This document shows, in pieces, positions 1 to 64,000 of a stretch of 64,000 nucleotides of DNA. Source of the DNA: an uncultured Amphritea sp. (GTDB taxonomy: Bacteria > Pseudomonadota > Gammaproteobacteria > Pseudomonadales > Balneatricaceae); the NCBI RefSeq assembly GCF_937127095.1, contig NZ_CAKZLP010000008.1:62001-126000 (forward strand). Direction: 5' to 3'. The notes below the pieces were generated by a model. That model was given only the letters and a program-made list of their open reading frames with translations. It did no database searches and was not told the DNA's origin. Within the stretch, counting starts at the first letter, position 1, and every line of letters starts with the position of its first letter. The translations under genes were made by a program, and so were the position numbers.

Positions 1-255
1 CTCGCTAACCGCTGGCTGCTGTTCCGGTTCGTTGTTCTCAGCGGTTGATGCAGCCTGGGCCGATTCAGCCGTAGTTGATGCCGCTGTGCCCAGATCGCCG
101 AGCATCCCCAGATCAATCTCGATCCCCTGTTCGCCCTGTGCCCGGGCGCCGCCCAGTGTGAGGTGGGTCATCAACAGGATGGCGCTAAGGTGAAGTAGAA
201 TCGCAGCGATAATCGCAACGCAGCGGTGACGCAGTAAGATTATTCCGCTTTTCAT
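1..255 (-). CDS. tonB: TonB-like energy transducer, N-terminal part (runs off window)
   Basis: The open frame begins with ATG at 255 and continues past base 1, so only about 85 residues are visible. It shows a short cationic start, a hydrophobic segment at about residues 12-35, and then a Gln/Glu/Ala-rich stretch that begins to look like the extended periplasmic linker of TonB. The start overlaps the stop of the upstream exbD by four bases (ATGA). Position after exbB-exbD-exbD is the main argument for TonB, which transmits proton-motive-force energy from the ExbB/ExbD motor to outer-membrane receptors. The C-terminal domain that would prove it lies outside the window. It could instead be a TolA-like protein. 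Confidence 0.7.
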   Translation of the reverse strand, partial: MKSGIILLRHRCVAIIAAILLHLSAILLMTHLTLGGARAQGEQGIEIDLGMLGDLGTAASTTAESAQAASTAENNEPEQQPAVSE

Positions 256-674
256 CCTTCCTGCTTCCGGGTGATCAGTGAGACATGGGTTAAGCCTGCT
301 GCTTTAATGTTGCGCAGGATCTCCTGCAGTGTCTGCGCCTCCAGGCTGGCATCCGCTTTGATATGGACCCTGAAACTATTGGCGTCCTTAGTCTGATCAA
401 CTTTGCTGCTCAGGCTTTGGCTAAGTTCATTGATGCTGAGCTGCCTGCCATCGATAAACAGTGTTCCGGTGGCGCTAACCAGCAGTTCAACTGAGCCGCT
501 ATCGTCCAGATTAGGCGCTATAACAGACCCCGGAAGCTCTATTGGGACTGCATCTGATGGCTGAACCTGGCCCGCAATCATGAAGAAAATCAGCATCAGA
601 AAGACAACGTTGATAAGCGGGATCATGTTGTCATCATTTTGTGGCCGTCGTTTGACGACGTCAGTGGTCAGCAT
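252..674 (-). CDS. exbD: ExbD-family biopolymer transport protein, Asn variant
   Basis: A 140-residue protein with one membrane segment at about residues 18-37 and a periplasmic domain, the usual ExbD/TolR length and architecture. ExbD works with the ExbB channel to couple proton flow to TonB. The family's conserved membrane aspartate (Asp25 in E. coli ExbD, in a PLIDVV motif) is asparagine here (PLINVV, Asn22, codon at 609-611). The second exbD next door keeps the aspartate. The start codon shares one base with the stop of that upstream exbD, so the two are translationally coupled. The copy may act as a non-protonatable partner in a mixed ExbD dimer. That role is inference. Confidence 0.88.
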   Translation of the reverse strand: MLTTDVVKRRPQNDDNMIPLINVVFLMLIFFMIAGQVQPSDAVPIELPGSVIAPNLDDSGSVELLVSATGTLFIDGRQLSINELSQSLSSKVDQTKDANSFRVHIKADASLEAQTLQEILRNIKAAGLTHVSLITRKQEG

Positions 675-1081
675 CAGGGCATCACTCCTGTCAGGGACAC
701 GTTAAGGGCGCCGGCTCGTTTGAAGTTATCCAGCAGTGTCAGCATTGACTGAGTGGACACCTGCGGTTCCACATCGAGGGCAAAGATGGTGTGCGGATTG
801 CGCATGATTAGGTCGGTCAAAGCAGACCGGTCTGACAGGTCGTAGCGTTGCCCGGCGGCGCTGAATGCCGTCCCTCCTGCGTGCAGGGTGATCAGCAGCA
901 CATCATCGGATGATTCTGCAGCCTGGGTGGCGGCTGGCAGGTTGATCTGTTTGAGTTTTATAAAGCTGGACGAGAGCATAAAAAACAGCAGCAGGATAAA
1001 CACCACATCAATCAGCGGCGTCAGACTGATCGCTTGTCTGCGCTGTACCCGGCTAAGATCAGGCAGCATGAACGGCCTCAC
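674..1081 (-). CDS. exbD: ExbD-family biopolymer transport protein, Asp variant
   Basis: A 135-residue ExbD/TolR family protein: short cytoplasmic N-terminus, one membrane helix at about 20-40 containing the conserved PLIDVVF motif (Asp25), then a periplasmic domain. Asp25 is the residue thought to carry protons in the ExbB-ExbD motor. The gene starts inside the 3' end of exbB (23-base overlap; an internal ATG at 1069 would shorten this to 11 bases) and ends at the start of the second exbD, so all are one operon. With two exbD genes, the locus resembles TonB2-type systems that drive uptake of siderophores, haem or other large ligands. Confidence 0.9.
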   Translation of the reverse strand: MRPFMLPDLSRVQRRQAISLTPLIDVVFILLLFFMLSSSFIKLKQINLPAATQAAESSDDVLLITLHAGGTAFSAAGQRYDLSDRSALTDLIMRNPHTIFALDVEPQVSTQSMLTLLDNFKRAGALNVSLTGVMP

Positions 1082-2042
1082 TTTCCCGGACGGTTTTATC
1101 TTTGCCGGTCATACCTGCGCTGGGCGCATCTTCGACGGACGTATCTTTAAGGGTTGAAACGCTGCTCCGGGTTTGCTGGGTGAACACCTGGGTGACGGCA
1201 TCGTTCATCAAACTGGCGATGCGCTCTACTTTTCTGTCCAGCGCGTTAAATGCGGCAACAACCGGGATCGCCACGGCCAGACCAACGGCGGTGGTTAACA
1301 GTGCTTGCCAGATCCCCCCGGAGAGCACCGCCGGGTCAACCTGACTGCCCGCCGCTTCCATCTGCTGGAAGGCACTTATCATCCCTAAAACCGTCCCCAT
1401 CAGCCCCAGTAACGGACTTAAGTTGGCAATGACCTCTAACGGGCGAAGTAATGAACGAAACTGATTTAGCTGATGGGTTGCTTTGCGGCTTAACTCTTTT
1501 TGCAACAGGTCCGGGTCTTGTTTTTGGCGGATGCCAGTCATCGCCATAGACACCAGCGCGGATACTGGGCGTGTGGCTATCAAAGCATTGGAAGCTTTGT
1601 CCGCCTGACCCAGGCTCCAGTAGTGCAGCGCCTGTTCAACATCGTTGGTGCTCTCCGCTCTGTGCAGAGCAAACTGCCACAGTTTTATCAGGATGATGCT
1701 CAGGGAAAAGATGGACATGCCCGCGAGAATCCAGACAACCGGTCCGCCAATATCCAGTAACGATTGAATCTGGTCGATGCTATCCGCCAGCGGAAGGTCG
1801 AAAAAATGATTAGTTATATCTGAGTTACCTGTTTCAGACAGATTAGACCGGAGGTCGGGCGTCAGCAGCGTCTGGGTATCATCAGACAGATCAGAGGCAA
1901 AGTCGGGGAAGTCGGTTAGTTGCTCATCAGAGGGAGCATCCTTCGGCTCAGACAACTCAGTTGCAGAGAATGTGGGTTGTGCAACCTCTGTCGGAACCGT
2001 TGCAGTTGAACTCTGTTCTGCAGGAGTGATTGTAGTAGCCAA
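1059..2042 (-). CDS. exbB: ExbB/TolQ/MotA-family proton channel with long acidic N-terminal extension
   Basis: A 327-residue member of the MotA/TolQ/ExbB channel family. Three membrane segments are visible at about 101-121, 205-225 and 245-268, with the family's LSPLLGLMGTVLGM stretch at the second. ExbB forms the inner-membrane pentamer through which protons drive ExbD and TonB. The first 95 residues are a Thr/Ser/Asp/Glu-rich extension before the first helix, which E. coli ExbB lacks. It has no clear signal-peptide core, so its side of the membrane is uncertain. It is the first gene of the minus-strand operon and sits behind Fur-like sites, which suggests iron repression. Confidence 0.9.
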   Translation of the reverse strand: MATTITPAEQSSTATVPTEVAQPTFSATELSEPKDAPSDEQLTDFPDFASDLSDDTQTLLTPDLRSNLSETGNSDITNHFFDLPLADSIDQIQSLLDIGGPVVWILAGMSIFSLSIILIKLWQFALHRAESTNDVEQALHYWSLGQADKASNALIATRPVSALVSMAMTGIRQKQDPDLLQKELSRKATHQLNQFRSLLRPLEVIANLSPLLGLMGTVLGMISAFQQMEAAGSQVDPAVLSGGIWQALLTTAVGLAVAIPVVAAFNALDRKVERIASLMNDAVTQVFTQQTRSSVSTLKDTSVEDAPSAGMTGKDKTVRESEAVHAA

Positions 2043-2548
2043 AACGTAACCTCATTGTTTAAAAAATATCCAGTAAATCGTTGCCGGCCCCTGATCTTTT
2101 AACGGATCGCTTTTGGGCAGTTGTTACCGACCTGTCTGATGAGGTTGTATGCTAATTATTTTTAGATGCGAATGCAAACGATTCTCAAATACAAAATTAA
2201 ATAATTCTCATTATGTTTGTGGGCGGTGCTTTGAGCTCTTAGTTGCTTATCCGTAGTGAAATGCGTTGGGGTCAGAAGCTTGCGATTTTTCCGGGAATAG
2301 CGGGTGGATAGGGATTTGCGCGTTTGGCTGAGCTATAACAATTGCTGTTATTAGCGCTGCCTGTCACAATCTATGCTCTTCGGTGTGGTTTTACTTTCTG
2401 CTGTTTAACCTGAGTGTGTTCGAAGTGCTTTGAACAGTAGATGACATCGTTTTGATAAGGCTTCGCGGCTCCGCCACAAGCGCTATATTTTCATAAATAT
2501 CAGTCGGTTGCGGGTAACTGATTTTGTTCAAAGGGATATTGCATCATT
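2043..2548. other. Intergenic region between divergent exbB and ynbB-like genes
   Basis: About 500 bases with no convincing gene. It must hold divergent promoters for the TonB operon (leftward) and the lipid cluster (rightward). The left third is AT-rich and carries the Fur-like sites listed separately. A short GC-rich imperfect palindrome at 2459-2475 (GGC-TCC-GCC type) resembles a single unit of the hairpin arrays near 14.6 and 15.6 kb. Nothing else was recognised. Confidence 0.5.
2173..2210 (-). promoter_or_regulatory. Pair of Fur-box-like sites upstream of exbB
   Basis: Two AT-rich sites resemble the 7-1-7 Fur consensus (TGATAAT-N-ATTATCA). At 2173-2187 the sequence is TGCAAAC-G-ATTCTCA. 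At 2196-2210 the right half ATTCTCA matches in six of seven bases and the left half is weak. The sites lie 130-170 bases upstream of the exbB start, a sensible place for iron-dependent repression of a TonB module. The match is by eye only. Confidence 0.5.
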
Positions 2549-3481
2549 ATGTTTGGCGTTCCGATTAACTCGTTTTATCTGATCCTGTTGGTGATTATTC
2601 TGCTGATCAGCGGCAGCCTGATCAGTTCCCGCATTGAGCGGCAGCATCCTGATAAAGATTACACCGAGCTGCGACAGCGGGTGCAGTCCTGGTGGCTGAT
2701 GATCGGTATTCTGTTTGCTGCGTTGCTGTTTAACCAGACCCTGGCGGTGGTGTTTTTCGGCTTCCTCAGTTTTCTCGCCCTCAAAGAGTTTCTTTCGATT
2801 GTGCCAACCCGACAAACTGATCGTCGGGTAATCTTCTGGGCGTATCTGTCAATTCCTGTGCAGTACTACTGGGTGGCCATTGGCTGGTACGGCATGTTTA
2901 TTATCTTTATTCCGGTGTATATCTTCTTACTGCTGCCGGTGCGGATGGTATTGCTGGGTGAAACCCGGGGCTTTATCCGCTCAGCGGGTATCCTGCACTG
3001 GGCAACCATGCTGACGGTCTTTTGTATCAGTCATATCGCTTATCTGCTGGTCTTGCCTGTGAAGAATGAAGCCGCAGGTTATATCGGCCCGGTACTGTTT
3101 CTGCTGTTTATGACCCAGTTCAACGATGTCTGTCAGTATATCTGGGGCAAAAAACTGGGGCGGCATAAGATTATTCCCAGGGTCAGCCCGAACAAAACCT
3201 GGGAAGGGTTTCTCGGCGGTGTTGCTTCCATTACCTTGCTGGGGGGGCTGACGGCGCCGTTGCTGACGCCGTTAAACTGGTGGCAGGGGTTGATTGCCGG
3301 ATTGCTGATCAGTGTCAGTGGCTTCTTCGGTGATGTGGTGATCTCTTCGGTTAAGCGGGATCTGCAGATTAAAGACACCGGTAGCCTGATTCCTGGCCAT
3401 GGCGGTATTCTGGATCGGATGGATAGTCTGATTTTTACAGCGCCGCTATTTTTTCATTTTCTGTTTTATAGCTACTATTGA
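2549..3481 (+). CDS. ynbB: CdsA-like phosphatidate cytidylyltransferase (YnbB-like)
   Basis: A 310-residue polytopic membrane protein (about eight hydrophobic segments) that ends with the CDP-diglyceride synthetase signature: SVKRDLQIKD, then PGHGGILDRMDS at about residues 286-300. The family makes CDP-diacylglycerol from phosphatidic acid and CTP. The housekeeping cdsA is elsewhere in the window (26.4 kb), so this is a dedicated paralogue. Length (E. coli YnbB is close to 300 residues) and neighbours (acyltransferase, CDP-alcohol transferase, PAP2/phosphatase fusion, hydrolase/methyltransferase fusion) match the ynb operon of E. coli, whose product is not established. ATG at 2549 gives a natural hydrophobic N-terminus. 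Confidence 0.88.
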   Translation: MFGVPINSFYLILLVIILLISGSLISSRIERQHPDKDYTELRQRVQSWWLMIGILFAALLFNQTLAVVFFGFLSFLALKEFLSIVPTRQTDRRVIFWAYLSIPVQYYWVAIGWYGMFIIFIPVYIFLLLPVRMVLLGETRGFIRSAGILHWATMLTVFCISHIAYLLVLPVKNEAAGYIGPVLFLLFMTQFNDVCQYIWGKKLGRHKIIPRVSPNKTWEGFLGGVASITLLGGLTAPLLTPLNWWQGLIAGLLISVSGFFGDVVISSVKRDLQIKDTGSLIPGHGGILDRMDSLIFTAPLFFHFLFYSYY

Positions 3482-3498
3482 TCGGCGGAGCTAATCCC

Positions 3499-4164
3499 AT
3501 GGATAGACTGATTAAAGTGCTGTTTTTTGCTCTGCTGGTAAAACCGGTGGTGCTGTTGTTGCTGGGGTTGAATGTCCGCGGCAGGAATAACCTGCCGGAT
3601 AGCGGCCCCGCTATTGTGATCGCTAACCATAACAGCCATCTGGATACGCTGGTGTTACTTAGCCTGTTTCCATTGTCGATGATCCATAAAGTACGTCCGG
3701 TGGCCGCAGCCGATTATTTTCTCGGTAATGGTGGTTTTCTGGCCTGGGTCGCCCTGAAATGTTTCGGTATTATACCGCTGGATCGCAGTGGTGGTGCCGA
3801 CCGCGAGGTGTTGTTCAGTGGCTGCACCCGGGCGTTGGCGAATGGAGAGATTCTGGTGCTGTTTCCGGAAGGCAGTCGGGGTAAGCCGGAACAGCTGAGT
3901 CGTCTGAAGAAAGGTGTTTATTATCTCATTAAAGAACGCGCAGACATTCCTGTCGTGCCAACTATGTTGCATGGTCTTGGCCGGGCGCTGCCCAAAGGTG
4001 AAGCGCTGCTGGTGCCCTTTAACTGTGACGTGGTGATCGGTGAAAATCTGACTGACCGGGAGAGTGCCGCCGGATTTATGAACTCGGCGACAGCGTCCTT
4101 CAAACAGTTATCCGGCTATTGCCTGACGCTGTCGGCATCTGATTCGGTTGATGAGGCTCTTTAA
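3499..4164 (+). CDS. PlsC-type 1-acylglycerol-3-phosphate acyltransferase
   Basis: A 221-residue acyltransferase with motif I HNSHLD (H-x4-D, about residues 44-49) and motif III FPEGSRG (about 122-128), the catalytic and glycerol-phosphate-binding motifs of the PlsC family. One or two N-terminal membrane segments are visible. I chose the ATG at 3499 because a GGAG lies eight bases upstream. A TTG at 3478 would overlap the preceding stop. The gene follows the CdsA-like gene by 17 bases, so the two would make and activate phosphatidic acid in sequence. Its end overlaps the end of the convergent CDP-alcohol transferase gene by four bases. To my knowledge E. coli ynbABCD has no such acyltransferase. 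Confidence 0.85.
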   Translation: MDRLIKVLFFALLVKPVVLLLLGLNVRGRNNLPDSGPAIVIANHNSHLDTLVLLSLFPLSMIHKVRPVAAADYFLGNGGFLAWVALKCFGIIPLDRSGGADREVLFSGCTRALANGEILVLFPEGSRGKPEQLSRLKKGVYYLIKERADIPVVPTMLHGLGRALPKGEALLVPFNCDVVIGENLTDRESAAGFMNSATASFKQLSGYCLTLSASDSVDEAL

Positions 4165-4802
4165 TCGGACCCGGTGGCCGCTTTGTCTGAAACCTCACGC
4201 AGGGCTGATTTGGCGCGGTTAATAATGGTGACCGCCAGCAAAACGATAATCAGCAGTAACACCGCGCTACTCCATATTCCCGGGTTAACGCCCAGGGCAT
4301 AGAGAAACCCCAGCAGACCAAAAAACAGTGCCCGGTCACTCTTACCGGAGGGGCCGTCATAGCGGCGGCTGGCACCGATCTGCACAGCAACAACGCCGAT
4401 CATCTCGCTCATTACCGCGAGCAGTGTCAGGATAACCAGCAGCGGAATGTTGATGCCCGGCAGCGCGGTAAACGCCAGAAACAGGGCGCTGTCGGACACA
4501 ACATCGCCCATCTCATTGAGAATGGCCCCTTTCGGGGTCGACATATCATGTTCGCGGGCGAGCATGCCGTCGATATTATTCAGCGCCATGCGGATAAACA
4601 TCCATACCGGCACCGACAGCCAGATGAGTGGTGATAGATTCAGTAGCGGCGAACCAAAATAGAGTGCGACTGCCAGCGCAACGGAACCTGCCAGTGCCGC
4701 AATAGTGACCTGATTCGCGCTAATGCCAGCGGCTGCCAGGCGTTGCGTGATCGGGCGGAGAATATCGGAGAACGCACTTTTAAGCTGATAAACACTGGGC
4801 AT
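4161..4802 (-). CDS. ynbA: CDP-alcohol phosphatidyltransferase family protein (YnbA-like)
   Basis: A 213-residue membrane protein with the CDP-alcohol phosphatidyltransferase signature at residues 75-100. The canonical form is D-x2-DG-x2-AR-x8-G-x3-D-x3-D. Here it reads N75-x2-D78-G-x2-A82-R83-x8-G92-x3-N96-x3-D100, so the first and third aspartates are asparagine, while the second and the catalytic fourth remain. The family transfers a phosphatidyl group from CDP-DAG to an alcohol or alcohol phosphate. The acceptor cannot be read from the sequence. The Asn pattern may be a property of the YnbA subfamily rather than a loss. It is the last gene of the minus-strand arm of the cluster. Confidence 0.85.
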   Translation of the reverse strand: MPSVYQLKSAFSDILRPITQRLAAAGISANQVTIAALAGSVALAVALYFGSPLLNLSPLIWLSVPVWMFIRMALNNIDGMLAREHDMSTPKGAILNEMGDVVSDSALFLAFTALPGINIPLLVILTLLAVMSEMIGVVAVQIGASRRYDGPSGKSDRALFFGLLGFLYALGVNPGIWSSAVLLLIIVLLAVTIINRAKSALREVSDKAATGSD

Positions 4803-4814
4803 GAATAAATCCTT

Positions 4815-5279
4815 TTAACAAGCGGCGCTGATTAAGCACAGAACCAGACTGAGTAGGGTCAGCAGCGATTGTACTATAGCCAGCCAGCACTGCCGAAAGA
4901 ATAGTTTTCTGATGCCCTGTAGGCGGTCACTCATTGTGACGGTTGTCAGTGAATCGGCTTTCGCCGGAAACAGGAACCGGAGTCCCTGATCAAAGGATTG
5001 CGCACCATGTTTGAGTAAGACTGGCATTAGTTTTCTATCAAGAGAGACTCGCCAGAAGTAATAACTTTGCAGCAGCGCAATGAATATACCGGCGAAAGCG
5101 ATCAACCTGACCAGAAGCGAGCCGCCGAAAATAATCAACAGGCCACATATGCCTGCCAGCACCGCAGAGATAAAACCAAGCGCATGTGTGGATGACAGGG
5201 CCGCCAGCAGCACCTCTGCTTTCACCTCCTCAGGTTTTTCGGCCAGCACCGTTGCGGTTGGGGATTGGTTAGTGATCAT
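4815..5279 (-). CDS. Unknown small membrane protein in ynb-like cluster
   Basis: A 154-residue protein I do not recognise. It has hydrophobic segments at about 33-53, 57-76 and 131-152, with a soluble basic stretch between (about 78-130). The gene overlaps the end of the ynbD-like gene by 11 bases and is followed after 12 bases by the ynbA-like gene, so it is surely part of the same transcript and probably acts in the same membrane lipid pathway. It could be a scaffold or accessory subunit of the phosphatidyltransferase. No catalytic motif is visible. To my knowledge it has no equivalent in the E. coli ynb operon. Confidence 0.7.
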   Translation of the reverse strand: MITNQSPTATVLAEKPEEVKAEVLLAALSSTHALGFISAVLAGICGLLIIFGGSLLVRLIAFAGIFIALLQSYYFWRVSLDRKLMPVLLKHGAQSFDQGLRFLFPAKADSLTTVTMSDRLQGIRKLFFRQCWLAIVQSLLTLLSLVLCLISAAC

Positions 5280-6612
5280 TATCGATCTCCATTGTCGGCC
5301 TGCTGATCTTATGGAGTAGTGCCCGATGATCTTCGTGGAGGATGCAGTCGGGCCTGACCTGAGTGATCATGTCCACAGCCTGCCCGACTGAGCAGGCTTT
5401 ATGGCTGTATAGCAGCCAGCCAGCCACCACCAGTGCACTGCGTGATAATCCCAGTGCGCAATGCACCAGCACCGTTTTCTTTTTCTCAACCAGGCAATTG
5501 AGTGTCTGAATCGCTGTCCACAGTGTTGCCTCATCGGGGATCGCCAGGTCGATCATCGGTATGCGGTATGTATGGTTGCAACGATAGCTCAGCGGCCGCA
5601 TCTCGGCGGTTAGGTTCAGGTGTAAACTGGCGCCGCTGGTTTGTAATTCCTCCCTGCCGGGTACTTTACTCAACCAGACTCCGTCGGTGACTTTTACACA
5701 CCCCTGTCGGTGTCTGCTGAGCAACCGGGCGCTGAGATGGGCGCCGAGCAGGTAGGGGGTCAATAGTATCAATGCCGGCAGCGACATCTTTTGATTATCA
5801 TATTGAAAAACCGAGATGCCTAAGCCCCAATAGGCCAGCGCCATCAGGGCTGTTGCCGTGGCTGGCCACAACAATAACCAGCCCCAACTGCCGATAAAAA
5901 TAGCGCTGAGGCTCAGAATCAGGGTGGCGAAACAATAATAGCCGGCCAGTTTGCTCTTCCGCTGTGCTGTCCAGCGCCAGTGATGAGCAACCGGGGGAAT
6001 CAGGTACATCACCACTAGCGCAACGATAAGTCCCCCAATCACATCAATGACGTGGTGTTGCCAGGTGGTCAGTACTGAGATGCCGATTAACAGCATCCAG
6101 CTATGCATTAACAAGCGCGGCAGTAAGCCCCTGAGGTGTTGGCTGAAGGTGTACCAGATTAGTACCAGTAAGCTGATATGCAGAGAGGGTGCCTGATTGT
6201 AGGGCTTATCGAAGCCGGTTAGCAGATTAAATAATTCACCATAGAGTCCATCGGTGGGTGGACGGACAAAGGTGAACTCCAGCGGAAACAGCAGAAAACA
6301 GATAACGGAAACAGCGGTAGCGGTTAGCAAGCGCAGTGCATGGCGGTCAAGCTCGGCTTTGCTGGTGCAGAGAAACAGTGAGATGCCATACAACAGGTCG
6401 ATGGACATATAGGGAATGATAGTCCAGTCCCAGAAGGGGATCTGTGTCTCCCAGGCAAAGACATACTGCCCAACATCGCTGCGGCCCGCCGTAAACGTAT
6501 TGGCAAAACCGTAGCTGATAAAAAATGCTGGCCCGAGAAAGGCCAGCCAGATTAACGCTCTGAGCCAGGGGCGTGGCGGTTGATCACCGAGCATGACGGA
6601 TTCAGTATTCAT
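5269..6612 (-). CDS. ynbD: PAP2-superfamily / dual-specificity phosphatase fusion (YnbD-like)
   Basis: A 447-residue fusion. The N-terminal half is a polytopic PAP2-type domain with PSLH (142-145) and HHVID (186-190), matching the second and third phosphatase motifs and resembling inositol-phosphoceramide synthase-like members. The C-terminal part is a dual-specificity phosphatase with the P-loop HCALGLSRS (384-392: Cys385, Arg391) and the general-acid region near IPMIDLAIPDE. Length agrees with E. coli YnbD (about 430). Such a pair could dephosphorylate a phosphatidyl-alcohol phosphate made by the neighbouring transferase, as PTPMT1-type enzymes do for phosphatidylglycerophosphate. The substrate is not known. 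It is separated from the upstream ynbC-like gene by 12 bases. Confidence 0.87.
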   Translation of the reverse strand: MNTESVMLGDQPPRPWLRALIWLAFLGPAFFISYGFANTFTAGRSDVGQYVFAWETQIPFWDWTIIPYMSIDLLYGISLFLCTSKAELDRHALRLLTATAVSVICFLLFPLEFTFVRPPTDGLYGELFNLLTGFDKPYNQAPSLHISLLVLIWYTFSQHLRGLLPRLLMHSWMLLIGISVLTTWQHHVIDVIGGLIVALVVMYLIPPVAHHWRWTAQRKSKLAGYYCFATLILSLSAIFIGSWGWLLLWPATATALMALAYWGLGISVFQYDNQKMSLPALILLTPYLLGAHLSARLLSRHRQGCVKVTDGVWLSKVPGREELQTSGASLHLNLTAEMRPLSYRCNHTYRIPMIDLAIPDEATLWTAIQTLNCLVEKKKTVLVHCALGLSRSALVVAGWLLYSHKACSVGQAVDMITQVRPDCILHEDHRALLHKISRPTMEIDNDH

Positions 6613-6624
6613 CGCTGCTTCCGC

Positions 6625-8409
6625 TTAGCGTCGCTGGGCAATTGAGACGCTGAAAATACCCCACTGGTCGATCAGCTGAGTACATTTTTCAAAACCTGCA
6701 TCGGCAACCAACTGGTCCATCTCTGCCTGCGAACGACAACGCATCACCCAGGGCTTATTGCTTTGGTGGCTGTTCAACACCCGCGCGATCAGCTCCTGCT
6801 GCGGATGCCAGGGCTGGTTGGTGTAGATCAGATAACCGCCGGGTTTCACCGCGTCGGCCAGCCCGGCAAGGGATGACTGCAGCAGGCTGTTATCGCTGAA
6901 CAGTTCATATAGTCCGGAAACTATGGCCAGGGTCGGTTCTGGCTGTACTGCGGCTACCGACGCCTGATCGAACGCATCCCCTTGCTGGAACGTGCCGAAT
7001 CTGTCAAAGCCTCGCTCAGCCAGCGCCTGGCTGCCTGCGGTCACGTTAATATCGCTGAAGTCCCGCAGCAGAATGCTATCGATCTCATCTTTACGGGGAG
7101 CGATAGCATCCAGAATATAACGGCCATGGCCCGCAGCAATATCAACGATACGGACGGGTTGCTGGTTCGCCTGTAGCTGATCGATGGCCTGACTAATCAA
7201 CTGTTCCAGGTGAAGTTTGCGTTGCCGGATGCCACGCCAGCCAATGCTATTGAGATATACCCGGTCGATCTGCCTGCCCAGCCAGTTTTTCCCCTGTGGC
7301 TGGTTGCGATAGACATAATCGAGGGTGCTGCCGGAATCAAAGCCGGTCTCTTTACCTAACCGATACCCCTCTGATAACCGTGCGCCCAGACCGACCATTT
7401 TCTGCAACAGCTGCCAATAGGTTCGCTTCAGCCCCGTTTCTGCTGTGGCCAGACTTTTATAGTGCTGATAACCCTGACCCTGCTGATCTGATTGTCTCAG
7501 GTCGGGCTGATGTCGGGGCGTGTCAAAAAGTTCGCTGGTAAATTGGCGTATCTCTGTCAGAGCTTGCTCCCGGTTGAGTTCGCCCAGCGTGTCATGGAAA
7601 AAGCCGGGTAGCTCTATCAGCCGTTTGTTGCTGCTACCCAAGCGTGCCGCAAATTCATACTGAGGCTGTTTTCTGACTACCCAGTCACTGCCAGATACCA
7701 GTGTCAGGGTTGGTGTGTTGATAGCGTGGGCGTCTTTAACAGACCGTTCACCTGCGGCATAAAGATCCAGCAACAGGTTGGAGGCGATGGGACGGGTAAT
7801 CAGAGGGTCTGCATTGTAGCTGTGAATTCTGTCAGGATCATGGGTCAGCTGACTCGCTTTGACATAGGAGTTAACTGTGAAAATACCGCCGACTTTTTGG
7901 CGCATTGCAATCATCTGTCGGGCGAAGGGGACATAGAGTTTAATATCAAATGCGGGTGCCGCCAGTATCATCCCGCGAATATCAGGGGCGTAGTCATGCA
8001 CCCAGGTTGTCAGCATGACGGCACCGACACTCTGGCCTAACACGATGATCTGATCGGTTTTAAAGCCGTGGGCCTTGGTGATATGGCGAATAAAACAGTC
8101 GATATCCTGCACCAGAGTGGCAAAGCTTTCGGCATGGCCCCGTGCGCCGGAAGACTGACCCAGCCCCCGTGCATCCCAGGCAAAGAAGGCGGTATCAGGC
8201 AGCTGCAGTTCATCCACCAGATGACTCATTCGCCCGCCATGTTCGTGACCCCGATGAAACATCACAATCGCTCGTTGCGTATCTGTTGGTTGTATAGCGG
8301 GCCAATAGCGGTAAAACAGTTCGCTGTTATCGTGGCTCAGGAGGGTATGTTGCTCAGCACTGCGGTTGATAGGACGGGTCTCTTCCGCGATTATGGCAGG
8401 TTGGTTCAT
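6625..8409 (-). CDS. ynbC: Alpha/beta hydrolase - methyltransferase fusion (YnbC-like)
   Basis: A 594-residue two-domain protein. Residues about 25-295 form a serine hydrolase of the monoacylglycerol lipase/lysophospholipase type: nucleophile elbow GQSVG (Ser127), candidate acid in SGSDWVV (Asp242) and histidine in FFHDT (His272). Residues about 330-594 hold a class I SAM-dependent methyltransferase with motif I VDIAAGHGR (422-430). E. coli YnbC has the same domain order and nearly the same length. The likely role is deacylating or remodelling a lipid and methylating a lipid or head group in the same cluster. The reaction is unproven. It is the first gene of the minus-strand arm. Confidence 0.87.
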   Translation of the reverse strand: MNQPAIIAEETRPINRSAEQHTLLSHDNSELFYRYWPAIQPTDTQRAIVMFHRGHEHGGRMSHLVDELQLPDTAFFAWDARGLGQSSGARGHAESFATLVQDIDCFIRHITKAHGFKTDQIIVLGQSVGAVMLTTWVHDYAPDIRGMILAAPAFDIKLYVPFARQMIAMRQKVGGIFTVNSYVKASQLTHDPDRIHSYNADPLITRPIASNLLLDLYAAGERSVKDAHAINTPTLTLVSGSDWVVRKQPQYEFAARLGSSNKRLIELPGFFHDTLGELNREQALTEIRQFTSELFDTPRHQPDLRQSDQQGQGYQHYKSLATAETGLKRTYWQLLQKMVGLGARLSEGYRLGKETGFDSGSTLDYVYRNQPQGKNWLGRQIDRVYLNSIGWRGIRQRKLHLEQLISQAIDQLQANQQPVRIVDIAAGHGRYILDAIAPRKDEIDSILLRDFSDINVTAGSQALAERGFDRFGTFQQGDAFDQASVAAVQPEPTLAIVSGLYELFSDNSLLQSSLAGLADAVKPGGYLIYTNQPWHPQQELIARVLNSHQSNKPWVMRCRSQAEMDQLVADAGFEKCTQLIDQWGIFSVSIAQRR

Positions 8410-8746
8410 CTGTTGAGTCCTTGGTTGATTAAAGTCGGCTTAGTCTTCCATGATCAGACTTTGGTGAAAGCTTAAATCGACGGAGTATCGTTATCTGCTA
8501 CTCAAGGGCGCGAACAGGGTTGTTGAGCAAAAGGAGGAGAGGGCGAGCGGTTGTCGGAGTGATAGTCCATATCATCATTTGTCCTCTGCTTTCCTTAGCA
8601 GTAAGAGCTAGTCTGTCAGAATAGATGGGTCAGTCAATAGCTTTCAGTTGTGGATTTGAGGCATATCAGCGAAAATAGCGCCCAATTATATTTTCTGGCT
8701 TCTGCCGATTGGTGTGCAGGGCAGTTTCCAAAACAACCGGATCTCT
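8410..8746. other. Intergenic region between divergent ynbC-like and prfC
   Basis: About 340 bases with no supported gene. It should carry divergent promoters for the lipid operon (leftward) and prfC (rightward). I see no repeat, operator palindrome or terminator that I would defend. Confidence 0.4.
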
Positions 8747-10327
8747 ATGTCTAGTATCTCAAAGGAAGTATCGATTCGTCGTACTTTTGCTATTATCTCC
8801 CACCCGGATGCGGGTAAAACGACCATTACTGAAAAGCTGCTGTTGTTCGGAAACCTGATTCAGAAAGCGGGTACGGTTAAGGGTAAAAAATCGGATCGTC
8901 ATGCAACTTCAGACTGGATGAGCATGGAGCAGGAGCGGGGTATCTCGGTTACCTCTTCGGTGATGCAGTTTCCCCACAAGGGACGCATTGTTAACCTGCT
9001 GGATACGCCGGGACACGAAGATTTCTCCGAGGATACCTACCGTACACTGACGGCCGTAGACTCGGCGCTGATGGTGGTGGATGGGGCGAAGGGTGTTGAG
9101 GACCGGACGATTAAACTGATGGAAGTTTGTCGTCTGCGGGATACACCGATTCTCTCCTTTGTGAACAAAATGGACCGGGATATTCGTGACCCGGTTGATT
9201 TGCTCGATGAGATCGAAGAGGTGCTGAAGATTGCCGCCGCCCCGATCACCTGGCCGATTGGCATGGGTAAGGACTTCCGCGGCGTGTATAACCTCTATAC
9301 CGACACTATCCATGTGTTTACACCGGGACAGGGCAGCATTATTCCCGATGATATCCAGGTGCAGGGACTGGAGAGCGATGAGGCAAAAGCGCTGCTCGGA
9401 AATCTCTATGAAGATTTCCTTGAGGAGATCGACCTGGTACGTGGTGCCAGCCATGAATATGATCAGGATGAATATCTGGCGGGTCGTCTGACGCCGGTGT
9501 ATTTTGGTACCGCATTGTCGAACTTCGGTGTGCGGGAGATGCTGGATGGTTTTGTTGAATTCGCGCCATCACCGATAGCCCGTGAAACGATTAGTCGTAC
9601 AGTCGATGCAGATGAAGAGGCTTTTTCCGGTTTCGTGTTTAAAATTCAGGCCAATATGGACCCGAAACACCGTGACCGGATCGCCTTTATGCGGGTCTGC
9701 TCCGGAAGTTATACCCGGGGCATGAAGATGCGTCATGTGCGTATTAAAAAGGATGTGAAGATCGCTGATGCCGTGACCTTTCTGGCGGGTGATCGCTCCA
9801 ACGTTGAAGAGGCCTGGTCCGGCGATATTATCGGTCTGCACAATCATGGCACCATTCAGATTGGTGATACCTTTACCGAAGGCGAAGATCTGAAGTTTAC
9901 CGGTATTCCCCACTTTGCCCCGGAGATGTTCCGCCGGGTGCGGCCGAAAGACCCGCTGAAGATGAAACAGCTGCAAAAAGGCTTGCAGCAGCTGTCAGAA
10001 GAGGGGGCGGTGCAGTTGTTCCAACCGATCAATAAAAACGATCTGATTCTGGGTGCGGTGGGACAGTTGCAGTTTGAGGTGGTGGTATACCGTCTTAAAG
10101 ATGAGTACAAAGTTGAATGCATGTATGAGCCGGTCACCATCGCAACGGCTCGCTGGGTTGAGTGCACCGATCACCGCAAGCTGGAGGAGTTCCGTCGTAA
10201 AGGCGGTGATAACCTGGCACTCGATGGCGGTGGTCTGTTGACCTATCTGGCACCCACCCGGGTTAATCTCAGCCTCACTGAAGAGCGCTGGCCGGATATG
10301 CGCTTCCGCGCTACCCGCGAACACTAG
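8747..10327 (+). CDS. prfC: Peptide chain release factor 3
   Basis: A 526-residue translational GTPase that recycles RF1/RF2 from the ribosome after termination. The P-loop HPDAGKTT follows RRTFAIIS near residue 20, then come the switch region [16 protein letters not shown] and NKMD, in the order and spacing of RF3. The frame is open from a GTG at 8714, but ATG at 8747 gives the N-terminus and length (E. coli RF3 is 529) expected of the family. It stands alone and is followed by a strong intrinsic terminator. Confidence 0.96.
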
Positions 10328-10332
10328 ACATG

Positions 10333-10358
10333 AAAACGCGCCACTGGCGCGTTTTTTT
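10333..10358 (+). terminator. Intrinsic terminator after prfC
   Basis: A perfect ten-pair stem, AAAACGCGCC / GGCGCGTTTT with loop ACT, ending in a run of seven T. It begins five bases after the prfC stop. Confidence 0.92.
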
Positions 10359-10474
10359 ATGAGTGACCAGAAAGGAGTTCTTATAAAAGGTACTCTGATT
10401 TTTAAACTTGATACTTTTACAGAACATTCTTAAGCTTTCACGAGCCACTAGCCACTTCAGGCAACTTATATTCT

Positions 10475-11242
10475 ATGCAGCTTATTGATACCCACTGCCA
10501 TCTGGACTTTCCTCAGCTGGCAGATGACATCGACAATGTTTTGAATCGTGCCCGGAAAAATGGCGTGACGGGCTTTGTCGTGCCCGGTGTATCTGAACTT
10601 CACTGGAGTCGCTTACTGACTCTCTGTGCTGAGCATTCCGACCTTTATCCTGCGCTGGGACTGCACCCCTGTTTCGATCATCCCGATCTGGAAAACAGTT
10701 TGCTTAGGCTGGAGCGGGAGTTACAACACCGTTCTGAACTGGTAGCTGTGGGAGAGATAGGTTTGGATCTGTTTATCACCGAAGTGGATCTCGATGCTCA
10801 GCTGGCTGTGCTGAGGCCTCAGCTTGAACTGGCAAAAACCTATCAGAAGCCGGTGTTGTTGCATGTTCGTAAAGCTCATGATCTGATGCTGAAACAGTTA
10901 CGCCAGATAAAGCTGGAACGAGCAGGAGTGGTGCATGCCTTTTCCGGAAGCGAGCAGCAGGCAAAGGAATACTTGAAACTGGGATTCCGGTTGGGTATCG
11001 GCGGTTCTGTTACCTATGACCGGGCGACAAAACTGAGAAAACTGGTGGCAGAGTTGCCGCTGGAGAGCTTTGTATTGGAGACTGACAGCCCTGATATGCC
11101 GTTACTCGGTTATCAGGGGCAGGTGAACTACCCGGAGCGGGTGGCTAACGTCGCAGCGGCTATTGCCCGGATAAGGCAGCAGCCATTAACAGAGGTTGTC
11201 GGGACAGCGACAGCTCAGTCCATGATAATCTTGCCGTTATAG
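10475..11242 (+). CDS. TatD-family metal-dependent hydrolase (YjjV-like)
   Basis: A 255-residue TatD-family protein. Metal ligands are visible: DTHCHLD at the N-terminus, GEIGLD near 94, LLHVRK with His near 130, a His in VVHAFSG near 154, and ETDSPDMP near 206. The family acts as 3'-5' DNase/deoxyribonuclease or D-aminoacyl-tRNA deacylase-like hydrolase. This branch resembles E. coli YjjV rather than TatD itself. The C-terminus (ending TATAQSMIILPL) departs from the usual hydrophobic end (typically an F/L-x-L-F-G-L type), and its last 28 bases overlap the end of the convergent lipoprotein gene. Confidence 0.9.
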   Translation: MQLIDTHCHLDFPQLADDIDNVLNRARKNGVTGFVVPGVSELHWSRLLTLCAEHSDLYPALGLHPCFDHPDLENSLLRLERELQHRSELVAVGEIGLDLFITEVDLDAQLAVLRPQLELAKTYQKPVLLHVRKAHDLMLKQLRQIKLERAGVVHAFSGSEQQAKEYLKLGFRLGIGGSVTYDRATKLRKLVAELPLESFVLETDSPDMPLLGYQGQVNYPERVANVAAAIARIRQQPLTEVVGTATAQSMIILPL

Positions 11243-11628
11243 AGGGCATCATTGATATTCTCCAGCGTTTGCCAGACTGTATCGGTATATGCGTTAGCGG
11301 GCACGCGGTAGAAACGACCATTGTCACTGGCCTTCTCAGCGGTGTAGGGCGCGCCTTCAGGATTGAGTATCATCCGTAATAGGCTGCCACGGTAGTTAGG
11401 GCCACTGATCTTGTAGCCGTATGCCTGTTCTATCGGCCCGGCATACTGGGTGCTACTGACAATTGAGCTGAGGTCACGGCAGGTCGATCTGTTACCCTGG
11501 CAATAACTGAAGTTTTTCAGATCCACCGTGTAGTAACTGACATCCGCCGGTTCAGACAGTTTGGTGATGCTGTCCATGCATCCGGTCAGGGCCAGGGTCA
11601 TTAGTGTTGCAGTGATCACTCTGAGCAT
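11215..11628 (-). CDS. Small predicted lipoprotein of unknown function
   Basis: A 137-residue protein with a lipoprotein signal peptide: positive start, hydrophobic core and lipobox LTGC (Cys17). The mature part has a Cys pair (YCQGNRSTC) that could form a disulfide. I do not recognise the family. It lies 95 bases downstream of fabY on the same strand and overlaps tatD tail to tail by 28 bases. Likely anchored in the outer membrane because Asp is absent at position +2 only if the residue after Cys is read as Met, which favours outer-membrane sorting. Confidence 0.75.
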   Translation of the reverse strand: MLRVITATLMTLALTGCMDSITKLSEPADVSYYTVDLKNFSYCQGNRSTCRDLSSIVSSTQYAGPIEQAYGYKISGPNYRGSLLRMILNPEGAPYTAEKASDNGRFYRVPANAYTDTVWQTLENINDALYNGKIIMD

Positions 11629-11723
11629 GATATTTCCTGATATTGATCTGTTTAAGTCTTAATAACGTTCTTTAACACCACCGCGTGTAACGACGGAGTC
11701 TGTTATTGTCGGCGTGGTGATGC

Positions 11724-13631
11724 TTAGTTCATATCCTCGAACGGGTTGCCTATATCCAGGCTGACAGGCTGGCTGTAACCCGGCAGCCGGATCTCCCGGT
11801 TGCTGATTTCAAGGTCTTCACCGGTCAGAACATTATGGTCATACAGGTAGATCGGTCGGGTCAGGCCTTTGATACTGTTCTGATCATAAGCGGCGGCCGC
11901 TTCCCGGGTAGCAACAAGCTTATCCTGGTAACGGTTGATCACGTCCTGCCCATGACGCTTCAGCAGCATCTGTTGGGTAATGTGAGGGGCTAATACAACG
12001 GCGCTGGCGTTGTTACCGCCAAACCCTTTTGAGTTGAGAATAACCGAGTCTATCCCCGCTGTCCCAACTTCAATATGCTGGTTACTCAGGTTGAGGTTGC
12101 TGTTGTGAATGTCAGTGGCAAATTCCGGTGTGGTGGTGATGCCTGGGATATAACCATATTGCCAAACGCCCAGTGACAGGTTCATCTGATCGCCGCCAGC
12201 GGTTCCCTGCGAGTGGCCGATGAAACATTTCAAGGCTGCGACGGTCCAGTTCTGAATACCAAATGCTTTGGCCGTTTCATTGATAACATGGGACTCTGTC
12301 ACCCGGTTTTGCGGGGTGCTGGTGCCGTGGGCCTGAACGAAACTGCGCTGCTGTAAAGACTCCTGCCCGAGCATATTATTGACCAGCGCCGCGGCTTTGC
12401 CCAGGGTAATATAGTTACCGATGCCCGGCGCTGAGATTGATTTTTTATGGCCGTCAGCGTTGACGAATACTTCCGGCACTGCGCCGTATATATCGGCACC
12501 CAGTTGCAGGGCCAGATCATCGCTCATCAGCAGGGTAAACTGCGAAGACTCAGCAATAGTAAAGCCGCAGTTGTTACCAAAGGGTCGACAGGCTTTACGA
12601 TAATCATCGGCGCTCAGCTCGGTCAGTTTATCCAGTGCCAGCAGGTCTTTATCCTCTGCAAGCGCTCCCATCGAGCGGAAACCCTCAATTACTTCCTGCG
12701 TCACCGGTGCATCACTACCGCCCACGAGTACGACCTTACGGCGTCCTGAGCGGATATCGTTAACGGCATTGCGCAGGTTGTAAAGGAAGGTAGCGCAAGC
12801 TCCCAGTGAACCGCCGGTGACGCCAACGCTGCCAAGAATATAGGCGTTTACAAAGTCAGCCGGCATCTGCGCATAACCCAGGGGCATCTGCTTTGAAGTG
12901 GTACGCTTGCCGATGGAGGGGTATTTGGTCAGCCCGCCAAAGCCAAGGTCATCAAGCTGACCGATAGAGTTGCTGGCGTAGACGCCGATCTGGTCAGGGC
13001 TGACCGCCGCCGCAATGGTATCCCACGGAATTCCCGCTGAGTTAAGTGCGTCAGAGGCGCCAAATACGGTCATCTGTATATTGCGCGGATGGTTGCGTGA
13101 CTGATACAGCTTACCCGGCTGAAAGCCACTGGGCAGTTGTCCGGCCGATTGCACCAGGGCTTCTTTAAAATCCGGGAAAATAACCTCAAGGTCACCCTGT
13201 AGGGTTACTTCAATCTGAGTCGCGGATAATGGCTTGATTGACCAGTTGGCAGGGATGTTCTGCGGCAGTTGGCGCTTGCGCAGGGTAAAACTGATCGGTT
13301 CTGCTGAGTTGATCGTCGCAGGCTTGTTAAAGGTGACGCTGTGGACATCAAAACACTCTTTCTCGATACGTCGAATCAGGGTGCTGTTGCACACCTGCGG
13401 CGTAATCATTTCGAGTAGCTCACTGACCGGCGTAGGATTGCCTTTCTGGTCGAGGTAACTATTATCTTTGAAACTGGCAAGCCCCATCAGCGTGGCGAGG
13501 TCGAGTAGCGTCTCATTTCGCGTCGTGTCGTTCAGTTTGTCGAGAATCAGGCGACGATAGCCATGGTGAAAGGAACTTCTTCCGGCTGGGCTGATGCCGC
13601 CGAAACCCACGATGACTGGTAGCTGAGACAA
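11724..13631 (-). CDS. fabY: Beta-ketoacyl-ACP synthase FabY
   Basis: A 635-residue ketosynthase matching FabY of Pseudomonas (about 634 residues), which condenses acetyl-CoA with malonyl-ACP to start fatty acid synthesis in bacteria that do not depend on FabH. The N-terminus LPVIVGFGG...AGRSS and HHGYRR is characteristic. Catalytic residues: Cys279 in GSLGACATF, His435 in VQAHGTSTP, and Lys468/His473 in ALKCFIGHS. The frame stays open upstream to an ATG at 13829, but I chose TTG at 13631 because GAGG lies eight bases before it and the protein then starts where FabY starts. Two copies of TAGTTGCTA lie upstream. Confidence 0.9.
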   Translation of the reverse strand: MSQLPVIVGFGGISPAGRSSFHHGYRRLILDKLNDTTRNETLLDLATLMGLASFKDNSYLDQKGNPTPVSELLEMITPQVCNSTLIRRIEKECFDVHSVTFNKPATINSAEPISFTLRKRQLPQNIPANWSIKPLSATQIEVTLQGDLEVIFPDFKEALVQSAGQLPSGFQPGKLYQSRNHPRNIQMTVFGASDALNSAGIPWDTIAAAVSPDQIGVYASNSIGQLDDLGFGGLTKYPSIGKRTTSKQMPLGYAQMPADFVNAYILGSVGVTGGSLGACATFLYNLRNAVNDIRSGRRKVVLVGGSDAPVTQEVIEGFRSMGALAEDKDLLALDKLTELSADDYRKACRPFGNNCGFTIAESSQFTLLMSDDLALQLGADIYGAVPEVFVNADGHKKSISAPGIGNYITLGKAAALVNNMLGQESLQQRSFVQAHGTSTPQNRVTESHVINETAKAFGIQNWTVAALKCFIGHSQGTAGGDQMNLSLGVWQYGYIPGITTTPEFATDIHNSNLNLSNQHIEVGTAGIDSVILNSKGFGGNNASAVVLAPHITQQMLLKRHGQDVINRYQDKLVATREAAAAYDQNSIKGLTRPIYLYDHNVLTGEDLEISNREIRLPGYSQPVSLDIGNPFEDMN

Positions 13632-13783
13632 GTGATAATCCTCGGGACAAAATGAAACGATCGCAATACAAAGGTCGTACTTATATGTTAATGCAGATTC
13701 TATAAGTTGTTGTAACCTGAGGCCAGATCTATCTCGGTAAAAATGCCTCGCTAAGGTGATATTCAGCTTAAAAAGCGATAATT

Positions 13784-13832
13784 TAGCAACTAGATTGGCT
13801 AAGCTGGAACTTAGTAGGCAAAATAGCAACTA
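13784..13832 (-). promoter_or_regulatory. Two TAGTTGCTA motifs upstream of fabY
   Basis: On the minus strand the nine-mer TAGTTGCTA occurs at 13832-13824 and 13792-13784, 40 bases apart, in the leader or promoter of fabY. The same nine-mer occurs twice upstream of accA (39002-39010 and 39053-39061). Sharing between two fatty-acid synthesis genes suggests a common regulator site. No known regulator is assigned. Confidence 0.35.
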
Positions 13833-13929
13833 AGTCGGATTGAAAAACAGGTGGTTCCCATCACTTTTTCAGCAATCAGTAGTGTCTGAGTCAGGCTGAG
13901 CTTTTTCACAGATTACCAAAGGAGTGATA

Positions 13930-14583
13930 ATGAAAAAAATTATTGTTTTAGCTGGCGCAATTGCGTTGGCTGGCTGTCAGTCCATGGATCCTTATACCCA
14001 GGAAGCCAAAACCAGCAATGCAACGACAGGTGCCGGCATCGGCGCTGTTGCCGGTGCCGTCCTGGGTAATGCGGTAGCCGGTAAAGGCAAACGTACTGAA
14101 GGTGCGATTGCCGGTGCGTTATTAGGCGGTGCCGTCGGTGGTGGTATTGGTTATTACATGGATCAGCAGGAGATGCTGTTGCGTCAGGAGCTGGAAGGCA
14201 CCGGTGTGCGGGTTGAACGGATTGGTGATTCGATTCGCCTGATTATGCCGGGCAATGTGACCTTCCCGACCGGGTCTTACAACATTGATCAGGGGTTCTA
14301 TCCAACCCTGAATTCAGTTGCCAAAGTACTGGTGAAATTCGATAAGACAGTCGTCAACGTTGACGGTTTCACCGATAGCACCGGCTCATTCGAAACCAAC
14401 CAGACTCTGTCTGAACGCCGCGCAGCCAGCGTTGCCCAATACCTGGGCGGTAGTGGTGTGGCACCGTTGCGGCTTCAATCCCGAGGTTATGGTGAGCGTT
14501 ACCCGGTTGCCAGTAATGATACCGCCGGTGGCCGCGCGATGAATCGTCGGGTAGAAGTTAATATTCGTGGGACGCAGAAATAA
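13930..14583 (+). CDS. OmpA-family outer-membrane lipoprotein with glycine zipper (YiaD-like)
   Basis: A 217-residue lipoprotein. It has a signal peptide with lipobox LAGC (Cys16), a Gly/Ala-rich glycine-zipper stretch at about 35-80 (GAGIGAVAGAVLG repeated in kind), and a C-terminal OmpA domain from about 105 with the peptidoglycan-binding pattern around VDGFTDSTGS and NQTLSERRA. Such proteins tether the outer membrane to the cell wall. ATG at 13930 has a good AGGAG upstream. A GTG two codons earlier is also in frame. The stop codon lies inside a perfect hairpin that opens the left hairpin array, so transcription likely ends in the array or at the terminator after it. Confidence 0.9.
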   Translation: MKKIIVLAGAIALAGCQSMDPYTQEAKTSNATTGAGIGAVAGAVLGNAVAGKGKRTEGAIAGALLGGAVGGGIGYYMDQQEMLLRQELEGTGVRVERIGDSIRLIMPGNVTFPTGSYNIDQGFYPTLNSVAKVLVKFDKTVVNVDGFTDSTGSFETNQTLSERRAASVAQYLGGSGVAPLRLQSRGYGERYPVASNDTAGGRAMNRRVEVNIRGTQK

Positions 14584-14686
14584 TTGCGGAGCAATTATTT
14601 CCAGACCGCCGCTTCGCGGCTCGCTAGACGCGACTGCGTCGCTTGCTAGTGGTTAGACGGAAACTTCGTTTCCTTGCTAGAAAAAG
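14578..14686 (+). repeat. Left hairpin array (inverted partner of 15611-15723)
   Basis: Four short hairpins in a row, each with a three-base loop. First is AAATAATTGC-GGA-GCAATTATTT (14578-14600), which spans the stop codon of the lipoprotein gene. Then come GCCGC-TTC-GCGGC (14608-14620), GCGAC-TGC-GTCGC (14630-14642) and GGAAAC-TTC-GTTTCC (14659-14673). The last three are set in a repeated frame, AGAC before the stem and TTGCTAG or TCGCTAG after it. The segment 14602-14686 recurs in inverted orientation at 15611-15697 with almost no changes except in one stem, where both arms change together. Confidence 0.9.
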
Positions 14687-14696
14687 TATAAACAAG

Positions 14697-14722
14697 AAAC
14701 CGCCTAATTGGCGGTTTTTTTT
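14697..14722 (+). terminator. Intrinsic terminator after the left hairpin array
   Basis: Stem AAACCGCC / GGCGGTTT with loop TAATT, followed by T to base 14722. It would end transcripts of the OmpA-family lipoprotein gene and insulate the downstream orphan gene. Confidence 0.9.
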
Positions 14723-14812
14723 GGAGGAAAACTGCTTTGTATAAATGCAGTCTGCATTGGAGTGATGTACGAAAAGTAATGTAAAATTATTTTGAGTAAG
14801 GATATTAGTAGG

Positions 14813-14850
14813 TTGGATAGGTGTTGCTTCTGTAGCACCTTTGGATAGGT
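14813..14850 (+). promoter_or_regulatory. Direct repeat and hairpin in the leader of the orphan gene
   Basis: The ten-mer TTGGATAGGT occurs at 14813-14822 and again at 14841-14850. Between them lies a small hairpin (GGTG...CACC, about 14820-14839). The pair sits immediately upstream of the ribosome-binding site (TAGGAG) of the orphan gene and could be an operator or leader structure. Confidence 0.35.
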
Positions 14851-14863
14851 TTTAGGAGTACAC

Positions 14864-15532
14864 ATGGATATAGTGCTAGAAAAGGGTGAAAGCGAAACAG
14901 TATTTGATTATAAAGTTAGGTGTTTGCGAACATATATCCTTTACATACAAGATCAGTTTTCTTTATCTCATACATTTGAGGTTCATCATATAGACCGCTC
15001 CATAAATGAAAGTGATATTCCTTCCAAGGGCAGTGTTTTATCCATTACAGGTGATGAGGTTCATTATTATTATGTACCCTATCAAGAGCCTGGTTCGCCA
15101 AAAGTGAGTCAATACTCTCTCAGCAGTATCTATGAGTTCATTGATGGTCCTCTTAAAACCCATTTGATTACTAAAAACGCATCGTATGATTTAGTAAAAG
15201 TAAAAGGGCTTCCTACTGAACTAAAAGACATGGTTGAGCATCTCGAAGAGCTTAAATTAGAAATAAAGCAAATTGCTAGGCAAGAACTTGATGCGTTGAA
15301 ACAAGACAAGGATGAGGGCCAAACAGATACATTCATAAACTATCTTGGCAGTGTGGAAAGTATTGATTTTAATCCTTTTGAGTGCTCTGAAAAGAAGAGA
15401 AAAGAGCTTGCTAGTTATGCTATGACGGTGTATCCATTGGCCAAACAGTATTTTACGGAGCAGCTATTAAAATTATCTCAAAGTGAAATTACCGGAAAAA
15501 TTAATAAAATCTGTTTTTGTAGAAAGGTTTGA
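14864..15532 (+). CDS. AT-rich orphan protein inside the inverted hairpin arrays
   Basis: A 222-residue protein I do not recognise. It starts at ATG 14864 with GGAG seven bases upstream. It has no signal peptide or membrane segment. A charged helical, possibly coiled-coil stretch lies at about 115-150 (rich in Glu, Leu, Lys), and the C-terminus ends in a CFCRKV tail. Codon and base use are visibly AT-richer than both flanking genes. The gene is the only cargo between two inverted hairpin arrays and between two convergent conserved genes, which suggests later insertion. Function unknown. It might be a toxin, immunity or other accessory protein, but nothing in the sequence proves that. Confidence 0.7.
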   Translation: MDIVLEKGESETVFDYKVRCLRTYILYIQDQFSLSHTFEVHHIDRSINESDIPSKGSVLSITGDEVHYYYVPYQEPGSPKVSQYSLSSIYEFIDGPLKTHLITKNASYDLVKVKGLPTELKDMVEHLEELKLEIKQIARQELDALKQDKDEGQTDTFINYLGSVESIDFNPFECSEKKRKELASYAMTVYPLAKQYFTEQLLKLSQSEITGKINKICFCRKV

Positions 15533-15610
15533 GAAGGTTTAGTTTTTTATATTTTTGCTGTTTTAGGTTTTTTATATAAAAGAGAGAGCAATATAGTTCT
15601 TTCTTCTTTG

Positions 15611-15723
15611 CTTTTTCTAGCAAGAAAAACGAAGTTTTTCGTCTAGCCACTAGCAAGCGACGCAGTCGCGTCTAGCGAGCCGCGAAGCGGCGGTCTGCCT
15701 GGTAAGCGCTCCGCGCTTACCAG
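15611..15723 (-). repeat. Right hairpin array (inverted partner of 14578-14686)
   Basis: Mirror image of the left array. Read on the plus strand it holds GAAAAAC-GAA-GTTTTTC (15624-15640), GCGAC-GCA-GTCGC (15657-15669), GCCGC-GAA-GCGGC (15679-15691) and CTGGTAAGCGC-TCC-GCGCTTACCAG (15699-15723). The last hairpin covers the stop codon of flgT and, read in the gene's direction, has the same GGA loop as the hairpin at the lipoprotein stop, but a stem made from flgT's own end. Linkers (AGAC, TTGCTAG, TCGCTAG) are identical to those of the left array. Confidence 0.9.
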
Positions 15724-16937
15724 GAAATCACGACATCGTCTGGCTGTATATTGTACAGCGCGCCATCCTCTGCAAGCCGGCCGATGGAGAACATGGGTTG
15801 AACTTCGGTGACGGTGATGGTTTTGCGGGTGTTGGCGAGTTGTACATGGCTGCGCATATCGTCGGTGAAGAAGTTTGATTTGCGGTAGACCGTGAGTTTG
15901 TCGCCCGCTTTTATGCCTGCCAGGGCTCCGGCGTTAAACCAGAGGAGGTTGTCTTCGCTTTTGGTGATGCGGGCCGAGAAGGGCATGCAGCGTAGTTCGT
16001 TATTGAGGTCGGCAGCAATCTGGTTCAACATCTCCCGGGTTTGCTTGCCGTAATCCAGTCGCCAGAATTCTGCGCTGGCAAACCCAGGGCGGGCTTCGGG
16101 TTCGAGATTCCAGCGTCCGGCGGTAGCGTACTGTTTACTGAAGAGCAATGCGCCGGAAAATCCGTCATGGATATACAGATCCAGCACCAGCGACCGCAGG
16201 TGACGTTTACTGCGATAATCCATCCGGTTATACAGATCTACCAGAATATTACGATTCGGATCGATCACCGATGAGTCGTACATAGACATATCGCGAATCA
16301 CGCCGGAGACGATGTATTGCACATCCAGCTGGCGGGTATAGTCGAGTACGGTGGTCAGCGCACCCGCGCTGAGCTGGCGGGTTGGTGCCGTAGCGGCGCT
16401 TTCCAGGACATTGAGCATGCCCGCATTCATCGCCCGCAAATTGCTGGTCTGATTGATCTGGTTGCTGAGAATATGGCTCAGCTCCGTCTGAATATTGCTT
16501 AGATAGCCGAGATTGGCCTGTTGCGGATAGAGCAGAGGAAACGCGGTGATCGCTACGGATTTCTGGTAGCCGTGCCCGGACACTCCTGCCGCGCAACCCT
16601 CTTCAAAGTCGATATCGGCGCGGATTTTAACCCATAGCATGCGCCCCTGAATTTTTTCATCGAGGATATCGATGTTGCCCACCAGCCCCAGGGTGCTGAC
16701 CTGCATATTGTCGATGCTCAGGACACCCTGGTTAATGGTCTGAGTGCTGCTGACAATAGCACTGGCCTGAAGTGATGCCTGCTGGGTGGCATTTTTGATG
16801 GCAGCCTGACGCGCGGAATCAATATCCTTGTCGAATATCAGTGCGCGCCCCTCTGCTTCCATCGTAACGGCATGCAGTGACAGGCTGAGAAGGCTGAACA
16901 ATAGTGCTGCAACGATACGCATCATAGGACTAAACAT
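15717..16937 (-). CDS. flgT: Flagellar assembly protein FlgT
   Basis: A 406-residue secreted protein: signal peptide at about 1-25, an N-terminal domain (about 25-115) with the helical ARQAAIKNATQQAS stretch, a middle domain resembling TolB-N folds, and a C-terminal beta domain from about 330. FlgT forms the H ring around the LP ring of sheathed or sodium-type polar flagella and supports assembly of the MotX/MotY T ring. Vibrio FlgT is slightly shorter. The gene is divergent from flgO-flgP, the same arrangement as in Vibrio. Alternative starts at 16925 and 16922 would trim four or five residues. The stop codon is inside the terminal hairpin of the right array. Confidence 0.88.
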   Translation of the reverse strand: MFSPMMRIVAALLFSLLSLSLHAVTMEAEGRALIFDKDIDSARQAAIKNATQQASLQASAIVSSTQTINQGVLSIDNMQVSTLGLVGNIDILDEKIQGRMLWVKIRADIDFEEGCAAGVSGHGYQKSVAITAFPLLYPQQANLGYLSNIQTELSHILSNQINQTSNLRAMNAGMLNVLESAATAPTRQLSAGALTTVLDYTRQLDVQYIVSGVIRDMSMYDSSVIDPNRNILVDLYNRMDYRSKRHLRSLVLDLYIHDGFSGALLFSKQYATAGRWNLEPEARPGFASAEFWRLDYGKQTREMLNQIAADLNNELRCMPFSARITKSEDNLLWFNAGALAGIKAGDKLTVYRKSNFFTDDMRSHVQLANTRKTITVTEVQPMFSIGRLAEDGALYNIQPDDVVISW

Positions 16938-16957
16938 ACTTTCTGGGTGACCGATAA
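16931..16957 (+). promoter_or_regulatory. Candidate sigma-28 (FliA) promoter for flgOP
   Basis: TAAACATA at 16931-16938, an 11-base spacer, then ACCGATAA at 16950-16957. This resembles the FliA consensus TAAAGTTT-N11-GCCGATAA, with the TAAA core and seven of eight bases in the -10 element. It reads toward flgO, about 100 bases upstream of its start, and overlaps the first codons of flgT. Confidence 0.5.
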
Positions 16958-17059
16958 TACACTAAGGTATGCAAATTATTGATCTGTTGCAATACGGCAG
17001 GGACTGTTTAAGTACCTGATTTATGTTAGTTTAAACGCATATTTAATTCTGGGTGTCGG

Positions 17060-17767
17060 GTGTCGATGAGATATTCTTTACTGCTTGGTCCAATCCTGTT
17101 GACTGGATGTGTGCTGAATCAGCCGGTTCCGGTGACGGTGCAGAGTGTTGATCCGCAGGCGCTGGTGCAGATGCAGGAAGCAGAAGCGGCTAATCTTGAA
17201 GCGCAGCGGGAACTGACCAAACATGAGGTCAAGGTGGTTGCTGATCAGCCTTCCGGTGCTGATCCGCTGAGCGAAGCGGTGGCACAGATGGCGATACAGT
17301 TAAATGTCGGACTGAGCGAGAATCATGTAAAGCGCTTGCCGATTGCTATCCTTCCATTCGTGCAGCTGGGCAGCAAAGCCTCCGGTACACCGACCGGCGA
17401 ACGATTGAGTGAGAACTTTATCTTTCAGCTGCAGCAGCATGGCTATAATCTGGTCGATTTTCGCGCGGTGAGTCTGAATACCACGGTTAAAGATCCACTT
17501 TCCGCTGAAAACCTCTCCGGGATTCGTAACCGTTTTCGCATCCATTTCGTCCTGACCGGTACCTATAGTCAGCATCCGGATGGCATTATTATCAATGCCC
17601 GGGTGCTGGATACCACCAGTCGTCAGATACTGGCGGCGGCCCAGACAAATATCCCCTCGGTTCGGCTGGAAGGTGAGTTGCCGGGTTATGATCCGATTAA
17701 GGCGATGGATGACGGCATGATTATTGAAAATGGTACCCGTCAAACGGCTGCGGAGCGTGCAGAGTGA
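17060..17767 (+). CDS. flgO: Flagellar outer-membrane lipoprotein FlgO
   Basis: A 235-residue lipoprotein: signal peptide with lipobox LTGC, then a mature FlgO-type domain (about 85-215) containing IAILPFVQLG and the LTGTYSQHPDGIIINARVLD stretch. In Vibrio FlgO is an outer-membrane protein needed for stable flagella and motility. The stop overlaps the GTG start of flgP by four bases. GTG at 17060 and ATG at 17066 are both possible starts. They differ by two residues. A sigma-28-like promoter lies upstream. Confidence 0.87.
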   Translation: MSMRYSLLLGPILLTGCVLNQPVPVTVQSVDPQALVQMQEAEAANLEAQRELTKHEVKVVADQPSGADPLSEAVAQMAIQLNVGLSENHVKRLPIAILPFVQLGSKASGTPTGERLSENFIFQLQQHGYNLVDFRAVSLNTTVKDPLSAENLSGIRNRFRIHFVLTGTYSQHPDGIIINARVLDTTSRQILAAAQTNIPSVRLEGELPGYDPIKAMDDGMIIENGTRQTAAERAE

Positions 17768-18249
17768 AAGTGAAATCCTGGCTGAAAAAACTGACTCTGG
17801 GGGCTCTGGCGATACTGCTGGTTATCTCTCTGGGGGGCTGTGAAACCTTTGTTGAGTCCACCAAGGATATTATCTCTGCGCTACCCGATCTGCCGCCCAG
17901 TGTTGATAATACCCCGGTAGAGCCAAACTGGGTGCAGGTGACCGGTTATGCGCCGATCAGTCTGCAGGAGGGCCAGAGCCAGCAGCATAAGGTGCTGATG
18001 GCGATGAAGGCATCAAAGCTGGATGCCTATCGTGAGCTGACCGCGCTGGTGCATGGCCAGTATGTGGCGGGCACGACCTCGGTGAAGGATATGATTCTGC
18101 AGAATAACCAGTTCCAGGGCGCAGTGGCCGGGATTGTACGCGGGGCGCGGGTGGTGAAAAGTTATCCGGTGCAGACCGATGTCTATGCCACCATTCTTGA
18201 GGTTGATCTGAATCAGGTGCAGCGGGCCTGGCAGGCAAGTAATCAGTAA
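17764..18249 (+). CDS. flgP: Flagellar outer-membrane lipoprotein FlgP
   Basis: A 161-residue LPP20-family lipoprotein with signal peptide and lipobox LGGC, followed by a compact domain (about 60-158) typical of FlgP, including DAYRELTALVHGQYVAG and GIVRGARVVKSYPV. FlgP forms the outer-membrane disk of polar flagella in Vibrio and Campylobacter. It is coupled to flgO by a four-base overlap with a GTG start. An alternative GTG lies two codons on. It is followed by a bidirectional terminator. Confidence 0.88.
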   Translation: MKVKSWLKKLTLGALAILLVISLGGCETFVESTKDIISALPDLPPSVDNTPVEPNWVQVTGYAPISLQEGQSQQHKVLMAMKASKLDAYRELTALVHGQYVAGTTSVKDMILQNNQFQGAVAGIVRGARVVKSYPVQTDVYATILEVDLNQVQRAWQASNQ

Positions 18250-18253
18250 CACT

Positions 18254-18323
18254 GCCCGCGCTGACATAAGCGCGGGCAAAAAAATAAAAAAACGCAGCTG
18301 CTTTATCGCACCTGCGTTTTTTT
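18254..18323. terminator. Hairpin plus bidirectional terminator between flgP and DUF1244 gene
   Basis: A GC-rich hairpin GCCCGCGCT / AGCGCGGGC (18254-18277) is followed by AAAAAAACGCAG ... CTGCGTTTTTTT (18286-18323). That second stem has A on one side and T on the other, so it can act on both strands. It separates the convergent flgP and DUF1244 genes. Confidence 0.85.
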
Positions 18324-18366
18324 ATTGCCTGCGGTTGGTAAGTTTCAACCGTTTACCTGATGCGGT

Positions 18367-18666
18367 TTACTGGTGGGGCTTCTGCGTCGCTTCATAGGCC
18401 GCCAGTTGCTCCGGTGTCGCCTTCTTCTGGTGTTGCGCTTTCCATTCGGAATAGGGCATGCCGTAGACCTGTTCACAGGCCTGTTCGTAACTCAGTTCAA
18501 CGCCCTGTTCGTCGGCGGCCGCTTTATACCACTTGGACAGACAGTTGCGGCAGAAACCGGCGAGGATCATCAGGTCGATATTCTGCACATCCTTACGTTC
18601 ATCCAGATGTTGTACCAGGCGGCGAAAGGCGGCGGCTTCAAGTTCGGTTTGGGTCTGTTTATCCAT
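18367..18666 (-). CDS. DUF1244 family protein
   Basis: A 99-residue soluble protein with the DUF1244 pattern: FRRLVQHLDER near residue 14, then MILAGFCRNCLSKWY near 33-47 with two cysteines, and YGMPYSEWK near 68. The function is unknown, and the Cys pair could bind metal. It lies 45 bases downstream of glnD on the same strand and may be co-transcribed with it. Confidence 0.88.
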   Translation of the reverse strand: MDKQTQTELEAAAFRRLVQHLDERKDVQNIDLMILAGFCRNCLSKWYKAAADEQGVELSYEQACEQVYGMPYSEWKAQHQKKATPEQLAAYEATQKPHQ

Positions 18667-18710
18667 GATTACGTCTCATATTCATCGTCAATGTCGGTCG
18701 TCTGTGGGGT

Positions 18711-21401
18711 TCAGGCGGACTTACTGTATTCGTCCAGTTGCTGACAGATGGCTTGCTGTAACTTCATACAGATGTCCGGGTCGCTGATAGGGTGCCCCTG
18801 ATCATCGGTGATAAAGAAAAAGTCTTCTACCCGTTCGCCAATACTGGCGATTTTTGCCTTACGTACCGAGATATCAAAATCAACAAAGATACCGCCTAAG
18901 CGAGCCAGCAGGCCTGGGCGGTCAGGGGTGATGATCTCCAGTGTGGTCAGCTGGGTGGCCGGATCGGTACTCATGTTGACCTGAGTAGGGTAAGCAAATA
19001 GTTTCATCTGGCGTGGAATGCGACGCTGAATAATGGCTGGGAAATCATCGGGATCATCCAGTTCTTCAACCAGATGTTTGCGAATGGTCTCTAGAAACGC
19101 GTCATCATCGGGCAGTGGCATGTTGTCTTCAGCCAGTACCGTATAGGTGTTTAGTGCCTGATTGTTGTCGGCCACCATAATACGGGCATCCTGGATGTTC
19201 AGGTTGAGCTGATCCAGGGCCGAGGCCGCGGCGGCGAACAGTTTTGGCAGATCGGGCATGTAGACAAATATCTCGGTCGCGCCTTCAAATGCCCGGTAAG
19301 AGGTTTTGCGAATCATCACCAGCGGCTGATCAGAATCTCCGTGTTCGAGGATCGCCTTGGTTTGCCAGGCGATATGCTGCGGTTGTTCCCGCAGGAAATA
19401 ATCATCGCCCAGTAGTTTCCAGAACTCCATCACTTCATGTTCGTTAAACCCTTTACGCTGCATAATCGCCAGGGCTTCATTCTGGATCTGTTCGACCCGG
19501 TCATCTTTGTTAACCGGATTCTCCAGACCCCGACGCAAGGCCCGTTTGGTCTCGGTATACAGCTGACGCATCAGTGTGGCGCGCCAGCTATTCCAGAGAC
19601 TGTGGTTGGTGGCGTTAATGTCAGCGACCGTGAGGATGTAGAGATAATCCAGGTGCACGATATCCCGAACCTGTTTGGCAAAATGCAGAATAATATCGGG
19701 GTCGGAAATATCTTTGCGTTGGGCGGTCATCGACATCAGCAGATGGTTGCGCACCAGCCACTGCACCATGTGGGTGTCCCACTTACCCAGGTGGTGACGC
19801 AGGCAGAAGGCTATCGCATCTTCTGCGCCCAGCTCAGAATGGTCGCCGCCACGGCCTTTGGCGATATCGTGATAGAGGCCGGCGATGTAGATCAGTTCGA
19901 GTTTCGGAAGCTGATTGATAATACGATAAGCGATCGGGAACTTCTCCCGTTGATCCTTATGGCGGAACTTGCGGATCTTCTGAATCACTTTCAGGGTGTG
20001 GGCGTCAACGGTATAGATATGGAACAGGTCGTGCTGCATCTGGCCGACAATGTCACCAAACTCCGGCAGGTACAGACCCAGAATGCCGAAGCGGTTCATC
20101 CGCTTCAGTTCAGTGGAGACCCCTTTTTCCTGTTTTAACAGCTCCATAAACAGCGAGGTATTACGAATATCATTTCTGAACTCGTCGTCGATCCTGTGTC
20201 TGTTATTTCTGATCAGGCGGATGGTGGACGCCCGCACCCCTTTGATCTCAGGGTTTTGCGCCAGCAGTACAAACATCTCCAGCATGGCAAATGGGTGGTG
20301 TTCAAAGACGCTCTCGTACGCCACCCGGATAAAACCGTTGTGTAGATTGAATCGATTGTTCAGCGGTTCAATTACCTGCTCTTCTTCATGGCGCAGAATA
20401 ACCTCATCGAAATATTGCAGCAGCATGCCGTTGAATTCCGACATCGCTTTGGCGACCCGATAGTATTTGTTCATGAACTGCTCAACCGCCAGCGCGCCGT
20501 TCTGGTCGGTGTAGCCGAACAGGTCTGCCAGGCTGCGCTGATGGTCGAACAGCAGGCGGTCTTCGCGGCGCTGGCCGAGCATGTGCAGGGCGTAGCGAAC
20601 TGTCCAGAGGTATAGCTCGCCTTTATTCAGGGTGTCCAGTTCCAGCTCGGTGAGGAAGCCGTGATCCACCAGGTCGCGGATATAGGTGGCACCAAAGTGT
20701 CGTTTCGCCACCCAGCCAATGGTCTGCAGGTCCCGCAGTCCTCCCGGGGAGTTCTTCAGGTTTGGCTCAAGATTGTACTCGGTGTCATTGGTTTTATCGT
20801 GACGACCGTTTTGTTCGTTAACCTTGGCGAGGAAGAACTCTTTATCGGTCCAGGCGCCCTCGGAGGTTACCCGCAGGTACATCTGAATATGCAGGTCGGC
20901 ATTGCCCACCAGTGGACGTGATTCAATCAGGTTGGTGGCGATGGTGATATCGTTTTGCGCTTCGTCATAGCACTCATCAATGGTGCGTACGCTGGAGCCG
21001 ATATCCAGATTGATATCCCAGAGCAGGGTGAGAAAACCGCTGATGCTGTCCTGCACTTCGCTGTCACTGATGTTGTCCAGCAGAATCAGAATGTCTACAT
21101 CGGAGCGGGGATGAAGTTCCCCGCGGCCATAGCCTCCGACAGCCATCAGACAGAAATGTTTTGTCGCAGGCCATTCAAACAGGTTCCAGGCTTGCAGCAG
21201 TAGCTGATCGATTAGCCAGGCCCGACCGTAGATCAGTTTGCGGATATCTTCCCCGTCCCGAAAGCGGGCATCCATCTTTTCCTGGGCTGCTTTCAGTGCA
21301 TTTTTGAAAACGGGTATGGGAGATTTTGATTCCGCCAGAGCAGCCGTAAAGTCACTGGCTGAAAAGAGCGTTTCATCGGCAGCAAAAGCGGTGTGCGACA
21401 T
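18711..21401 (-). CDS. glnD: Bifunctional PII uridylyltransferase / uridylyl-removing enzyme
   Basis: An 896-residue GlnD. In order it has a nucleotidyltransferase domain with GGYGRGELHPRSDVD at about 88-102, an HD-type phosphohydrolase domain with YHDIAKGRGGDHSELG near 510-525, and two C-terminal ACT domains (about 705-790 and 815-890) that sense glutamine. It uridylylates the PII protein when nitrogen is scarce and reverses this when glutamine is high. Length is that of E. coli GlnD (890). It lies between map and the DUF1244 gene on one strand, the usual map-glnD order of gammaproteobacteria. Confidence 0.97.
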   Translation of the reverse strand: MSHTAFAADETLFSASDFTAALAESKSPIPVFKNALKAAQEKMDARFRDGEDIRKLIYGRAWLIDQLLLQAWNLFEWPATKHFCLMAVGGYGRGELHPRSDVDILILLDNISDSEVQDSISGFLTLLWDINLDIGSSVRTIDECYDEAQNDITIATNLIESRPLVGNADLHIQMYLRVTSEGAWTDKEFFLAKVNEQNGRHDKTNDTEYNLEPNLKNSPGGLRDLQTIGWVAKRHFGATYIRDLVDHGFLTELELDTLNKGELYLWTVRYALHMLGQRREDRLLFDHQRSLADLFGYTDQNGALAVEQFMNKYYRVAKAMSEFNGMLLQYFDEVILRHEEEQVIEPLNNRFNLHNGFIRVAYESVFEHHPFAMLEMFVLLAQNPEIKGVRASTIRLIRNNRHRIDDEFRNDIRNTSLFMELLKQEKGVSTELKRMNRFGILGLYLPEFGDIVGQMQHDLFHIYTVDAHTLKVIQKIRKFRHKDQREKFPIAYRIINQLPKLELIYIAGLYHDIAKGRGGDHSELGAEDAIAFCLRHHLGKWDTHMVQWLVRNHLLMSMTAQRKDISDPDIILHFAKQVRDIVHLDYLYILTVADINATNHSLWNSWRATLMRQLYTETKRALRRGLENPVNKDDRVEQIQNEALAIMQRKGFNEHEVMEFWKLLGDDYFLREQPQHIAWQTKAILEHGDSDQPLVMIRKTSYRAFEGATEIFVYMPDLPKLFAAAASALDQLNLNIQDARIMVADNNQALNTYTVLAEDNMPLPDDDAFLETIRKHLVEELDDPDDFPAIIQRRIPRQMKLFAYPTQVNMSTDPATQLTTLEIITPDRPGLLARLGGIFVDFDISVRKAKIASIGERVEDFFFITDDQGHPISDPDICMKLQQAICQQLDEYSKSA

Positions 21402-21424
21402 GGATTGTCCCCGTCAGCAGTAGG

Positions 21425-22195
21425 TTAGAATACTTCATCCTTGCGTTTGGTCAGCGCTTCATAACCGACAGCTGTTACCAGAATCGTGTGTTCCCATTGA
21501 GCAGAGAGTCGTTTATCGGCAGTTTCCACCGTCCAGCCGTCCCGTTTCAATAGTTTGACATGGCGTTTACCCGCGTTAATCATCGGCTCGATGGTAAAAC
21601 ACATCCCTTCCAGCAGCTCAACGCCGGTGCCGGGTTTGCCATAGTGCACCACCTGAGGGTCTTCATGAAAGCCGATGCCGATGCCGTGGCCGCAGTATTC
21701 ACGTACCACTGAATAATGATGCGACTCGGCATGTTGTTGAATGACATAACCGATATCACCCAGGCGAGCGCCGGGTTTGACCAGTTCCATACCTTTGTAC
21801 AGGCATTCCTGAGTGATTTCGCACAACCGCTGCGCGTGGGGTGGGACGTTACCAACATAGAACATCTGGCTGGTGTCGCCGTGGTAACCATCGTGGATGA
21901 CAGTGATATCAATATTGATAATATCGCCGTTTTTCAGGGGTTTGTCATTGGGGATGCCATGGCAGACAACGTGGTTAACCGAGGTGCAGATTGATTTTGG
22001 AAAACCGTGGTAGTTCAGTGGTGCAGGAATCACTTTCTGTTCATTGACCATATAGTCGTGGCAGAGTGTGTTGAGCTCTTCTGTGGTGACGCCCGGCTTA
22101 ACGAAAGGGGCAATCATTTCCAGTACTTCCGCAGCCAGGCGGCCGGCGACGCGCATTTTTTCGATCTCTTCCGGCGTTTTGATAGTAATGCTCAT
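21425..22195 (-). CDS. map: Methionine aminopeptidase, type I
   Basis: A 256-residue type I MetAP that removes the initiator methionine from nascent proteins. Metal-binding positions are visible in NIDITVIHDGYHGDTSQMF, HGIGIGFHEDP and FTIEPM, in family order. The gene is divergent from rpsB, the conserved arrangement in this group, and is 23 bases upstream of glnD. Confidence 0.97.
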   Translation of the reverse strand: MSITIKTPEEIEKMRVAGRLAAEVLEMIAPFVKPGVTTEELNTLCHDYMVNEQKVIPAPLNYHGFPKSICTSVNHVVCHGIPNDKPLKNGDIINIDITVIHDGYHGDTSQMFYVGNVPPHAQRLCEITQECLYKGMELVKPGARLGDIGYVIQQHAESHHYSVVREYCGHGIGIGFHEDPQVVHYGKPGTGVELLEGMCFTIEPMINAGKRHVKLLKRDGWTVETADKRLSAQWEHTILVTAVGYEALTKRKDEVF

Positions 22196-22337
22196 ATAAA
22201 CCCTTAAAATTGTAAGCCTTTGGGGCGAAAGACAATATAGTGTAAACAGTTAACCGATTGTAGCGAATTTAGGGACTAAGAACAAAACACTGAGGATAAA
22301 TAGATTATAATTGCTGCTTCAAAACAAAGGCGGTTTG

Positions 22338-22496
22338 TGGTATAAAATCGCGCTCGAAATTTATGTTTGTAAACATTTGTGTTTTAAAACTCAAATTTCA
22401 TAAATCCACACATGTTACCGACACATCTCCTTGGGTGCCGCTTGCGGTTGGGAGCTGGGGTGCATGGACGTCTAACCCTATACTTAGGAAAATATA
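22338..22496 (+). promoter_or_regulatory. rpsB promoter and leader
   Basis: An extended -10 element TGG-TATAAA lies at 22338-22346 in an otherwise AT-rich map/rpsB spacer. The roughly 140-base leader after it is unusually structured before the start codon (GGTGCCGC...GCGGTTGGGAGC region, 22433-22458). In gammaproteobacteria the rpsB leader is a target for autoregulation by ribosomal protein S2, and this leader is a candidate for that RNA. I have not matched it to a covariance model. Confidence 0.45.
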
Positions 22497-23234
22497 ATGG
22501 CAAAAGTTACAATGCGTGACCTGCTGAAAGCAGGTGTTCACTTCGGTCACCAGACCCGTTACTGGAATCCGAAAATGGGTAAATACATTTTCGGTGCTCG
22601 TAATAAGATTCATATCATCAACCTGGAACACACTCTTCCAGCACTGAACGGTGCCCTGGATGTAGTTGCGGGCATGGCTGTCAACAAGAACAAGATTCTG
22701 TTCGTTGGTACTAAGCGTGCTGCCAGCAAAACCATCAAAGAAGAAGCACTGCGTGCGAATATGCCGTACGTTAACCATCGCTGGTTGGGTGGTATGCTGA
22801 CTAACTACAAGACTATCCGTCAGTCTATCCGTCGCTTCCGTGATCTGGAAGTACAGAGCCAGGATGGTACTTTCGCTCAGCTGACTAAGAAAGAAGCTCT
22901 GATGCGTCAGCGTGAGATGGAAAAGCTGGAACTGTCTATCGGCGGTATCAAGGATATGGGTGGTCTGCCAGACGCACTGTTTGTTGTTGACGTTGATCAC
23001 GAGCGTATCGCTATCAACGAAGCTAACAAGCTGGGTATCCCTGTTATCGGTATCGTTGATACTAACAGCAACCCTGATGGCGTTGACTACGTTATTCCGG
23101 GCAACGACGACGCTTTGCGTGCCATTCAGATCTACGTTAAAGCGATTGCTGATGCATGCTCTGAAGGTACTGAAGTTGAAGCGGGTGAAAAGAGCGAATT
23201 CGTTGAAGTTGAAAACGACGCTGCTGCTGAGTAA
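22497..23234 (+). CDS. rpsB: 30S ribosomal protein S2
   Basis: A 245-residue S2 with [22 protein letters not shown] at the start split by no gap, and the later [12 protein letters not shown] and [19 protein letters not shown] motifs. It belongs to the small ribosomal subunit and is needed for S1 binding and initiation. It is followed by a terminator-like hairpin and then tsf, so tsf may be expressed by read-through as in E. coli. Confidence 0.98.
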
Positions 23235-23278
23235 TCAGACTGTCAAGCGGTTTGAATAGACTATTCAGACACGCTGGA

Positions 23279-23305
23279 GGGGAGCTGAGTTGCTCCCCTT
23301 TTTTT
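23279..23305 (+). terminator. Attenuator or terminator between rpsB and tsf
   Basis: Stem GGGGAGC / GCTCCCC with loop TGAGTT and a run of seven T. Because tsf follows 39 bases later without an obvious own promoter, it probably reduces rather than abolishes transcription into tsf. Confidence 0.85.
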
Positions 23306-23343
23306 GAATTTGAATCAATAGACTGTTAATGGGGTAAAACCAA

Positions 23344-24204
23344 ATGGCAAACTTCTCCGCTACGCAGGTAAAAGAACTGCGCGATCGTACCGGTCTGGGT
23401 ATGATGGAGTGTAAGAAAGCGCTGGCTGCTGCTGATGGCGATGTAGATCTGGCGATCGAAGAGCTGCGTAAAGCATCAGGTATGAAAGCCGCTAAGAAAG
23501 CGGGCCGTACCGCTGCTGAAGGTATCGTTGTCGTTAAAATCGCTGATGACAACAGCTTTGCTGTTGCAGTAGAAATTAACTCTGAGACTGACTTCGCTGC
23601 CCGCGATGGCAACTTCACCTCCTTTGCTAACACTGTGCTGGAAAAGGCGTTTGCTGATAAGCAGACCGATGTTGCAGCATTGATGGCGGGTGAACTGACC
23701 GATGTGCGTGATGCGCTGGTACAGAAAATCGGCGAAAACATCAGTGTTCGTCGTGTCATGATCGTAGAAGGCGAGATGGTTGCTGCCTATGTTCACAGTA
23801 CCGGCACCTTGGCTGCTCTGGTTGCGCTGAATGGTGGTAACGCTGAGCTGGCTAAAGATGTTGCGATGCACGTAACTGCGGTTAACCCACAGGTGGTTAG
23901 CCCGGAAGATATGCCTGCTGATGTAGTTGCTAAAGAGAAAGAGATCATCCTGGCACAGCCTGATATGGCGAGCAAGCCTGCTGAGATCGCTGAGAAGATG
24001 GTGGTTGGCCGGATCAACAAGTTCCTGGCTGAAAATAGCCTGACAGAACAGGCTTTTGTTAAAAACCCTGATGTTAAAGTGGGTCAGCTGGTTAAAGATG
24101 CAGGCGCTTCTGTTGCATCATTTATCCGCATTGAAGTAGGTGAAGGTATCGAAGTTGAGCACAAAGACTTCGCTGCTGAAGTTGCTGAGCAGTTGAAAGG
24201 TTAA
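23344..24204 (+). CDS. tsf: Elongation factor Ts
   Basis: A 286-residue EF-Ts, the guanine-nucleotide exchange factor for EF-Tu. The N-terminal UBA-like domain (residues 1-50, [19 protein letters not shown]) and the TDFAARD core motif near 82 are clear. Standard position after rpsB. Confidence 0.98.
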
Positions 24205-24219
24205 AAACTGATCCTGCGC

Positions 24220-24258
24220 AGATTGCGTACCTGTTCTGGGTGCGCAATCTATTTTTTT
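24220..24258 (+). terminator. Intrinsic terminator after tsf
   Basis: A 12-pair stem AGATTGCGTACC / GGTGCGCAATCT (one T-G pair) with a seven-base loop, followed by A and seven T. It ends the rpsB-tsf unit before pyrH. Confidence 0.85.
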
Positions 24259-24301
24259 CTTGTTACACTGTTCGAACTCATTCCGGGTGGAGACGATAGC
24301 G

Positions 24302-25060
24302 ATGCCTGCCTCACATAAGCATTCCAAGTACAAACGTATACTTCTCAAGTTAAGTGGCGAAGCCCTGATGGGCGAAGCTAATTTCGGCATCGACCCTAAA
24401 GTGTTAAACCGGATGGCGCTGGAAATAGGCCAGCTGGTGGGTATAGGTGTTCAGGTCGGTATGGTTATTGGCGGTGGCAACCTGTTCCGTGGAGCGGCAT
24501 TGAGTGCTGCGGGCCTGGATCGGGTGACCGGCGACCATATGGGTATGCTGGCAACCGTTATGAATGCGTTGGCGATGCGTGATGCCCTGGAACGTTGTAA
24601 TATTGCTACCCGGGTCATGTCTGCTATTCCGATGCGCGGTGTGGTAGATGATTATGACCGGCGTAATGCGGTCCGTTACCTGGCTCAGGGTGACGTTGTG
24701 ATTTTTTCTGCGGGTACCGGTAACCCGTTTTTTACTACTGACTCAGCCGCGTGTCTGCGGGGCATCGAGATCGATGCGGATGTAGTAATTAAAGCCACCA
24801 AAGTTGATGGTGTGTATACCGCAGATCCGATGAAGGACCCTTCTGCTAAGCGATATCGCCATCTGACATTTGATGAGGCGCTGGATAAGCAGCTGGGCGT
24901 AATGGATCTGACTGCAATCTGTCTGGCCCGTGACCACGATATGCCGGTCCGGGTTTTCAATATGAACAAACCAGGTGCGCTTGCCAACCTGATTGTTGGT
25001 AGCGACGAAGGAACCGTCATTGATAATAATGAGACGGTAGGAGAGATATATGCTGAATGA
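24302..25060 (+). CDS. pyrH: Uridylate kinase
   Basis: A 252-residue UMP kinase of the amino-acid-kinase fold, converting UMP to [16 protein letters not shown] at the start binds phosphate, GGGNLFRG and the [12 protein letters not shown] stretch are typical. The frame is open upstream, but ATG at 24302 is preceded by GGAG and gives the expected N-terminus. The end overlaps the start of frr by 11 bases. Confidence 0.97.
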
Positions 25061-25607
25061 GATAGCGAAAGATGCCCAGGAACGCATGGGTAAAAGTCTT
25101 GATGCTTTGGCGACCAATCTGAAGAAGATTCGCACCGGTCGTGCACATCCGAGTATTCTGGAAACCGTATATGTAAATTACTATGGTTCCCCTGTACCGC
25201 TGAGTCAGGTAGCAAACATCAGTGTTGAAGATGGTCGTACTCTGTCCATCTCTCCATGGGAGTCAAACCTTGTCCCGGATATCGAAAAGGCGATTATGAA
25301 GTCTGATCTGGGTCTTAACCCGTCGACTGCTGGTGCGGTGATTCGTGTGCCGATGCCTGCGCTGACCGAAGAAACCCGTAAAGGCTATATTCGTCAGGCG
25401 CGTGCCGAAGCTGAGAATGGCCGGGTTTCTATCCGTAATATTCGCCGGGATGCAAACGGCGATATCAAAGATCTCCTGAAAGAGAAAGAGATTACCGAGG
25501 ATGACGCGCATCGCGGTGAAGACCAGATTCAGAAGCTGACCGATAAGTTTATTGCTGATGTTGATCAGCTGCTTGTGGCCAAAGAATCGGACCTGATGGA
25601 AATTTGA
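25050..25607 (+). CDS. frr: Ribosome recycling factor
   Basis: A 185-residue RRF, exactly the family length. With EF-G it splits ribosomes after termination. The N-terminal helix with [10 protein letters not shown] and the C-terminal IQKLTDKFI segment fit the family. It is coupled to pyrH by an 11-base overlap. Confidence 0.98.
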
Positions 25608-25652
25608 AGGGAATAGCCGGTGGCTTGTTAACAGCAGCTATCGGCATCTGAT

Positions 25653-26414
25653 ATGTCTGAAAAATTACAGCTCAGTTTGCCTGCGGGAAGATCTGTACCA
25701 CGTCATATTGCGATCATTATGGATGGTAATAACCGCTGGGCGAAAAAACATGGAAAGGGAAGTCTGGCCGGGCATCGCGCCGGTGTGGACAGTGTCCGCA
25801 GTGTGGTGCAAGGATGTGCTGAGCTGGGTGTAGAAGTGTTGACGCTGTTTGCCTTTAGTAGCGAAAACTGGCAGCGACCTCCCCTGGAAGTTAAAGGGTT
25901 GATGGAGCTGTTTGCGCTGGCACTGGATCGTGAAGTAAAAAAGCTTCATAAGCACAATATTCGCTTGCGCGTTATCGGTGATACGAGTCGCTTCAGTAGC
26001 TCGTTACAGAAAAAGATCGATAAAGCGGAAGCGCTGACAGCGGGTAATACGGGCCTTATGGTGAATGTGGCCGCTAACTACGGTGGTCGCTGGGATATAG
26101 TTGAAGCGGCCCGGCGTTTTGCCCAGGGCTGTGTAGACGGGAGTTTTACCCCGGAACAGCTGGACGCTGATCTGCTCGGGTCGATGGTCTGTCTGAGTGA
26201 TCTGCCTGCGCCGGATCTGTGTATCCGAACTGCGGGTGAGCAGCGCATCAGTAACTTCCTGATCTGGCAGATGGCTTACAGTGAATACTTCTTCAGTGAC
26301 CTATTGTGGCCCGACTTTAATAAGTATGCACTGGGAGCCGCGATTCAAAGCTACGCCACACGCGAGCGCCGTTTTGGTAAAACCAGTGAACAGATAGAGG
26401 CTGAGAATGCTTAA
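25653..26414 (+). CDS. uppS: Undecaprenyl diphosphate synthase
   Basis: A 253-residue cis-prenyltransferase that makes the C55 lipid carrier for peptidoglycan and surface polysaccharide. Motifs IMDGNNRWAKKHG with the catalytic Asp near residue 24, FAFSSENWQRP, and RTAGEQRISNF(L)LWQ-type are in place. It overlaps cdsA by eight bases. Confidence 0.97.
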   Translation: MSEKLQLSLPAGRSVPRHIAIIMDGNNRWAKKHGKGSLAGHRAGVDSVRSVVQGCAELGVEVLTLFAFSSENWQRPPLEVKGLMELFALALDREVKKLHKHNIRLRVIGDTSRFSSSLQKKIDKAEALTAGNTGLMVNVAANYGGRWDIVEAARRFAQGCVDGSFTPEQLDADLLGSMVCLSDLPAPDLCIRTAGEQRISNFLIWQMAYSEYFFSDLLWPDFNKYALGAAIQSYATRERRFGKTSEQIEAENA

Positions 26415-27219
26415 ACAGAGGGTATGGACTGCCGTCCTGTTAGCTCCGTTAGTTTTGGCGGGGCTGTTCCTCTCCAGTGTTGATGTGTTTAAACTGTTTG
26501 TTGCTGCCATTGTTCTTTTTGGTGCCTGGGAATGGGCTAATCTGTCGGGCCTGAGTCTCCCCACTGTACGTTTTGCATATACCTCGTTTATTGCAGCGCT
26601 CATTGCGGCGCTTAATTACTATTCCCCGGATGCGGCGTTTAGTGGCTTTCTTATGTTAGCGGTAGTGTTCTGGCTACTGGCTGCGTTCTGGGTCGTACGC
26701 TATCCTGCCGCTAGTGGCTGGCAGACTATCTGGCAGCGTGCTCTGATCGGTATTCTGGTGCTTGCTTCCAGCTGGATGGCGCTGGTCAGTCTGCACCATC
26801 ATCCCCGGGGAGATACTTTGTTGCTGATGTTGCTGCTTCTGGTTTGGGGAGCTGATATCGGTGCTTATTTTGCAGGTAAAACCTGGGGGCGGGCTAAACT
26901 TGCGCCTAACGTCAGTCCTGGTAAAACCCGGGCAGGGCTGTGGGGCGGCCTTGCCTCTTGCGCAGCAATCTCCTTCTGTTTTGTTATCTATCTTGAACTT
27001 GATCTGCTTACCGGAGTCTATCTGTTGCTATTAGCGATGGTTGCCGGACTGGCCTCTGTGCTGGGTGATCTGTTTGAGAGTATGTTGAAGCGTCATCGCG
27101 GCATTAAAGACAGTAGTCGGCTGCTCCCCGGTCATGGTGGAGTGTTGGATCGGATAGACAGTATTACTGCTGCAGGGCCCGTGTTTGTGATGGGTGTGCA
27201 GTTGTTAGCGATTAGCTGA
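26407..27219 (+). CDS. cdsA: Phosphatidate cytidylyltransferase
   Basis: A 270-residue polytopic CDP-diacylglycerol synthase, the housekeeping copy. The signature SMLKRHRGIKD and PGHGGVLDRIDS is near the C-terminus. It supplies all phospholipid head-group pathways. It lies in the usual place between uppS and rseP, but dxr, which commonly sits between cdsA and rseP, is missing. A second, divergent CdsA homologue is at 2.5 kb. Confidence 0.96.
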   Translation: MLKQRVWTAVLLAPLVLAGLFLSSVDVFKLFVAAIVLFGAWEWANLSGLSLPTVRFAYTSFIAALIAALNYYSPDAAFSGFLMLAVVFWLLAAFWVVRYPAASGWQTIWQRALIGILVLASSWMALVSLHHHPRGDTLLLMLLLLVWGADIGAYFAGKTWGRAKLAPNVSPGKTRAGLWGGLASCAAISFCFVIYLELDLLTGVYLLLLAMVAGLASVLGDLFESMLKRHRGIKDSSRLLPGHGGVLDRIDSITAAGPVFVMGVQLLAIS

Positions 27220-27231
27220 TTCTGAGGAAAG

Positions 27232-28584
27232 ATGGATATTATAAATACCGTATTAGCACTGATCGTCACTCTGGGTATTCTGGTGACGATTCATGAATAT
27301 GGACACTTCTGGGTGGCCCGGCGTTGCGGTGTCAAAGTTTTACGTTTTTCGGTTGGTTTTGGTAAGCCCCTGATTCGCTGGCGAGACCGGCGGGATACTG
27401 AGTTCGTTATCGCCATGATTCCCCTGGGTGGTTATGTGTCCATGCTGGATGAGCGCGAAGCTGATGTTGCGCCGGAACTACTGGATCAGGCCTTTAACCG
27501 CAAGTCGGTGTTGCAGCGGATTGCGATTGTTGCTGCGGGACCTGTGGTTAACCTGCTGTTTGCGGTGTTAGTGTATTGGGGGATGCTGGTCTCCGGCGTG
27601 GAAAAAGTAGTTCCGGTGATTGGTAGCATTACCCCGGATAGCGTTGCGGAGCAATCCGGGTTGCAGCCAGGGTATGAGGTTCTTTCTGTTGCCGGGCGTG
27701 AAACGCACTCCTGGGATGATGTTAACCTTGCGTTGGCGGCCTATCTCGGTGAGTCAGTAGTGGTGCCAGTTACGCTGCGTCAGGGTGCTAACGGTCTGAG
27801 GCAGAATTACGAGTTGAATCTGACTGGTTGGCATTTTGATCCTGAAGCGCAAAGTCCTCTGTCAGCGCTGGGTATTCAGCCATACCGTCCCGTGTATCCG
27901 TCGGTGATCGGGCAGGTCGTCGAGGAGGGTGCCGCGGGTAAGGGTGGGTTGCTAGCCGGAGACCGGGTTATCGCCGTAGATGGCCGGCCGGTGTCAGAGT
28001 GGATTCAATTGGTTGATATTGTTCGCCAGAGCCCCGGTAAGGCGCTTCAGTTTGACGTGGAGCGCAACAGTCAGCGACTTACGCTAACGATTACGCCGGA
28101 TGCGAAGCCGGAAGTGACCGCTACGGTTGGTTATATCGGTGCCGGTGTTGCGCCGGTTGAGTGGCCAGCAGAGATGCTGCGGGATGTTCGGTATGGTGTT
28201 ATCGAGTCAATCGGCGGTGCGTTCTCTAAAACCTGGCAGATGATTAGCCTGACTCTGGATTCTATCTGGAAAATGCTCGAAGGCGTGTTATCCGTAAAAA
28301 ACTTGAGTGGGCCGATAACCATTGCTAAAGTGGCAGGCGCTTCTGCTGCCTCTGGTGTTGAGGCGTTTGCCGGATTTCTGGCATATCTGAGTATCAGTCT
28401 CGGTATTCTTAATCTGCTACCGATCCCTATGCTGGATGGTGGACATCTGCTGTATTACGCAGTGGAGTTGCTAAGGGGACGGCCGGTATCTGAAAAGGTG
28501 CAGATGGTCGGGTTGAAAATCGGGATGGCAATTTTGTTTTCGCTTATGGGCGTCGCTATTTTTAATGATCTGATGCGACTTTAA
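27232..28584 (+). CDS. rseP: Site-2 protease RseP
   Basis: A 450-residue inner-membrane zinc metalloprotease. It has the active site HEYGH in the first membrane helix (about residue 22), two PDZ domains in the middle (about 110-200 and 205-290), and the LDGG motif ([10 protein letters not shown]) near 395. It performs the second cleavage of anti-sigma factor RseA to activate the envelope stress response and clears signal peptides. Confidence 0.96.
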
Positions 28585-28613
28585 ATTATCTATTTCAATA
28601 TAAGAACCAGTTC

Positions 28614-30917
28614 ATGAAGATCAGAATCGGACTTCTCTTTTCCCTGGCACTGTTTTCGGCGGTTGTTGGTGCGCAATCATTCACTGTGGAAGACGTGCGT
28701 CTGGAAGGGCTGCAGCGTGTCGAGCCCGGCCTGGTGCTGCGTAACCTTGATATTGATTCGGGGCAGAGCGTTGATCAGGGCGAAATCGCTGAGGCTACAC
28801 GGCGGGTGTTCCGTACCGGTTATTTTGACGATATCCGTATTGCCCGTGATGGTAATGTGCTGATCGTTAAGGTTCAGGAGCGTCCGGCTGTCAGTCTCAT
28901 CCGTCTTGACGGGAATAAGGTGCTGGACGATAAAGTTTTGCTGGATGGTCTGAAACAGAATGGTCTGCGTGAAGGCGATGTCTTTAAGCGGGCAACGCTG
29001 GAAAAAATCCGCCAGGACCTGCTACGTATGTATGCGGGGCAGGGTCGTTATGGCGCCGCTATCGACGCTGAGGTTGAGACGCTTTCAGAGAATCGCGTTG
29101 CCCTGAATATCGATATTAAAGAGGGTAAGGTTGCCACAATTCAGCATATTAATATTGTCGGTAATACGGTGTTCACCGATGCAGATCTGAAAGATGGTTT
29201 TTCTCTCAAGCTGCCGGGTTTCTGGGATTTCTTCAGTGACTCTGATAAGTATGCCCGGGAAAAACTGGCGGGCGACCTCGAGCGACTGCGCTCATACTAC
29301 CTTGACCGGGGTTATATCAATTTCACCATCGATTCATCTCAGGTCTCTTTGTCTCCGGATAAAAAGCACGTATATATTACTGTCAGTGTGACTGAGGGTG
29401 AGAAGTTCTCCGTTGGCAGCGTAGCTGTTGCCGGCGATCTGGTAATTGATGAGCAGGAGTTGCTGGATGCGATAACGGTTGTCGAAGGGGCTACTTTTTC
29501 GCGTCGCGACATGACTGAATCACAGGATGCACTGATTCGAAAGCTGGGCGATAAGGGGTATCTGTTTGCCAATGTCAGCCCGGTGCCTAAGATTAATGAC
29601 GATAATACCGTTAATCTGCAGTTCTTTATTGCACCCGGAAATCTGACCTATGTGCGCCGTATCTCGATAAAAGGCAACACTAAAACCGCCGATGTCGTGG
29701 CCCGGCGTTCAATGTCTCAGGTCGAGGGTGGTCTTGTGTCCTCCGCGGCCATCGAGCGATCCAAGCAGCGTATTGCCCAGACCGGTTATTTTAAAGATGT
29801 GAATGTGGAAACTGCGTCGGTACCGGGTACGGATGATCAGGTGGATCTGGAATACAGTGTTATCGAAGACAATACCGGTAACTTCTCTGCCAGTGTGGGC
29901 TTTTCCCAGACCAGTGGCGCAATCCTCAACCTGAGTGTCGAGCAGGATAACTTCCTCGGTTCCGGTAACAGCGTCGGCTTTGGTGTTACACAAAGTGATA
30001 CCATCACCGAATACAAGTTCAGCTATGTTGAACCCTACTATACGGTTGATGGCGTCAGTCGCGGCTATAACATCTATTCCCGCGAAACCAACTATGATCA
30101 GGAAAACGTCAGTAACTACTCGACTGATACTCTGGGTGCAGGGGTTAACTTCGGATATCCAATGGATGATTATCAGCGCCTCAATTTCGGTCTGAACTAT
30201 GAAGGGATCAAGGTTAAGCCCTCGACTGATGTTTCAGCGGAGGTGACCGACTATCTCGCAGAGGAGGGGGACAATTTCAATATTTTCAACGTTCAGTTCA
30301 GCTGGAGTGATAATCACCTGAACCGGAAAATCTTCCCTACTGAGGGCTACTCTCAAAGTGCTTCGATTGAGATAGGGATTCCCGGTAGCGATCTGTCTTA
30401 TCACAAAGAGCAGTACAAGGGGCGTATCTATTACCCTTTGACAGAAGATAAAGAGGGTCTTATTGGCTCGCTGAGAGGTCGACTTGCTTTTGCGGGTAAG
30501 CTGGGAGATAACGCCTACCCGTTCTTTAAGAACTACTATAGCGGCGGTTTGAGTTCAGTACGCGGATTTAAATCCAACTCGCTGGGTCCCAGAGATTCAC
30601 AGGCTGACCCTTTTGGCGGGAATGTTGCTGTTGATATGAGCGCTGAGCTTATCTTCCCGGTCCCCTTTATTAAAGACTCAAGTTCAATGCGTACCCTGCT
30701 ATTTGTCGATGCCGGTAACGTTTTTTTAACAGAGTGTCCTACCAGTAACAGCTGTGATAGCGGTATTAAATTTGACGAACTGCGTTACGCTGCCGGTTTT
30801 GGATTCAGTTGGCTGACCCCGATCGGGCCGATCTCAATTGCACTGTCTAAGGCGCTAAATGCAACAGATACAGACGATGAGCGGTTCTTCGAATTTGCTC
30901 TTGGACGAACTTTCTAA
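28614..30917 (+). CDS. bamA: Outer-membrane protein assembly factor BamA
   Basis: A 767-residue BamA: signal peptide (about 1-20), five POTRA domains to about residue 420, then a 16-strand beta-barrel with the VRGF motif (about 655) and the C-terminal Phe typical of barrel proteins. It inserts beta-barrels into the outer membrane. It stands between rseP and skp, the conserved order. Confidence 0.97.
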
Positions 30918-30927
30918 GGAGAAAACA

Positions 30928-31434
30928 ATGCTTCGACCAACTATGTTTCGATCACTGATACTTATCGCAGGGCTGGTATTCAGCTTCAATGCAATGGCTG
31001 AGAAAGTGGTTGCGCTCAGCGTGCAACAGGCTTTGCTGACCAGTAAAGCTGCGGATGCATTCCGTGAGAAGCTCAAGTCAGAGTTCAGCAGCGAGCAAAA
31101 GCAACTTATCGACCTGGAAGCTCAGGCGAAAAAGATTCAGGACGATATTAAAAAAGGCCAGGGCACTCAGTCTAAGGAAGTTCAGGATCAGCAGCGTGTG
31201 CAGTTTCAGAAAGCCTATGGCGAATATCAGCGTTTAGGGCAAGAGTTACAGCAGAAACAACGCCTGCGTGAAGACGAGTTTCTGAAAGAGATGCGGCCCA
31301 AACTGGATACAGTTATTCGTGGTCTGATCGAGACAGAGGGCTATGATATGGTGGTCAGCAAACAAGCGACCATCTTTGCAAAGCCTGAGCTGGATATTAC
31401 TGCAAAGGTTGTTGAACTGCTGAATAAGCAGTAA
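30928..31434 (+). CDS. skp: Periplasmic chaperone Skp (OmpH)
   Basis: A 168-residue secreted helical protein with a signal peptide (cleavage near AMA-EK, about residue 23) and a long charged coiled-coil middle, as in the Skp trimer that carries unfolded outer-membrane proteins to BamA. An upstream in-frame ATG exists within bamA, but ATG at 30928 has a perfect AAGGAG and starts the signal peptide. Confidence 0.94.
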
Positions 31435-31441
31435 ACGACCG

Positions 31442-32488
31442 ATGGCGAAACCTTCTTTTACTGTTGCTGAGCTGGCTAGCCTGCTTGGGGCTGAAACGGT
31501 TACTTCAGATTGCCTGATCGAGGGTATAGGGACATTACAGTCGGCTACTGAAAAGCAATTGTCATTTCTACACAATGGGCGTTATCAGCAGCAGCTGCAG
31601 GCCTCCCGGGCCGGTGCTGTTCTGGTGCGGGCTGAGCATCGTAACGACGTAGCTTCGATTGCTCTGGTGGTTGCAGACCCTTACATTGCTTATGCACGGG
31701 CAACCGCGTTGTTTTGTCAGCAGCAGACGACTGAGGTAGCAGCTATCAGTCTTTCCGCAGAGATCAGTACATCGGCGGTGTTAGCGGATAATGTAACTAT
31801 AGGCGCACATGCGGTTATCGGTGATGATGTGAAGATCGCATCCGGTGTGACGATTGGCGCTAACAGTGTTATTGGCCCCGGCAGTGTGATCGGTGAAAAC
31901 ACCCGTATCGCTGCCAATGTTACGCTGTACAGCGAGGTCAGGGTGGGGGCATTATGCGTTATCCACAGCGGTGCAGTGATCGGCGCCGATGGCTTTGGTT
32001 TTGCCAATGATGATGGCCAATGGTTGAAAATTCATCAGTTGGGTGGCGTTAGAATTGGTGACCGCGTTGAGATCGGTGCAGGTACCACCATCGATCGTGG
32101 GGCGCTGGATGATACAATTATTGGCGATGGTGTCATACTCGACAATCAGATTCAGGTCGGTCATAACGTTAATATTGGCGATAATACGGCAATCGTTGCC
32201 TGTACCGCCATTGCTGGTAGCACCCGCATAGGAAAAAATTGTACTATCGCGGGTGCTGTCGGTATTGCCGGGCATCTGACGATCGCAGATGGTACGCATA
32301 TCACCGCGATGACGCTCGTTAGTAAATCGATATTGCAGCCGGGAGTTTACTCTTCCGGAACGGCTATGGAGCCGCATCAGCAGTGGAAACGTAATGTGGT
32401 GAGATTTCGTCAGTTAGATGAGCTGTCTCGTCGGGTTAAATGTTTAGAACATATTGTAAAGCAGCATACTGAAGGTCAGCCTGAATGA
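31442..32488 (+). CDS. lpxD: UDP-3-O-acyl-glucosamine N-acyltransferase
   Basis: A 348-residue left-handed beta-helix acyltransferase adding the second hydroxyacyl chain in lipid A synthesis. The N-terminal uridine-binding domain is followed by many hexapeptide repeats (about 105-290) and the catalytic His in [10 protein letters not shown] near 200. It overlaps fabZ by four bases. Confidence 0.97.
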
Positions 32489-32925
32489 TGATGGATGTAA
32501 AAGAGATCCGCAAATATTTACCTCACCGTTACCCCTTCCTCCTGGTAGACCGGGTGGTTGAGCTGGTGCCGGGTGAGTCGATCGTCGCCTATAAAAACGT
32601 CACTGTGAATGAAAACTTCTTTAATGGCCACTTTCCGGATCATCCGGTTATGCCGGGTGTACTGATTGTTGAGGCGATGGCGCAGGCTGCCGGAATTCTT
32701 GGCTTTAAAACCATGGATAAGACGCCTGAAGATGGCTCAATTTATTATTTCGTCGGTTCTGATAAAGTACGCTTTAAGCGTCCTGTCGTGCCAGGTGACA
32801 GACTTCAGTTGGAAGCCACTATCGTTTCTGAAAAGCGTGGTATCTGGAAGTTTGATGTTCGTGCTACAGTTGACGGAGAGCTGGCAAGCTCGGCAACTAT
32901 TCTTTGTGCAGATAGAAAGGTCTAA
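32485..32925 (+). CDS. fabZ: 3-hydroxyacyl-ACP dehydratase FabZ
   Basis: A 146-residue hot-dog-fold dehydratase. [12 protein letters not shown] near the start and the [18 protein letters not shown] motif with catalytic His near 52 and Glu in LIVEAMAQ near 66 are intact. It works in fatty acid elongation and shares the 3-hydroxyacyl-ACP pool with LpxA and LpxD. Confidence 0.97.
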
Positions 32926-32927
32926 TT

Positions 32928-33698
32928 TTGATCCACTCCAGCGCCATTATTGACCCGTCTGCCCGCCTGGCTGATGATGTTGAGGTGGGTCCCTGGACGG
33001 TTATCGGCCCCGATGTAGAGGTCGGTCCCGGGACTAAAATTCATTCTCACGTTGTTATCAAGGGGCCGACTAAAATCGGTTCACGTAACCATATTTATCA
33101 GTTCGCCAGTATCGGTGAAGACTGTCAGGATAAAAAGTATAACGGTGAGCCTACACAGCTGCAGATCGGGGATTACAATGTCTTCCGTGAGGGCTGTACC
33201 GTGCACCGGGGTACGATCCAGGATAACAGTATTACTGTTATTGGCAGTCATAACCTGTTTATGGCGAATGTTCATGTAGCCCACGATTGCATCGTTGGCG
33301 ATAACAATATTCTGGCTAATAACTGCGCCCTTGCAGGGCATGTTCACCTGGGAGATTTTATTATCCTGGGTGGCTTTACCGCTGTGCATCAGTTCTGTCT
33401 GATCGGTTCTCACAGTATGTGTGGTGCCGGTAGTGTGGTGCTCAAGGATATTCCTGCATTTGTCATGTCTAATGGCAACAGCGCTCAGCCGCATGGCATC
33501 AATGCTGAGGGGCTGAGGCGGCGCGGTTTTTCTGCGGCGGCAATTCAGAATATCAAGCGTGCTTATAAAATCATCTATCGTCAGGGTTTGAAGCTGGATG
33601 AGGCGATAGCTGAGCTTGAGCCGCTGGTGCTTGAAACGCCGGAGCTTAAGCTGTTGTCTGATTCCCTCAAAGCCTCCACCCGGGGCATCATCCGTTAG
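32928..33698 (+). CDS. lpxA: UDP-N-acetylglucosamine acyltransferase
   Basis: A 256-residue LpxA, first enzyme of lipid A synthesis. Hexapeptide repeats cover residues about 1-185 and the catalytic His lies in HVAHDCIVGD near 122-125. The start is TTG at 32928, supported by AGAAAGG seven bases upstream and by the conserved N-terminus IHSSAIIDPSA. Confidence 0.96.
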   Translation: MIHSSAIIDPSARLADDVEVGPWTVIGPDVEVGPGTKIHSHVVIKGPTKIGSRNHIYQFASIGEDCQDKKYNGEPTQLQIGDYNVFREGCTVHRGTIQDNSITVIGSHNLFMANVHVAHDCIVGDNNILANNCALAGHVHLGDFIILGGFTAVHQFCLIGSHSMCGAGSVVLKDIPAFVMSNGNSAQPHGINAEGLRRRGFSAAAIQNIKRAYKIIYRQGLKLDEAIAELEPLVLETPELKLLSDSLKASTRGIIR

Positions 33699-33701
33699 GG
33701 T

Positions 33702-34874
33702 ATGAGTACCCTGCGCATTGGTATCGTAGCAGGTGAAGCATCCGGAGATATTCTGGGTGCTGGCCTGCTGGCAGAACTCAGACAGCGTTTTCCTGATATT
33801 GAGATTGAGGGGATTGGCGGTGAGCTGATGCAGGCCGAGGGCTGCGACAGTCTCTATCCTATGGAACGTCTATCCGTAATGGGGCTGGTTGAAGTGCTTG
33901 GCAGGCTGAGAGAGTTGCTGGGGATTCGTAAATCGCTGGTGTCCCGCTTTTGTCAGCATCGCCCGGATATTTTTATCGGTATCGATTCTCCCGACTTTAC
34001 CCTGAATCTGGAAGGTAAACTCCGTGTTGCAGGTATTCCGACGGTGCACTATGTTAGTCCATCGGTCTGGGCCTGGCGCAGTAAACGGGTGTTTAAAATC
34101 CTCAAAACAACTGATCTGATGCTCACCCTGTTCCCGTTTGAAGCTCAGTTTTATGAGCAACATGCGATGCCGGTTGAGTTCGTTGGCCATCCGTTGGCGA
34201 ATATGATTCCCCTTGAACCGGATCAGCCAGGTGCCCGGTCCGATCTGGATCTGCCCCATGGGCAGCGCATTGTCGCGCTGATGCCCGGCAGTCGCGGCGG
34301 CGAGTTGAAATATCTGGCAGAACCTTTCCTGGATACCGCGCGCTGGTTGTTGAAGCGCAACTCTGATCTTGTCTTTGTGATGCCGGCGGCCAATCAGGAG
34401 CGTTTTGATCATTTACGTGCGCTGATCGATAGCCGTTACAGTGATCTGCCTATAAAACTGGTGTTGAAGCGTTCGCGGGAGGTTTTGACCGCTGCGGACG
34501 CGGTGTTGATCGCCTCGGGTACCGCGACCCTTGAAGCATTATTGCTGAAAAAGCCGATGGTGGTGGCATACCGGATGGCTCCGATTACCTATAAAATCAT
34601 CTCCCGCTTGCTCAGTAGTAAATATATATCCCTGCCGAATCTGCTGGCAGATGCGCCTTTAGTGCCTGAAATCCTGCAGAATGAAGTGCGCCCTGAGGTG
34701 TTGGGGCCAGCGATTGAGCAGGCATTGATAGACAGTGATGAGCAGAGCGCGTTAAAACAGCGCTTTTACGAGATCCATCTGCAGTTACGACAGGATGCCA
34801 GTAAAAAAGCGGCCGATGCGATCGTTCAATTGCTGCAATCCCGCGGGAGGCTGAGTGAAGACGCTGGGGTTTGA
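33702..34874 (+). CDS. lpxB: Lipid A disaccharide synthase
   Basis: A 390-residue GT-B glycosyltransferase joining UDP-diacylglucosamine and lipid [14 protein letters not shown] near the start and [13 protein letters not shown] near 108 are characteristic, as is the [17 protein letters not shown] stretch near 270. It overlaps rnhB by 20 bases. Confidence 0.97.
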
Positions 34875-35463
34875 TTTTGCCGCGGAGCGGTTGATTGCCG
34901 GTGTCGATGAGGTGGGGCGCGGCCCTTTGATTGGCAATGTCGTTGCTGCTGCGGTTATTCTCGATCCGGCTAAGCCGATCAGCGGTCTGACCGACTCGAA
35001 GAAACTCAGCGAGAAAAAGCGTGAACAGCTTTTTCCGCTGATTCAGGAGAATGCTCTTGCCTGGTCTATCGCCTGGGCGACACCTGAAGAGATCGATGAA
35101 CTGAACATCCTGCATGCCACCATGCTGGCGATGCAGCGCGCCGTTAATCAGCTTAAAGTTGTGCCTCAGTTTGCCCTGATTGATGGCAATCGTTGCCCTC
35201 CCGGTTTGCCCTGTCCTTCCGAGGCGATTGTTAAGGGTGATCTGAAAGAACCCGCCATCAGTGCCGCATCAATTCTGGCAAAGGTGTATCGTGATCGGGA
35301 GATGGCCGAGCTGGATAAGCGTCACCCGGGCTATGGTTTTGCCCAACATAAAGGCTATCCCACCGCGCTGCATATGGAAAAATTGCGTCTTTTAGGCCCG
35401 CTGCCAGAACACCGACGCAGCTTCAGGCCCGTTGCAGAGTTACTCTCTGTTAATAGCCTTTAA
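34855..35463 (+). CDS. rnhB: Ribonuclease HII
   Basis: A 202-residue RNase HII removing ribonucleotides from DNA. The acidic residues lie in [12 protein letters not shown] near 14-25, and the LIDGN and KGD motifs follow. GTG start at 34855 within the end of lpxB, with GGGAGG upstream. Confidence 0.95.
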
Positions 35464-35493
35464 TAACGAACTTAACTGAATAAACGAGCTGAA

Positions 35494-38400
35494 ATGACTG
35501 ACCCGGCATTTGTACATCTTCGACTACATACAGAGTATTCACTGGTCGATGGACTGGTGCGTATTAAAGAGCTGGTTAATGTTGCCAAAGATCAGCAGAT
35601 ACCTGCCATTGCGATTACCGATCAGGTAAACCTGTTTGCTCTGGTTAAGTTCTTCAAAGCGACCACCGGTGCGGGTATCAAACCTATTTTTGGTGCAGAT
35701 ATCTGGATCGAAAATGAGACCGACCCGGAAGCAACGCCTCACCGGATGACGCTGCTCGCGATGAATGAGCAGGGTTACCGTAACCTGATGGAGCTGATCT
35801 CGCTGGCCTACGAAAAAGGTCAGAATATCCAGCCGGAACTGGCGCTGCTGAAAAAGAGCTGGATCGCTGAACGCTCACAGGGTCTGATTGCTCTGTCGGG
35901 TGCCAAAGATGGCGAAATCGGACGGGCACTGGCGGATAACGACTCTGCCAGAGCCGTGCTGGACGCGTGGCAAAAGGTGTTTCCTGATCGTTTCTATCTG
36001 GAGATTCAACGCACCGGACGTCCCGGAGATGAGAGCTGTGTACATGCGTCGGTTCAACTGGCCCATGAGTCCGGCTGCCCGCTGGTCGCCACCAATGAGG
36101 TGATGTTTCTCCGGCCCGAAGATTTCGAAGCCCATGAGGTGCGGGTCTGTATCAACCAGGGTCGAACCCTTGAAGACCCCCATCGGCCGAAGAACTACAC
36201 CGAACAGCAGTATCTGCGCACCGCTGAAGAGATGGCTGAGTTGTTCAGTGATATCCCTTCTGCAATTGAAAATACCGTTGAGATCGCTAAACGCTGTAAC
36301 GTTCAGCTGGATCTTGGCACCTACTATCTGCCGAAGTACCCCATCCCGGCCGGGATGACGATGGATCAGTTTTTTGCCGATGTTTCCTGGAAGGGGCTGG
36401 AAGAACGTCTGGAGATTCTGCTGGACAAAGATGACCCGGACTATGCAGAAAAACGCCGTCCCTATGAGGAACGACTGCGGTTTGAGCTGGATATCATCAC
36501 CCAGATGGGTTTCCCCGGTTACTTCCTGATCGTCATGGACTTTATCCAGTGGGGCAAGGATAACGGCGTACCCGTCGGACCTGGGCGGGGTTCAGGTGCG
36601 GGTTCACTGGTCGCCTATGCGCAGAAGATTACCGATCTTGATCCGCTGGAATACGACCTGCTGTTCGAACGCTTCCTGAACCCGGAACGGGTATCGATGC
36701 CCGACTTCGATATCGACTTCTGTATGGATAACCGTGACCGGGTCATTGATTACGTCGCCGAGACCTATGGCCGGGATGCGGTATCCCAGATCGTCACCTT
36801 CGGTACCATGGCGGCAAAAGCGGTTGTGCGTGACGTTGCCCGGGTGCAGGGCAAAGCGTTTGGTCTGGCGGACCGGCTCTCTAAGCTGATCCCCTTTGAA
36901 GTGGGTATCACTCTCTCCCGGGCGATGGTTGAAGAGCCGCTGATGAAGGAGTTCGTCGATTCCAGCGAAGAGGCTCAGGAGATCATGGAGATGGCCCTCA
37001 AGCTGGAGGGTCTCACCCGTAACGTCGGTAAACATGCCGGTGGGGTGGTGATTGCACCGACTAAACTGACCGATTTCTCGGCAACCTACTGTGATGAGTT
37101 TGGTCACGGCCTGGTGACCCAGTTCGATAAGAGCGATGTCGAGGAAGCCGGACTGGTTAAGTTCGACTTTTTGGGGCTGCGTACACTAACCATCGTTGAC
37201 TGGGCGGTGAAAACCATCGATAGGATCCGGGCGAAAAATGGCGAAGAGCCGTTGAATATCGCGTTGATTGATCTGGAAGATAAAGCCACCTTTGAGCTGC
37301 TTAAATCCGCCGAAACCACCGCGGTGTTCCAGCTTGAATCCAGTGGTATGAAAGATCTGGTTCGCCGCCTTAAGCCTGACCGCTTTGAAGACATTGTGGC
37401 ACTGGTAGCGCTGTTCCGTCCCGGCCCGCTGCAATCAGGCATGGTGGATGACTTTATTCTGCGTAAGCATGGTCAGGCAGAACTCGCCTATCCGCATGCA
37501 GATTATCAGCTGGACAGTCTGCAACCGGTGCTGGAGCCCACCTACGGTATTATCCTGTACCAGGAACAAGTTATGCAGATCGCCCAGGTGATGGCCGGTT
37601 ACACCCTCGGTGGTGCCGACATGCTTCGTCGGGCGATGGGTAAGAAAAAGCCGGAGGAGATGGCGAAGCAGCGCAGCTCCTTTATGGAGGGCTCTGCAGC
37701 TAACGGCATCGACCCCGATCTGGCAGGCAACATCTTTGATCTGGTAGAAAAATTTGCCGGTTACGGCTTTAACAAATCCCACTCAGCTGCCTATGCGCTG
37801 GTTTCCTATCAGACCGCCTGGCTGAAAGCACACTACCCCGCGCCGTTTATGGCGGCGGTGCTCTCCTCAGATATGCAGAACACCGATAAGGTGGTGATCT
37901 TTATCGAAGAGTGTCGCACCATGAAGTTGCCGCTGGTGCTCCCGGACGTTAACTGGGGTGAATATATGTTCACTGTTAACGACAAGGGTGAGATTGTATA
38001 CGGCCTGGGCGCTATCAAGGGAGTCGGTGAAGGCCCGATTGAGGCGATTGTTGAGGCGCGTAATCAGGGCGGACATTTCAAGGATATCTTTGATTTCTGC
38101 AAACGGGTGGGCAGTAAAAAACTCAATAAGCGGGTGCTGGAAGCGTTAGTGCGCTCCGGTGCGCTGGACCATGTGGGGCCGGACCGTGCCCAGCTATGGG
38201 CCTCTATCGGCGAAGCATTGAAAGCGGCTGATCAGTCTGAGCGCAATCAGAGCGCCGGCATGTTTGATCTGTTTGGTGATGTCGAGGCGGAAGAGCCGCG
38301 CGATCCTTACGCTGAGTATATGAAGCTGAGGCGCTGGACCGATAAAGAGCGTTTGCAGGGCGAGAAAGACACCCTGGGGCTCTATGTTACCGGTCATCCG

Positions 38401-38988
38401 ATTGATGAGTATGAGTCGGAGCTGCCTAACTTTATCACCCGGCGGATCGTGGAACTGGTGCCACAGCGGGGTCAGCAGCAGAAGATGCTGGGCTTAGTGG
38501 TGGATGTACGCGTTAAGAAAACTAAAAAGGGTGATTCGCTCTGTTTTGTCACTCTGGACGACCGCACCTCCCGCATTGAGGTATCGCTGTTTGGTGAAGC
38601 CTACGATGAATACCGCACCATGCTTAATAAAGACTCAATACTGCTGATTGAGGGCGAGATCACCATCGATAGTTACTCCGGCACCGACAAGCTCAAAGTG
38701 CGCGGCAATAAGGTGACTGATATCACTCAGTGCCGCGCGCGTTATGGTCGTCATATCGAGATTGATTGTCAGGATACACAGTTGAAAGAGCGGTCGCTGA
38801 AGGCCTTTGGTGAGCTTCTGGCTGCACATAAAGGCAGTGTGAAGATGCCGGTGGCGCTGCGATATAGCAGTAATAATGCCTCAGCGACACTCTGTCTGGG
38901 TGAGGCGTGGCAGGTGCAGCCGACGGATGATCTGCTGATCAAACTTAAGGATCAGTTTGGTGGTGATGCGGTCAGGATTCGCTACTGA
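35494..38988 (+). CDS. dnaE: DNA polymerase III subunit alpha
   Basis: A 1164-residue replicative polymerase (E. coli DnaE is 1160). In order: PHP domain (about 1-270, starting HLRLHTEYSLVDG), polymerase core with GPGRGSGAGS near 367 and the catalytic PDFDIDF near 403-409, a helix-hairpin-helix region, and the C-terminal OB fold near 990-1070. It follows rnhB by 30 bases. Confidence 0.98.
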   Translation: MTDPAFVHLRLHTEYSLVDGLVRIKELVNVAKDQQIPAIAITDQVNLFALVKFFKATTGAGIKPIFGADIWIENETDPEATPHRMTLLAMNEQGYRNLMELISLAYEKGQNIQPELALLKKSWIAERSQGLIALSGAKDGEIGRALADNDSARAVLDAWQKVFPDRFYLEIQRTGRPGDESCVHASVQLAHESGCPLVATNEVMFLRPEDFEAHEVRVCINQGRTLEDPHRPKNYTEQQYLRTAEEMAELFSDIPSAIENTVEIAKRCNVQLDLGTYYLPKYPIPAGMTMDQFFADVSWKGLEERLEILLDKDDPDYAEKRRPYEERLRFELDIITQMGFPGYFLIVMDFIQWGKDNGVPVGPGRGSGAGSLVAYAQKITDLDPLEYDLLFERFLNPERVSMPDFDIDFCMDNRDRVIDYVAETYGRDAVSQIVTFGTMAAKAVVRDVARVQGKAFGLADRLSKLIPFEVGITLSRAMVEEPLMKEFVDSSEEAQEIMEMALKLEGLTRNVGKHAGGVVIAPTKLTDFSATYCDEFGHGLVTQFDKSDVEEAGLVKFDFLGLRTLTIVDWAVKTIDRIRAKNGEEPLNIALIDLEDKATFELLKSAETTAVFQLESSGMKDLVRRLKPDRFEDIVALVALFRPGPLQSGMVDDFILRKHGQAELAYPHADYQLDSLQPVLEPTYGIILYQEQVMQIAQVMAGYTLGGADMLRRAMGKKKPEEMAKQRSSFMEGSAANGIDPDLAGNIFDLVEKFAGYGFNKSHSAAYALVSYQTAWLKAHYPAPFMAAVLSSDMQNTDKVVIFIEECRTMKLPLVLPDVNWGEYMFTVNDKGEIVYGLGAIKGVGEGPIEAIVEARNQGGHFKDIFDFCKRVGSKKLNKRVLEALVRSGALDHVGPDRAQLWASIGEALKAADQSERNQSAGMFDLFGDVEAEEPRDPYAEYMKLRRWTDKERLQGEKDTLGLYVTGHPIDEYESELPNFITRRIVELVPQRGQQQKMLGLVVDVRVKKTKKGDSLCFVTLDDRTSRIEVSLFGEAYDEYRTMLNKDSILLIEGEITIDSYSGTDKLKVRGNKVTDITQCRARYGRHIEIDCQDTQLKERSLKAFGELLAAHKGSVKMPVALRYSSNNASATLCLGEAWQVQPTDDLLIKLKDQFGGDAVRIRY

Positions 38989-39001
38989 TCAGGGTGGTTC
39001 T

Positions 39002-39061
39002 TAGTTGCTACACAGGGTAGAATTAGGCCAAATTTTATCGTCGGCTGATCTTTAGTTGCTA
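39002..39061 (+). promoter_or_regulatory. Two TAGTTGCTA motifs upstream of accA
   Basis: TAGTTGCTA occurs at 39002-39010 and 39053-39061 in the dnaE-accA spacer, on the strand of accA. The first overlaps a possible promoter, with TAGAAT at 39018-39023 as -10. The same nine-mer occurs twice before fabY. Confidence 0.35.
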
Positions 39062-39105
39062 CTGTGTCCCGGCCGGAACGAAGCAAACTTACGGAATATC
39101 AATAC

Positions 39106-40059
39106 ATGAATCCCAATTATCTGGATTTTGAACAGCCAATTGCAGACCTGGAAGCCAAGATTGAAGAGCTGCGTCTGGTTGGTGATGACAATGAGCTGAA
39201 TATTGAGGAAGAGATTTCCAAGCTGCAGGCTAAAAGCCGTTCGCTGACCAAATCTCTTTTCAGTGACCTGAGTGAGTGGCAGATCTCCCAGATCGCCCGC
39301 CATCCGCGACGTCCCTATACGCTTGATTATGTGAAGCTAATTTTCGACGAGTTTGAAGAGATTCATGGTGACCGTCATTTTGCGGATGACCGTGCGCTGG
39401 TCGGCGGTATTGCCCGTCTGGAAGGTCGTCCGGTGATGGTGATTGGCCATCAGAAGGGCCGCGAAGTGAAAGAGAAAGTGCGTCGTAATTTCGGTATGCC
39501 GCGTCCTGAAGGGTACCGTAAGGCGCTGCGCCTGATGGAGATGGCTGAGCGTTTTAAGATGCCGATCCTGACCTTTATTGATACTCCGGGGGCCTACCCT
39601 GGCATCGATGCAGAGGAACGTGGTCAGTCGGAAGCGATCGCTTTCAACCTGGCGGCAATGTCTCGCTTGAATACGCCGATTATCGCGACCGTTGTGGGTG
39701 AAGGTGGTTCTGGAGGCGCCCTGGCTATCGGTGTCTGTGATGAGCTGATGATGCTGCAATACGCTACCTATTCAGTTATCTCTCCGGAAGGTTGTGCCTC
39801 CATTCTGTGGAAGAGTGCAGACCGTGCACCGGATGCTGCTAAAGCGATGGGTCTGACCTCAGATCGTCTGCACGCGCTGGGCCTGGTGGATCAGATTGTT
39901 GATGAGCCGCTGGGCGGAGCCCACCGTGATCACGGTCTGATCGCTGCGAATCTGAAAAAACATCTGTTGGAAACGCTGGATCGACTCAGCGAGATTGAGC
40001 CGGAAGAGCTCATTGAACGACGTTATCAGCGTCTTATGTCCTACGGCATCAGCCAGTAA
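39106..40059 (+). CDS. accA: Acetyl-CoA carboxylase carboxyltransferase subunit alpha
   Basis: A 317-residue subunit (E. coli 319) of the enzyme that makes malonyl-CoA. The crotonase-like fold is visible with [25 protein letters not shown] near 180 and the oxyanion-hole stretch [12 protein letters not shown] near 200. ATG at 39106 matches the family start. An upstream in-frame ATG at 39064 gives an unusual extension. Confidence 0.96.
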
Positions 40060-40065
40060 TATCGG

Positions 40066-40094
40066 AACCGTCGGCTACCCCGGCGGTTTTTTTT
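40066..40094 (+). terminator. Intrinsic terminator after accA
   Basis: Stem AACCGTCGG / CCGGCGGTT (one T-G pair), loop CTACC, then eight T. It starts seven bases after the accA stop. Confidence 0.9.
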
Positions 40095-40133
40095 GTCTGC
40101 CAGCAGAGTTAAACACTGCTATAAGTAAGCTAC

Positions 40134-41453
40134 ATGAAAGACCTTCAGTCCCACTTCAATCAGCAGCTTGATAATCGATCCGGTACGGTGACGCGCTGGG
40201 TGATCGGTTTGAGTGGTGGGCTGGATTCCGTCGTTTTACTTCACCTGGCTGCCAGAGCACTCCCGGCCGACCGGATATTGGTGGTCAATATCGATCACCA
40301 GTTACAGACTCCGTCAGCGCAGTGGAGCGCCTTCTGTGGTCGCTTAGCCAATACGCTCAACCTCCCCTTTAGAAGTGAAAAAGTCGTTGTCGATGGCTCG
40401 GCCAGCCTTGAACGGGCGGCACGTCGTGCGCGTTATCAGGCGTTTGAGAATATTCTGCAATCGGGGGATTGTCTGTTGCTGGCTCATCACCTGGATGATC
40501 AGGCGGAAACCATGTTGTTTCGTCTGTTGCGGGGTGCCGGTGTGCGCGGTCTTGCCGGTATTCCTGAACGTCGGTCGTTGGGTCGGGCAGAGCTGTTCCG
40601 GCCGTTGCTGTCGGTGTCCCGGCAGCAGCTCATGGCGTGGGCTGAAGCTGAGCAGCTGGAATGGATTGAAGACCCGAGTAATACCGACTTGAGTTATGAT
40701 CGTAACTACCTGCGTCATGCTGTATTGCCCCTGTTGCAGGCCCGCTGGCCGGGTTTCTCTCAGCGCTGGTCGGATACCGCTCGTTACATGGAAGAAGCAG
40801 AGCAGTTACACCACGATCTCGCTGAGATGGACAGTGCGTCCGTCTCTAAAGACGGTGGGCTGTGCTGCGAAGCGTTGATGCGGTTGAGTCAGCCACGCAG
40901 AAACAATCTGCTGCGTTTCTGGTTGCGTCGGGCAGGGGTTGCTGTCGGTGAGCGTCAGATTCTGAGTATCATTAAGCTGATCGCTGCAGCTGATGATCGG
41001 CAGCCGATTGTTACGCTGGGAGAGGTGAAATTGCGTCGCTATCAGGGAGTGTTGCTGCTACAACCCGATGAATCAGTGTTTGAGTGGGGTGGTCGGCCCC
41101 TGACGCTGGCAGGCGAAGTGACTGTTCAGGGCTGTCTGGTTGTTAATTCTGATCTCGATGGTGCGGGGTTGAAATCATTGTCAGGTGTGACCCTGCGTAA
41201 CCGTCGTGACGGGGATCGTTGCAAGCCGGTAGGGCGGGGTGGTTCATGCAGTTTGAAGAAGGTTTTTCAGGAACTCCGTGTTCCCGTCTGGCAACGAAGC
41301 TCATGGCCGGTCTGTGTGGTTGGTGATGAGATTGTTGCTTTGCCGGGGATCTGTATCTGCGAAGGTTGGCAGAGTGAAAAAAAAGGCAGTGGTTTTGCAG
41401 TGAATTGGCAGCCAACTGCATTGTCTGTGCGGGGTGATTCTGATACCCTGTAG
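40134..41453 (+). CDS. tilS: tRNA(Ile)-lysidine synthetase
   Basis: A 439-residue TilS, which converts C34 of tRNA-Ile(CAU) to lysidine so that it reads AUA. The PP-loop SGGLDSVVLLH near residue 26-36 binds ATP, and HHLDDQAETMLFRLLRGAG near 121 and the C-terminal domain (from about 345) follow the family order. Confidence 0.95.
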   Translation: MKDLQSHFNQQLDNRSGTVTRWVIGLSGGLDSVVLLHLAARALPADRILVVNIDHQLQTPSAQWSAFCGRLANTLNLPFRSEKVVVDGSASLERAARRARYQAFENILQSGDCLLLAHHLDDQAETMLFRLLRGAGVRGLAGIPERRSLGRAELFRPLLSVSRQQLMAWAEAEQLEWIEDPSNTDLSYDRNYLRHAVLPLLQARWPGFSQRWSDTARYMEEAEQLHHDLAEMDSASVSKDGGLCCEALMRLSQPRRNNLLRFWLRRAGVAVGERQILSIIKLIAAADDRQPIVTLGEVKLRRYQGVLLLQPDESVFEWGGRPLTLAGEVTVQGCLVVNSDLDGAGLKSLSGVTLRNRRDGDRCKPVGRGGSCSLKKVFQELRVPVWQRSSWPVCVVGDEIVALPGICICEGWQSEKKGSGFAVNWQPTALSVRGDSDTL

Positions 41454-41468
41454 CCCCATCTTTAGTAG

Positions 41469-43151
<1,683 letters not shown>

Positions 43152-43178
43152 AGAATACCTATACTATTTGGAGTTTAG

Positions 43179-44477
<1,299 letters not shown>

Positions 44478-44503
44478 TTTTAACCTGATCTATGGAATAC
44501 TAA

Positions 44504-44526
44504 GGGGGCTAAACGCCCCCTTTTTT
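44504..44526 (+). terminator. Intrinsic terminator after eno
   Basis: Perfect stem GGGGGC / GCCCCC, loop TAAAC, six T. Confidence 0.92.
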
Positions 44527-44557
44527 GACTATATACAGAGTAGAGTGCTGTCGGACT

Positions 44558-44881
44558 GTGTTTCGCCTGAGTTTATTTCGTTCGATTATGTTGTTGCTGC
44601 TGATCAGTCTGATCGGGCTGCAGTACCGGCTATGGTTTGGCGAAGCGAATCTGGCTGAAGTTCAGGCGCTACAGCAGGAGATTGAGCGGCAACGGGCCGA
44701 AAACGACCTTCTGGTAAATCGAAACCATCAATTAGATGCTGAGGTGAAAGACCTCAAGCAGGGACTTGATGCGCTGGAAGAGCGAGCCCGAAATCAGTTG
44801 GGAATGGTGAAGGAGGGTGAGTCCTTCTTTCAACTGGTCCCGGCGTTGCCAGGTAAGCCACCGGCCGATAGCGGTCAGTAA
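44558..44881 (+). CDS. ftsB: Cell division protein FtsB
   Basis: A protein of about 107 residues with one N-terminal membrane helix (LLLLISLIGLQYRLW), a periplasmic leucine-zipper coiled coil (about 35-75) and the conserved LEERARNQLGMVKEGE region. FtsB, with FtsL and FtsQ, activates septal wall synthesis. I chose GTG at 44558 to give an Arg-containing cytoplasmic tail. ATG at 44588 would start directly at the helix, and the frame's first ATG at 44525 lies in the eno terminator and is unlikely. ispD, its usual neighbour, is missing. Confidence 0.88.
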   Translation: MFRLSLFRSIMLLLLISLIGLQYRLWFGEANLAEVQALQQEIERQRAENDLLVNRNHQLDAEVKDLKQGLDALEERARNQLGMVKEGESFFQLVPALPGKPPADSGQ

Positions 44882-44898
44882 CGGAAACCCTAGCGTTA

Positions 44899-45951
44899 AT
44901 GAACTTTCCAACCGAGTTAAACTATCTCTACGGTGAGCCTGCCAGTCGTGCAGTTATCCGAACTGAAGCCGATGATTTCCAGGTCACAGAAGATCTCTCT
45001 TTTGAACCGGAAGGCAGCGGCGATCATGTGTTTCTTTATATTCGTAAAACCGGTGAAAACACCGATTGGGTTGCCCGGCAACTGGCACATTTTTGTCAGG
45101 TCAGTCCTAAAGAGGTGGGCTACGCCGGCAAGAAAGACCGCCATGCGGTGACTGAGCAATGGTTCAGTGTGCATCTGCCGGGGCGCTCTCCTTTAACCTG
45201 GTCGCTGTTTGAAACCGATACTATCAAAGTGCTGAAGGCGGTTAAGCATACCCGCAAGCTGAGATTGGGAAGCCTTAACGGCAATCGCTTTCAGATTCGC
45301 CTGCGTCAGGTGACAGAGCCCGCGGCATTGTTAAGCCGGGCGGAGCAGATTCGCGCCGGCGTACCTAACTATTTTGGTGAACAACGCTTTGGTCATCATC
45401 AGGGTAATCTTTCCAAGGGCGCCCTGCTGATAGCGGGTAAACTGAAAGAGCGGCAACGGCATAAGAAAGGCCTGTATATCTCTGCGGTGCGCTCATTTAT
45501 GTTTAATCAGCTGGTGTCCCAACGTATTGGGCAGTCTTTTTTTGCTCAGCCAATGCCGGGGGATGTATTGATGATCAACGGCAGTCAGAGTTGTTTTTCC
45601 TATGATGTGGAGGATGAGACTATTCTCAGCCGCCTTGCATCTGGTGATCTGCATCTGACTGCAGCGATGTGGGGTCGGGGTCGTTCAATCTGTTCTGCTG
45701 ATGCAGCGGCCTGGGAGAGCGAGCAGTTAGCACCCTGGCAGGAGCAGTTAGAAGGGCTGGAGCGTCTGGGTCTGAATCAGGAGCGTCGCTCAACCCGACT
45801 GATGCCCGCTAATCTGACCATCGAGCAGGAGGCTGAAGATCAGTTTCTGCTCGCCTTTAATCTGCCTGCCGGAAGCTTTGCCACCAGTGTTCTCAGAGAG
45901 CTGGCTCAGGTGACCTCCGCGTCAGGGCAACAGGAAGCGGAGGTCGAGTAA
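44899..45951 (+). CDS. truD: tRNA pseudouridine(13) synthase
   Basis: A 350-residue TruD that makes pseudouridine 13 in tRNA-Glu. The catalytic region GYAGKKDRHAVTEQWFS (Asp near 80) and the NYFGEQRFG stretch near 154 are diagnostic. The stop shares one base with the surE start. Confidence 0.96.
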   Translation: MNFPTELNYLYGEPASRAVIRTEADDFQVTEDLSFEPEGSGDHVFLYIRKTGENTDWVARQLAHFCQVSPKEVGYAGKKDRHAVTEQWFSVHLPGRSPLTWSLFETDTIKVLKAVKHTRKLRLGSLNGNRFQIRLRQVTEPAALLSRAEQIRAGVPNYFGEQRFGHHQGNLSKGALLIAGKLKERQRHKKGLYISAVRSFMFNQLVSQRIGQSFFAQPMPGDVLMINGSQSCFSYDVEDETILSRLASGDLHLTAAMWGRGRSICSADAAAWESEQLAPWQEQLEGLERLGLNQERRSTRLMPANLTIEQEAEDQFLLAFNLPAGSFATSVLRELAQVTSASGQQEAEVE

Positions 45952-46700
45952 TGCGACTGTTACTGTCAAACGATGATGGGGTTTACGCTCCGGGGCTGGA
46001 AGCGTTAGCGCGAATTCTGGCGCAGGATCATGAACTGGCGGTGGTCGCGCCTGATCGTAACCGCAGCGGTGCAAGTAACTCGCTGACGCTGGACCGTCCC
46101 CTTGAAGCGCACCATCATCAGAACGGTTTTATTGGTATTAACGGTACGCCGACTGACTGCGTTCATCTGGGGATCGGCGGTATCTACCATGAACCCCCCG
46201 ATATGGTGATCTCAGGCATTAACTGTGGCTCAAATCTGGGCGATGATGTTATCTATTCCGGAACGGTTGCTGCTGCGATGGAGGGACGTCATCTGCACCT
46301 GCCGCCTATTGCGGTTTCGTTGGCGGGAAGCAGTCCGGTTCATTATGATACTGCAGCAGAAGTGGTGCGGCAGCTGATCAGAGATATCCGTGGATTGGTG
46401 CTGTCACCGCGCACGGTATTAAATGTAAATGTGCCTGACCTGCCACTGAATCAGTTGAAAGGGATCCATGTCACCCGTCTGGGTCACCGGATGGTGGCTG
46501 ATGCTCCGGTTGAGTCTATCGACCCCCGCGGCACGCAGCGTTTCTGGATTGCCGGTGCGGGTGTTGCGGCGGACTGTGGGCCGGGAACCGACTTTTTTGC
46601 GGTACAGTCCGGCTATGTTTCAATTACACCGCTGAATATCGATATGACACAGTATTCCGGTATGGATAATCTGAGTAACTGGCTTGAGGATTTAGAGTGA
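45951..46700 (+). CDS. surE: 5'/3'-nucleotidase SurE
   Basis: A 249-residue SurE phosphatase acting on nucleoside monophosphates. The metal-binding [12 protein letters not shown] at residues 3-14, [14 protein letters not shown] near 33-46 and [12 protein letters not shown] near 88-99 are intact. It lies between truD and pcm with one- and four-base overlaps. Confidence 0.97.
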
Positions 46701-47365
46701 ATAAGTTGCAGTTGCAGGGGATTGGGATGACCTCCCAGCGCACCCGCGGCAGACTGGTGGAGCGGCTCAAAGAGCAGGGTATTACCGGTCAGCAGGTGCT
46801 GGATGTTATGGGGAATACCCCGCGGCATATTTTTATTGATGAGGCGTTGTCCCATCGTGCCTATGAAGATACGGCGCTGCCGATCGGTTTTAATCAGACC
46901 ATCTCGCAGCCCTATATTGTTGCTCGAATGACCGAGATTCTGCTGGCGGGTGGCCCGCTTGAACGCGTGCTTGAGGTGGGTACAGGGTCGGGTTATCAGA
47001 CGACTATCCTGGCGCAGCTGGTGGATAAGGTCTTCAGTGTTGAGCGGATTAAACCGTTACAGGAAAAAGCCCGGCAGCGTTTCTCCCTGCTGAAAATTCA
47101 CAATGTGTCGTTGAGACACAGTGATGGTGGAATGGGCTGGGCTGACCGGGGGCCATTTGATGGCATTATGGTCACGGCGGCCCCGGAGCAGGTGCCCCCA
47201 GAGCTGTTAGCACAGATGAGCGTGGGTGGCCGGCTGGTTATTCCGGTTGGCGGCACCCAGAATCAGCAACTTAAACTGGTTATCCGGGTCACAGAAACAG
47301 AGTACGAAACAACGGTACTGGAAGGGGTTAAGTTTGTGCCTCTGTTAAGCGGAACGATACGCTGA
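46697..47365 (+). CDS. pcm: Protein-L-isoaspartate O-methyltransferase
   Basis: A 222-residue PCMT that repairs isoaspartyl residues. It has the motif [15 protein letters not shown] near 91-105 for SAM binding and [16 protein letters not shown] near 65-80. Coupled to surE by a four-base overlap, part of the surE-pcm-nlpD-rpoS stationary-phase group. Confidence 0.96.
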
Positions 47366-47390
47366 ACTGATCAATGCAACGGAATATTGA

Positions 47391-48329
47391 ATGACTACGA
47401 AGCGTACAACCCGGGAGTATCTGGGGCTGTTTTTTAAGGGCGTCATGATGGGCGCTGCAGATGTCGTGCCCGGGGTGTCCGGGGGGACTATTGCGTTTAT
47501 TACCGGTATCTATGAAGAGCTGATCAATACCATCAAAGGGTTTAATCTGGGGGCTGTCAAAGTGCTGTTTAAGCAGGGGCCTGTGGCGTTCTGGCAGCAC
47601 GTTAACGGTACTTTTCTGGTCGTACTGCTGGCGGGTATTGTTGCCAGTATCGCTACGATTGCCGGGGGGGTGTTGTTTCTGCTGGCAAACTACCCGATTC
47701 TGTTGTGGTCGTTCTTTTTCGGTCTGATTCTGGCGTCGGTATGGTTGGTGATGAGTCATATCGATAAATGGGATATGAATCTGATCTCCAGCTTTATCAT
47801 CGGCTCAATTGTGGCGTATATCATTACCAGCTTTGCGCCGGTCAGTGTTGAGCCGACTGCATTAATGGTTTTTTTATCGGGTGCAATTGCGATCTGTGCG
47901 ATGATTTTACCCGGTATCTCTGGTAGTTTTATTTTGCTGTTGCTGGGGATGTATGCGCATATTTTGTCTGCAGTGAAAGGCGCTGACTTTCAACTTATCG
48001 GTTTGTTTATGCTGGGCTGTATTGTCGGTATTATGAGTTTTTCCCGGCTGCTGAGCTGGATGTTCAGCCACCACCGGAAAGTGACTCTGGCATTGCTTGC
48101 AGGATTTATGCTGGGGTCGCTGAATAAAGTCTGGCCCTGGAAATATACTCTGGCCTATAGCATTAACCGTCATGGAGAACAGGTGCCGCTGCAGCAGGAT
48201 AATGTTCTCCCCTGGCATTTTGAGAGCATCACGGGTCAGCCTGCTTTTCTAGTGTGGGCGATTGGGCTAACGCTGGTTGGTATCGCAATTGTCGTTGTTA
48301 TGGAGCGTTATCAGACCGCCAAGGAATAG
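47391..48329 (+). CDS. DUF368 membrane protein, likely undecaprenyl-phosphate translocase
   Basis: A 312-residue polytopic membrane protein with the DUF368 start GVMMGAADVVPGVSGGTIAFITGIYE near residue 16-41, cut here into GAADVVPGVSGGT and TGIYEEL. DUF368 proteins (PopT in Vibrio) were recently reported to return undecaprenyl phosphate across the inner membrane for reuse. That would fit the lipid-carrier theme of uppS and of the capsule locus. It lies between pcm and nlpD. Confidence 0.88.
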   Translation: MTTKRTTREYLGLFFKGVMMGAADVVPGVSGGTIAFITGIYEELINTIKGFNLGAVKVLFKQGPVAFWQHVNGTFLVVLLAGIVASIATIAGGVLFLLANYPILLWSFFFGLILASVWLVMSHIDKWDMNLISSFIIGSIVAYIITSFAPVSVEPTALMVFLSGAIAICAMILPGISGSFILLLLGMYAHILSAVKGADFQLIGLFMLGCIVGIMSFSRLLSWMFSHHRKVTLALLAGFMLGSLNKVWPWKYTLAYSINRHGEQVPLQQDNVLPWHFESITGQPAFLVWAIGLTLVGIAIVVVMERYQTAKE

Positions 48330-48332
48330 ATT

Positions 48333-49220
48333 ATGCTGAGAGCAGTTGCAGATCTCCTCAAGGCACCGGTATTTATTGTCGGTGTACTGATGTTGTCTGC
48401 CTGCAGTTCAACCAGTGTCTATTCGCCGGTGGACGAACGCTCAATCAGCGGACGGCATGCGGTAAAAATCGTCAGTAGTCAGACGCGCTCCGACCCCTAT
48501 AAGCCAGGTCATTATAAGGTGCGCCGGGGGGACACTCTCTATTCAATTGCATTTCGTTATGGGCTGGATTTCAGGCAGCTGGCCCGTAGCAACGGTATCA
48601 GTGATCGCTACGAGATCTACCCTGGCCAGACTCTGGCTCTAAAAGAGACTCCTCCGCCTCCCCGCAGTCAGCAGTCAGCGCCCGTCGCTAAACCCGCAAA
48701 GTCCACCATAGCGACAAAACCCGCAACTCAGAAGATACCTGCCGCTGTAAAAAGACCCGTGCCGACGCCCCCGGCGAACGCTAAAACTAAGCCTGTTACG
48801 CCACCGCTGATTGCTAAAAAGCCGCCAGCGGCGGTGGCTGAACGAACATTAGAGTGGCGCTGGCCGGTGACAGGCAAGGTTATTCAGGGCTTTAGTGATA
48901 AGGGTGTTGTGAATAAGGGGATCAACTTGGCAGGGAGTAAAGGCGAGCCGGTTTTTGCAGCCGAGTCAGGCAAAGTCGTTTATGCAGGAAGTGGTTTGCT
49001 GGGGTATGGAAACCTTGTCATTATTCATCATAATGAGAAATTTTTGAGCGCGTATGCGCATAACAGTCGCATTCTGGTGAAGGAAAATGATAAGGTAAAA
49101 ACAGGTGACAAAATTGCCGAAATTGGTAATAGCGGAGCCGCCCGAACAATGCTGCATTTTGAGATTCGCAGAGATGGACAGCCTGTGGATCCGATGATGT
49201 ATCTGCCGCGTAAAAGATGA
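48333..49220 (+). CDS. nlpD: NlpD-type LysM / M23 lipoprotein
   Basis: A 295-residue lipoprotein: lipobox LSAC near residue 22-25, LysM domain (about 60-105, YKVRRGDTLYSIAFRYGL), a Pro/Lys/Ala-rich linker (about 108-170) and a C-terminal M23 domain (about 185-290). NlpD activates the amidase AmiC at the septum, and its M23 domain is usually not catalytic. In this group rpoS is transcribed in part from a promoter inside nlpD, which is likely here too. Confidence 0.95.
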   Translation: MLRAVADLLKAPVFIVGVLMLSACSSTSVYSPVDERSISGRHAVKIVSSQTRSDPYKPGHYKVRRGDTLYSIAFRYGLDFRQLARSNGISDRYEIYPGQTLALKETPPPPRSQQSAPVAKPAKSTIATKPATQKIPAAVKRPVPTPPANAKTKPVTPPLIAKKPPAAVAERTLEWRWPVTGKVIQGFSDKGVVNKGINLAGSKGEPVFAAESGKVVYAGSGLLGYGNLVIIHHNEKFLSAYAHNSRILVKENDKVKTGDKIAEIGNSGAARTMLHFEIRRDGQPVDPMMYLPRKR

Positions 49221-49292
49221 ACAAATTATTGATTGTCACTATGAAGTAACTAATAACAATCTATAAAAACCAGGTTACTCGGGAATAAAACA

Positions 49293-50297
49293 ATGGTAAA
49301 TGTTGAAAATAGTGAGCAGGAACTGGATGCGGTTTCCGTTGATATGGATGATGCGGATGTTGACGATTCAGATGTTGACAATGTAGCTGATGACGAACCG
49401 GCGTTTCTCAACAGTGGCCGGGGCAAGGGCAGTATGGCCCATAATGACCTGCTGAATGCTAAATCGTTGGATGCAACCCAGTTATATCTGAATGAGATCG
49501 GTTTTTCCCCGTTGCTGACCGCTGAGGAGGAAGTTTATTTCTCCCGTCGTGCGCTGAAAGGCGACGAGGCCTCGCGCAAACGGATGATTGAAAGCAATTT
49601 GCGGCTGGTGGTAAAAATTGCCCGTCGCTACATCAATCGTGGGTTGACGCTGCTTGATCTGATTGAAGAGGGTAACCTCGGTCTGATTCGTGCAGTTGAA
49701 AAGTTTGACCCTGAAAGAGGTTTCCGCTTCTCTACTTACGCCACCTGGTGGATCAGACAAACAATAGAACGGGCGATTATGAATCAGACCCGGACTATCC
49801 GCCTGCCGATCCATGTGGTTAAAGAGCTGAATGTCTATCTGCGTGCCGCCCGTGAACTGGCCCAGCGGCTGGATCATGAACCAACCGTTGAAGAGATTGC
49901 AGCGGCGGTCGACAGACCGGTCGAGAATGTCGAGAAGATGTTCGGCTTGAATGAACGAGTGACCTCCATTGATGTTCCGGTGGGTAAAGATTCAGATAAG
50001 ATGTTGCTGGATACAATTGCTGATGAGGAGTCATCAGATCCGGAAACGTTGCTACAGAAATCGAATATCAGCGGAAACCTGGAAGGCTGGCTGGGAATGC
50101 TGCCGGAAAAACATGCTGAAGTGCTATCCCGTCGTTTTGGACTCAGAGGTTATGAGATGAGTACGCTGGAAGAGGTGGGTAAAGAGATCGGCCTGACCCG
50201 TGAACGGGTGCGCCAGATACAGGTTGAAGCGCTGCGCAAGTTACGCGAGATTGTTGAACGTAACGGCCTGAGCGGTGAAGACCTGCTTAAAGGCTAG
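49293..50297 (+). CDS. rpoS: RNA polymerase sigma factor RpoS
   Basis: A 334-residue sigma-38, master regulator of stationary phase and general stress. Region 1.1-like acidic N-terminus, region 2 with [16 protein letters not shown] near 145-160, and region 4 with [22 protein letters not shown] near 290 (shown in parts) are all present. It follows nlpD by 72 bases and ends at a strong terminator. Confidence 0.97.
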
Positions 50298-50315
50298 CTG
50301 TTTGCCGATAGAGAT

Positions 50316-50348
50316 AAAAAAAACCGGGCTGAGATGCCCGGTTTTTTT
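50316..50348 (+). terminator. Intrinsic terminator after rpoS
   Basis: Stem CCGGGC / GCCCGG flanked by eight A and seven T, loop TGAGAT. The A/T flanks could also make it act on transcripts from the mutS side. Confidence 0.92.
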
Positions 50349-50384
50349 GTCTGCGTTTTCTCACTGCGTCGGATTTTCTGTAAG

Positions 50385-50459
50385 ACTCTTTGCTGTAAAG
50401 CTCTTCGCTGGAGAGCTCTTTGCTGTAGAGCTCTTTGCTGCAGAACTCTTCGCTGCAGA
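50385..50459 (+). repeat. 15-bp tandem repeat, five units, behind mutS
   Basis: Five adjacent 15-base units of the form xCTCTTyGCTGbAgA occupy 50385-50459, ending two bases before the mutS stop codon. Units differ at a few positions. Each unit can pair with its neighbour (CTCT with AGAG). The unit length is a multiple of three, so the plus strand reads as a LFA(V/A)(E/K) pentapeptide repeat, but no translation signal supports a gene. Confidence 0.9.
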
Positions 50460-50461
50460 GC

Positions 50462-53056
50462 TTAGCGCCGTTCGGCTTCTTTTTTCAGGCTGTAGATAAG
50501 CTCCAATGCCTGTCTGGGTGTCAGGTTGTCCGGTTCCAGCGCCTGAAGCTGAACCAGAGCAGGGTGGGGACGTGGAGCAACAAACAGATCATCCTGTACC
50601 GGAGGAGGTTGGCGGCGCTGTTCAGTCTGGCCGGCGTCCTCTTCCAGTTGAATCAGCTTCTGCCGCGCACGGCTGATAACATTCCCCGGCACGCCTGCCA
50701 ATTGCGCAACCTGCAAGCCATAGCTCTGACTGGCAGGCCCTTCCTGAACCTCATGCATAAAGACAATGTGATCCTGATGTTCCATCGCCGTCAGATGAAC
50801 GTTGAATACTCCCTGGCAGAGCTCTGGTAGTACGGTCAGCTCAAAGTAATGAGTAGCAAACAATGTCATCGCTTTGACTTCGTTGGCCAGGTATTCCGCT
50901 GCAGACCAGGCCAGGGATAAGCCGTCGAAGGTGCTGGTGCCGCGTCCGACTTCATCCATCAGCACCAGGCTCTGTTCGGTTGCGTTATGCAAAATATTAG
51001 CGGTTTCTGTCATCTCCACCATGAAGGTCGAACGGCCTCCGGCGAGGTCATCAGACGATCCCATACGGGTAAATATCCGGTCGACCAGACCAATGGTCGC
51101 GCTTTGCGCCGGGACATAGCTGCCGATATGGGCGAGCAGGGTAATCAGAGCGGCCTGGCGCATATAGGTGGATTTACCGCCCATGTTCGGACCGGTGATA
51201 ATCAGCATCTGCCGCTCGGGTGAGAGGCTGAGATTGTTGGCGACAAAAGGATCGTCCAGCACATCTTCAACCACCGGGTGTCGTCCACCGCTGATCTGGA
51301 TTTGCGGCTCTTCAGTCAGGGTCGGCGCAACATAATCAAGGCTGTCTGCCCGTTCGGCAAGGTTGCAGAGGACATCCAGCTCAGCCAGTGCCGCTGCACT
51401 GTCCTGCAATTCGGCGAGCTGTTCGGCAAGGGTTTCAACCAGCGCCTCATAGAGGACTTTTTCCCGGCCCAGCGTCCGGCTTTTTGCACTCAGGGCTTTA
51501 TCTTCAAACGCTTTCAATTCCGGGGTGATATAACGTTCAGCATTTTTCAGTGTCTGACGGCGAATATAGTCTACCGGCACTTCTGCCTTCTGTGCTTTGC
51601 CTATTTCAATAAAATAGCCATGCACCCGGTTGTAACCCACTTTAAGCGTTGGGATGCCAGTGCGCTCCCGTTCACGGGTTTCCAGCTGCACCAGGTAATC
51701 ACCGGCGTTCTCGCTTAGCCCCCGCAGTTCGTCCAGTTCTGCATCATAACCGGTGGCAATTACGCCGCCATCACGAATAACGACAGGTGGATTCTCAATG
51801 ACCGCACGATTTAGCAGGTCGCAAAGTTCCGGGAAGGTACTGGCCGTTTCAGCCAGGGTTTTGAGTAAGGTGGGTTGAGTCGACGCTAATTGGTCCTGAA
51901 CCTCAGGTAACACTTGAAACGCGTTTTTTAATCGTTCAAGGTCTCGTGGGCGGGCAGAACGCAGGGCAACCCGTGCCAACACCCGCTCAATATCACCGAT
52001 CTGCCTCAGCGGGGGAGATAACGGTTCAAAGCGGTAATCACTGATCAGCCACTGCAAGGCAGCCTGACGAGATTGCAGTGTATTACGGCAACGCAGCGGT
52101 CGATTGAGCCAGCGTCTTAGCATACGACTGCCCATCGGCGTGGCGGTTTTATCAATCACCGCAGCCAGGGTATTTTCGCGTCCGCCTGCAAGGTTAATGT
52201 CGATCTCCAGGTTTTTGCGGGTGGCGGCATCCAGAATCACACTTTCATCGCGTTGCTCGAGAATCAGACGACGAATATGCGGCAGTGCGGTACGTTGAGT
52301 ATCCTTTGCATATTGCAGCAGACAGCCGGCAGCCCCCAGAGCCACTGGCAGATGGTCACAGCCAAAGCCGGTCAGGTCTTTGGTCTGAAACTGCTGGCAC
52401 AGCAGACGTTCAGCGGTTTCACGTTCAAAGTTCCAGGGGGCCTGTGGACGCAGCCCTTTGTATCCCTGCAACTGGCTGGCAAGGTTATGACCATCGTTAA
52501 AGAGGATCTCTGCAGGTTTAATGCGTTCCAGTTCACCGTGAAGCGCTTCTTCACCACTAACCTCAAGCAAACTGAATCGTCCGGTACTGATATCTACAAT
52601 AGCGATACCATAGCGTTGCAGGTCGGTATTCACCGCGATCAACAGGCTGTCACGACGCTCATCCAAAAGCGCTTCATCACTCAGCGTACCAGGTGTGACA
52701 ATCCGCATCACCTTCCGCTCAACCGGCCCCTTGCTGGTAGCAGGATCGCCAATCTGTTCGCAGATCGCCACCGACTCACCCGCACGTACTATCTTCGCAA
52801 TATAGCCATCAGCCGAATGATAAGGGATCCCCGCCATCGGAATCGGCTCACCAGCAGACTTGCCCCTGGCCGTCAGGGAGATATCCAGCAGCTGAGACGC
52901 TTTCTTCGCATCATCAAAAAACAGCTCATAGAAATCCCCCATCCGATAGAATACCAGCTGATCAGGGTGGTCGGCCTTGATTCGCAGGTACTGCTGAATC
53001 ATGGGTGTATGATCGGACTTAATCGCTGCTTTGGAAGTGTCTGTTTTATGGCTCAT
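50462..53056 (-). CDS. mutS: DNA mismatch repair protein MutS
   Basis: An 864-residue MutS (E. coli 853). The N-terminal mismatch-binding domain carries the FYELF motif ([12 protein letters not shown], near 41-52). The core clamp follows, and the ATPase has Walker [14 protein letters not shown] near 620 and the [12 protein letters not shown]alker B/D-loop near 697. It is convergent with rpoS, separated from it by the terminator and the 15-bp repeat. Confidence 0.98.
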
Positions 53057-53573
53057 TTTAATTCTATTGTTGTTTAATAGCGGATAGCTGAATGTTTCAT
53101 TAGATTAAAGTGTCTGGTGCTTAGCTATGCCTGCCTGATTCGAGGCAGAGATGTTTACCGAACAGAAATAACAGCAGTTTACCAAAAATACTGATTCCTG
53201 TTGGTAGAGATTGATGGTTTACAGCAGGTTTTATAATCAAGCCATTATTAAATACGCTGAAATGGGGGCTGCGGTAGCTGAACTCATGCAGTATGAGTGG
53301 CACAGGCTTGGTTCATTTATCTTAGGGGTAAAGCGACCCAGGAAGAAATTCGCCATTGGGTGAAATTGTGTGTGCTGAGGAACCGCTCTAAATTCCGCTT
53401 TGAGGAGGATGAGAGGCCGCTTTCTGGTTGTAAACACGACTTAAATAGGGTGTCGTTTTGTCTCTGAAGGCAGATACTCAGGTCAGCAATATAGTAGTTG
53501 CTCTGAGACATGTAAGTTGGCGTGATAATATTGTATGATCTTGGCCTGTAAATTTTGTTATGGATAGTGATTG
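53057..53573. other. Intergenic region between mutS and the polysaccharide locus
   Basis: About 520 bases without a supported gene; short open frames on the minus strand show no recognisable product. It must hold the mutS promoter and that of the polysaccharide locus. A partial ops-like sequence is listed separately. A small palindrome ACTCAT-GCAGT-ATGAGT lies at 53282-53298. Confidence 0.5.
53268..53298 (+). promoter_or_regulatory. Weak ops/JUMPstart-like element
   Basis: GCGGTAG at 53271-53277 matches the core of the RfaH recruitment site (GGCGGTAGnnTG) except for the first and last positions, and a six-pair hairpin follows at 53282-53298. It lies about 300 bases upstream of the first locus gene, on its strand, where ops elements occur in capsule and O-antigen operons. 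The match is short and may be chance. Confidence 0.3.
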
Positions 53574-53942
53574 ATGAAGCTGAATAACTCCCGAATAGTC
53601 AACTCCACAGCTGTGTTATTTTCAGTGGTTTTTTTAACAGCATGTACATCACAACCGTTGCATAGATCAGGAGAAGTGTCATCTTCTCCTGAAGTTGGCT
53701 TCGAGAATGTTCTGCCCGCGGACGTGAATGAAATCCTGGCGGGTAATCAACAGGACCTGTCTCTTCTTATCTCTTCGGGTAGCCTGCAAGGCAAAAATCT
53801 GACGGCTGGTGCGACATATTTTGCAGCCAGTGGGCGCTTCTGTCGTAAAGTTGTGATCAGCGATGACCTTTCGAAAGAACGTTTTGTTGCCTGCACTGAT
53901 CCTGAATCCACTCGATGGGAATTGATTTCGGTCGCCATCTGA
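53574..53942 (+). CDS. Small predicted lipoprotein heading the polysaccharide locus
   Basis: A 122-residue lipoprotein: signal peptide with lipobox LTAC (Cys near 24), then a Ser-rich linker and a compact domain (about 45-122) containing TYFAASGRFCRKV and FVACTDPESTRWELI, with two cysteines that may pair. I do not recognise a named family. It precedes the kpsD-like gene by about 60 bases on the same strand, so a role at the outer-membrane end of polysaccharide export is a reasonable inference. An in-frame TTG at 53571 is immediately before the ATG. Confidence 0.75.
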   Translation: MKLNNSRIVNSTAVLFSVVFLTACTSQPLHRSGEVSSSPEVGFENVLPADVNEILAGNQQDLSLLISSGSLQGKNLTAGATYFAASGRFCRKVVISDDLSKERFVACTDPESTRWELISVAI

Positions 53943-54006
53943 TTTTCGCGGGGTTGATACCCAGATAACTATAATCGTTAGTTATAACGTTAAATGGAAT
54001 TCATTG

Positions 54007-55725
54007 ATGAATTTTTACAGTACAAGTCTTAGCACCGTTATTCACAAAGGTTTTGTCGCAGGGGTTGCCCTGTTGATATCGGGTTTGGCCAGCGCCGCTA
54101 TAGAAAATGCCGGTGATCTTGATCCTGCTGTTCAGCAGTTAATGAACGGGGGTTCTAATGCACCGCAGGTGCAACAAAATATTGATTGGAAGTCCGGGAC
54201 TTATGGTCAGTTAGGCTCTAAAGAAGTCATCAGTTCTGATGATATCCGTCCTTTCGGTAGTCAGTTATTTGATGGTGGTTTTAGTGGCTTGCGATCAGAT
54301 GGCCTAAACTCAGATTATAAAGTCACTCCGGGGGACCAGGTTGTTCTGCGTATCTGGGGTGCGATAGAGATGGAACGGGTGTTGCCGGTTGATGCTCGTG
54401 GTAATGTTTTTATACCGACTATAGGCCCTGTCAGAGTTCAGGGGCTTAGCCATAAAGATCTTGATACCCGAATTCGCGGCGCTGTTCGAGCTATCTATCC
54501 AGAAAACGTCAATGTTTATACCCAGGTGCAGGGCGTCCAGCCGGTGGGTGTATTTGTCACAGGTTTTGTCTCCCGTCCCGGTCGTTATGCGGGTACACCG
54601 AATGATTCCGCTATCTACTTTCTTAATCAGGCCGGTGGTATTGATGACCTAATGGGAACCTATCGGGCGATTAAGGTTATTCGTAACGGTAAAACGATTG
54701 AAACTATCGACCTTTATGATTTTTTATTGAATGGCCAGATGGCACGACCTCAGTTTCGTGATGGTGATACCCTGGTGGTCGGTGAACGGAAAGCGTCTGT
54801 AGTTGTGACCGGCGATGTTGAGCGTTCATATCGATATGAGCTTGCAAAGAGTGAGATGACAGGCAGTGCTCTGATTAAATTGACGCATTTGAAAGCGGGT
54901 GTTTCCCATGTATTGTTACGCGGAGATCGCAACAGCGGGCCTCTAACCGGATACCTGTCATTGGCAGACTTCGAACAGCAGTCACTGCAAAATGGCGACG
55001 AAGTTATTTTGAGTATTGATAAACGCTATGACACGATCGTTGTTGAGATAGAGGGAAGTTTTTACGGGCCATCCCGTTACTCCCTGCCCCGCGATATTAT
55101 GTTACAAGACTTTCTTGATTCGATCGCAGTGCCCAAAAATATTACTGATACAACCAGCATCTCTATGCGTCGTGAAAGCGTCGCGTTGCGGCAGAAGGAA
55201 TCTTTAGATGAAAGCCTGCGACGTCTGGAGGCAACCTATCTAGGCGCATCTTCCGCTACCTCGCAGGAGGCCAGTATCCGTGTTCAGGAAGCGGAGCTTA
55301 TCACTAAGTTTATTGCCAGGGCTTCCAAAGCAGAGCCTAGTGGTCGACTTGTTGTCGCCTCTAATGACCATATAGCGAATATTCGTTTACAGGATGGTGA
55401 TGTAATTACTATACCTGAAAAGTCAGACTCGCTGCTTATCAGCGGCGAAGTTCTGGTACCTCAGTCTGTTGTGTTTACATCCGGGAGAAGTGTTGCTGAC
55501 TACATTGATGGTGCGGGAGGTTTTAGTACTCATGCAGATAAATCAAAAATCCTGATAGTGCGACAGAATGGTGAGGTGCGTGATGCTGGAGATGTGTCTT
55601 TAAAAGCGGGTGATGAAATTCTGGTATTGCCTGTCGTACCAACCAAAAATTTACAGCTGGCGACCAGTATCTCTCAAATTTTATATCAGATAGCGGTGGC
55701 TACTAAAGTAGTTACAGGTCTTTGA
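54007..55725 (+). CDS. kpsD: Capsule polysaccharide export protein, OPX family (KpsD-like)
   Basis: A 572-residue secreted protein with signal peptide (about 1-30), a polysaccharide-export domain (about 98-180, GDQVVLRIWGAIE then VDARGNVFIPTIGPV) and several SLBB-like domains after it (about 180-250, 260-340 and 470-550). Length matches KpsD of group 2 capsules (about 560) rather than Wza (380). It connects the inner-membrane exporter to the outer membrane. A TTG at 54004 is in frame, but ATG at 54007 is preferred. A hydrophobic end near 550-572 is noted. Confidence 0.87.
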   Translation: MNFYSTSLSTVIHKGFVAGVALLISGLASAAIENAGDLDPAVQQLMNGGSNAPQVQQNIDWKSGTYGQLGSKEVISSDDIRPFGSQLFDGGFSGLRSDGLNSDYKVTPGDQVVLRIWGAIEMERVLPVDARGNVFIPTIGPVRVQGLSHKDLDTRIRGAVRAIYPENVNVYTQVQGVQPVGVFVTGFVSRPGRYAGTPNDSAIYFLNQAGGIDDLMGTYRAIKVIRNGKTIETIDLYDFLLNGQMARPQFRDGDTLVVGERKASVVVTGDVERSYRYELAKSEMTGSALIKLTHLKAGVSHVLLRGDRNSGPLTGYLSLADFEQQSLQNGDEVILSIDKRYDTIVVEIEGSFYGPSRYSLPRDIMLQDFLDSIAVPKNITDTTSISMRRESVALRQKESLDESLRRLEATYLGASSATSQEASIRVQEAELITKFIARASKAEPSGRLVVASNDHIANIRLQDGDVITIPEKSDSLLISGEVLVPQSVVFTSGRSVADYIDGAGGFSTHADKSKILIVRQNGEVRDAGDVSLKAGDEILVLPVVPTKNLQLATSISQILYQIAVATKVVTGL

Positions 55726-55790
55726 TTAGAGAGTTTTACAGTAGAATCATATTATGACTGTAATTATTCAACACCTAATGGAGTAGTTCA

Positions 55791-56582
55791 TTGTTATCAC
55801 CTCGTACTCCCTGGCAGGTAACCCGTGCGGTATGGCATGCGCTGTTTATGCGTGAGGCATTAGCGCGGACGACATCAAATCGTATGGCCTGGTTCTGGAT
55901 GTTACTGGAACCTATTGCTCTGGTCGCGATGATGGTAGGAATACGGTCTGTTATATCCAGCGGTCAACACAATATAGGTGGTGTTCACTTTATTCCGTGG
56001 TTGATTTGCGGGCTATTCAGTTTCTTTCTGTTTCGCGAGAATATGATACGTTCAATAGGCGCTGTTAGTGCATATAAAGGGCTGTTTTCTTATCGCCAGG
56101 TTAAACCGATAGACCCTGTGTTTATTCGTTGTTATTTAGAAGGGATGCTAAAAAGTTTTATTTTTATGCTCTTTATTATCGTCGGACTATTACTTGAAAT
56201 TGATTTGTTTCCAGCAGAGCCGTTGGAGGCTTTGTTTGTTTGGTTGCTTCTTTGGATGCTGGGATTAGGAGCAGGATTAACATTGTCTGTTCTGTCCGAT
56301 TTAGTTCCTGAGATTGGGAAAATTATCAACCTCACATCGATGCCACTAATATTGATTTCAAGTGTAATGATCCCTTTGAATTACTTACCACACCAGATAC
56401 AGCGTTATCTGATATTAAATCCAATCGTTCATGGTGTTGAGAGCCTCAGAGTTTGTTTTTTTGATTCGTATCGTGCGATTAATGGCATTAGTATTGTCTA
56501 TTTAAGTATATGGGCATTGGGGCTGGTTTCATTGGGACTTTTATTACACTTGCGTTTTGCTGTGAGGCTGAAAGCTCAATGA
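55791..56582 (+). CDS. kpsM: Capsule export ABC transporter permease (KpsM-like)
   Basis: A 263-residue ABC-2 type permease with six hydrophobic segments and the family's early region TRAVWHALFMREALARTTSNR split around residue 9-28. It forms the membrane channel for lipid-linked polysaccharide. The start is TTG at 55791, supported by GGAG seven bases upstream. The end overlaps the kpsT-like start by four bases. Confidence 0.9.
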   Translation: MLSPRTPWQVTRAVWHALFMREALARTTSNRMAWFWMLLEPIALVAMMVGIRSVISSGQHNIGGVHFIPWLICGLFSFFLFRENMIRSIGAVSAYKGLFSYRQVKPIDPVFIRCYLEGMLKSFIFMLFIIVGLLLEIDLFPAEPLEALFVWLLLWMLGLGAGLTLSVLSDLVPEIGKIINLTSMPLILISSVMIPLNYLPHQIQRYLILNPIVHGVESLRVCFFDSYRAINGISIVYLSIWALGLVSLGLLLHLRFAVRLKAQ

Positions 56583-57259
56583 TCAGTATTCGTAATATTT
56601 ATAAACGCTATCATAATCATCATGGCAGTGATTGGGTATTAAAAGATATTAGTATTGATATTCCCACCGGGGTAAGTGTCGGCCTGCTAGGACGAAATGG
56701 GGCAGGAAAATCTACTTTGTTGCGCATAATCGGAGGGATGGATACCCCGGATAGGGGCGAAATAATAAGGGATTGCAGTGTTTCCTGGCCAATAGGAATT
56801 AGCGGTGGCTTTCAGGGGTCTATGACGGGACGACAGAATGTGAAATTTGTAGCGCGCGTACATGGCTCCGGAAAAGATATTGATCGTATCATTAACTTTG
56901 TTGAAGAATTTGCTGAGATAGGAAAAGCATTTGATGAGCCTGTCAAAACGTATTCAAGTGGTATGCGAAGCAGACTGTCGTTTGGCTTATCGCTAGCGTT
57001 TGATTTCGATGTTTTTTTGTCCGATGAGGCTACCTCTGTAGGTGACCGTGCTTTTAAAGAAAAGGCAACTAAGGCATTTAAAGATCGTGTTGGTCAGGCA
57101 GGTTTGATAATTGTTTCGCATGCCGAGGCTATCTTAAAGGATCTGTGCCAAGCCGGAATTTGGCTTGATGAAGGTAAAGCTTATTGGTTTGATGATATTA
57201 ATGAGGCTATATCTGCATACCACGAGAGCACCGATAAACAAACCGTTAAAGCTAAGTGA
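56579..57259 (+). CDS. kpsT: Capsule export ABC transporter ATP-binding protein (KpsT-like)
   Basis: A 226-residue ABC ATPase. Walker A GRNGAGKST near 42-50, a signature-like YSSGMRSRLSFGL near 130-142, Walker B FDVFLSDEA near 150 and the switch His in IIVSHAEA near 182. It lacks the long C-terminal carbohydrate-binding domain of Wzt proteins, so it resembles KpsT. Translation is coupled to kpsM. ATG at 56579 is the family start, though the frame is open upstream. Confidence 0.92.
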   Translation: MISIRNIYKRYHNHHGSDWVLKDISIDIPTGVSVGLLGRNGAGKSTLLRIIGGMDTPDRGEIIRDCSVSWPIGISGGFQGSMTGRQNVKFVARVHGSGKDIDRIINFVEEFAEIGKAFDEPVKTYSSGMRSRLSFGLSLAFDFDVFLSDEATSVGDRAFKEKATKAFKDRVGQAGLIIVSHAEAILKDLCQAGIWLDEGKAYWFDDINEAISAYHESTDKQTVKAK

Positions 57260-57273
57260 GATAGAAGGCTGTA

Positions 57274-58362
57274 ATGAAATTATTTTTTAGGCAACAACCA
57301 TATTGGCCCCTGTGCATGCTTTTAATCGTTATTGTTTCTGGCTACTGGAGTTTATGGGCAACTGACCGTTATGTTTCAGAAAGTAATATTGTCTTAGAAA
57401 GCCCCCAAATATCTGTGCCAGATTTGAATTTTTCTTCATTGTTAGGTGGTGGAGGCGGAGGGGGTGGCGATATGCTGCTTTTACGCGATTATCTATTGTC
57501 TGTCGATATGCTTCGTAAAATAGATAAAGAGCTTGGACTCCGAGAACACTATTCTAATCATAGTGTGGATTTCTTTTCCCGTCTTCGATCAGTTGATATT
57601 CCAATTGAGGATCTACATGAATATTACTTAAATCATGTGTCAGTTGAGTTTGATGAGTATGCTCAGGTATTACGCATTAAAGTTGAGGCATTCAGCCCGA
57701 AAGTTTCCTTAGATATATTGTCAATGTTACTGCGAGAGGGTGAAGCCCATATGAATGCGATGGGGCAACGTCTAGCTGCAGAGCAGGTCAGATTCCTTGA
57801 ATTACAAGTTGCTGAGTTAAACGATAATTTTCATAGTGCCAGAAAGGATCTCATAAATTATCAAAACCTGAATGGTTTGATTTCTCCAATAGGAAGCGTG
57901 GAAAGTATAAGTGCTGTTGTTGCGCAGCTTGAAGCAAAATTGGCGACGCTTCAGGCAGAGAAAACTATGATGGCAAGCTATCAAAGTGAAACTTCACCGG
58001 CAGTGATTAGAATCGAAAGTGAAATTTCTGCTTTGCATCAGCAGATAAAAAAGGAGAGAGCACGCATGGCGCAACAGTCAGGCAATGCTTTAAATACTCT
58101 GTCAGCTGAGTATCAGACTCTGGAACTAAAGGTTCTGTTTGCACAAGAGAGCTACTCCGGTGCGTTGGCTGCGCTACAGACTACGAGAATAGAGGCGGCA
58201 CGTAAGCTTAAACAAGTTTCTATACTGCAAAGCCCGACTCTGCCTGAATATGCAGTACAGCCCCGGCGGCTATATAACATAATAGTCTTTATGGTTATTA
58301 GTTTATTTGTAACTTTAATAATGCATATGTTGGTATTGATTATCAGAGATCATAGAGATTGA
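57274..58362 (+). CDS. kpsE: Capsule export inner-membrane protein (KpsE-like)
   Basis: A 362-residue polysaccharide co-polymerase-like protein with a membrane helix near 11-30, a long periplasmic part containing coiled coil (about 160-300), and a second helix near 330-352. This is the KpsE/CtrB architecture that links KpsMT to KpsD. An uninterrupted run of eight glycines (57445-57468) sits just after the first periplasmic strand, in the flexible region. It starts 15 bases after the kpsT-like stop with AGAAGG upstream. Confidence 0.88.
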   Translation: MKLFFRQQPYWPLCMLLIVIVSGYWSLWATDRYVSESNIVLESPQISVPDLNFSSLLGGGGGGGGDMLLLRDYLLSVDMLRKIDKELGLREHYSNHSVDFFSRLRSVDIPIEDLHEYYLNHVSVEFDEYAQVLRIKVEAFSPKVSLDILSMLLREGEAHMNAMGQRLAAEQVRFLELQVAELNDNFHSARKDLINYQNLNGLISPIGSVESISAVVAQLEAKLATLQAEKTMMASYQSETSPAVIRIESEISALHQQIKKERARMAQQSGNALNTLSAEYQTLELKVLFAQESYSGALAALQTTRIEAARKLKQVSILQSPTLPEYAVQPRRLYNIIVFMVISLFVTLIMHMLVLIIRDHRD

Positions 58363-58584
58363 TTGTTATTAGTGTTTTCGACACAGAAAATGAGGTCTGA
58401 TGAAATTTGGAACAAAGACTGAATTTTTTTCAATATCTATGTGATTAAAGAGCGTTATCATTTGTAAACTTTCATTGTAGAAGCTTAAAGTTGTTTTGAA
58501 TGATATTTTAAAACTGAAACGCGTATGGCTTTAATATAAATACAAAGCGTTACTTGTATCAGGCAATTACAATGCAGTTGAATA

Positions 58585-60492
58585 ATGTTTTTTAAAATGA
58601 GTCATTGTGCCGGTGTCAAAAGAGTAAAAAGTATGGCTAATACGTATGATGAGGACAGTTATAAGATGAATGTTGTGTTGAGTATAACAAACACTTCAAG
58701 ATGGAATGTCTTAGTAGATCTCATCGAAGGTCATAAAGTCGAAGGCTTTGCGGGTGCAAAAGTCTCTCTCGAAGATGGTATTTATGGTTCGTATAACACA
58801 TTACTTATTAGGGATGTATGTTCCGTTGATCAATTAACTGAAATAAGTAATAACAGCGCTGTCAATACCGTTATAGTATTTTACCAGCAAGCTGAGTATT
58901 ACTTGGCAGAGGCTGTCCGGCTTGGAGCATCGTTAAGTCGTTGTGCCGAACACTGGCAATCGTCTACGAATTATCTATTAAAAATTCAACGGAAAAACCG
59001 CGCTCACATAAAACTGGTCAATATTGAGCAAACGCTTGCCGCCCAAAATATATTTAGCGAACAGTTGGTTAATTTACATGTGAATACAACTGATAAGCCA
59101 GTCGCTAGTTTTGAACAGGATGTGTCGTTAATAGCAGCCTGTCAATATGTGGCTCAGGAGTCAGGGCTGTCGCAATTAAATAACCTACTGCAGGCTTCCG
59201 GTTTATTATTACAGGTGGATAATAAAGTCTTATTAGAAGTAGAGCGCATAGTTGAGGGGTATGTTGACGAAGCGTCTAAAGCCACTCAGGTATCACATGA
59301 ATTGGAAGTGGTTATTGCTGAGAAAAATATATTTCAGAAAGATCTAAAGGCTGCTAATGAAAAAAACAATGAATTATTGAAATTATATAATGAAGTTGAA
59401 CAGGCCTATAGGGATCAGCTTATTGTCCTAAATAGTAAGCTCGCTGATCATGCTGATAGACTGAATGTATTTTCAGAAGATAAAGACCTTCTGCTTTCAC
59501 AACTGCATCAAGTGCAAGAAGAACTAGAGAAAAATGTTATAGAAAAAAATAAAGTGTTGCGTGATTTAGATGAAAGCATAAACGAATGTGATAGCCTGCA
59601 TACGAAGCAAAAAGAGTTAGTTGCCCAGTTAAATGAGAGTGAAAACGAGAAGGTACGACTGCTATCACAGTTAAATATCGTTCAGGATGAGCTTAAAAAA
59701 TATTCGATAGAAAAGGATGCCTATGTAGCGACACACAAAGCTGAAAAGCTAAAGCTGCAGCACTTATTTGAAAAAATGGAATGCGACACAAAAGACACTA
59801 ATGCAAAGTTACTTGAAAAACTATCAGAGAAAGCCAGCGCTCACGATGAGCTGAAAATACAAAATCAGCAGCAAGAAAATAAGCTTAAAGGGATAGTTGA
59901 AGAAAATAGCCTGCTCCTCTTGCAATTACATAAGGTGCAAGAGGATTTAGAGCGACTATTTATTGAAAAAAAAGATACGCATATTAAGCAGAAACAATAT
60001 CAGCGAGAGATTATCAAGCTTGAAAATAAGTTGCGAAATACAACAGCAGATTTAGCCTCGAAAAATTATCGATTAGATCTTATATTACAAGATGTAGATG
60101 AAATGAAACGTTCCGTTTTTTGGAAAACAGGTGCCCCCGTCCGTGTAGTGGCAAGCATGTTGAATAAATCCAAAAAACAGAGAATAAAATTAGAGAAAGA
60201 AATTGAGTTGATTCTATCGTCTGAGTTTTTTGATGCGCAATGGTATTTAGAACAATATCCGGATGTAGCTGAATCTTCGATAAGTCCCGCTGAACACTAT
60301 TTAATATACGGTGGTTCAGAACAGCGTTTTCCCGGACCACTTTTTAGTGGGGTATGGTATACGGAAACTTATCCTGATGTTGCAGAGTCTGGAATCAACC
60401 CTCTATTACATTATATTAAATTTGGTAAAGCAGAAGGACGTACAGCCTCAGTGAAATTGCTAGAGAACCTTTCTAAGAGGGAAGAGGTATGA
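58585..60492 (+). CDS. Long coiled-coil protein with C-terminal YPDV repeats
   Basis: A 635-residue protein. Residues about 30-200 look globular. Residues about 215-510 are a continuous charged coiled coil (Glu/Lys/Leu/Gln-rich). The C-terminus (about 545-630, 60220-60450) holds two copies of a motif of the form W-Y-L/T-x-x-YPDVAESxIxPxxHY, ending G-x-x-EGR, seen in many bacterial glycosyltransferase and polysaccharide-locus proteins. Its start is uncertain: ATG 58585, 58633 and 58666 are in frame, and the last has the best ribosome-binding site (GAGGA). It overlaps the next gene by four bases. No enzymatic motif was found. It probably organises the polysaccharide machinery. Confidence 0.8.
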   Translation: MFFKMSHCAGVKRVKSMANTYDEDSYKMNVVLSITNTSRWNVLVDLIEGHKVEGFAGAKVSLEDGIYGSYNTLLIRDVCSVDQLTEISNNSAVNTVIVFYQQAEYYLAEAVRLGASLSRCAEHWQSSTNYLLKIQRKNRAHIKLVNIEQTLAAQNIFSEQLVNLHVNTTDKPVASFEQDVSLIAACQYVAQESGLSQLNNLLQASGLLLQVDNKVLLEVERIVEGYVDEASKATQVSHELEVVIAEKNIFQKDLKAANEKNNELLKLYNEVEQAYRDQLIVLNSKLADHADRLNVFSEDKDLLLSQLHQVQEELEKNVIEKNKVLRDLDESINECDSLHTKQKELVAQLNESENEKVRLLSQLNIVQDELKKYSIEKDAYVATHKAEKLKLQHLFEKMECDTKDTNAKLLEKLSEKASAHDELKIQNQQQENKLKGIVEENSLLLLQLHKVQEDLERLFIEKKDTHIKQKQYQREIIKLENKLRNTTADLASKNYRLDLILQDVDEMKRSVFWKTGAPVRVVASMLNKSKKQRIKLEKEIELILSSEFFDAQWYLEQYPDVAESSISPAEHYLIYGGSEQRFPGPLFSGVWYTETYPDVAESGINPLLHYIKFGKAEGRTASVKLLENLSKREEV

Positions 60493-62957
60493 GTATTCGA
60501 CTAGCTCAACCCTATTTTGTATGGTTAGGTGCAGGAGAAGCAGAAGCAACTGAGTATTTAGATCAGTTTTTAATGCAGCATCCAGAAGGATCTGTTGCTT
60601 TGATTGAGGCGAGGGAGCCTGCAGTAGAAAAGTTACATCAGAACTATGCTCAGTTGAAAAACGTTGCTGTTGATGGTGTAATTTTAGATATAGAAACAGG
60701 TATATCTACCTGGTATGCACTCAATTTACCCGAGTTTAGTAGTTTGCAGCAGCCCACAGGTTTAGTAGCCCTATTCCCTGGAATTGCTATTCAGAGCATA
60801 GAACGCGTAAATACCTTGGCGATCGATCAATATATTAAGGGTCTTAATCTGGCAAAAGACCAGCCTAATCATTTGTATATAGATATACCAGCTCAAGTAG
60901 GGAGTCTTGTTCGGCAATTGCTTTCGCATCAACAGTTACATTTTTTTTCTACATTATATTTGACATCAGGTATTGAGTCATTATACGAAGATGATGAAAT
61001 CCTCGCGAATGTAAAAGATTTTTTAGCTGGTCAGGGATATGAGCTTATAACGACGGATAATACCGATCCTGATATGCCGTTAATGTGTTTTAAGCTCAAT
61101 CCACTTTGGCAAGCACTCTGTACTTCTCAAGAAAACCTTAAGAGAGCAAAACTTGACCATACATACCTTTATCAACAATTTGAACTTGTCACCGAGCAGC
61201 TATCAAGGAAATCTATTGAGCTAAATGAGGCTGTAGAATTAGTTGAGAAGAAAGAACTTCAGTTCAGCGAGGAGATGCTAGAAATAACATCACAGCAAAC
61301 TGAACAAGAAAAAGGTGTTACTAAGTTAAGAGAAGAACTTGATGCTAAGGCTGCGCTGATTTCAGAACAGAAAACAAAACTAGATGTTGCTAACAAACTA
61401 ATTGCAGAGAACAGCTCTCTGCAAGCGGAACAGACAAAGCAAATTGAAGAGTTAACAACAGCGCTTGAATCTAGGGCTACACAGATTGCAGAGCAACAAT
61501 CGCAACTAGTTACCGTTAACAAAGAGATAGCAGAGAGTAAATCGCAACAAGCAGAGCAGGCGAAACACGTTGAAGAGTTAACCGCAGCGCTTGAGTCTAA
61601 GTCTACGCAGATTGCAGAACAGCAAGTTACCGTTAACAAACTAATTGCAGAGCATAGCTCTCAGCAAGCGGAACAGACAAAGCAAATTGAAGAGTTAACA
61701 ACAGCGCTTGAATCTAGGGCTACACAGATTGCAGAACAGCAATCGCAACTAGTTACCGTTAACAAACAGATAGCAGAGAGTAAATCGCAGCAAGCAGAGC
61801 AGGCGAGGCACGTTGAAGAGTTAACTGCAGCGCTTGAGGCTAAGGCTACGCAGATTGCAGAACAGCAATCGCAACTAGTTACCTTTAACAATCAGATAGC
61901 AGAGAGTAAATCGCAGCATGCCGAGCAGGCGAAATGCGTTGAAGAGTTAACCGCAGCACTTGAAGCTAAAAGCGCACATATTAATTCTCAACGCTCACAA
62001 CTGGATATATATGATAAACAATCAGTTGCAGATAGCGAAAGTATAAAGTCACTACAAGAACTATTGATGTTGAATCAAGCCCAGAATGATAAGTTCACCT
62101 CTCTAGAAGAGAAACTTAATCAGATGATGGGAGTGCAAAGTCAGCAACTCCAGCAGGCAGCTAATGCGCTAGGGCAACACATAACAAAGAGTATCAACAC
62201 GGGTACTCAACAGTTAGAAGCTTACATAGGCGTGCAAAGATTATTGGAACTCGGCGAAACCCCTTTGACTTATCACGGTTGGAGTATTAATCCTGACTTA
62301 GCATTAATCCTGGCGGATAAAGTCAAAAATAACAACTATGATCTCATCATTGAGTTTGGATCAGGAACATCAACGATATTGTTCGCTAAATCTGTAATGC
62401 AGCATTGTACAAAAATTTCTAGCCCTAAAACTCAGTTATCAATAGCGGATCAGAAAGTTGATGATGAGCAGATGAGCTATTTTGAACCTGAAAATTATGA
62501 TCTGCCTAAACGAATTGTTAGTTTTGAGCAGAATAAACAAAATTTACAAGAAACTGAAAATAGTTTAAACCAGCAAGGGCTATCAAAAGCTGTAGATCTT
62601 GTTTTCTCGCCTTTGGTTGATATGACAATTCAGGGTGATGATTATCTATACTATAATTGTAAGGCTAAGCTTAAAAAATTAGCAGAACTTTACAGCGATA
62701 GGAATGCCCGCATCTTAGTATTGATTGATGGGCCGCATGAGCAAGAAAACACGCTAGCTCGTTATCCTGCAATACCTCTACTACACAAGTATTTATCTTC
62801 TCATCAGTTAGATATAGTGTTGGATGATTATAATAGAGAAGGTGAACGGCAGGTTTCAGAAGATTGGTGTAATTTTCTCGAGAAAAGGAAAATGAACTTT
62901 AAAAAATCAATATTGCCTTGCGAAAAGGGTGCATTATTGATTTCTATCAACTCTTAA
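60489..62957 (+). CDS. Coiled-coil protein with 42-residue tandem repeats and methyltransferase-like ends
   Basis: An 822-residue protein in three parts. The N-terminal part (about 1-205) has a Rossmann-type pattern with VWLGAGEAEA and VALIEAREP, similar to methyltransferase motifs I and II. A long coiled coil follows (about 215-560), holding five to six near-identical 42-residue (six-heptad) units. The C-terminal part (about 590-822) carries IEFGSGTSTILFAKSV, a second SAM-binding-like motif. The combination recalls WbdD, a methyltransferase with a coiled-coil ruler that ends O-antigen chains in ABC-exported systems, but the domain order differs and no kinase domain is seen. The assignment is inference. 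It starts four bases inside the previous gene. Confidence 0.8.
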   Translation: MSIRLAQPYFVWLGAGEAEATEYLDQFLMQHPEGSVALIEAREPAVEKLHQNYAQLKNVAVDGVILDIETGISTWYALNLPEFSSLQQPTGLVALFPGIAIQSIERVNTLAIDQYIKGLNLAKDQPNHLYIDIPAQVGSLVRQLLSHQQLHFFSTLYLTSGIESLYEDDEILANVKDFLAGQGYELITTDNTDPDMPLMCFKLNPLWQALCTSQENLKRAKLDHTYLYQQFELVTEQLSRKSIELNEAVELVEKKELQFSEEMLEITSQQTEQEKGVTKLREELDAKAALISEQKTKLDVANKLIAENSSLQAEQTKQIEELTTALESRATQIAEQQSQLVTVNKEIAESKSQQAEQAKHVEELTAALESKSTQIAEQQVTVNKLIAEHSSQQAEQTKQIEELTTALESRATQIAEQQSQLVTVNKQIAESKSQQAEQARHVEELTAALEAKATQIAEQQSQLVTFNNQIAESKSQHAEQAKCVEELTAALEAKSAHINSQRSQLDIYDKQSVADSESIKSLQELLMLNQAQNDKFTSLEEKLNQMMGVQSQQLQQAANALGQHITKSINTGTQQLEAYIGVQRLLELGETPLTYHGWSINPDLALILADKVKNNNYDLIIEFGSGTSTILFAKSVMQHCTKISSPKTQLSIADQKVDDEQMSYFEPENYDLPKRIVSFEQNKQNLQETENSLNQQGLSKAVDLVFSPLVDMTIQGDDYLYYNCKAKLKKLAELYSDRNARILVLIDGPHEQENTLARYPAIPLLHKYLSSHQLDIVLDDYNREGERQVSEDWCNFLEKRKMNFKKSILPCEKGALLISINS
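61332..62010 (+). repeat. In-frame 126-bp tandem repeat within the coiled-coil/methyltransferase gene
   Basis: Unit starts (codon for the first Glu of EELT) are at 61446, 61572, 61689, 61815 and 61941, with a diverged leading unit at 61332. Spacings are 126, 117, 126 and 126 bases, so one unit is nine bases (three residues) short. Units share EELT, A-L-E, TQIAEQQSQLVT and AESKSQQAEQ. Such repeats can change number by slippage or recombination without breaking the frame. Confidence 0.92.
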
Positions 62958-62976
62958 TAATATTTGTGAAGAAATA

Positions 62977-63318
62977 ATGGACATAGTTAATGCTGGTGAA
63001 AAGAAAACTCTTGTGCAACAAGCGAATCATCTATTTAGAGAAGGCCGTTACGCTGATGCTTATCCGCTATATGTAAAAGCTGCAGATCTATATGGTGAAA
63101 AAAACTTTAAAGCTAACTTGATTTTGTGTGACAAACTGAAAAATGCAGAGTCTGGCCAAACCTTTAAATATAGTACAGATAGTGCAGCAATTGAATTGGT
63201 TACCAGCAGTATTGCAGAATCCACAAACAAGCAGTTAGTAAATACGCAAAAGCTTCTTGAATACTATTTCCAACGCTGCGAAGAACTAAAATATAAATTG
63301 ATGGATGCAAACTTATGA
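62977..63318 (+). CDS. Small TPR-like protein
   Basis: A 113-residue protein. The N-terminal half (about 8-45) resembles a tetratricopeptide helix pair ([21 protein letters not shown]), the rest is helical and charged. No enzymatic motif. It lies 19 bases after the coiled-coil gene, and its end overlaps the wecB-like start by four bases, so it is part of the same operon. Likely an adaptor, function unknown. Confidence 0.7.
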
Positions 63319-64000
63319 TCAAGGTACTAACCGTTTTTGGTACTCGGCCAGAGGCGATAAAAATGTCACCTTTGGCGCTACAGTTGAATGAGGATAATCG
63401 CTTTGACGCCAAGGTGTGTGTGACGGCACAGCATCGCGAAATGCTCGATCAAGTGCTTGAACTGTTTGAACTTAAGCCCGATTATGATTTGAATCTGATG
63501 AAGCCAGGTCAGGATTTATCGGATATTACTACAGGGATTTTATTGGGCTTGAAATCAGTACTTAATGAATTCAAGCCTGATATAGTGCTTGTGCACGGAG
63601 ATACCGCTACCACTTTTGCGGCAAGCTTAGCCGCATACTACCAGCAAATTCCTGTCGGTCATGTCGAGGCAGGTTTGAGAACTGGTAACATATATTCACC
63701 GTGGCCTGAAGAAGGTAACCGCAAATTAACGGGTGCTCTAGCAACTTTTCATTTCGCACCAACTGCAACATCTGAAAATAATTTATTACGGGAAGGTATT
63801 GCAGCAGAAACTATTCATGTGACGGGCAATACCGTCATTGATGCGTTGTTGGATGTAGTCAAAAAGTTAGAGGATGATTCCCTTCTTCAAGAGAAGTTTG
63901 CTACATGTTTTCCTTTTATAGATGATAGTAAAAAGCTAATCCTGGTGACAGGGCATCGTCGTGAAAGCTTTGGTGGTGGGTTTGAACGTATTTGTCAGGC
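63315..64000 (+). CDS. wecB: UDP-N-acetylglucosamine 2-epimerase, non-hydrolysing (truncated by window end)
   Basis: The open frame starts at ATG 63315 and runs off the end after about 228 residues. It begins [17 protein letters not shown] and contains [46 protein letters not shown] and [12 protein letters not shown] (last seen), the ordered motifs of the epimerase that converts UDP-GlcNAc to UDP-ManNAc. That sugar feeds ManNAc-containing surface polysaccharides. The rest of the gene lies beyond base 64000. Confidence 0.95.

What the first reader, a model, noticed from the sequence alone, without database searches (positions are those of the whole stretch)
14578..15723. Inverted pair of modular hairpin arrays bracketing a single orphan gene
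Segments 14602-14686 and 15611-15697 are inverted copies of each other. Each holds three small hairpins in the same order and with the same linkers (AGAC before, TTGCTAG or TCGCTAG after). Between them are one AT-rich orphan gene and a terminator; outside are two convergent conserved genes. The layout looks like a cassette, or an insertion into an intergenic spacer that already carried such repeats. I do not know a named element with this pattern.
Basis: seen in the sequence. Interest (0 to 1): 0.78.

Follow-up and report, generated by a model that had tools for sequence, protein, structure and literature searches.

The report
Hairpin arrays framing a swappable gene
In the marine bacterium Amphritea, two neighbouring genes that point at each other each end in a row of small hairpin repeats, seen only in this genus among the genomes searched, and the gap between them holds different genes, or none, in different relatives, likely because such gene ends tolerate incoming DNA.

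Summary
In detail: two inverted arrays of three hairpins (14603-14680, 15617-15696) lie behind the stop codons of the convergent ompA-lipoprotein and flgT genes. The hairpins belong to a dispersed family confined, in what was searched, to Amphritea: linkers are constant, while stems vary and stay complementary (83 of 93 sites, 14 expected). Arrays sit at gene 3' ends, so convergent genes give inverted pairs. The orphan is in 1 of 57 genomes. The same gap holds other genes, or none, in relatives. G000 and A. pacifica are alike only about 41 bases past each array. So the arrays belong to the flanking genes, and the cargo changes between them. The closest known kind is REP repeats; the GTAG and CGTC tags and an integron origin were tested and not met; a RAYT link was inconclusive. 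The strangest part is the mirror hairpin over the stop codon, whose stem follows the coding end in several, not all, species; replication template switching likely made it. RNA 3'-end protection and cargo exchange by recombination are inferred.

The parts
13930..14583 (+). ompA-family lipoprotein gene, left conserved flank
   Evidence: Pfam OmpA 68.9 bits and glycine zipper; orthologue next to flgT in the relatives read
14577..14601 (+). mirror hairpin over the stop codon: GAAATAATTGC-GGA-GCAATTATTTC
   Evidence: 5' arm is coding end plus stop (14581-14583)
14603..14627 (+). hairpin module 1 (CGCCGC arm, TTC loop)
14626..14649 (+). hairpin module 2 (GCGAC arm, TGC loop)
14655..14680 (+). hairpin module 3 (GGAAAC arm, TTC loop)
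14697..14722 (+). intrinsic terminator of the ompA-lipoprotein gene; similarity to A. pacifica and G009 ends here
14864..15532 (+). orphan ORF, 222 aa, AT-rich, lineage-specific cargo
   Evidence: no Pfam; 1 of 57 genomes; one database relative, 97%
15577..15616 (-). 40 nt inside the flgT array that A. pacifica shares (87.5%); cargo-side limit of the conserved flgT 3' end
15617..15644 (-). hairpin module 3' (GAAAAAC arm, TTC loop)
15650..15673 (-). hairpin module 2' (GCGAC arm, TGC loop)
15672..15696 (-). hairpin module 1' (CGCCGC arm, TTC loop)
15698..15724 (-). mirror hairpin over the flgT stop codon: CCTGGTAAGCGC-GGA-GCGCTTACCAGG
15717..16937 (-). flgT, right conserved flank
   Evidence: Pfam FlgT_N, FlgT_M, FlgT_C; found in 17 of 17 genus genomes

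Best explanation
Each array is a row of short hairpins from a repeat family seen only in Amphritea among the genomes searched, placed directly behind the stop codon of a conserved gene (ompA-lipoprotein or flgT), and the AT-rich orphan is a lineage-specific gene in the gap between these two gene ends, a gap that holds other genes or none in relatives; the arrays likely act as RNA structures at mRNA 3' ends, and the cargo was likely exchanged by recombination through the conserved flanks. Shown: the modules recur at gene 3' ends, keep constant linkers (AGAC or AGAAC before, TTGCTAG or TCGCTAG after), keep their stems complementary while the stem sequence changes, and are kept at flgT and ompA-lipoprotein in species whose cargo differs. 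Shown: the outermost hairpin of some arrays is a mirror copy of the host gene's last codons across the stop codon, with different stems in different species. Inferred: folded in the transcript, the hairpins together with a terminator shield the 3' end from exonucleases and limit read-through between convergent genes, which makes the gap a tolerant landing place. Inferred: replication template switching (fold-back copying) created the mirror stems and helps to keep stems paired.
For: Dispersed family: 56 BLAST matches, 46 exact units against 6 reversed. Genus-limited: tight pattern 62 times in G000 and in 0 of 389 other genomes of the order; in the family 4 of 99 genomes, all Amphritea (9 Amphritea in that draw). 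Pairing kept: 83 of 93 sites against 14.1 expected. Gene-end place: convergent 26, tandem 30, divergent 0 of 71 clusters in G000; 26, 20, 2 of 54 in G009; the AGAC end is the nearer one to its own stop in 20 of 26 convergent cases in each. Terminators downstream 30, upstream 6 of 71; 16 and 7 of 54. Cargo changes while arrays stay. Mirror hairpins of 8 bp or more: 6 of 62 array-linked stops, 2 of 407 others; several stems at flgT and ompA-lipoprotein. RNA fold of the ompA 3' end z -3.73. Template switching as a maker of hairpins is in print (PMC8794818, abstract and opening seen).
Against: No transcript data. Direction is not strict: tandem antisense 12 against sense 18 in G000 (p 0.36) and 5 against 15 in G009. 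A terminator-like site was detected downstream in only 30 of 71 and 16 of 54 clusters. Mirrors are not always kept: at G006 ompA the coding arm changed and the mirror did not, and at rlmB one mirror is inherited by four species and decays in others, so re-making in each species is not general. Three-base loops T-N-C are not a known RNA favourite; on the other strand they read G-N-A, a stable DNA loop (recalled). Arrays differ from the cargo breakpoints by about 41 bases only at flgT/ompA; at L022/L091 similarity runs 121 bases on one side.
Confidence: 0.6

Rival explanations
1. The two inverted arrays are the ends of a mobile cassette: a recombinase or transposase recognises the hairpins and moves array-gene-array as a unit.
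For: Tail-to-tail array pairs are common (23 of 49 neighbouring pairs in G000, 17 of 36 in G009), and some bracket lineage-specific genes.
Against: Arrays stay at the same gene ends in species with different cargo; similarity continues past the arrays; at flgT and ompA-lipoprotein decayed or single arrays occur without the other (G011); no enzyme linked; none in viral contigs.
Confidence: 0.12
2. REP-like repeats spread as single-stranded units by a Y1 (RAYT) transposase; the arrays are selfish and have no function at gene ends.
For: Y1 genes in 12 of 17 Amphritea genomes; short palindromes at gene 3' ends are typical of REPs (PMC3733652).
Against: Of 8 Y1 loci read with 1.5 kb flanks, 2 hold a single module-like hairpin and none is bracketed by modules. 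Y1 and modules do not go together: G008 has modules and no Y1 hit, G007 and G014 have Y1 and no hairpin module match, G010 only two matches without a hairpin. Stems vary freely, which does not fit a stem-reading enzyme.
Confidence: 0.15
3. The arrays are attC-like sites of a chromosomal integron and the genes are its cassettes.
For: Integron integrase over the curated cut-off in 7 of 17 genomes, G000 included.
Against: Four integrase regions read (G000, G009 twice, G015): one chance-like module hit, not at a cassette. G006 and G011 have modules without an integrase over the cut-off, G003 the reverse. Modules lie behind core genes such as rlmB.
Confidence: 0.03
4. The hairpins act as DNA: extruded or single-stranded hairpins bound by a protein (supercoiling, chromosome structure or replication), not as RNA.
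For: Loops are T-N-C in 103 of 121 modules, that is G-N-A on the other strand, a very stable DNA loop (recalled); about half of the clusters lie in convergent gaps where supercoils meet.
Against: Both DNA strands fold about equally (-22.0 and -22.7 kcal/mol); the AGAC end tends to face its own stop codon, which a two-sided DNA site would not need.
Confidence: 0.15

Closest known systems
REP repeats, GTAG and CGTC super-families (Di Nocera et al. 2013, PMC3733652; abstract, sections 5 and 15 and 12 passages read)
   Same: Short palindromes, many copies, between convergent and same-direction genes, close behind stop codons, stem variants that stay complementary; CGTC families also lack a known transposase.
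   Different: Neither tag; stems of 2-8 bp with three-base loops; head-to-tail arrays, which the paper calls absent or rare in most genomes; mirror hairpin of the host gene's end; gaps with exchangeable genes.
Template-switch made hairpins (Monttinen and Loytynoja 2022, PMC8794818; abstract and opening seen)
   Same: Perfect stems made as reverse-complement copies of nearby sequence, multi-base compensatory change.
   Different: There shown in RNA genes; here proposed for bacterial gene ends across stop codons, and in a repeated family.
Minimal mobile elements of Neisseria (recalled; only a search listing seen)
   Same: Different genes between the same two conserved genes in related strains, no enzyme of their own.
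   Different: Here the gap is framed by genus-specific hairpin arrays; exchange by transformation was not tested.
Chromosomal integron gene cassettes (recalled)
   Same: Structured repeat behind a gene, exchangeable single genes, integrase present in some of these genomes.
   Different: Modules are absent from the integrase regions read and sit behind core genes in the chromosome.

Membership tests
REP, GTAG super-family | unpaired GTAG tag at one end | tested here: not met
   module ends are AGAC/AGAAC and TTGCTAG/TCGCTAG/TGCTAG; tag definition from PMC3733652
REP, GTAG super-family | RAYT gene flanked by the repeats | tested here: inconclusive
   8 Y1 loci of 8 returned read: none bracketed, 2 with one module-like hairpin within 1.5 kb; 26 matches in all were listed, so most Y1 loci were not read
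REP, CGTC super-family | CGTC tag, stems of 8-9 bp, loops of 4-5 bases, tail mostly CCA | tested here: not met
   the commonest modules have stems of 5-6 bp, loops of 3, no CCA tail; definition from PMC3733652 passages
REP (general) | short palindrome in many copies, mostly behind genes | tested here: met
Integron attC | repeat follows cassettes next to an integron integrase | tested here: not met
   four integrase regions: one chance-like module hit
Transposon or cassette with terminal inverted repeats | cargo junctions at the outer ends of the repeats, with empty sites | tested here: not met
   similarity goes about 41 nt inside each array between G000 and A. pacifica; arrays kept with different cargo
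Minimal mobile element | different genes between the same conserved genes | tested here: met
   flgT/ompA-lipoprotein gap; two further gaps
Minimal mobile element | exchange by transformation and flank homology | not testable with these tools
   only an indirect trace: a decayed second flgT 3' end beyond the cargo in G006

The most novel reading that the evidence does not exclude
Amphritea has an active process that writes mirror images of protein genes' last codons across their stop codons and extends them into rows of hairpins: gene 3' ends are rebuilt as structured, insulated ends by fold-back copying, and convergent pairs of such ends become docking slots where accessory genes are exchanged.
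Probability: 0.25. Interest if true: 0.82.

Novelty: new variant of a known kind. Interest (0 to 1): 0.6.

Why it matters
The family gives a natural record of how perfect hairpins arise and change: linkers stay fixed while stems swap, and coding ends are mirrored across stop codons with different stems in sister species. That makes the open question of where REP-like repeats without a transposase come from directly testable. It also ties structured gene ends to gaps where accessory genes turn over, which would help to explain why orphan genes appear between convergent core genes.

Tried and rejected
Rejected: chance repeats; integron attC; RAYT-bracketed REPs are not supported but not excluded. 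Rfam at gathering threshold gave only t44 RNA elsewhere in the window. The tight pattern was in no viral contig. Four cargo ORFs (G000 orphan, A. pacifica 136 aa, G009 182 aa, G011 216 aa): PADLOC 0 of 4, PHROGs 1 of 4, that one of unknown function. A fold of the orphan from two sequences had mean pLDDT 45.5 and was not used. I first thought that the mirror hairpin is re-made in each species; rlmB showed that it can be inherited and decay. I first counted the L015/L081 gap as cargo present against absent; it is a tandem expansion of a ~127-bp unit. In one search the gap lengths of G015, G005 and G003 came out as 0 because of orientation; one search gives the right ones.

Literature: searches listed no paper on these Amphritea repeats or on mirrored coding ends in what I saw (listings with the starts of abstracts; two papers opened in part). 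Other wording or papers not held may do so.

Limits of the counts: the loci were mostly chosen around matches, so densities are not genome-wide; ORFs come from a simple length-based caller of mine; the module finder asks for pairing, one search does not for the three variable pairs. L017 and L093 are orthologous and both count. In one search one of the four gaps with arrays has a single doubtful module (window 50279) and one has modules in G000 only.

Full report
Observation. Each consists of three hairpins with constant linkers; the third differs between the sides (GGAAAC/GTTTCC left, GAAAAAC/GTTTTTC right) yet stays paired. A fourth hairpin on each outer side was missed. At ompA-lipoprotein it reads GAAATAATTGC-GGA-GCAATTATTTC and at flgT CCTGGTAAGCGC-GGA-GCGCTTACCAGG; each 5' arm is made of the gene's last codons, its stop and the few bases behind it.

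Where else. BLAST of the left array gave 56 matches in the window's own genome. The loose pattern CTAGACG..TTGCTAG gave 46 sites there against 6 for the reversed pattern; in the 57 genomes (own included) 16 have a match, 12 of the genus and 4 outside with one site each; of these four only one sequence was listed, and it has no hairpin. The matches in G010 (2) and G014 (1) have no hairpin either. The tight pattern AGACGNNNCTNCGNNNCTTGCTAG hits G000 62 times and none of 389 other genomes of the order; in the family, 4 of 99 genomes, all of the window's genus (9 genomes of the genus were in that draw). Named loci place the genus as Amphritea (A. atlantica, A. pacifica, A. opalescens, A. balenae and others). 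No viral contig carries it.

Structure. In loci of G000 and G009, with the three variable stem pairs left free, 83 of 93 sites pair in all three, against 14.1 expected when the 3' arms are dealt at random; all four Watson-Crick types occur at pairs 1 and 2. Loops are T-N-C in 103 of 121 modules. At the same gene end in different species the scaffold stays and stems are exchanged: behind rlmB (named by eye from its sequence), G000, G006 and G011 share a first module with a GGGGAG stem but have GTCAC, GCTGC and GCGAC as the second; G000 and G009 show other swaps, and the ompA arrays align across five species. The ompA 3' end folds as RNA at -56.4 kcal/mol, z -3.73.

Place. With ORFs of 130 aa or more, G000 has 71 clusters: 26 in convergent gaps, 18 tandem sense, 12 tandem antisense, 0 divergent, 13 at a locus edge, 2 inside an ORF. 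G009 has 54: 26, 15, 5, 2, 5 and 1. In convergent gaps the AGAC end is the nearer one to its own stop in 20 of 26 in both. Terminator-like sites lie downstream of 30 and upstream of 6 of 71 clusters, and of 16 and 7 of 54 in G009. So these are gene-end elements with a preferred, not strict, direction, and inverted pairs follow from convergent genes: tail-to-tail pairs are 23 of 49 neighbouring pairs in G000 and 17 of 36 in G009.

The slot. flgT was found in 17 of 17 genus genomes. Between the stop codons of flgT and ompA-lipoprotein: G000, 1133 bp with the 222-aa orphan; G016 (A. atlantica DSM 18887) and A. pacifica, 904 bp with a 136-aa ORF; G006, 4536 bp with a multicopper oxidase and a GGDEF protein; G009, 5931 bp with a low-molecular-weight phosphatase-like ORF, and a reverse transcriptase and an IS110-like transposase named by eye; G011, 1619 bp with a 216-aa ORF and modules on the ompA side only; G010 and G014, 2151 and 2297 bp with two ORFs (one GGDEF-like by eye) and no module; G005, 418 bp with one module-like hairpin; G001, G002, G003 and G012, 80-86 bp; G008 76, G007 73 and G015 14 bp, no module. 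G013 and G004 run off their contigs. Remnants of arrays seem to be left in G014, G008 and on the flgT side of G011 (read by eye). The orphan is in 1 of 57 genomes and has one relative in 5.8 billion proteins, 97% identical, on a 1-kb metagenome contig. Between G000 and A. pacifica the gaps are alike only for 41 nt at the ompA array and 40 nt at the flgT array; between G000 and G009 only for 41 nt at the ompA array. On the ompA side this ends at the terminator's T run. In G006 a decayed second flgT 3' end with a decayed array lies beyond the oxidase, which suggests entry of DNA through flgT homology.

Is the slot general? Of 6 array-bracketed gaps with both flanks matched between G000 and G009, 3 differ in gene content (flgT/ompA; L018/L082, where G009 has a HAD-type hydrolase; L022/L091, a DUF2846-like protein below Pfam's cut-off against an ion-channel-like protein), 1 differs by about ten copies of a ~127-bp unit, and 2 have no ORF of 70 aa in either. 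On 148 kb of contig C8, gaps whose length differs by more than 300 bp are 3 of 4 convergent with arrays, 1 of 6 convergent without, 2 of 9 divergent and 1 of 54 tandem. These numbers are small, so a link between arrays and cargo turnover is suggested, not shown.

Mirror hairpins. A perfect hairpin of 8 bp or more over the stop codon is found at 6 of 62 array-linked stops and 2 of 407 others. In the loci of G000 and G009 and six other loci, among first modules, an adjoining hairpin of 6 bp or more occurs in 10 of 31 preceded by C, 1 of 2 by A, 0 of 2 by G and 2 of 103 by T; of the 11 preceded by C or A, 10 end exactly one base before AGA(A)C. At flgT, 5 of 17 sequences (A. pacifica included, G004 not) have a perfect arm of 8 or more, with stems CCTGGTAAGCGC (twice), TGTCGTGATCTC, GCCTGGTAATAAGCG and GCCACTGA; 3 more reach 12-13 bp with one mismatch. 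At ompA-lipoprotein 5 of 16 do, with stems GAAATAATTGC (three times), ACAATAATTGC and, in A. balenae, ACACAACAATAACG. Shuffling the 40 nt behind the stop gives 8 or more in 5 of 9900 trials. The four outgroup-like genomes G001, G002, G003 and G012 have none at either gene. Against a simple rule: G006 ompA has a changed coding arm and an unchanged mirror, and rlmB shows one 13-bp mirror shared by four species, a 15-bp form in G007, decay in two (read by eye) and no such hairpin in the other ten.

Mechanism. The reading that fits most is gene-end RNA structure, made and mended in part by template switching, with the gap between two such ends serving as an insertion slot. Shown: place, pairing, stem swaps, cargo change, mirrors. 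Inferred: the RNA role, template switching, recombination. By family it is REP-like but fails the tags of both described super-families (PMC3733652) and forms head-to-tail arrays; hence a new variant of a known kind.

Noticed in passing
L049:9477-9760 (G006, beyond the oxidase): A decayed second flgT 3' end followed by a decayed hairpin array, as a single crossover at flgT would leave.
   Followed up: partly
G000:C60:203525-204466 (L076:13511-14488): Integron integrase over the curated cut-off; G009 has two and G015 one, followed by many small ORFs. No hairpin modules at these cassettes.
   Followed up: partly
window 22389-22476 +: t44 RNA (Rfam RF00127, 63.4 bits).
   Followed up: no
L081:14625-15884 against L015:13868-14022: A ~127-bp unit present about once in G000 and about ten times in tandem in G009 between the same two genes.
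   Followed up: partly
L009:6286-6475: A run of six modules head to tail, mostly of two stem types, upstream of a cluster of ORFs without close core neighbours.
   Followed up: no
ends of G000 contigs C14, C30, C46, C69, C76, C77, C83: Modules lie within 500 bases of these contig ends, and several arrays have upstream sequence that is repeated in the genome of G009, so the assembly probably breaks at repeats beside them.
   Followed up: no
L010:8590-8620, L061: Other palindromes with a GTAG-like end (the Pseudomonas type of REP, by recall) lie near modules and beside the 153-aa Y1 gene of G009.
   Followed up: no
L015:591-1213 and L009:5578-6159: Small gene pairs that look like toxin-antitoxin pairs (by eye) next to arrays.
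   Followed up: no
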